The notes under the pieces were generated by a model that worked only from the letters and a program-made list of their open reading frames with translations, ran no database searches and was not told the origin of the DNA. Of a stretch of DNA of 25,379 nt, positions 1-25,379 are shown piece by piece. Source of the DNA: a virus; IMG/VR virus record IMGVR_UViG_3300027754_000400, positions 1 through 25,379 of that record; one strand, written 5' to 3'. The translations under genes were made by a program, and so were the position numbers. Numbering within the stretch: the first letter of the stretch is position 1; every line of letters starts with the position of its first letter.

Positions 1-2
1 AA

Positions 3-266
3 AATGATTGGGAAAAGGGACTTGGTTCAGCACTTACTTATGCTGAAAGATACTTTTTATTAAAGTTTTTTCACATTGCAACTGACGAAGATGATATTGA
101 CAATGCAGATAGAAAAACAAGTGCAGGTGTACCTTTAGAAACTGCAATAAAAGAAGCTAAAACATTAGCAGAATTAACCAACATCTACACTAAATACAAG
201 CCAACCGATAGAAACCTATTGGATTTAATGAGTGCGAAAAAAACTGAATTAACTTTAAACAAATAA
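3..266 (+). CDS. ERF-family single-strand annealing recombinase (C-terminal part)
   Basis: The window opens inside this gene; only the last 87 residues are present and the start lies upstream. The visible part contains GSALTYAERYFLLKFFHIAT followed by DEDDIDNAD, the pattern that closes the conserved core of ERF-type single-strand annealing proteins (GSA.TYA.RY.L....gIat.dDD..nA). ERF proteins coat single-stranded DNA and anneal complementary strands in phage recombination and recombination-dependent replication. A lysine-rich tail follows, and the stop codon is six bases before the next ATG. Its position just upstream of an SSB-like protein and a primase-helicase fits that role. The family call rests on this motif alone, because the N-terminal region is missing. 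Confidence is fairly high. Confidence 0.8.
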   Translation, partial: NDWEKGLGSALTYAERYFLLKFFHIATDEDDIDNADRKTSAGVPLETAIKEAKTLAELTNIYTKYKPTDRNLLDLMSAKKTELTLNK

Positions 267-271
267 ACAAT

Positions 272-460
272 ATGGAAAAACTAAATTATAGCTTAATTAG
301 CAATATTGAATTTAAAGGCATCAACCATATGGATTATCCAGACTATTGCGATGCTTACATTGTAAGTGCAGAGTATGATGGGGAAGAGATGACGCAACAG
401 CAAATTGAAATGATTGATGCAGATTTCTTTTACGAAAAACTAATCGAACAAATTTTTTAA
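272..460 (+). CDS. Small conserved phage protein of unknown function
   Basis: Encodes 62 residues, acidic, with no membrane segment or signal. It starts five bases after the ERF stop, so it is almost certainly co-transcribed. The central pattern is a DYPDYCDAYI segment followed by SAEYDGEEMT, and then a helical C-terminus. I recognise this 'DyPDy.DAyI..A..dGe' pattern as a small protein recurring in Bacteroidota phages and mobile elements, but I know no function for it. The spacer to the next gene is A/T only and has no Shine-Dalgarno match, which is usual for Bacteroidota. That it is a gene is likely from position, codon use and length; the role is unknown. Confidence 0.7.
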   Translation: MEKLNYSLISNIEFKGINHMDYPDYCDAYIVSAEYDGEEMTQQQIEMIDADFFYEKLIEQIF

Positions 461-481
461 AAAATTAAAATTAAAATAAAT

Positions 482-778
482 ATGCAAAAATCAGAAGTAA
501 AAACAACCGACAACAACATGATCGCTGGAGTGAGATTATTCTCCAAGCATCCAAACGCACCAGAATTTGTAATAGCCGACATGGTACTTACATTAGATGA
601 CCTGTACACTTGGGCAAAAACAAATCCTGAAACCTTAACGGAGTATCAAGGGAAGAAGCAGGTTAAATTGCAAATCCTTCGCAGTAAAGATGGTGCGCCT
701 TATGCCAAGCTAAATACTTACAACGGTAGCAAGCCAACCGAGCCTAAAAAAGAAAGCACAGAAGATTTACCATTCTAG
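482..778 (+). CDS. Small protein with SSB-like acidic C-terminal tail
   Basis: Encodes 98 residues. The last residues are STEDLPF: an acidic stretch ending in Leu-Pro-Phe, which resembles the C-terminal tip (DDDIPF type) by which bacterial SSB recruits partner proteins. The body contains alternating hydrophobic segments and a basic part (GKKQVKLQILRSKDGAPYAKL) consistent with a small beta-rich nucleic-acid-binding fold, followed by a Pro/Lys-rich linker. Its place between an ERF annealing protein and a primase-helicase supports a single-strand DNA-binding role in phage replication. It is shorter than classical SSB (about 110-180 residues) and I cannot see a full OB-fold signature, so the fold is inferred. 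It could instead be a partner that mimics the SSB tail. Confidence 0.6.
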   Translation: MQKSEVKTTDNNMIAGVRLFSKHPNAPEFVIADMVLTLDDLYTWAKTNPETLTEYQGKKQVKLQILRSKDGAPYAKLNTYNGSKPTEPKKESTEDLPF

Positions 779-789
779 GCAATAACCAA

Positions 790-833
790 CTATTCAGCCG
801 GTATAGCCTACAGCTTCATAAGCAACTGAATAG
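790..833 (+). repeat. Inverted repeat CTATTCAG / CTGAATAG
   Basis: A perfect 8-bp inverted repeat (790-797 and 826-833) lies in the 70-base gap between the SSB-like gene and the next small ORF. The 28-base interior can form a small additional AGC/GCT stem. No T-run follows on the + strand, so it is a poor intrinsic terminator. It may be an mRNA-processing or stabilising hairpin, or a protein-binding site. Confidence 0.4.
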
Positions 834-848
834 CTAATTAAAAAAACT

Positions 849-1007
849 ATGTACAAATCAATAAAAGAAAGCCAAGAAAAGAAGCGCAAGTTACGACTTT
901 ACAAAAATAAGGTAGTGGATTATCCAATAGAGCGCATTCCACATCCAACATTAAAAAATACTTGGATTGAGAGGAGAAATGTTACAAATGTTACACAAAA
1001 GCATTGA
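849..1007 (+). CDS. 52-aa basic hypothetical protein
   Basis: An ATG-initiated frame of 52 residues. It is strongly basic, with a Lys/Arg-rich N-terminal helix (KESQEKKRKLRLYKNK), then VVDYPIERIPHPTLKNTWIERRN. It has no Cys, no membrane segment and no recognisable domain. The first two TGTTACA repeats of the downstream array fall inside its last codons, and its TGA lies in the palindrome at 1002-1016. A small basic protein placed against a repeat array could bind that DNA, but this is only a positional suggestion. The frame is short, so chance cannot be excluded; codon use resembles the neighbours and the gap would otherwise be unusually long for this genome. Confidence 0.5.
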   Translation: MYKSIKESQEKKRKLRLYKNKVVDYPIERIPHPTLKNTWIERRNVTNVTQKH

Positions 1008-1183
1008 TTATCAATGAAAAGTGTAACAATGTTACATGTTACATTAAAAAAAAATGTATTAAAAATAAAAATGCAAAATATTTTTGTAACATTTGTAACA
1101 TGTTACAAAATCTATTGATAATCAATGTAAAAGTGTAACAAAATTGATAAATGTTAAGTAAAAATGTTACAAATAATGTTACA
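980..1183 (+). repeat. Array of eleven TGTWACA repeats (candidate origin or operator array)
   Basis: TGTTACA occurs at 980, 989, 1030, 1037, 1101, 1165 and 1177. Its reverse complement TGTAACA occurs at 1022, 1085, 1094 and 1134. Two places form perfect dyads: 1022-1036 (one-base spacer) and 1094-1107 (no spacer). Two longer palindromes, CATTGATTATCAATG at 1002-1016 and ATTGATAATCAAT at 1114-1126, are near-copies of each other. An A/T-only stretch lies between the two halves (about 1044-1085). Dense short repeats, palindromes and an A/T-rich segment immediately upstream of a primase-helicase gene are what an iteron-type replication origin looks like. A repressor or activator operator array is the main alternative. 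Confidence 0.7.
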
Positions 1184-1212
1184 TAACAAAAGTTAAGAAA
1201 TAAAATAATAAA

Positions 1213-1241
1213 TTGATGTTAGCAATAATTTTATATATTTG
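1213..1241 (+). promoter_or_regulatory. Bacteroidota-type promoter for the primase-helicase gene
   Basis: TATATTTG at 1234-1241 matches the Bacteroidota -7 box TAnnTTTG. A TTG at 1213-1215 sits at about the right distance for the -33 element. Transcription would start near 1246-1248, exactly where the structured leader begins, leaving a 5' UTR of about 100 nt. It lies 50 bases beyond the last TGTWACA repeat, so a protein bound to that array could regulate it. Confidence 0.65.
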
Positions 1242-1247
1242 CATCAG

Positions 1248-1347
1248 AATTAGTAGGGGAATTACTAATTTAATAAAAAAACATTTAAGCCACTGCATCA
1301 GCATTTATTCCCCAAATGCTTTTGTATGTGGCTTTACTATTTAAACT
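1248..1347 (+). promoter_or_regulatory. Structured 5' leader with two kissing-loop hairpins
   Basis: Hairpin 1 has stem AATTAGTA (1248-1255) with TACTAATT (1263-1270) and loop GGGGAAT (1256-1262). Hairpin 2 is longer. Its outer stem is AAGCCAC (1287-1293) with GTGGCTT (1328-1334), its middle pairs are TGCA (1294-1297) with TGTA (1323-1326), and its inner stem is AGCATTT (1300-1306) with AAATGCT (1314-1320). Its loop is ATTCCCC (1307-1313). The two 7-nt loops are exact reverse complements and the complementarity stops at the loop boundaries, which predicts a 7-bp kissing interaction. G- and C-runs like these are rare in this A/T-rich sequence. The leader ends at the primase ATG, so it probably controls translation of that gene. 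I do not recognise it as a known riboswitch class. Confidence 0.65.
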
Positions 1348-1351
1348 ATGA
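1316..1351 (+). CDS. Possible 11-codon leader peptide coupled to the primase gene
   Basis: ATG at 1316 opens a frame reading MLLYVALLFKL that stops at TGA 1349-1351, overlapping the primase start codon as ATGA. Its start codon lies in the 3' arm of the inner stem of hairpin 2, so its translation would melt that hairpin. ATGA coupling is used repeatedly by genes in this window. A frame this short can arise by chance, so only its placement makes it worth recording. Confidence 0.3.
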   Translation: MLLYVALLFKL

Positions 1352-3573
1352 TAAGTAAAGAATATTTAAAAAAGTTGGTAAGCGTAGGTTACTCAATAAT
1401 TCCAGTAGATGATAACAAGAAGCCTATTGGAGAATGGAAGCAATACCAAACTAATGCAAGGGCAATTACTGATATAGACAGTTTACATTCGCCTAAATAT
1501 GGATTGCTAACTGGATACAATGGACTTGAAGTAATTGATGTAGATTTAAAAGTATTTGATACTTTGCAAGAGCAGACTAACTTTTGGAATGAATATCTGT
1601 CATTCTTGAAGGATAATATAGATGATTTTGAAAATAAGTTTGTTATCTATAAAACTATTAATAAAGGTTACCATATACTTTACAGATGCAGCAATGTAAA
1701 AAAGAATAGTAAAATAGCTAAGTTAAAAGGACATGCAGGTGCTGTAATTGAAAGTAGAGGATTAGGTGGCATGGTTGTATTATACGAAAATAAGATTAGT
1801 AAATTAGCTTATTCAGAAATACAAACTATTACCGACATGGATGCGGAGTGCATCTGGTCCATTAGTAAATCTTATAATTATGTTGAGAATATAGAAGTTG
1901 AAAAGCACCAAGTTAAAGAATATCAAGATAGCGCAATTACTCCATGGGCGGATTATAACGCTAAGGTAAGTATCTTTGATATAGTGCAAGATGAGTTTAA
2001 GATAGTTAGGAACTTATCAAATAGGTACGAGATACTTAGAAATGGTGCAAAATCTGCAACGAGTGGGAGCATATTTAAAAATAGCGGATGTATGTACTTA
2101 TTTAGCACTGGCACTAATTACCCAGCAGAAAAGTTAATCACTCCTTTCATAGCATACTCCATCAAATACCATAATGGCAATTATAAGAATGCAGCAGGGC
2201 AATTATACAAAGATGGCTATGGTAGTAGATCCATCCCAAAGATAAAAGAAGCAGAGCCTAAAGAAAAGATTATAATAAATGAGAATGATTTAAACTTTCC
2301 TTTGGATATTTTTCCAAAAGAAATCCAAGATTTTATAAACGAAAGTGAAGTAACACTTGGATTAGTGCCAGACTACATGGGATGCAGTTTATTATGGTTA
2401 ATTAGCCTATCAATAGGGCAAAGTTTGCACATCAAAATAAAAAATGGATATACACAGCCAGCAGTTATTTGGATTAGCTTAGTTGGTAAGGCAGGTATTG
2501 GTAAAACGCCATCCATTAACCACATTATCAACCCACTAAAGAAGCTAAACAATAAAGAAATAAAAAACTACATAGAAAAGAATAAACAGCATAAGGAATA
2601 TGAAAGTTTAACTAAAGCTGAAAAGAACAATAGCCTGGAGATACCAAAGCCAAGTAAGACGCAATTCATAGTAGATGATATTACACTAGAGGCATTAGTT
2701 GGATTGCATGAAGATAATAAGCATTCAATTGGAGTTTTTAAAGATGAATTAGCAGGGTGGTATATGGACATGAATAAGTATAGGGAAGGTTCAGACTTGC
2801 AATTTTGGTTAAGTAGTTGGGGTGGTGAAAGCTATACTTTGAATAGAAAGATGGCAGAAAGTAGTTTTTTGGATAAAACATTTATACCTATACTTGGCGG
2901 AATACAACCAGCCGTATTAAATACACTTTATACCGATGAAAAAAAGGATAATGGGTTTATAGATAGGATGCTATTGTGCTATCCAGATTTGCATGTGCCA
3001 AAGTATAATAGAAACGAAATTAGAGAAGATAAATTAAAGTGGTTCAGTGATATTATTTGTGGGTTATATAGCGAGTTTAAGAATAAGATTATAGAGTATT
3101 TTCCAGATGCTAATGTGAAGCCTAAATTAGCCACAATGGATGCAAAAGCCTTTGATGAATATGTAAGAATATACGATAGCTATGTGGATATACAGAATGG
3201 CGATAATGAGAATGAGTACATGAAAAGCATGTATCCCAAGCAAAAAAATTACCTACCTAGATTTGCGCTATTAATTCATGTATTCAATTCAATGTTTAAT
3301 GATGATAATTTGGAAGTTATTACTAAAGATAGCATGATTAAGGCTGAAAAACTAAGTAAGTATTTTATTGCACATGCTAAAAAGATAAAGGTAAATAGCA
3401 CATCTATAAATGATATGAAAGGCACAATTAATTCTGCAAAAAAGAAAAGCACCAAAGAAAAGTTTAGCGAAATTTACAAGATGGATAATAATATAAATGT
3501 TGGAGAAATAGCAGAATTATTAGGTGTAAGCAGACAAACAATTTACAGATTTAAAATCGAATTAGAAAATTAA
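1348..3573 (+). CDS. Primase-helicase: PrimPol (AEP) plus DUF3987 ATPase
   Basis: A 741-residue protein predicted to prime and unwind DNA at the phage replication fork. Residues about 1-190 carry archaeo-eukaryotic primase/PrimPol motifs: DVD at 64-66 for metal binding, the KGYH element at 106-109, and an ESRG element at 135-138. Residues about 310-640 match the DUF3987 helicase-like ATPase: Walker A GKAGIGKT at 380-387, Walker B-like VFKDE ending at 467, and GFIDR ending at 540 as a possible arginine finger. The C-terminus (about 712-738) is a helix-turn-helix reading VGEIAELLGVSRQTIYRFK, which could bind the origin. It is preceded by its own promoter, a structured leader and the TGTWACA array. 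Length and domain order match phage and plasmid primase-helicases. The start is the first ATG after the leader. Confidence 0.9.
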   Translation: MISKEYLKKLVSVGYSIIPVDDNKKPIGEWKQYQTNARAITDIDSLHSPKYGLLTGYNGLEVIDVDLKVFDTLQEQTNFWNEYLSFLKDNIDDFENKFVIYKTINKGYHILYRCSNVKKNSKIAKLKGHAGAVIESRGLGGMVVLYENKISKLAYSEIQTITDMDAECIWSISKSYNYVENIEVEKHQVKEYQDSAITPWADYNAKVSIFDIVQDEFKIVRNLSNRYEILRNGAKSATSGSIFKNSGCMYLFSTGTNYPAEKLITPFIAYSIKYHNGNYKNAAGQLYKDGYGSRSIPKIKEAEPKEKIIINENDLNFPLDIFPKEIQDFINESEVTLGLVPDYMGCSLLWLISLSIGQSLHIKIKNGYTQPAVIWISLVGKAGIGKTPSINHIINPLKKLNNKEIKNYIEKNKQHKEYESLTKAEKNNSLEIPKPSKTQFIVDDITLEALVGLHEDNKHSIGVFKDELAGWYMDMNKYREGSDLQFWLSSWGGESYTLNRKMAESSFLDKTFIPILGGIQPAVLNTLYTDEKKDNGFIDRMLLCYPDLHVPKYNRNEIREDKLKWFSDIICGLYSEFKNKIIEYFPDANVKPKLATMDAKAFDEYVRIYDSYVDIQNGDNENEYMKSMYPKQKNYLPRFALLIHVFNSMFNDDNLEVITKDSMIKAEKLSKYFIAHAKKIKVNSTSINDMKGTINSAKKKSTKEKFSEIYKMDNNINVGEIAELLGVSRQTIYRFKIELEN

Positions 3574-3579
3574 AAAAAT

Positions 3580-3978
3580 ATGAAACAGATAAATTTATTT
3601 GGTCAAGAATTTGACCCTAGCAAAGATGAAAAAAAATATTCATCTAAAATTGAAGCTCCTATTTATGAGCCAAAAAATAAAAAGCCTCATATAATGGAAT
3701 TAGTAGATAAAACTAAAACACATAGGCTAATAAGAGAAATTGATAATTCAAGTTTATCTTATGAAGAAAAAACATTTTTAATAGATGCAGCTAAAAGACA
3801 TAATGTATTTAATTATGAAAATATAGCTGATTATTATGCGCATAGTTCACCTGAAATGCAACATTTAATGGAGAGAAGTGGATTAGTAATAATTGACTTT
3901 GAAAAGGCAATAGAATATGGATATGTAAAACTTTGTAATGAAATTAAAAAACAATATTTAGAAGAATATGGAGAATAA
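3580..3978 (+). CDS. Conserved phage protein that accompanies TAGT glycosyltransferases
   Basis: Encodes 132 residues. After an NLFGQEFDP opening and a Lys-rich linker comes a conserved-looking region: IYEPKNKKPHIMELVDKTKT, then RLIREID, FLIDAAKRHNVFNYENIADY, and finally LVIIDFEKAIEYGYVKL. From memory, this type of sequence is often encoded immediately upstream of a TET-associated-type glycosyltransferase in phages, as here, where the two genes overlap by 11 bases. I know no established biochemical function. It may be an accessory factor for DNA base modification, or a regulator or DNA-binding partner. It has no signal peptide or membrane segment. This gene and the next appear more A/T-rich in codon choice than the primase-helicase. 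The family link is recalled rather than searched. Confidence 0.7.
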   Translation: MKQINLFGQEFDPSKDEKKYSSKIEAPIYEPKNKKPHIMELVDKTKTHRLIREIDNSSLSYEEKTFLIDAAKRHNVFNYENIADYYAHSSPEMQHLMERSGLVIIDFEKAIEYGYVKLCNEIKKQYLEEYGE

Positions 3979-4813
3979 AGATTTTGCAGTATTTATAATG
4001 GTACATGATAGGCCAGAAAACTGCTATACATATAAAACTTTAAAAAGATGTGGATATACTGGAGATATATTTTTAGTTATTGATAATGATAGTAAGTCAT
4101 TAGAACAATATAAAAATATTTATGGGAATGCTATAATTACATTTGATAAAAAATCAATTATTAATAAATATGATTCAGGAGATAATAGTGGCGATTTGAG
4201 AAGTACAATGTACAAAGCAAATGAAATATTTAATATAGCTAAAGATATTGGAAAAAAATATTTTTGCATAATGTGTGATGATTATTATTGCCTAAGTTAT
4301 AGATATGATACAGGTTCAAGGGTGATTAAAAATAGATTAGATTTTGTGTTTGATAAAATAGTTGATTTCTACAAATCAACAAATATTAAAACAATAGCAT
4401 TTTCTCAAGGTGGTGACCACATTGGTGGTTTTAATGGTAAATTTAGAAGAAAAGCAATGAATTCTTTTTTTTGCTCAACGGATAGAACATTTGAGTTTAT
4501 GGGTAGATTAAATGAAGATGTTACTACTTATGTTAATTTAGGTGCTAAAGGGCAAATATTTTGCACATTCCCATTTATTCAATTAGACCAAAAAGATACT
4601 CAAGTAACAGGACTAGGATTATCTGATACTTATATAAAAACAGGGACTTATGTAAAAGCATTTTTTTCAGTTATGTACAATCCATCAAGTGTTAAAATTA
4701 GTATGATGAATGCTAATAACCCAAGATTACATCATTCAATAAAATGGGTAAATACAGTTCCAATGATAATAGACCAAAAATATAAAAAATGCAAATTAGA
4801 ACAAATCAATTAA
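3968..4813 (+). CDS. TET-associated-type glycosyltransferase (TAGT), DNA base modification
   Basis: A 281-residue protein resembling the TAGT glycosyltransferase family, named for linkage to TET/JBP hydroxylases in phages and proposed to add sugar to hydroxylated bases in DNA. Visible hallmarks are HDRPENCYTYKTLKRCGYTG near the N-terminus, FLVIDN at 35-40, the metal/sugar-nucleotide motif CDDYY at 103-107 (equivalent to DxD of GT-A folds), GGDHIGG at 148-154, and MNSFFCSTDRTFEFMGRLNE followed by DVTTYVNLG. Near the C-terminus come a GTYVKAFFSVM segment and the HH of RLHHSIKW. Nothing looks truncated. It overlaps the preceding gene by 11 bases and the helicase gene by 25. A C5-cytosine methyltransferase lies 1.4 kb downstream, but no TET/JBP or hydroxymethylase is visible in this window. 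The acceptor base is therefore unknown. Confidence 0.75.
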   Translation: MENKDFAVFIMVHDRPENCYTYKTLKRCGYTGDIFLVIDNDSKSLEQYKNIYGNAIITFDKKSIINKYDSGDNSGDLRSTMYKANEIFNIAKDIGKKYFCIMCDDYYCLSYRYDTGSRVIKNRLDFVFDKIVDFYKSTNIKTIAFSQGGDHIGGFNGKFRRKAMNSFFCSTDRTFEFMGRLNEDVTTYVNLGAKGQIFCTFPFIQLDQKDTQVTGLGLSDTYIKTGTYVKAFFSVMYNPSSVKISMMNANNPRLHHSIKWVNTVPMIIDQKYKKCKLEQIN

Positions 4814-6012
4814 AAGCTAGCAGTGATGCAGCAACTATTTTATTAAAATATAAAATTGCCTATTTAGCAGGCGAAGTGCGATCTGGGAAGACCATTAGCG
4901 CATTAAATGTGGCAAAGTTACTGCAATATAAGAATGTGCTATTTATAACTAAAAAGAAAGCTATTGCCAGCATCCAAAAGGATTATGAAGCTATGCAGTA
5001 CAGTTATAATTTATATGTGATAAACTACGAAAGTATGCACTTAATAGAAGGCATGTATTTTGACTTTATTATTTTAGATGAAGCGCATGGGTTGGGCAGT
5101 TTTCCTAAGCCAAATAATAAAGTAAAACACATAAAAAAACACTTTTCGCATTTACCAATGTTATTAATGAGTGGAACGCCAACCCCTGAAAGTTACAGTC
5201 AATTATTCCATCAATTTTATTGCAGCAATTATTCACCATTTGCACAATTGAAAAACTTTTACGGATGGTCAAAGCAATATGTAATTATTACACAAAAGGA
5301 CTTTGGTTTTGGTAAGGTAGCTGATTATAGCAAGGCAAATAAAGAGATGATTGATAGCGCAACCAAACATCTATTTGTCTATACTACTCAGCAAGATGCA
5401 GGCTTTAAGTGTATAGTAAATGAGCATGTGCATTATGTGGAGATGCAACCTAGTACATACGCAATAATTAATAAACTAAAATCTGATAAGGTAATTGAAA
5501 GTAAAAGCTGTGTGATACTGGCAGATACTGCGGTTAAAGAGATGATGAAAGTACATCAGTTATGTAGTGGCACTATAAAGTTTGAAGATGGGAGTAGTAA
5601 AGTATTTGATTATTCTAAAGCGGAATACATCAAAAAAACATTTGCAGGTAAGATAGCTATATTTTACAAGTTTAAGGCTGAATTTGAGGCATTAAAATCA
5701 ATTTACCTAGATGGTTTAACAGATAACTTAGATGAATTTTACAATACTGATAAATCAATAGCTTTGCAGATAGTAAGCGGTCGTGAAGGAGTAAATTTAA
5801 GTGCTGCAAATTGCTTAATTTTTTATAATATTGATTTTAGTGCAGTTAGTTACTTCCAGGCTCGTGACCGTATGTCGGTGGCCAGCAGAATTGAAAATAA
5901 TGTGCATTGGATTTTTGCTAAAGGTGGTATTGAAAATAAAATTTACAACTTGGTAAAAAATAAAAAGAACTTTACAGCAAAATATTATGAAAGAGCAACA
6001 AATACAAAGTAA
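4789..6012 (+). CDS. SNF2-like superfamily 2 DNA helicase/translocase
   Basis: A 407-residue SF2 helicase. Walker A is GEVRSGKT (28-35), motif II is DEAH (97-100) in IILDEAHGLG, and motif III is SGTPTP (128-133). Near the C-terminus, VSGREGVNLSAAN and YFQARDRMS supply motifs V and VI. The compact form without extra domains matches phage SNF2-type helicases that sit next to VRR-NUC nucleases and are thought to act on replication or recombination intermediates. It overlaps the upstream TAGT gene by 25 bases and the VRR-NUC gene by 26, indicating translational coupling. The start at 4789 puts Walker A close to the N-terminus, as usual for this group. Confidence in the helicase call is high; the exact substrate is inferred. 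Confidence 0.88.
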   Translation: MQIRTNQLKASSDAATILLKYKIAYLAGEVRSGKTISALNVAKLLQYKNVLFITKKKAIASIQKDYEAMQYSYNLYVINYESMHLIEGMYFDFIILDEAHGLGSFPKPNNKVKHIKKHFSHLPMLLMSGTPTPESYSQLFHQFYCSNYSPFAQLKNFYGWSKQYVIITQKDFGFGKVADYSKANKEMIDSATKHLFVYTTQQDAGFKCIVNEHVHYVEMQPSTYAIINKLKSDKVIESKSCVILADTAVKEMMKVHQLCSGTIKFEDGSSKVFDYSKAEYIKKTFAGKIAIFYKFKAEFEALKSIYLDGLTDNLDEFYNTDKSIALQIVSGREGVNLSAANCLIFYNIDFSAVSYFQARDRMSVASRIENNVHWIFAKGGIENKIYNLVKNKKNFTAKYYERATNTK

Positions 6013-6238
6013 AATAATCAAGTTAATGGAGTCTAAAGATTATTATGTAATAAAATTATCAAAGACAAATAAGCAGGGCATTCCTGATTTGCTTTGCCTA
6101 AAAAAAGATGAAGTACCGTTTTTTATTGAGGTTAAAACCGATAACGGAGTAGTAAGTGCATTGCAATTATTTAGGCAAAAAGAATTAAAAGAATTAGGCT
6201 TTAAAAGTATAATAGTAAAAAACATTTTAGAGATATGA
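5987..6238 (+). CDS. VRR-NUC domain nuclease
   Basis: An 83-residue single-domain protein. The PD-(D/E)xK-type active site is visible as GIPD (31-34), FFIEVK (45-50) with E48 and K50, and SALQ (57-60) with Q60; the N-terminal helix carries EQQIQ. This is the minimal VRR-NUC fold found alone in many phages, and standalone versions have been reported to cut branched DNA such as Holliday junctions. It starts 26 bases inside the upstream SNF2-like helicase gene and its stop overlaps the methyltransferase start as ATGA, so the three are coupled. The likely job is resolving branched DNA during replication or before packaging, together with the helicase. Confidence is high. Confidence 0.88.
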   Translation: MKEQQIQSKIIKLMESKDYYVIKLSKTNKQGIPDLLCLKKDEVPFFIEVKTDNGVVSALQLFRQKELKELGFKSIIVKNILEI

Positions 6239-7482
6239 ATATATTAAGTTTATTTGACGGAATGTCTTGCGGTCAGCAAGCACTTGAAAGAGCAGGAATA
6301 AAAGTAGATAATTACTTTGCATCTGAAATTGATAAATATGCCATCCAAGTTACAATGGCTAACTATCCTAATACAAAACAATTGGGTAGTGTTGTTGATG
6401 TTGATGGATATAAACTACCAAAGATTGATATTCTTATAGGTGGTTCACCTTGTCAATCGTTTAGCTTTGCTGGTAAGAGAAAAGGAATGAGTACCAAGTG
6501 CGAAACTGAGATTTTAACTCTTGAACATTACTTACAATTAAAGTCTGAAGGTTATGAATTTGAAGGTCAATCTTATTTATTTTGGGAATTTATGAGATTA
6601 CTAAATGAATGCAAACCAACTTACTTTCTCTTAGAAAATGTTGAAATGGGCGAAAAGTGGGAAAAGGTATTAAGCAAAGCTATTGGTGTAAATGGAATAC
6701 ACATTAATTCTGCTTTGCTATCAGCTCAAAACAGAAGACGCATTTACTGGACTAACATCGGAATGCAACCCTCAGGATTGTTTGGAAATTTGGAAAGCAT
6801 TATAAAACAGCCAAAAGATAAAGGTATTTTGCTTCGCGATGTGTTAGAAAATGAAGTTGATGAAAAGTATTTTTTAAGTGAACAAAGAATTCAAACAATT
6901 CTTAAAAGTGAAAGAAGTGTGCCTTATGTAAATGAAGAAACAAACAAATTTAATTGTTTAATTGCTGGTTACAATAAAATACCAACGGATGGACAATATA
7001 TAGTCCACAACACAATGCCAAGAAGTGGAAACCCTAAGAAGGGTGGAACTGGACATTTAAGCAGAAATGATGGTAAGACTTATTGCCTTGATACAGGAAA
7101 TACTAATGCGGTTGAAATAGTTGCAATGAGAGGAAGAGGAGAAAAAGGCAATATTGAGCAACAATTTGAAACAAATGGAACGAATAAAAGCAACTCATTA
7201 ACTACTGTAACAAAAGATAATTTGGTGTTTAATTATAGACAAGATGCACCAAATGATATAAATGGTAAAAAGGATTGTTTAAGGGCAAATGCTGGCGGTG
7301 TTTTAAAAGGTGTTGGAATTATTGAAAATTCACGAATAAGAAGATTAACACCAACGGAATGCGAACGATTGCAGACAGTTGCAGACAATTACACGAACCA
7401 CGTTTCAGATACTCAAAGATATAAGATGTTAGGTAATGGATGGACAGTTGATGTTATTGCACATATATTTTCATACATATAA
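6235..7482 (+). CDS. DNA (cytosine-5) methyltransferase
   Basis: A 415-residue Dcm-type enzyme transferring methyl from S-adenosylmethionine to C5 of cytosine. Motif I is LSLFDGMSCG near the N-terminus (SAM binding). Motif IV is GGSPCQSFSFAG with catalytic C73, motif VI is FLLENVEMG with E134 and N135, and motif VIII is QNRRR (165-169). Motif IX appears as RRLTPTECERLQ and motif X as RYKMLGNGWTVDV near the end. All catalytic motifs are intact. The variable target-recognition region is about 170-360, so the recognition sequence cannot be read. It overlaps the VRR-NUC stop by four bases. No cognate restriction endonuclease was recognised, so this is probably a self-protecting phage orphan methyltransferase, or the first step toward a larger cytosine modification involving the TAGT enzyme. 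Confidence 0.93.
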   Translation: MNILSLFDGMSCGQQALERAGIKVDNYFASEIDKYAIQVTMANYPNTKQLGSVVDVDGYKLPKIDILIGGSPCQSFSFAGKRKGMSTKCETEILTLEHYLQLKSEGYEFEGQSYLFWEFMRLLNECKPTYFLLENVEMGEKWEKVLSKAIGVNGIHINSALLSAQNRRRIYWTNIGMQPSGLFGNLESIIKQPKDKGILLRDVLENEVDEKYFLSEQRIQTILKSERSVPYVNEETNKFNCLIAGYNKIPTDGQYIVHNTMPRSGNPKKGGTGHLSRNDGKTYCLDTGNTNAVEIVAMRGRGEKGNIEQQFETNGTNKSNSLTTVTKDNLVFNYRQDAPNDINGKKDCLRANAGGVLKGVGIIENSRIRRLTPTECERLQTVADNYTNHVSDTQRYKMLGNGWTVDVIAHIFSYI

Positions 7483-7510
7483 ACAATACTAATAGCCTAT
7501 AAAAAATAAC

Positions 7511-7549
7511 TATATTTATATATGAATATATATTTATAATATTGCAACT
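7511..7549 (+). promoter_or_regulatory. A/T-rich promoter region before the small lipoprotein ORF
   Basis: The 67-base gap after the methyltransferase contains two copies of TATATTTATA (7511-7520 and 7529-7538) and, at 7537-7544, TAATATTG, one mismatch from the TAnnTTTG -7 box. The ATG at 7550 follows after only five bases, so a transcript from here would be leaderless or nearly so. No clear -33 box is visible. Confidence 0.4.
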
Positions 7550-7645
7550 ATGGAAACACTAATCAAACACAAAGACGCTGTAATAATAGTATTCGCATTG
7601 CTACTATTAGCAGCTTGCAGTAAAACCTATCAAATATACTTTTAA
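7550..7645 (+). CDS. 31-aa candidate lipoprotein
   Basis: A short frame beginning METLIKHKDAV, followed by a hydrophobic stretch IIVFALLLL and the lipobox LLAAC with the lipidation cysteine at residue 23. Only SKTYQIYF follows the cysteine. The charge, hydrophobic core and lipobox order are those of a type II (Lsp-cleaved) signal peptide, so the mature product would be a nine-residue lipopeptide. No acidic residues follow the cysteine, so it lacks the surface-export signal seen in Bacteroidota lipoproteins. It stops two bases before the next ATG. Tiny phage lipoproteins can serve in superinfection exclusion or as spanin components, but nothing here distinguishes these. Being short, it may not be expressed. 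Confidence 0.5.
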   Translation: METLIKHKDAVIIVFALLLLAACSKTYQIYF

Positions 7646-7647
7646 TT

Positions 7648-7845
7648 ATGACACAAATAACAATTACAACCGACTGCCAAGATGAGGCTAAGGTACTTTT
7701 ACATGCAGTAGAAAAATCAATAGCTATTGCAGACCTTAGGCAAAAATTAAGGTATAAGCTAAAAGATGCAGACTTTGGCGAACATGAAAATTACATTCAA
7801 GAACTATATAAAGAACTTTGCGAAATAGATAGCATAGGTAACTAA
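7648..7845 (+). CDS. 65-aa hypothetical protein
   Basis: Begins with a short beta-like segment (MTQITITTDCQD) and continues as an amphipathic helix rich in Lys, Glu and Leu (EAKVLLHAVEKSIAIADL, then RQKLRYKLKDADFG), ending in an acidic helix. It has no membrane segment, metal motif or recognised family. It starts two bases after the lipoprotein ORF stop and ends three bases before the next ATG, in a run of small accessory genes. That it is a gene is likely from spacing and codon use. It may be a small dimeric regulator or an anti-host protein; nothing specific can be claimed. Confidence 0.65.
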   Translation: MTQITITTDCQDEAKVLLHAVEKSIAIADLRQKLRYKLKDADFGEHENYIQELYKELCEIDSIGN

Positions 7846-7848
7846 ATT

Positions 7849-8013
7849 ATGAAAATTACAGTAACAAATATCAAGAAGATACTTGAAGAAGAGTATGGGT
7901 GGTTTCATCTGGATTCAGATAGTCATAAATGGCTTGTTGATGAAATTATTGAAGACACCTTGAAAATTATTGACGATAAATTAAAGTACCACAAAAACAT
8001 TTCAATTAAATGA
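7849..8013 (+). CDS. 54-aa hypothetical protein
   Basis: An ATG frame of 54 residues that fills the gap between its neighbours. It reads MKITVTNIKKILEEEYGW, then FHLDSDSHKWLVDEII and EDTLKIIDDKLKYHKNISIK. Mostly alpha-helical by eye, acidic in the middle and basic at the end, with two conserved-looking tryptophans. It starts three bases after the previous stop, and its TGA overlaps the ATG of the DnaA-like gene as ATGA, which strongly suggests a translated, coupled gene. No family recognised. Confidence 0.65.
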   Translation: MKITVTNIKKILEEEYGWFHLDSDSHKWLVDEIIEDTLKIIDDKLKYHKNISIK

Positions 8014-8372
8014 TAACAATAGAAAAAATAACAGAGATAGTTGCAAAGACAGCTAACACACCAATTGAGCAGATATTGGGCAAAAGTAGAAAGCGCGAAT
8101 TTGTGCAACCGAGATTTGTAGCAATGAAGCTGGCAAAGGAATTTACCAAAGATAGCCTAGTAAAGATTGGAAATTACTTTGGTGGTAGAGATCACACCAC
8201 TACCATCCATGCCATACAGACAATCAATGATTATATTGATATTAGAGCCAATCAACCTATGGAAAGTGAATTATACTTTACTGCAAAAGATAATTTGCAT
8301 AAGTACCTACTAGCTAATAATGGCATATCACAAAGCGTTATTTTCACACCACATCAAGTACCAACATGCTAA
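8010..8372 (+). CDS. Standalone DnaA domain IV-like DNA-binding protein
   Basis: A 120-residue protein whose residues about 1-95 look like the C-terminal DNA-binding domain of DnaA: GKSRKREFVQPRFVAMKLAK (24-43), then DSLVKIGNYFGGRDHTTTIHAIQ, including the DnaA signature GGRDHTTTIHA at 58-68, which contacts the DnaA box. The AAA+ and oligomerisation domains of true DnaA are absent, so it can bind DNA but not by itself open an origin. A short C-terminal tail of about 25 residues is unrelated. Such phage proteins could bind DnaA boxes in the host or phage origin, acting as a replication adaptor, or competing with host DnaA. It overlaps the preceding gene by four bases and the next by seven. The family call is strong; the role is inferred. 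Confidence 0.88.
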   Translation: MITIEKITEIVAKTANTPIEQILGKSRKREFVQPRFVAMKLAKEFTKDSLVKIGNYFGGRDHTTTIHAIQTINDYIDIRANQPMESELYFTAKDNLHKYLLANNGISQSVIFTPHQVPTC

Positions 8373-8791
8373 GAGAAATTGATATACCAGAAGCGCACTT
8401 TGACGAAGCCAATGCTAGTAGCATCTTGCAACTTGCATACATCCAAGCCTTAGCACTTGAAAAGACATTGGAGTTGATGGATAACAAAGATGTAACTATC
8501 TTTGGCAAGCCATTAAAGCAAAAGGAATTGAAAGTAAAATTAGCACAGCTAAAGCCAATATTAGAAGCATTTTATTTAAAGTTTAACCAATATGGGCAAA
8601 GTGATAGCAGTATAAACCTAATAGATGCTGTGAATAATTGTCAAGAGTTATTTAAAGCTATGGTAGTAGTTGGCATTGATAGCCTTAGCACTATTGGAGC
8701 ATGTATAAGTTTAAAGCATTTTAAAGAGCCACTATGGAACACCTTAACAACTAACATTTTTAAGTCAAATTTAATCAGTAAAGAGATATGA
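8366..8791 (+). CDS. 141-aa helical hypothetical protein
   Basis: Appears almost entirely alpha-helical, with repeated Leu/Ala-rich heptad-like segments (ILQLAYIQALALEKTLELMD, then LKVKLAQLKPILEAFYLKF). It has no Cys pairs beyond isolated cysteines, no signal peptide and no metal motif. It overlaps the DnaA-like gene by seven bases and the following 63-aa gene by four (ATGA), so it is firmly part of this operon. I do not recognise a family. A structural or protein-protein role is possible; adjacency to the DnaA-like protein raises a partner relationship, but that is only positional. Confidence 0.65.
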   Translation: MLREIDIPEAHFDEANASSILQLAYIQALALEKTLELMDNKDVTIFGKPLKQKELKVKLAQLKPILEAFYLKFNQYGQSDSSINLIDAVNNCQELFKAMVVVGIDSLSTIGACISLKHFKEPLWNTLTTNIFKSNLISKEI

Positions 8792-8979
8792 AAAAAACAG
8801 CAGTAGATTGGCTATTTGAGCAACTTTGGGAAACACCAAAAGACAAATTAACATGGTATGCTATATTATATCAAGCTAAAGAAATGGAGAAGGAGCAGAT
8901 AATTGGAACTTTTAATGAAGGCGCACTAGACGGGCTGCAACTAGGCAAACAATACTACAACGAAACATTTGGTAAATAA
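8788..8979 (+). CDS. 63-aa conserved small phage protein
   Basis: Reads MKKTAVDWLFEQLWETPKD, then WYAILYQAKEMEKEQIIGTF and ends NEGALDGLQLGKQYYNETFG. I recognise the 'TAVdWL.eQL' start, the 'A.EMEKeQI' centre and the 'eqYYnETFG' end as a very common small protein of Bacteroidota phages and prophages with no assigned function. Probably two amphipathic helices. Its start overlaps the previous stop as ATGA. It is the last gene before a promoter candidate at about 8996, so it may end a transcription unit. Gene call strong, function unknown. Confidence 0.8.
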   Translation: MKKTAVDWLFEQLWETPKDKLTWYAILYQAKEMEKEQIIGTFNEGALDGLQLGKQYYNETFGK

Positions 8980-9003
8980 CCTAATAATTTATATATATCT
9001 TTG
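8968..9003 (+). promoter_or_regulatory. Bacteroidota-type promoter before the HExxH gene
   Basis: TATCTTTG at 8996-9003 is an exact TAnnTTTG -7 box. TTTG at 8968-8971, inside the end of the preceding gene, lies 24 bases upstream and may serve as the -33 box, though the spacing is slightly long. The ATG at 9009 is five bases after the box, predicting a leaderless or near-leaderless mRNA for the downstream packaging genes. Confidence 0.6.
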
Positions 9004-9008
9004 CACAA

Positions 9009-9416
9009 ATGATACGCCATTTATACACCGATGCCAATTATGAATATACATTAGAAGTGATATTTACTGATGATGTAAAAAAAGCACTAAAGGCATTATT
9101 TAAAAGGTGGAAGATGGATGATGAAGCGTTGGATGCTGAAGGATTTACAGTATGCTGTAAGAATGATACTACAAAATATGCTTTGATTTTTGACTATGAT
9201 AAACTTACCAATAATCTTATAAGCCATGAAGTGCTGCATGTATCTACTTTTATACTAGATGATAGGACAATAGACCTGGCAGGTGGCAATGATGACTATG
9301 AGAACCTAGCTTGGCTAAATGGACATTTGAATGACTTGGTAAGGCAGATAATAAAAAAGGAAGGCATCAGATTGCATCCTACTTTAATTCAATCTAAAAC
9401 TAAAAAACTTGGGTAA
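9009..9416 (+). CDS. HExxH zinc-metalloprotein (minigluzincin-like)
   Basis: A 135-residue protein with ISHEVLHVSTFILDD containing HEVLH at 73-77, the zinc-binding and catalytic helix of zincin metallopeptidases. A downstream Glu (E98, in DDYENLAWLNG) is placed where gluzincins have their third ligand. The N-terminal half (about 1-60) looks beta-rich. The protein is very small for a peptidase, matching phage minigluzincin-type proteins; whether it cleaves protein is unknown. It is preceded by its own promoter candidate and overlaps the metallophosphoesterase by eight bases, at the head of the packaging operon. It could process a virion or host protein, or merely use the fold for binding. The zincin call rests on the motif only. 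Confidence 0.65.
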   Translation: MIRHLYTDANYEYTLEVIFTDDVKKALKALFKRWKMDDEALDAEGFTVCCKNDTTKYALIFDYDKLTNNLISHEVLHVSTFILDDRTIDLAGGNDDYENLAWLNGHLNDLVRQIIKKEGIRLHPTLIQSKTKKLG

Positions 9417-10566
9417 ATGGACTGCATATAATAGCGAGATAATTGCACTTTTACAAGGCAATGAGTCAATGAGTAACCATCTTGCAGCGCAAACTATCTT
9501 AAAAACAACCAACACAAAGGATGATAGTACGGATGTAAATAGTTTAACCCAGCATATCAGAAGGAACAGGGCGGAGTTATTAGATAAAAATGAAGGCATC
9601 TATAATGCAACCGAGGAACTTGATGTACCAAATACGAAAGTAAAGCATTTATGGTTAAAAAATAAAAGTGCATCTTTATTTGTAAAAAACCCAGAATATG
9701 TTGATAGTGTTGAAGCCAACTTATCTAACTTAAAAAATGAATTGATAAATGATCTGCAAGCCTATGCACCAATATTTAGCAAGATAGAGCGAATTGAAAA
9801 TAAAGATAGCTACTTACTTGTAATAGATCCAGCAGACATCCACATCGGTAAACTATGCTCTGCATTCGAAACAGGCGAAGATTACACCAACCAAATAGCA
9901 GTTACAAGAGTGCTAGATGGAATAAAAGGTATTTTACAAAAAATATCATCTTTTAATATTGATAAGATATTATTTATAGGTGGTAACGATATTTTACACG
10001 TTGATAATCCAAAACGAACAACAACAGCAGGAACTTCGCAAGATACTGATGGTATGTGGTATGATAATTTTTTAATTGCCAAACAGCTTTATATTGATAT
10101 TTTAGAAATGCTTTTATCAATTGCTGATGTACATTTTACTTTTAATCCAAGTAATCACGATTATACCAATGGCTTTTTTTTAGCGCAAGTAATTGAAACA
10201 TATTTTAAGAATTGCCAAAATATTACTTTTGATTGCTCAATAGCACATCGTAAGGCATTTAAGTACCATAATAACCTTATAGGCACTACGCATGGGGATG
10301 GTGCGAAGTTGCAGGATTTACCTTTGCTTATGGCAGTGGAATTTTCTAATGATTGGGCATCAACTAAACACAGATATGTGTACACACACCATGTGCATCA
10401 TAAGACAAGTAAAGATTATGCCGGTATAACAATTGAGAGCCTTAGAAGTCCAAGTGGTACTGATAGTTGGCATTATAGGAATGGATATCTTAGTATAAAG
10501 GCAATAGAAGGATTTTTGCATTGTAAAAACAATGGGCAAATAGCCAGAATTACCCACATATTTTGA
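9409..10566 (+). CDS. Calcineurin-like metallophosphoesterase with N-terminal helical domain
   Basis: A 385-residue protein. Residues about 135-345 carry all metallophosphoesterase motifs: DPADIH (D143, H145), GGND (191-194), SNHD (248-251), GTTHGD with H295, and HHVHHK (327-332). These coordinate two metal ions and cleave phosphoesters, possibly nucleic acid ends. Residues about 1-60 form a separate helical, HTH-like region (SEIIALLQGNESMSNHLA), so the protein may dock on DNA. The only sensible start is TTG at 9409, which overlaps the previous gene by eight bases; no in-frame ATG precedes it, and the first internal ATG (residue 21) would cut into the helical domain. I recall such enzymes next to terminase genes in Bacteroidota phages, where a DNA end-processing role is plausible. 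Confidence 0.8.
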   Translation: MGKWTAYNSEIIALLQGNESMSNHLAAQTILKTTNTKDDSTDVNSLTQHIRRNRAELLDKNEGIYNATEELDVPNTKVKHLWLKNKSASLFVKNPEYVDSVEANLSNLKNELINDLQAYAPIFSKIERIENKDSYLLVIDPADIHIGKLCSAFETGEDYTNQIAVTRVLDGIKGILQKISSFNIDKILFIGGNDILHVDNPKRTTTAGTSQDTDGMWYDNFLIAKQLYIDILEMLLSIADVHFTFNPSNHDYTNGFFLAQVIETYFKNCQNITFDCSIAHRKAFKYHNNLIGTTHGDGAKLQDLPLLMAVEFSNDWASTKHRYVYTHHVHHKTSKDYAGITIESLRSPSGTDSWHYRNGYLSIKAIEGFLHCKNNGQIARITHIF

Positions 10567-10597
10567 TGATATTTATCTATATATTATAAAAAAAGAT

Positions 10598-10609
10598 TAT
10601 TTTTGCATT
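10598..10609 (+). promoter_or_regulatory. -7 promoter box before the small terminase gene
   Basis: TATTTTTG at 10598-10605 matches TAnnTTTG and ends four bases before the ATG at 10610. The upstream 30 bases are A/T-rich with only a weak TTTA (10572-10575) as a -33 candidate. If used, transcription would start at or next to the ATG, giving a leaderless terminase transcript. Confidence 0.5.
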
Positions 10610-11032
10610 ATGGCACGACCTAAAGGAACGAAGTATATTGAAACACCTGAAAAGATGTGGAAATTGTTTGAAGATTATCGGAATGAAGTTAAAAGCAATC
10701 CTAGAATAATAAATGTATTTGGTGGTAAGGATTTTGAAGAAAGGCAAAATAGATTAGAACGACCATTGACATTTGAAGGGTTTTATAATTATTGCTATAA
10801 GGTGATAGGATGTATAGACCAATACTTTGAGAATAGGGATGCAAGATATACAGATTATATTGCCATCTGTCGCGCAATAAAGCTAGAAATTAAGCAAGAC
10901 CAGATAGAAGGTGGCATGGTAGGGCAATACAATCCATCCATTACACAAAGATTAAATGGATTAACTGAAAAAGTTGAGCAAAAAACTGAGGGCGAAGTAA
11001 AACACGATGTAATAGTAACTTTAAACTTATGA
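10610..11032 (+). CDS. Terminase small subunit
   Basis: A 140-residue protein beginning MARPKGTKYIETPEKMWKLF, with RPLTFEGFYNYCYKVIGCID in the middle and EIKQDQIEGGMVGQYNPSIT followed by QRLNGLTEK near the end. I recognise this arrangement ('RPKGT.kyiet', 'RPlT.eGF..Y', 'DQieGGm.g.YnpsitqRlnGL') as the DNA-packaging gp3-like small terminase family of Bacteroidota phages. Small terminases recognise the packaging site and load the large subunit. A promoter-like box lies directly upstream and the stop overlaps the next gene as ATGA. The large subunit follows 1.3 kb downstream after four intervening small genes. Length is normal for the family. Confidence is high. Confidence 0.85.
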   Translation: MARPKGTKYIETPEKMWKLFEDYRNEVKSNPRIINVFGGKDFEERQNRLERPLTFEGFYNYCYKVIGCIDQYFENRDARYTDYIAICRAIKLEIKQDQIEGGMVGQYNPSITQRLNGLTEKVEQKTEGEVKHDVIVTLNL

Positions 11033-11625
11033 TAAATAAAATACTTTTAATTTTAGAGCAGTCCGCATCCTTCAATAAATATATTGATAGCGTGCATCCA
11101 TCTGATTTACAGCAAGATTTAAAGAGTGAAGTATATTTAATTTTAGCAGAAAAGAAACCTGCAGTATTAGAGCAGTTAGTTAATGATAATAAGGTAGAGC
11201 AGTTTGCGGTGGCTATTGCAAAAACGCAAATACAAAGCACCAATAGTGCATTTTACATCAAGTATAGAAAGCCACTACCAATGCAAAAGCAAATGGATAG
11301 CTATCAAGAAATGGACATAGCTACATTAAGGGCGGTAGATGATGAGTTGGTGAGTGCATTGGTGAATGTTGGATGCAATGTAAAAAAACTAAGCAATCAA
11401 ACTAAAATACCTTATAAGGCCCTACTAGATATGACAAAAGAAATAGCAGAAAAAAACCGAATAAATAAGCAAGGTATTGCAACATCCATCACTATCAAAG
11501 TGGAGTTGAAAGTAGCAGACCACAATAGAAGTATAACATCCATTAAGTCAGATGTGAATAAATTATTGAATAGTCAATTGAAAGGTGTAAAGGTTAAGGA
11601 TGTACTTTTGTCTAACTTTATTTAG
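11029..11625 (+). CDS. Sigma-70-like putative phage transcription factor
   Basis: A 198-residue protein. Residues about 20-80 (HPSDLQQDLKSEVYLILAEK, then FAVAIAKTQIQSTNSAFYIK and YRK) resemble sigma-70 region 2 as seen in small sigma-like proteins of Bacteroidota phages ('dLkqEv..iL' plus 'ns.FykkYRk'). Residues about 115-142 (NVKKLSNQTKIPYKALLDMT) look like a helix-turn-helix comparable to region 4. The remaining C-terminus is basic and beta-like. If correct, it would bind host RNA polymerase and redirect it to phage promoters. It overlaps the small terminase stop by four bases, so it is co-expressed with packaging genes and might drive the late structural genes downstream. The resemblance is moderate; a packaging accessory protein with an HTH is the alternative. 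Confidence 0.5.
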   Translation: MINKILLILEQSASFNKYIDSVHPSDLQQDLKSEVYLILAEKKPAVLEQLVNDNKVEQFAVAIAKTQIQSTNSAFYIKYRKPLPMQKQMDSYQEMDIATLRAVDDELVSALVNVGCNVKKLSNQTKIPYKALLDMTKEIAEKNRINKQGIATSITIKVELKVADHNRSITSIKSDVNKLLNSQLKGVKVKDVLLSNFI

Positions 11626-11787
11626 ATGATTATTATGATTAGCGAAATAGATGAAGATGATTTGTACTTACATTTGAGTATAATTAACGATAAGACACTA
11701 TTGGACTTATATAGAAGTTTAATAAAGAATGAGCAATACGAATATTGCCAAATGGTACTAGATGAAATAAATAAACGAGGACTATGA
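11626..11787 (+). CDS. 53-aa acidic hypothetical protein
   Basis: An ATG frame directly after the preceding TAG: MIIMISEIDEDDLYLHLSII, then NDKTLLDLYRSLIKNEQYEY and CQMVLDEINKRGL. The ending 'eeInkRGl' and the acidic helical body are typical of small phage proteins in this phylum. Its TGA overlaps the next ATG as ATGA. ATG at 11635 is an alternative start three codons later. It fills the only gap between two coupled genes, which supports its being real. Function unknown. Confidence 0.65.
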   Translation: MIIMISEIDEDDLYLHLSIINDKTLLDLYRSLIKNEQYEYCQMVLDEINKRGL

Positions 11788-12038
11788 TAGAACATTTAAT
11801 AACTACAATACTACTTACATCAGGCATACTTATCTATTGGTTTGATGTAGCAAAACTGCATTTAATATTTTGGGTAAAACCATTTAATTGCCAATCATGC
11901 CTGGCATTTTGGGTAGGTATTTTTAGCTATTTAATACCTATTGAATACCAATTACCTATTATTAGTGCAACTTATAGCATATTTATATATATATTTTTAA
12001 AAGACAGATATAATGGCAATACAACTAACAGCAAATGA
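11784..12038 (+). CDS. Small membrane protein with CxxC motif
   Basis: An 84-residue protein with three hydrophobic segments: about 5-20 (LITTILLTSGILIYWF), 40-55 (LAFWVGIFSYLI) and 58-75 (LPIISATYSIFIYIF). Between the first two lies FNCQSCLAFWVG with C35xxC38, a pattern resembling small DUF1360-type membrane proteins (CxxCxxFW). It ends in a short basic, hydrophilic tail. The start overlaps the upstream stop as ATGA, and the end overlaps the next gene by 26 bases. Its placement between small and large terminase is unusual for a membrane protein. It could be an inner-membrane factor or a holin-like protein, but nothing in the sequence proves lysis activity. Confidence 0.65.
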   Translation: MIEHLITTILLTSGILIYWFDVAKLHLIFWVKPFNCQSCLAFWVGIFSYLIPIEYQLPIISATYSIFIYIFLKDRYNGNTTNSK

Positions 12039-12312
12039 GATAGTTTTTCTTTACGAAAAGATGGTAGATAATATCACCTATGTAAAAGTAAGAGAAGTGC
12101 AAGCCCCAACAAAAGCAGATAAGGAAATGTACTCAAAAATATACACAAGCCACATAGCCAGCCATAAAGAGATAGATTGGAATTGTGCAAGTTGTGTAGT
12201 GGATGCAGTAGGACAGATATACAGAGAAACAGCACCATTTGCAGATAAATTAAAGGAAGCTAAAGCTGAATTGAAAGCTACTGCAACAACGAGTGCAAAA
12301 AAAGCAAAGTAA
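12013..12312 (+). CDS. Small cytoplasmic protein with CxxC motif
   Basis: A 99-residue protein, helical by eye: MAIQLTANEIVFLYEKMVDN, a segment DWNCASCVVDAVGQIYRE containing CxxC, and an Ala/Lys-rich tail ending ATTSAKKAK. No membrane segment. It starts 26 bases within the membrane-protein gene and ends exactly where the large terminase start codon begins (TAA then TTG), so the three genes are coupled. The CxxC of this protein and that of the adjacent membrane protein are the only CxxC pairs in the packaging region and could share a redox or metal-binding function. I recall similar small proteins next to terminases in Bacteroidota phages, with no known role. Confidence 0.7.
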   Translation: MAIQLTANEIVFLYEKMVDNITYVKVREVQAPTKADKEMYSKIYTSHIASHKEIDWNCASCVVDAVGQIYRETAPFADKLKEAKAELKATATTSAKKAK

Positions 12313-13506
12313 TTGCCAATAAATATAGTTTACAACCGACCACATCTTTATGACTATCAAAAGCAAATTATTGATAGCACTGCAAGATACACAGTAACTG
12401 CAGCATCTACTAAGGTCGGTAAAACTGCAAGCCATGTAGTGTGGTTGCATGAGCAATCATTACAAGGTAAGCAAGGTTATAACTATTGGTGGGTAGCACC
12501 TGTGTATATGCAAGCTAAAATTGCATTTACAAGGTTAAAAGACCAACTAAGTGCAAGGGAATTATATCGATTTAATAATTCAAATCTAACTATTACCACT
12601 CCAACAGGTACGGTAATACACTTTAAAAGCGCAGAAAAGCCAGACAATCTATACGGTGAAGATGTGTATGCAGTTGTGATGGATGAGTTTACAAGGATGC
12701 GAGAAGCGGCATGGTATGCCATGCGATCTACCTTAACCAAAACAAAAGGTAAATGTAAGTTTATTGGAAATGCTAGGGGCAAGGGATGGGGTTACAAGTT
12801 AGGTGAAAGGGCAAAGAATGATGATAGTGGTATTTGGGAGTTCTTTAAAATAACAGCCTATGATGCAGTTGATGCTGGGTTACTTGACATAGCAGAAATA
12901 GAAGATGCTAAAAGAACATTACCTAAAGAGGTATTTGATGAATTATATTTAGCTATACCAAGTGATAATGGTACTAATCCTTTTGGAGTTCCTGCAATAC
13001 GTAACTGCATTAAGCCAATCAGTAATAAGCCAGCATCTTGCTACGGTATAGACCTTGCAAAGTCCTTTGATTATACGGTAATAGTTGGACTAGATGATGA
13101 TAGTAATGTTTGCTATTTTGATAGGTTTCAAGCAGATTGGAGTGTTACAAAGAACAAGATTATGCAACTACCTAAAGGCATTGAAAAAAATATTGATGCT
13201 ACCGGTGTAGGCGACCCAATAGTTGAGGAGTTGCAAAGATTAGGTAGTAATGTGTATGGGTTTAAATATAGTAGCCAAAGTAAGCAGCAGTTAATGATAG
13301 GATTGCAGAATGCTATACAACTTGGCGAAGTATCAATCTTGGAAGGAGTGATGCAAGATGAGATGGAGTCATTTGAATTTGAATACACTCGCACAGGTGT
13401 AAAGTATAACGCACCTGATGGGATGCACGATGATACAGTGAATGCACTAGCACTAGCGCGTAATATTTGGAAAAAACGAGGAACAGGAATATATAATATA
13501 GTTTAA
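12313..13506 (+). CDS. Terminase large subunit (packaging ATPase-nuclease)
   Basis: A 397-residue motor that pumps DNA into the prohead and cuts it. The ATPase half carries Walker A ASTKVGKT (31-38) and Walker B VVMDE (D124, E125), with an FIGNARG segment near 150-156 as a coupling motif. The RNase H-like nuclease half begins at about 243 with YGIDLAK (D247), followed by DATGVGDP and DGMHDDTVNALALA, which supply further acidic metal ligands. The start is TTG at 12313, immediately after the preceding TAA; no in-frame ATG exists before Walker A. Its length is close to that of Bacteroidota phage large terminases (about 400-430). The gene follows the small CxxC protein and precedes the tail module by three bases. 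Confidence 0.9.
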   Translation: MPINIVYNRPHLYDYQKQIIDSTARYTVTAASTKVGKTASHVVWLHEQSLQGKQGYNYWWVAPVYMQAKIAFTRLKDQLSARELYRFNNSNLTITTPTGTVIHFKSAEKPDNLYGEDVYAVVMDEFTRMREAAWYAMRSTLTKTKGKCKFIGNARGKGWGYKLGERAKNDDSGIWEFFKITAYDAVDAGLLDIAEIEDAKRTLPKEVFDELYLAIPSDNGTNPFGVPAIRNCIKPISNKPASCYGIDLAKSFDYTVIVGLDDDSNVCYFDRFQADWSVTKNKIMQLPKGIEKNIDATGVGDPIVEELQRLGSNVYGFKYSSQSKQQLMIGLQNAIQLGEVSILEGVMQDEMESFEFEYTRTGVKYNAPDGMHDDTVNALALARNIWKKRGTGIYNIV

Positions 13507-13509
13507 ATT

Positions 13510-14154
13510 ATGAATTGGGAAAATATAACAGTAGAGCAATTTCAGCAACTTAATGAAATTGATAAGGATTTCGAGGCATTAGATAAAGCCTATCACACCG
13601 TATCTATTTGTAAAAGAATAGATATTGAAGAATTGGATGCAATGCCAATATCGGAGTTTAATAGACTTTCTAATGATTGCCTATTTGTCGTTAAGCAACC
13701 TATACAAGATGTAACGATTAAGCGATTTGGTAGGTTTAAATTCATTCATGATATCCGAAAGATTAAGAGTGCAGTAGCAAGGTATATCGAAGTAAAGCAC
13801 TTTGCGCAGGATTACATCCCTAATATGCACTTAATATTAGCTTCAATGGTGCAACCACAGCGTAAAAATTGGGTAGGGATGTGGGTAGATGTGCCATACG
13901 ATAGTAAAGAATACGAAACCTACGCAAGTGAATTACAGCAAATACCAATTACCGTAGCTATGGGTTGGATTGGTTTTTTTTTGCGAGTATACGAGCAGTG
14001 GAAAGTGGATTCCCAACAATCTTCCCAAAAGAAGATGGAGAGCCAAAAGATGACACTGATTTGGAAGATGATGTTGAAGCACAGGATGCCAAAGAAAGAA
14101 GTGGAGAAAATAGTCAATCCTTTATGGGAAAATATGGTTGGCTCTACCAAATAG
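13510..14154 (+). CDS. Tail assembly chaperone, zero-frame product
   Basis: The zero frame encodes 214 residues starting MNWENITVEQFQQLNEIDKD. Residues 1-158 form the conserved-looking part, ending GWIGFFL at the nine-T run (13974-13982). The remaining 56 residues, rich in Gln, Lys and Met, look less natural than the alternative reading. Position between large terminase and tail genes, and an overlapping second frame entered by a -1 shift, match the G/GT-type tail chaperones that help fold the tail tube and tape measure. A -1 shift would give a 261-residue product (158 + 103 residues). Either both forms are made by programmed frameshifting, or a missing T has broken one gene. The family call rests on context and the frameshift layout. 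Confidence 0.65.
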   Translation: MNWENITVEQFQQLNEIDKDFEALDKAYHTVSICKRIDIEELDAMPISEFNRLSNDCLFVVKQPIQDVTIKRFGRFKFIHDIRKIKSAVARYIEVKHFAQDYIPNMHLILASMVQPQRKNWVGMWVDVPYDSKEYETYASELQQIPITVAMGWIGFFLRVYEQWKVDSQQSSQKKMESQKMTLIWKMMLKHRMPKKEVEKIVNPLWENMVGSTK

Positions 14155-14294
14155 ATTTGGTGGCTGAATTGGAAAGGGTAAAACGAGATGACATTTTCAA
14201 CATGGACTTGATACCATTCCTTGCTGATTTGCTATATATAAAGGAGAAGTCAGAGTTTATAAATGAAATCAATCGCCAAGTCGCAAGCAGATAA
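13965..14294 (+). CDS. Tail chaperone C-terminal domain in the -1 frame
   Basis: This frame is open from before the T-run to 14294. If entered by a -1 shift at the T-run, it supplies 103 residues starting ASIRAVESGFPTIFPKEDG, continuing through an Asp/Glu-rich linker and FMGKYGWLYQIDLVAELERV, then FNMDLIPFLADLLYIKEKSE. The GW-aromatic motif followed by a hydrophobic 'LADLLY.KEK' helix is typical of the second domain of tail assembly chaperones. No credible independent start exists; the ATG at 13965 lies inside the upstream gene and would only add residues in front of the slip site. I therefore treat it as an extension, not a separate gene. It overlaps the next gene by 32 bases. Confidence 0.65.
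   Translation: MDWFFFASIRAVESGFPTIFPKEDGEPKDDTDLEDDVEAQDAKERSGENSQSFMGKYGWLYQIDLVAELERVKRDDIFNMDLIPFLADLLYIKEKSEFINEINRQVASR
13974..13983 (+). promoter_or_regulatory. Probable -1 ribosomal frameshift site (nine T then G)
   Basis: In the zero frame the codons are GGT TTT TTT TTG CGA. T-TTT-TTT (13974-13980) and T-TTT-TTG (13977-13983) are both good slippery heptamers for a -1 shift, which leads into the open frame that continues to 14294. A weak hairpin (GGAA with TTCC) can form about 20 bases downstream. One extra T would fuse the frames without recoding, so a sequencing error in this homopolymer is the alternative. Confidence 0.6.
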
Positions 14295-14919
14295 TTTAGA
14301 TTATTTAGATATAGCAGGCAGTAGCAAAAGTAACTATACTAAAGCCACAGCAAGCTATGTAAGTGATGCAGTTGGTAAATTCATAACCGAAGCGCAAAAT
14401 ATTATCAATAGAAATGGCAGTGTAAGTAAAGGTAACCTATCGGACATAGTTACAACTACTACCAAAGCAGGTAGTAAGATTACAATTACCATAGGTTATG
14501 ATAAGCGCAATCCTGCAAATAAATATTACGACTTTGTAAACAAGGGCGTAAATGGTACTTTGGTAAAGCATGGTAGTGAATATTCATTTAAGAATATTGG
14601 AGTTAGTAAAGCATTCCTGAAAAGTTTAATGGGGTGGAAAAAGTTTAACGTAAGAGCAAACAAAAACGAAGACCAGAGCAAGGGCAAAAGTGGATTGCAA
14701 AAGAAAAGGCAAAGCATAACCGATGCTAAAGAAAGTAGTGCATACGGCTTGGGTGTTTATATCAAAAGGAACGGCATTAAGCCAATACACTTTTTTGATA
14801 AGCCTGCAGCAAAGTATTTTGGCAATAGCTTTATTAAGGGATTGAGTAGAGAACTTGGAAAAGATTTAAAAGTAAATATAAAAAATGATTTTTTAGATGG
14901 CAATAACGGTAATAAATAG
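14263..14919 (+). CDS. HK97 gp10-like tail or neck component (tentative)
   Basis: A 218-residue basic protein beginning MKSIAKSQADNLDYLDIAGS. A helical N-terminus (KATASYVSDAVGKFITEAQN) is followed by beta-like segments (KITITIGYDKR, YYDFVNKGVNGT, SFKNIGVSKAFLKSLMGWKK), a Lys-rich stretch, and GLGVYIKRNGIKPIHFFDKP near the C-terminus. The 'Y.FVnkGv.gt' and 'G..p.hFf..a' elements recall HK97 gp10-like tail completion proteins. Its position after the tail chaperone and before the distal-tail genes agrees. It overlaps the -1 extension of the chaperone by 32 bases and the next gene by 23. The family is a guess from pattern and context. Being a virion component is more certain than which one. Confidence 0.5.
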   Translation: MKSIAKSQADNLDYLDIAGSSKSNYTKATASYVSDAVGKFITEAQNIINRNGSVSKGNLSDIVTTTTKAGSKITITIGYDKRNPANKYYDFVNKGVNGTLVKHGSEYSFKNIGVSKAFLKSLMGWKKFNVRANKNEDQSKGKSGLQKKRQSITDAKESSAYGLGVYIKRNGIKPIHFFDKPAAKYFGNSFIKGLSRELGKDLKVNIKNDFLDGNNGNK

Positions 14920-16207
14920 CGGAAGCGAATTTAATTTGAATAAATTTAAAAGCGCATTAGTAAGGCAAAATATAATAGTAGATAGCACGAACAAGGGAGT
15001 AACGAACTTTAGATATGTGTTCAGAATAACAGTACAATCCAATACATTGAATGCAGGTTTGCAAAGTGATTATATTGGGGAGTTCCAAGTGCGACCACAA
15101 GGTGCGAATAATTATGGTTACTTTGACATTGCAGAAGTAGCAAAGAATTGTTTTAGAAGTACGGATTTTTTAAATGGCTTTAAAAATAGTGCAAGTGATA
15201 TTTGTGTAACAGATGACCATTCACTTATATTAGCATTTACAGCCGAATTAAGAGAGTTTGATGGCGTGAATGTAAGTGGTATATTAGGATATGTAACAGG
15301 ATTTCTATATAATGGCTATCCAATAGTAACCGATTACTTAGCCAATGGATTGCAAGATACAATTGCAACCAATCAAGATACTTTTGCAATGACTAAGCTA
15401 AATAATAGCTTCAAAAAGATGTATTGGAGTGCAACGAGTGCAACGATTATTCCTACATGGGCAATCTATAATGCAGGTGGTACAGCAGTAAGCACAAACA
15501 TAAGCGTAGAGCCTACCAATGCAGATGGGTTAGTGATTGGTTCAGCAGTTACTACTACATTTAAATATGTGGCTAATAGAGGCATAGCTTACATAGGTGG
15601 TAATGCTAATTATAGATTTGCAAGGTTTACAAGTGGTGGTGCAGGTAATTTAGGTGCGAGTTACAAATTAACACATTCATACACTGGCAATCCTACGCAA
15701 TCTATCTTTGCAATAGATAGCTGCAAGCCATTTATTGAGATATATTTTAAAAATAGACTAGGTGCATTTGAGCAATTTGTATTCACTCATTATAGGCAAA
15801 CAAATGACATTGAAAAGGTAAAGTACAAGGCAATGGATAGCACAGCGAAATTCATTGATACTATGGCAAGCTACTCAATTAATGGGGGTGGTTATGTAGG
15901 CTACAAGCAAACAAGCGAAGCCGATAAGCAATATAGCACCACTATCAATCCAAAGTTTGATTTGGCAAAGACAATAATAGACTATAACGAGTACAATGCA
16001 TTTGTTGAATTGATGCAAAGCAATGAGGTGTATTTAGCAGTACCTATTTTAAATAATCCTGCATCAGATCCACTTATTTATACGCATAAATTCATACCAA
16101 TATCAGTTACAAATAATGCCATAGGTATTTGGAAGCCAAATATTGACAAAGCTACAGTTGCAAAATGCACAATATCATTGCCTAACTTTAAAAGCCAATC
16201 TAACTAA
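14897..16207 (+). CDS. Virion structural protein, probably distal tail
   Basis: A 436-residue, beta-rich protein. The N-terminal part (about 30-110) contains YVFRITVQSNTL and a SDYIGEFQVRPQGANNYGYF segment. The middle has many small and hydroxyl residues, and the C-terminal half contains CKPFIEIYFKNRLGAFEQFV, a pattern I associate with tail-tip proteins of Bacteroidota phages. No enzymatic motif, signal peptide or coiled coil is visible. It overlaps the upstream gene by 23 bases, and its last base is the first base of the next start codon. Pairing with the 704-aa protein and placement beside the tape measure suggest distal tail or baseplate function, possibly cell binding. The exact role is inferred. 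Confidence 0.55.
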   Translation: MAITVINSGSEFNLNKFKSALVRQNIIVDSTNKGVTNFRYVFRITVQSNTLNAGLQSDYIGEFQVRPQGANNYGYFDIAEVAKNCFRSTDFLNGFKNSASDICVTDDHSLILAFTAELREFDGVNVSGILGYVTGFLYNGYPIVTDYLANGLQDTIATNQDTFAMTKLNNSFKKMYWSATSATIIPTWAIYNAGGTAVSTNISVEPTNADGLVIGSAVTTTFKYVANRGIAYIGGNANYRFARFTSGGAGNLGASYKLTHSYTGNPTQSIFAIDSCKPFIEIYFKNRLGAFEQFVFTHYRQTNDIEKVKYKAMDSTAKFIDTMASYSINGGGYVGYKQTSEADKQYSTTINPKFDLAKTIIDYNEYNAFVELMQSNEVYLAVPILNNPASDPLIYTHKFIPISVTNNAIGIWKPNIDKATVAKCTISLPNFKSQSN

Positions 16208-18321
16208 TGATAGAAATTATAGCAGGGCAATACAAGTTTGATGTAACAAATGAGGTGGGTATTCCATTGACATATCAGATAGACGATATTAAGGACATTG
16301 GTAGTCGTAATACTTCATTCAGCAAGACAATTACATTGCCTGGTACTTTGAATAATAATAAGTTATTTGGGATGTTTTTTAGTCCGCAAAAGTTTATTGA
16401 TAAAAACTTGAGCCTAAGCGAACCAGATGCAAATGTAGGTACTTACTTCAATCCTAATATTAGCACAGACATACAGCTTTTTAAAGATGGGATGCAGATA
16501 TTTACAGGCACAATGAAGCTACTGCAAGTCAATAAAACCGAAGGAGTATTTGAGTATGAAGTAGCTTTATTTGGCGAATTAGGTGGGTTATATTTTGCCA
16601 TGAAAAACTTTAACGGTAAGCGATTAAGGTTAGAAGATTTGGGATGGAATCCAAGTACATTAGATACTTATGAAAAAACTAGGATAACAGATTGGGCGCA
16701 AATTGGAGTGATAGGTAACGAGGAAGTAGTTTATCCTTACATCAATTATGCTAATCAAATTAGTCCTAATATATCAGTAAGAAATTACCGACCTGCCTAT
16801 CCATTATTCGGAGCATTTATTAAGATGTTCAGAAAGTTAGGCTATACAATAACAGGCGGATGGTTTAATACCGATGCCATGCAGAACAGCATATTCATCC
16901 CTAACAATAATGAGAAGTTATTGATGTTTACGAATAAGTTTATTAATGATACACCATTGAATGGGACTTATAGTGTTTCAGTAAGTGGTGTAACATCAGC
17001 ATTAAAAATGAATGGAGTAGGATTAAGTACAGATATTTCATTTAATGCAACTAATTGTGAATATACTTATAGTGGAACAAAAGATTTAACTTTAAATTTT
17101 AATGCAAGTTATAATTTTGATTTTAGTGGTGGTGGAGCAAATACTACAATTAATTTTACTTTATTAATGGTTTTAAATGGCAGTTCATTTTTAGCTGCAA
17201 ATAGTAGTGTTTGGACATCAGGTAATACAAGGCATATTAATTTATCAATTAATAAAAGTGTAAATTTATTACCAACAGATAAAATAAGTTTTTTATTATT
17301 TACTAGTTCTAATGTTGGTAGTAGTACCATTACAACATCAAATGTAAATGGCGGTGTAATTGCATTAGCTACTGAATTTACAACTACTGAACAAGTTTAC
17401 AACCAACCTATTGATTACGATTTAAATTGCCCACGTAATGTTTATATGGATGAGCTTTTTACATCATTCTGCAAGTTATTTAATCTTTATGTAACTGAAA
17501 GTAAGTACAACAAAAAAGAATTGAATATTAAGCCTTATATTGAGTATTACAATGGCAATAGCACTTTAAATTGGAGTGATAAGTTTGATAAAGATAATTA
17601 CAAGGTGCTACCAATTAGCGAAATTACTCCAAACATCTATAATTTTAAATGGAAGCAAGATAAAGACTATTTAAACGATAAATACGATAAGCAATATGGC
17701 CAAACAATGGCTGATTATATTGAAACTAGTGGATTTGAAAGCGCAAAAGGTGAGGAAAAAATAGAATTAATGTTTAGTCCAAGCCATATTTACGGAATTG
17801 GTGGCGATGATAAGGTTACAACTGGCATTTTTAAGCGTGATGCAGGTGGTGATTTGCCATTAAATAGCAATATTAGATTGGTATTTTTAAAGGCTTTATC
17901 TTGTGATACCCACAAATTATATGATGGTGCTACTGATTTGGGTTCATTATCTGAATATTGCTATGCAGGGATGACAGATGATCCGTATAATGGTGGATTT
18001 TTGGCAAGTGGAGATAGGTTAAACTTAGGGTTTGCTAGTCCTGCAGAGGTTTATTATGATTTGCCAAGTGGTAGCGGTGTATCAACTAGCTTTTACAGCA
18101 TCTATTGGAGTCCTTACATTGGTGAGATGATAGATAGTAGCAATTTAATGCTCAATTGTAGATTGCATTTAGATACGGTGGATTTATTCAGATTAAACTT
18201 TGCAAATTATATCAATATTCATGGAATAGATTATAAATTGAATGCTATAAAGGATATTGATGTAAATACTAACGAGATGGCAAATGTTGAACTAATTAAG
18301 GTAGTTGATTATATATATTAG
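16207..18321 (+). CDS. Large distal tail/baseplate-like protein
   Basis: A 704-residue protein opening MIEIIAGQYKFDVTNEVGIP, then DIKDIGSRNTSFSKTITLPG, a motif ('R...fSktitlPgt.nN..lF') typical of a tail-tip protein family in Bacteroidota phages. Residues about 1-240 and 400-704 look like the conserved scaffold. The region between (about 246-398) is dominated by Ser, Thr, Asn and Gly in short beta strands, with more A/T-rich codons, and looks like an inserted Ig-like or carbohydrate-binding module. No peptidase or muramidase motif is seen. It begins on the last base of the preceding stop codon and ends two bases before the tape measure ATG. It probably forms the tail hub or a receptor-facing part; the family is recognised but the role is inferred. 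Confidence 0.55.
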   Translation: MIEIIAGQYKFDVTNEVGIPLTYQIDDIKDIGSRNTSFSKTITLPGTLNNNKLFGMFFSPQKFIDKNLSLSEPDANVGTYFNPNISTDIQLFKDGMQIFTGTMKLLQVNKTEGVFEYEVALFGELGGLYFAMKNFNGKRLRLEDLGWNPSTLDTYEKTRITDWAQIGVIGNEEVVYPYINYANQISPNISVRNYRPAYPLFGAFIKMFRKLGYTITGGWFNTDAMQNSIFIPNNNEKLLMFTNKFINDTPLNGTYSVSVSGVTSALKMNGVGLSTDISFNATNCEYTYSGTKDLTLNFNASYNFDFSGGGANTTINFTLLMVLNGSSFLAANSSVWTSGNTRHINLSINKSVNLLPTDKISFLLFTSSNVGSSTITTSNVNGGVIALATEFTTTEQVYNQPIDYDLNCPRNVYMDELFTSFCKLFNLYVTESKYNKKELNIKPYIEYYNGNSTLNWSDKFDKDNYKVLPISEITPNIYNFKWKQDKDYLNDKYDKQYGQTMADYIETSGFESAKGEEKIELMFSPSHIYGIGGDDKVTTGIFKRDAGGDLPLNSNIRLVFLKALSCDTHKLYDGATDLGSLSEYCYAGMTDDPYNGGFLASGDRLNLGFASPAEVYYDLPSGSGVSTSFYSIYWSPYIGEMIDSSNLMLNCRLHLDTVDLFRLNFANYINIHGIDYKLNAIKDIDVNTNEMANVELIKVVDYIY

Positions 18322-18323
18322 AA

Positions 18324-20447
18324 ATGGCAGAAGAAATAATAGGGTTAAAGGTTGAATTAGATACCAGTGGTGCGAGTGCGCCAATGGCATCTTTAAAATC
18401 ACAGATAAAAGAGGCTACCAATGAGCTGGTAAACTTTACAGGCAAGTTTGGTGCGACATCCAAAGAAGCTATCAATGCAGCAAAGCGAGTTGCAGAGTTA
18501 AAGGATAGATTAGGTGATGCAAGGCAAATGGTAGATGCCTTTAATCCAGATGCAAAGTTTAACTCATTAACGCAAGCTATACAAGGTGCTGCAGGTGCAT
18601 TTCAAGCGGTGCAGGGTGCAATGGGGTTATTTGGCGCAGAAAGTGAAAACACGCAAAAGGCATTATTAAAAGTGCAAAGTGCAATGGCATTTTCGCAGGG
18701 GTTAAGTAGTTTTTTGGATGGTGGTATAGAAGGTTTTAGGAATTTATATAGAGTAATTAGCACAAATGTAGTAGCTGCATTTACAGCATTAAAGGCGGCT
18801 ATTGGTTCAACTGGCATTGGGTTATTGGTTATTGCTATTGCAGCTATTGCAGCTAATTGGAATAAGATAACTACTGCTATTAGTGGTGTTAGTGATGAAC
18901 AAAGAAAGTTAAATGATTTAGGAAGAGAAAATTTAAAAAAGGAGGAAGATAAACTAAAGCATATTAATTCACAAGATAATGTTTTAAAATTACAAGGCAA
19001 AAGTGAAAGACAAATATTAGAATATAAAATACAACAAATAGCTGCAGTAATTAAAGCTACTGAACAACAAATAAAAAGTGAAATAGCCTTAAATAAAGCT
19101 GCGGTTGATGCTGCAGTTAGGAATAAAGCAATATTAATTAGCATTTTAGATATTGTACAATATCCAATTATAAAATTATTAGAAGGTATAGATGCAATAG
19201 GTAGTGCCTTTGGTAAAAATTTTGATTTGGCAAATGGCTTTAAAAATTTAGAAGCTAACTTATTATTTGACCCAGAGCAGATAAAAAAAGATGGTAAAGC
19301 TACAGTAGATGAATTAAATAAAACTTTAGACCAATTAAAAAACGACCAAGCAGGATTGAAATTATCAGTAATAGGTATTGATAAAAAAGCTGCAGATGAT
19401 GCTGCAAAAAAAGAAAAAGATGCGCAAGAAAAAAGAAAACAACTTGCAAAGGAAGGTTATAATAAAGAGTTAGAAGCATTAAAAGAAAGTTTAGAAAATG
19501 AAAAACTAACTTTTGCAGAGCGTAGAAAATTAGTTTTAGCAAATACAAAATTAACTGCAGAAGATAGAAAGAAATTAAATAAAGAAATTGATGAAGATGA
19601 AAGAAAAGCAATTGAAGAACATAATAAAAAAATTGATGAATTAAATAAAAAATATGAGGATGAAAGGTTAGATAGATTAGCAGATACCAATGTTAAAAAA
19701 GAGGAACTAGATTACCAAAGAAGGTTAGCTGAAATAAATAGTTTAGCGCAAACAGAAACAGAAAAATTTTCTTTAATTGAAAAGTTAAATGCAGAACATG
19801 AGGCTAGAATGATAGCAGCTAAACAAGCAGATGCAGACAAAGCAGCAGCAGACCAAAAAAAGATAGATGATGATATTTTAAAGAAAGATAAAGAAACAAA
19901 GCAAAAGCTAAAAGAAGAAGAAGAATTACTTGCAGAAGCTAAAAAAGAAATTCAAGATAGCACATTTATGGCTCTTGAAGGTGGTATAAAATTAGTATCA
20001 GATTTATTTGGCAAATCAAAAGCAGTACAAGCGGCTGCATTGATTGCAGATAGTGCAGTAGGTATTGCAAAGATTATAGTTAATACGCAAACGGCTAATG
20101 CAGCAGTAACGGCAAAATATGCACTTTTACCAGGTGGGCCAGCTTTAGCAGCAACTGAAATAACACTAAATAAAATAAATGCAGGTATAGGAATAGCGAC
20201 AAATGTAGCAGCAACTGCAAAAGCATTAAGTGCATTAAATAGTGGTGGAACGGCAAGCGGTTCAAGTGCAGGCGGTGTAGCACCTAACTCGCCAAGTGCA
20301 ACAGTATTTAACACCACTACCAAACTAAATAAAGATAGCATAGACAAGATTAACGATAAGGCGGTAAAGGCTTATGTAGTTGAAACAGATATAAACAACG
20401 GTCAAAAAAGAATTGAAAGAATATTAATAAACACAAAATTTAAATAA
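18324..20447 (+). CDS. Tail tape measure protein
   Basis: A 707-residue, mostly helical protein. After a short N-terminal strand (IIGLKVELDTSG) come long helices (about 20-150), a hydrophobic membrane-like segment at 163-178 (TGIGLLVIAIAAIAAN), a highly charged Lys/Glu coiled-coil region (about 350-560), and an Ala-rich C-terminal hydrophobic part (about 570-640) before a Gly/Ser linker. This layout is typical of tape measure proteins, which set tail length and may insert in the host envelope. At about 0.15 nm per residue the tail would be near 106 nm, suggesting a siphovirus-like long tail. No lysozyme or peptidase domain is visible. From about 18900 the codons become more A/T-rich, hinting at a mosaic middle. 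It lies directly before the head genes. Confidence 0.85.
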   Translation: MAEEIIGLKVELDTSGASAPMASLKSQIKEATNELVNFTGKFGATSKEAINAAKRVAELKDRLGDARQMVDAFNPDAKFNSLTQAIQGAAGAFQAVQGAMGLFGAESENTQKALLKVQSAMAFSQGLSSFLDGGIEGFRNLYRVISTNVVAAFTALKAAIGSTGIGLLVIAIAAIAANWNKITTAISGVSDEQRKLNDLGRENLKKEEDKLKHINSQDNVLKLQGKSERQILEYKIQQIAAVIKATEQQIKSEIALNKAAVDAAVRNKAILISILDIVQYPIIKLLEGIDAIGSAFGKNFDLANGFKNLEANLLFDPEQIKKDGKATVDELNKTLDQLKNDQAGLKLSVIGIDKKAADDAAKKEKDAQEKRKQLAKEGYNKELEALKESLENEKLTFAERRKLVLANTKLTAEDRKKLNKEIDEDERKAIEEHNKKIDELNKKYEDERLDRLADTNVKKEELDYQRRLAEINSLAQTETEKFSLIEKLNAEHEARMIAAKQADADKAAADQKKIDDDILKKDKETKQKLKEEEELLAEAKKEIQDSTFMALEGGIKLVSDLFGKSKAVQAAALIADSAVGIAKIIVNTQTANAAVTAKYALLPGGPALAATEITLNKINAGIGIATNVAATAKALSALNSGGTASGSSAGGVAPNSPSATVFNTTTKLNKDSIDKINDKAVKAYVVETDINNGQKRIERILINTKFK

Positions 20448-20448
20448 G

Positions 20449-21030
20449 ATGGAATTACCACTATACGAGTTGAAACTCGATGAACAAACAAATGAATTTG
20501 GAGTAGATATAATTAGCCTAGTAGATGCACCTGCTATCGAAAAGAATTACCTAATGTTTGACAGCCATAAGATTGAATGGACTGCAAATAACGAAAGGAT
20601 GATAGTTAGCGGCCCTGCAATGATACCGGATAAGCTAATTTATCGTAACGATGCCAATGGTGAATACAACACTGTAATTAGCAAAGATACGATTGAGGCG
20701 GTTGTACTTCGATATATGGAACAAGGCAACCAAAGCAATGTGAACCTAATGCACGGATCAATGGCTAAAGATGTATTTGTATTTGAAAGTTTTATAAGTG
20801 ATAGCCAAAGAGGCATTGCACCAATGGCAGGCTATGAAGATTTACCAAATGGCACTTGGTTTGTATCAATGAAAGTAAACAATCCTACGGTATGGCAACA
20901 AGTAAAAGAAGGTAAGTTGAAAGGTTTTAGTATTGAAGGGTTTTTTGGCATGGAAAAAAAAGAAATAAAGGCTGAAATGAGTATTAATAGTGCATTTGAG
21001 CAGATAATGGACTTAATAAAGGAAATATAA
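20449..21030 (+). CDS. Prohead protease (XkdF / HK97 protease-like)
   Basis: A 193-residue protein that would cleave scaffold and capsid proteins during head maturation. Its signature reads MIVSGPAMIPDKLIYR, then DTIEAV, a catalytic His in NLMHGSM (H102), and the serine motif LKGFSIEGFF (S161). The 'SGPAmiPdklIyR' and 'G.lkGfSIEG' patterns are those of XkdF-type and related phage prohead serine proteases. It starts one base after the tape measure stop. The C-terminal 30 residues are helical and charged. It is followed after 35 bases by the scaffold-like gene and then the major capsid gene, the usual protease-scaffold-capsid order. Confidence is high. Confidence 0.85.
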   Translation: MELPLYELKLDEQTNEFGVDIISLVDAPAIEKNYLMFDSHKIEWTANNERMIVSGPAMIPDKLIYRNDANGEYNTVISKDTIEAVVLRYMEQGNQSNVNLMHGSMAKDVFVFESFISDSQRGIAPMAGYEDLPNGTWFVSMKVNNPTVWQQVKEGKLKGFSIEGFFGMEKKEIKAEMSINSAFEQIMDLIKEI

Positions 21031-21065
21031 TAAGATTTTTATATATATAATAAAGCAGAAATAAA

Positions 21066-21653
21066 ATGAGTGAAAATAAAGCAAATATTTTGCAACAAAT
21101 AAAGAGCATTTTAACTAATGTTAAATTCGATGCACAACCAATATCAATAGATCCAGCACCAATTGAATTAATGAAAGTAACAGATGCAAGTGGTAACGAA
21201 TACGAAGTAGAGGCATTAGAAATCGGCAAGGTGATGACAATGGGCGGAGTGCCAGTGCCAGCAGGTGAATACACAATAGCAGAAGGTGCGACAATAGTTG
21301 CAGTTGGTGAAGGTGGTGTAATTACAGAGATTAGCGAAGCTACTACTGAAATCCCAGAAGAGGAAATAGCACCAATGCCAACAGCTTCAGTTGCGCATCT
21401 ATCAATTGAGAAAGTAGAGCAAATGATTGCAGATGTGGCAAAGCAAATGGAAGTAAAATACAATAAGCAAATTAATGATTTGCAAAATAGTATTAGCCAA
21501 TCTTTCGCATCAACTAAGCAAGCTATTGAAGTATTAGCAGATATGCCAACAGCAGAACCAATCCACGTAGAACACAACAAAATAAATAAATCAGACAAAC
21601 AAGCTCGCAGAGAATTATTAGGCGAAGCATTTACAAACTTTTTAAAAAAATAA
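21066..21653 (+). CDS. Scaffold-like head assembly protein (tentative)
   Basis: A 195-residue acidic protein between protease and major capsid. The N-terminus is helical (NILQQIKSILTNVKF). A central beta-rich module (YEVEALEIGKVMTMGGVPVP, then AGEYTIAEGATIVAVGEGGV) follows, then an acidic linker and a long helix with coiled-coil character (EKVEQMIADVAKQMEVKYNK, then QINDLQNSISQSFASTK), ending in a short basic segment. An acidic helical protein with a basic tail just upstream of the capsid gene is what scaffolds look like, but the beta module is not typical and could be decoration-like. No motif identifies the family. A 35-base A/T-rich gap precedes it, with no clear promoter box. It ends 10 bases before the capsid ATG. 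Confidence 0.55.
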   Translation: MSENKANILQQIKSILTNVKFDAQPISIDPAPIELMKVTDASGNEYEVEALEIGKVMTMGGVPVPAGEYTIAEGATIVAVGEGGVITEISEATTEIPEEEIAPMPTASVAHLSIEKVEQMIADVAKQMEVKYNKQINDLQNSISQSFASTKQAIEVLADMPTAEPIHVEHNKINKSDKQARRELLGEAFTNFLKK

Positions 21654-21663
21654 ATAAAAACAA

Positions 21664-22623
21664 ATGGCAACAGTAGTATCAGGATTAACAAATTATGTAC
21701 CTCAAAACGTAAATGAGGTAATATTAGCCGCAACATTCGGCACTAAATTTTTAACAGAGGCAGCAGGTAAAGCAACAGTACAAGCAGGTGTAAAAACATC
21801 AGCAAATGTATTGTTATTAGATGGCCCAGTAAGTTTACAAAGTGGCAATAACTGCACATGGAATGCAAGTGGGTCAGCAACTATTACAGATAAGATTGTA
21901 ACAGTAGCACCTATTAGCATCATGGAAGAAATTTGCTATGATGATGTAAGAACAAAATATACTCAATTAGCTATGATGCAAGGTAGCAAAAATTTCGATG
22001 AAGTTGCATTTGCTCAATCAATAGTTGATATGAAAGTAAAAAGAATTGCAGAAGCAAACGAAAACTTAGTATTTCAAGGAGATACAGCTTCAGGAACTGC
22101 AAACTTAGCTTTATTTGATGGTTTATTAAAACAAGTACAAACAGGCGGTGTAAATAGTAATGTTTCAACATACACAACAGGTGGGCCAATTGCAACTGCA
22201 ACTGGTATTACTACATCAAATGTAATTGCAATCTTCAATGGTATTGAGAATGCAACACCAATATCAATAGCAACTTCACAAGATAGAGTAGTTTTATGTG
22301 GCGCAGATACAGCGCGTAAATTTGCTCAAGCATTAACTACTGCAAACTTATTTAATTACACAGTTACTCAAGATGGTGTAAGCGAGTTTATCGTGCCTGG
22401 TACTTCAACAAGAGTAATACCTGTAAATGGTATGAATGGATCTAATATGATATTATCATTTGCATGGCCTAACATGGTAATGGCAATTGATGGCGAAGGT
22501 GAGCATGAAGTAGTTGAATTGAAGTATGACGAATATTCAATGAAAACAAGATTGTATTGCAAGTACAAATTAGGTGTAACTTTTGCAAGAACATCAGAGG
22601 TTGCTTACTTCAAATTAGCTTAA
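21664..22623 (+). CDS. Major capsid protein (HK97 fold)
   Basis: A 319-residue protein beginning MATVVSGLTNYVPQNVNEVI, in the size range of HK97-fold major capsid proteins. It has the typical pattern of an N-terminal extended arm, then ITDKIVTVAPISIMEEICYD, a long helix rich in Asp and Ala (FDEVAFAQSIVDMKVKRIAE followed by ANENLVFQGD) corresponding to the spine helix, a beta-rich middle, and the C-terminal segment HEVVELKYDEYSMKTRLYCK reading into KLGVTFARTSEVAY. Related capsid proteins in Bacteroidota phages share the 'dE..fa..iv..k..ria...e....qGD' layout. It is followed by a strong terminator at 22633-22668, consistent with very high expression of the gene. Confidence 0.85.
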   Translation: MATVVSGLTNYVPQNVNEVILAATFGTKFLTEAAGKATVQAGVKTSANVLLLDGPVSLQSGNNCTWNASGSATITDKIVTVAPISIMEEICYDDVRTKYTQLAMMQGSKNFDEVAFAQSIVDMKVKRIAEANENLVFQGDTASGTANLALFDGLLKQVQTGGVNSNVSTYTTGGPIATATGITTSNVIAIFNGIENATPISIATSQDRVVLCGADTARKFAQALTTANLFNYTVTQDGVSEFIVPGTSTRVIPVNGMNGSNMILSFAWPNMVMAIDGEGEHEVVELKYDEYSMKTRLYCKYKLGVTFARTSEVAYFKLA

Positions 22624-22632
22624 TTAATTTAG

Positions 22633-22668
22633 TAGGGAGTGGGTAAAATTATCCACTCCTTATTTTAA
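22633..22668 (+). terminator. Intrinsic terminator after the major capsid gene
   Basis: GGAGTGGGTA (22636-22645) pairs with TATCCACTCC (22650-22659) around loop AAAT with a single G-T wobble, and three further outer pairs extend the stem to 13 bp. It is followed by TTTTAAT. It may stop most of the capsid transcript, reducing expression of the genes behind it. Confidence 0.75.
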
Positions 22669-22695
22669 TAACATACAAAAAAACAATATAAAAAT

Positions 22696-23208
22696 ATGCC
22701 TTGTAATTTAACAGCAGGATTTACTTTAGACGCATGTAAAGATTTACATGGCGGCGCGAAATCCCTTAGAATAACAGAACTTGCAAATGTTTCAAGTATA
22801 ACAGAAACAGCAGGTGTAATTACAGCTATCACAATGGTAGCTACAAAGAAATTCTATAATTTCATTTTCAAAAAAGAGGTGATTAACTTCAAAGAAACTG
22901 AAAATGTAGATGAAGAAAATGACACTGCAGAATACGTGATAGAAGTAACTGCAAAAAAGAATGCACTAACTACAACAACTAGAAACACACTATTATTATT
23001 AGCGCAAAATACACTTTGTATTATTGCAGAAGATAATAATGGTAAGTATTGGTTGCTTGGTGAGAAGTATGGTTTGACAAAGTCAGGAAGCCGCGAAAGT
23101 GGTACTAAGTTTGCAGACTTTAATGGTTCAATGCTTACTTTTAAAGGTAAGGAGATAGCACCATTTAAAGAAGTAGATAGTTCAATCATCGCAGCATTAA
23201 CTGCTTAA
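22696..23208 (+). CDS. Tail tube-like or head-proximal structural protein
   Basis: A 170-residue protein opening MPCNLTAGFTLDACKDLHGG and containing AQNTLCIIAEDNNGKYWLLG, then EKYGLTKSGSRESGTKFADF, and a final NGSMLTFKGKEIAPF. I recognise this type ('LakNrl.vivEDnNGkywllG...G...G..f.DlnG..ltf.G.E..Pf') as a widespread structural protein of Bacteroidota phages that by fold may be a tail tube protein, but I am not certain. The N-terminal half is beta-rich (SLRITELANVSSITETAGVI). It is framed by two terminators (22633-22668 and 23227-23261). Three cysteines are present, two of them in the first 15 residues. No known catalytic motif. Confidence 0.55.
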   Translation: MPCNLTAGFTLDACKDLHGGAKSLRITELANVSSITETAGVITAITMVATKKFYNFIFKKEVINFKETENVDEENDTAEYVIEVTAKKNALTTTTRNTLLLLAQNTLCIIAEDNNGKYWLLGEKYGLTKSGSRESGTKFADFNGSMLTFKGKEIAPFKEVDSSIIAALTA

Positions 23209-23226
23209 TTTTAAAATAAAACAATT

Positions 23227-23261
23227 AAAAAAGGTATGCTGTGAAAGGTGTACCTTTTTTT
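23227..23261 (+). terminator. Intrinsic terminator after the tube-like gene
   Basis: AAAAAAGGTA (23227-23236) pairs with TACCTTTTTT (23251-23260) around a 14-base loop, and the stem's 3' arm itself supplies the T-run. The A-run/T-run symmetry means it could also act on the opposite strand. It separates the highly expressed capsid and tube-like genes from the portal gene. Confidence 0.65.
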
Positions 23262-23269
23262 ATAACAAT

Positions 23270-25000
23270 ATGGAAGGATTTAATATAAAACTAGCAGAGG
23301 CCTTAAAGCCATATAATCCACTATTTAGAGTAGGAAATAACGAAAAGGCTATTTTAAATGTAAGTACTAATAATGTAAATTATAATGAGTACTTAATGTA
23401 CCTATTCCAAAATTCGCCAAAGCATGGTAGTTTGGTTAAGGGTAAGGCTAAGTATATCTATGGCAAAGGATATGCCTACAATCCAAAGGTAAGTGCAACC
23501 GATACGCTTAATGACTTGGCTAAAAAGTGCATATTAAATTATGAGATATTTAACGCATTCTATATTGAGGTTATAAGAAATAAAAAGGGCAAAGTTGCTA
23601 GCTTGCATCCAATCCCAAATAGAAACATTGCAAGAAATTATGATGGCACTAAGTATTGGTATATTATCAATCCACAGCTTACATCTATTGGGGCAAATAA
23701 CTTAGTAGAGTTTGTAATTTATGGCGAGCCAAATCCAGATGGCAAACGTGAATTATTTTTTTATGCAGAGAATGAAAACCCTGCAAATGTTTATCCAACT
23801 CCTAATTATTTTCAAGGATTAAATTATATTGCTGCGGATGTTGAAGTAAGTAAGCACACATATACTAATAGTAAGCAAGGTTTTAAAGCTACTAAGCATG
23901 TAACTTTAGTAAATGGTGAACCTACAGAGGAAATTAAATCACGAATAAAAAAGAAATTTAGCGACACTTACACAGGTGAAGGTGGAGAAAGTATTATTTT
24001 AGATTTTGTTTCTGATATAAATAGAAAGACAGTAATTGATGATCTTGGTGTAAGTGATTTAGTAAAAGAAAATTATAGTGCAATAGATGAGTTGATAAGA
24101 AATAATATTTTTTCATGCCATGAAGTTACAAGTCCAGAATTATTTGGGATTAGTGTTCCTGGCAAGTTAGGTGGTACTAATAACCTAAAAGAAAGCTATC
24201 AAATATTCAATAATACTTATGTGTATTATCGTAGGGATGCAGTGCATCACGAGTTAATGAAGTTGGTTAAAGATTTAAATGACACTTTAGACACTTCTGT
24301 TATGCAAATGATGCCAACAGATCCAATTGGTATAGTATTGGATAGCGCAACTATTGCAACTGTACTTACAATTGATGAGCAAAGGGAATTATTAGGCTAC
24401 GAACCAATGCCACAAGATGCACCTAAGCCAATTGCAGCACCTATTGCACAATCCAAAAATGATGATTTATTGGCTATTTTTAGCGAATTTGGGGCAAATA
24501 AAGACGATTATAGCCACTTTGTAAGGCATATAGCACTAAGCGTTACAAAAGCCGATATAAGCGATATATATGGCATTATTGCCGTTAATCCAGATGCTAC
24601 GATAGAAGACATAGCAAATGAGATGGATTTGAGCCAAAAAGACGTTGAAAATGCGCTAAATCAACTAGAAAAACAAGGTAAAATAAGCATTGGAACGAAT
24701 GGAATTGAGATAATTGAGCAACCAACTGCAACCGATTATAGAGTAATGTACAGCTACGAGTGGAAAGATGAAATACCAATGAGTGAAAGGGACACTGCAG
24801 AGCATCCAAGTAGGCCTTTTTGCCAAAGATTAATGGCCTTAGACAAGTATTATAGCAGAAAAGACATTGAAAGTATAAGCGCAAGATTGGGTTATAGTGT
24901 ATTTGATAGAGCAGGTGGATGGTGGAATGATGGAAGTGGCACTCCTTCGCCAAGTTGTAGGCATAGATGGGTAGGTAATTTAGTAAGTAAAAATAAATAG
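23270..25000 (+). CDS. Portal protein with C-terminal winged helix and CRHRW domain
   Basis: A 576-residue protein. Residues about 1-390 are portal-like: GYAYNPKVSATDTLNDLAKK, then FNAFYIEVIRNKKGKVASLH, SKQGFKATKH, and ELFGISVPGKLGGTNNLKES followed by a long helix. The portal forms the dodecameric DNA gate and packaging motor dock. Residues about 428-483 then form a winged-helix-like segment (NPDATIEDIANEMDLSQKDV, then NQLEKQGKIS). Residues about 485-576 contain RPFCQRLMALDKYYSRKDIE and end SPSCRHRWVG, a Cys/His-bearing domain reminiscent of the MuF-type minor head proteins of Bacteroidota phages. The total length exceeds a plain portal (about 400-500), so this looks like a portal plus minor-head fusion. 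It begins eight bases after the second terminator. Confidence 0.8.
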   Translation: MEGFNIKLAEALKPYNPLFRVGNNEKAILNVSTNNVNYNEYLMYLFQNSPKHGSLVKGKAKYIYGKGYAYNPKVSATDTLNDLAKKCILNYEIFNAFYIEVIRNKKGKVASLHPIPNRNIARNYDGTKYWYIINPQLTSIGANNLVEFVIYGEPNPDGKRELFFYAENENPANVYPTPNYFQGLNYIAADVEVSKHTYTNSKQGFKATKHVTLVNGEPTEEIKSRIKKKFSDTYTGEGGESIILDFVSDINRKTVIDDLGVSDLVKENYSAIDELIRNNIFSCHEVTSPELFGISVPGKLGGTNNLKESYQIFNNTYVYYRRDAVHHELMKLVKDLNDTLDTSVMQMMPTDPIGIVLDSATIATVLTIDEQRELLGYEPMPQDAPKPIAAPIAQSKNDDLLAIFSEFGANKDDYSHFVRHIALSVTKADISDIYGIIAVNPDATIEDIANEMDLSQKDVENALNQLEKQGKISIGTNGIEIIEQPTATDYRVMYSYEWKDEIPMSERDTAEHPSRPFCQRLMALDKYYSRKDIESISARLGYSVFDRAGGWWNDGSGTPSPSCRHRWVGNLVSKNK

Positions 25001-25002
25001 CA

Positions 25003-25379
25003 ATGATAAATAGCCAAGTAAAATTAATTAATGAGCAGGTTTTTAAAGATAGAAACCTAGTACATGCAAATGTGCCTTTAGAGATGCTAACACCTTCCAT
25101 TTGTGCGGTGCAAGATTTGTATGTGCATCCAATACTTGGAGATACTTTATATTATAAATTAAAAGCCGATAAAAAAGCAAGTACATTGAGTGGCATCTAT
25201 TTGGATTTGGTAAATAATTATATTTTAGATATTTTAATTTATGGTGTGATGGCAGATTATGTTATTGATAGCACTTATCAAAATTACACTAAAGGGGTTA
25301 CAAAAAAGCGTGATGAATTTGCAGACTCAACTAGCTATGATGAATTGGAAAAAATAAGTGATAGGCATAAGAACAAGAT
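25003..25379 (+). CDS. Probable head-tail connector protein (partial, runs off the end)
   Basis: The start is ATG at 25003, two bases after the portal stop; the frame is open to the window end (125 complete codons) with no stop. It reads MINSQVKLINEQVFKDRNLV, then HANVPLEMLTPSICAVQDLY and VHPILGDTLYYKLK, followed by a helical region and a basic tail. The 'I..vQdlyv.piLG.tLY..L' pattern is that of a small protein family (DUF6712-like) found after portal genes in Bacteroidota phages and thought to be a head completion or connector protein. Position immediately after the portal supports this. The family name is recalled, not searched. Confidence 0.6.
   Translation, partial: MINSQVKLINEQVFKDRNLVHANVPLEMLTPSICAVQDLYVHPILGDTLYYKLKADKKASTLSGIYLDLVNNYILDILIYGVMADYVIDSTYQNYTKGVTKKRDEFADSTSYDELEKISDRHKNK

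Follow-up and report, generated by a model that had tools for sequence, protein, structure and literature searches.

The window analysed here, a 25,379-base virus record, has a gene for a PrimPol-DUF3987 primase-helicase with phage packaging, portal and tail genes downstream. The leader of the primase-helicase gene contains two hairpins whose 7-nt loops are exact complements of each other; its features are as follows.

1213..1215, plus strand: -33-like TTG of the promoter, read from the sequence and enriched at the same spacing in relatives
1234..1241, plus strand: Bacteroidota -7 promoter box TATATTTG (TAnnTTTG), read from the sequence; the box is the anchor in all relatives
1247..1271, plus strand: hairpin 1, from the fold, starting about 5 nt past the TTTG, near the expected transcript start
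1248-1255 and 1263-1270, plus strand: stem arms of hairpin 1, AATTAGTA and TACTAATT, read from the sequence
1256..1262, plus strand: putative kissing loop 1, GGGGAAT, exact complement of 1307-1313
1278..1286, plus strand: linker motif AAAACATTT (family consensus AARAYATTW)
1287..1334, plus strand: hairpin 2, from the fold, its inner stem bearing loop 2; terminator-like in relatives, where a U-tract follows
1307..1313, plus strand: putative kissing loop 2, ATTCCCC, exact complement of 1256-1262
1333..1342, plus strand: degenerate U-tract TTTACTATTT after hairpin 2, read from the sequence, its first two bases overlapping the stem end
1348..3573, plus strand: PrimPol-DUF3987 primase-helicase gene downstream (Pfam PF09250 and PF13148; PHROG helicase/primase)

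The outer stem of hairpin 2 is formed by AAGCCAC (1287-1293) and GTGGCTT (1328-1334), its inner stem by AGCATTT and AAATGCT, and two G-U pairs are added to hairpin 1 in the minimum-energy fold. Both hairpins are contained in the minimum-energy and the centroid fold (-28.5 kcal/mol, z = -3.7), an energy matched by 0 of 200 shuffles. A scan of the window for two hairpins of at least 6 bp, with exactly complementary 7-nt loops and at most 120 nt apart, returned this pair only, and 0 of 300 dinucleotide-preserving shuffles contained one. Sequence, folds and shuffles thus bear out the hairpins and complementary loops reported in a preliminary description of this DNA; its placement of the element, from the transcript start to just before the ATG, likewise holds in the window, and relatives have the same layout. 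The U-tract TTTACTATTT is weaker than the tracts of relatives and was not called by a generic terminator scan.

Two further features of the window were observed. Just 5' of the promoter, positions 977-1190 are dense in direct and inverted copies of TGTTACA/TGTAACA and of ATTGATWATCAAT, a cluster resembling iterons, a replication origin or an operator cluster. A TET-associated glycosyltransferase (TAGT, PF20691) is encoded near a C-5 cytosine methylase (3968-4813 and 6235-7482), which suggests DNA hypermodification.

Relatives of the leader and complementarity of their loops

With the window primase as query, 20 related viral contigs were retrieved, among which only L002 has a leader nearly the same as that of the window. 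Several others follow the same plan in unrelated sequence and with new complementary loops, including L013 (GTGGGA/TCCCAC), L016 (ATGGTAC/GTACCAT), L015 (CATCCTAC/GTAGGATG) and L003 (GTGATGGT/ACCATCAC). In the layout common to these relatives, a Bacteroidota promoter comes first, with hairpin 1 where transcription should begin; an A-rich linker leads on to hairpin 2 with its U-tract, and the ATG comes last. Among the primase-fetched relatives, most have a T run between hairpin 2 and the ATG. Metagenomic phage contigs and named phages (FCL-2, P12002L and P2559S) together yielded 59 distinct leaders with 48 loop codes, to which Parabacteroides phage PD691P3 adds a further case.

Complementarity was also assessed in leaders collected blindly, by a filter that made no reference to loop pairing (TAnnTTTG, a hairpin with a U-tract, and an ORF of at least 35 codons). 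Applied to 200 loci, this filter gave 79 distinct leaders, of which 47 have at least 7 nt of complementarity between the leader and the terminator loop, vs. 6.2 expected when loops are swapped between leaders; at least 8 nt were found in 19 of the 79, vs. 1.9 with swapped loops. Judged by eye, many of the blind-filter leaders lacking complementarity are coding-sequence hairpins. For an independent second set, a helicase-methylase protein was the only query, and 69 distinct upstream regions were obtained: a promoter and a terminator precede the ATG in 12, all of which have at least 6 nt of complementarity (about 1 expected), two of these (L364 and L365) being ambiguous in their pairing segments and three (L332-L334) near-identical to one another. 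The remainder consists of 7 regions with a plain promoter and 50 without a promoter close upstream. The loosest scan, accepting any hairpin with a T-rich stretch and a TAnnTTTG upstream (481 candidates), was no richer in complementarity than the swapped-loop control, apparently since coding-sequence hairpins make up most of its matches; many of these drop out once an ORF has to lie just downstream and the U-tract has to be a proper one.

In an anchored comparison of closely related leaders, which took leaders already selected for pairing, the differences are compensatory only. An A:T pair is replaced by C:G in L016/L158, and T:A by A:T in L157/L152, L172/L155, L137/FCL-2 and L181/L177; two pairs have changed in L170/L128, three in L030/L094, and five each in L126/L157 and L015/L186. 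Pairing in the copies was not required in a BLAST test, which returned 73 distinct homologous copies spanning both loops, many of them near-identical to the query; 72 of the 73 are fully complementary as scored, and the last (L120 at 4740, GCATCAC/GTGATGC) is complementary at 7 of 7 positions once an alignment gap is corrected. These two comparisons were used instead of a pairwise alignment of all leaders, in which apparently broken pairs proved to be loop misalignments. A homologous leader in which one loop had changed without the other was sought, and did not occur. The proposal that loop-loop complementarity is the signal has therefore gained strong support from its retention in 73 of 73 distinct homologous copies and from the compensatory changes, and selection on this complementarity, with pairing maintained and loop sequence free, is strongly supported by the comparative evidence.

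Anatomy and distribution of the leader family

Across the 59 curated leaders, the median length, measured from the promoter box through the terminator stem, is 100 nt (interquartile range 96-102). Hairpin 1 begins 5 nt past the TTTG (median), near the expected transcript start. The linker between the hairpins has a median of 17 nt, and a motif search in the 59 linkers found the A-rich AARAYATTW in it, with an information content of 6.1 bits (shuffles, 4.0 bits). A TTG at promoter spacing is present in 27 of 58 leaders, vs. 5 of 58 in an interval 30 nt further upstream; the promoter context of the leaders is genuine. Loop pairing extends over 6-9 nt, with a GC content of 55% vs. 29% in the leader and a median duplex energy of -9.2 kcal/mol, while hairpin 2 has a median energy of -18.6 kcal/mol. 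Both loops lie on the same strand within one leader in every member. On sequence evidence, the window hairpins belong to this class of phage leader RNAs, which act in cis and span about 100 nt.

T occupies positions 1-4 after the hairpin 2 stem in 85-92% of leaders (about 88%), whereas alignment on the ATG gives at most 76% T at any position; the U-tract is therefore anchored to hairpin 2 and not to the ATG, the family scan having required a T-rich stretch but not its exact position. The stem-hairpin and U-tract of an intrinsic terminator are found in the family as a whole, the window copy having a degenerate tract, and hairpin 2 resembles an intrinsic terminator in most members. From the end of its stem to the ATG the median distance is 17 nt (range 6 to 39 nt). 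An antiterminator helix using a terminator arm was not found, the longest complementarity between leader and arm being mostly 3-5 nt; in the absence of such a competing helix, the element does not resemble a classical switch in which stems exclude one another. Roughly estimated from its length, the linker allows kissing and the full terminator stem to exist together in 49 of the 59 leaders, and is marginal in 10.

Some structural variants recur. A sub-family of hairpin 2 (L015 2718-2815, L186 1980-2082 and L323) has an internal loop UGAAA / GUGGAU in common, its stems and codes being different, and other copies of hairpin 2 have GGA/AAA or UGC/AAU as common internal loops. Members with longer linkers (L177, L128, L129, L181, FCL-2 (L199 37475-37582) and L279) seemingly contain a small extra hairpin, the third of the leader, between the other two; in some longer-linker members the base of the terminator extends through the U-tract into pairs of the GAC:GUC type, followed by a second U-run.

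The element is found in several named phages: 5' of a protein partly similar to replication proteins in Flavobacterium phage FCL-2 and its relative FCOV-F54, 5' of a protein annotated as primosomal or replication protein in Polaribacter phages P12002L and P12002S, with 6-nt pairing in Croceibacter phage P2559S, and 5' of a protein partly similar to that of FCL-2 in Parabacteroides distasonis phage PD691P3. The gene 3' of the leader encodes a primase-helicase in 23 of the 59, in a viral set chosen through particular genes, whose counts do not equal frequencies among Bacteroidota phages. Elsewhere the element precedes genes for helicase-methylase, a DUF3127 protein, HTH replication proteins, replication-initiator-like proteins, and small early ORFs, so that the specificity for primase-helicase genes first ascribed to it does not hold. 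Eight contigs carry two elements each, always with different codes; differing codes within one genome, along with constant adjacency to an ORF, point to action in cis. The codes CATCCAC, GTGGAAG and CTACCAC are reused by different phages, which argues against strong selection for code diversity. Some homologous genes, such as the helicase-methylase homologues in L291, L293 and L294, have a plain promoter only, so that the gene can do without the leader; the helicase-methylase homologues offer a natural contrast between genes with and without the element.

Different leader modules are carried by phages whose primases share 95-98% identity with that of the window. L003 (2720-3001), with a window-like primase, has a different code and a 45-aa ORF; L004 (640-775) has no element directly 5' of the primase, and one 5' of the upstream helicase-methylase gene. 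This pattern suggests that leader modules are exchanged by recombination.

Bacteroidota genome sequence totalling 914 kb (398 kb of host chromosomes and 516 kb of DUF3987-gene stretches) gave only two matches, both of which look like coding sequence, and no genuine copy. The same scan gave no convincing element in phages 6H, phi12:1, P12024S and lambda or in the searched parts of phi38:1 and crAss001, nor was a convincing one found at the homologues in Riemerella PT33 and CRP19; the replication protein of PD691P3, used as query in a scan, brought up no relatives.

Possible modes of action and comparison with known systems

For the leader class as a whole, the best explanation is a conditional attenuator, a reading to which we give an even chance, and which is favoured by the anchoring of the U-tract to the hairpin and by the occurrence of one module before a variety of early genes. 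RNA synthesis would start at the TAnnTTTG promoter, and the loop of the 5' hairpin, complementary over 6-9 nt to the apical loop of hairpin 2, would pair with it within the same transcript during synthesis, producing a compact kissing structure that includes the terminator. RNA polymerase would then either stop at the U-tract, releasing an RNA of about 100 nt, or read through into the early gene, the outcome being set by the kissing structure, either by itself or by serving as a recognition site for a factor of phage or host. Kissing would favour either termination or read-through, a direction that the sequence does not fix; pairing alone does not exclude the terminator, since the kissing sequences lie outside the terminator arms. 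We infer that the loops pair in the transcript and affect early-gene expression. The weak U-tract of the window may mean frequent read-through or a diminished role in termination.

The element is best regarded as a general phage leader, probably an attenuator, rather than as primase-specific translational control. A fuller formulation, advanced tentatively, is that an intrinsic terminator is controlled via its loop and not its stem, gating polymerase entry into the early operon, in a widespread, code-neutral class of Bacteroidota-phage RNAs. The preliminary description had placed expression control at this leader and had viewed it as translational; control at the leader is still the probable role, whereas the translational-only view gives way to one in which transcription attenuation is at least as likely, and, given a U-tract anchored to the hairpin 2 stem in relatives, likelier than purely translational control.

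Translational control is nonetheless a serious rival, especially in the window, even if a doubtful one for the class: a kissing pseudoknot just 5' of the start codon would help or hinder ribosome entry, as in the ColIb-P9 repZ leader, with the U-tract serving as a ribosome-friendly single strand. Such a role would suit a hairpin 2 ending a median of 17 nt before the ATG, a primase gene immediately downstream in 23 of 59 leaders, the independence of Bacteroidota from Shine-Dalgarno sites, and a window U-tract that is weak and not called as a terminator; it fits poorly with a U-tract whose position follows the end of the stem and not the ATG, a stem-to-ATG distance varying from 6 to 39 nt, and a hairpin that does not cover the ATG.

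The position of hairpin 1 near the transcript start (about 5 nt after the TTTG) and the occurrence of the element before many different genes would also be expected of a messenger stabiliser, in which the 5' hairpin, locked to hairpin 2, shields early phage mRNAs from 5'-end-dependent decay. We consider this unlikely, as a stabiliser needs neither a U-tract nor a second hairpin with the layout of a terminator, and conservation of the U-tract is left unexplained.

It is quite unlikely that the released RNA of about 100 nt acts in trans, either as a loop-mediated dimer or ring similar to phi29 pRNA, or by letting related phages interfere with one another according to their codes, comparable to plasmid incompatibility or P4 CI immunity. 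Codes do differ between phages, each RNA carries both partners, and code-neutral complementary loops are known from phi29 pRNA; however, in the set found the element always lies directly 5' of an ORF, two elements of one genome have different codes, the same code is reused by different phages, and intramolecular pairing is sterically possible.

A leader RNA that primes replication or marks an origin, following the TGTTACA/TGTAACA repeats in the window, is very unlikely: the repeat cluster at about 977-1190 and the replication genes downstream would agree with it, but no such repeats are apparent in the leaders of most relatives, and several elements per genome precede different early genes. 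Chance or a repeat artefact, which the lack of excess in the loosest scan, dominated by coding-sequence hairpins, might have suggested, is ruled out for practical purposes by the strong excess in both leader sets once an ORF and a U-tract are required, the compensatory changes, the homologous copies, and the 0 of 300 shuffles for the window.

That dozens of unrelated sequences keep the complementarity argues that the element is real, and that early genes of Bacteroidota viruses are probably under a form of control not described before. A full-text literature search of open-access papers found no earlier description of such an element, and Rfam covariance models gave no match at the gathering score in the window or 12 relatives, where sub-threshold matches were to unrelated families only. 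Ordinary RNA searches would miss the covariation signal, as the loops have no conserved sequence and their pairing is a pseudoknot. The observation reaches beyond a single window, being general across many Bacteroidota phage leaders, and concerns early-gene regulation, which is poorly understood in Bacteroidota phages, including those of the gut. If the kissing loop controls the terminator, this would be control of intrinsic termination via a hairpin loop, of which we have encountered no description, and the leaders would be a source of orthogonal parts, the code being free and only pairing mattering. The element is directly testable, since it precedes replication-type genes of the cultured phages FCL-2, P12002L/S, P2559S and PD691P3.

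To our knowledge, in no known system does the loop of a terminator kiss the 5'-most hairpin of its own RNA, although several share individual features with the kissing leaders. The likeness to ColE1 RNA I/RNA II, drawn in the preliminary description, extends to 7-nt loop-loop kissing and no further, as ColE1 uses two separate antisense transcripts that pair intermolecularly, whereas here the two loops lie on the same strand in one transcript in every member. The phi29 packaging RNA, which is not a leader, is a single RNA with two mutually complementary loops that forms an intermolecular ring on the packaging motor; rings of this kind are argued against here by multiple codes per genome and ORF adjacency. 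Its loops, similarly to those of the kissing leaders, keep their complementarity while their sequence varies. PMC12670572 reports a sequence that varies and a structure that is conserved.

Control of an intrinsic terminator by RNA pairing in a rep leader is exemplified by the pT181 attenuator, as referenced in PMC10724649. Exclusive stems were not found in the kissing leaders, unlike in pT181. The pairing partner in pT181 is a separate antisense RNA that works through such stems. In the P4 CI and P1 c4 systems, self-complementary segments in a phage leader 5' of a primase-helicase gene cause premature termination, and a processed RNA with conserved target segments acts in trans; the leaders described here differ in having two hairpin loops within one leader of about 100 nt, and a free code.

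The pseudoknot of ColIb-P9 reportedly forms between two leader structures. This plasmid system is translational, involving a leader peptide and an antisense RNA, and has no terminator at its second hairpin, whereas hairpin 2 of the phage leaders is terminator-like. The pseudoknot of the ColIb-P9 and IncL/M rep leaders is treated as a switch where PMC10724649 cites Asano and Mizobuchi (1998), and loop-loop complementarity in the leader of a replication gene is likewise found here. Finally, the putL and putR RNAs of phage HK022, about 70 nt long and located 3' of an early promoter, consist of two stem-loops and suppress termination in cis; put is positioned at the exit channel of RNA polymerase, the terminators it affects are distant ones, and the two RNAs resemble each other in sequence (PMC9378689). 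The kissing leaders also have two stem-loops near an early phage promoter, but their second hairpin is itself terminator-like, their loops are complementary, and the sequence of those loops is free.
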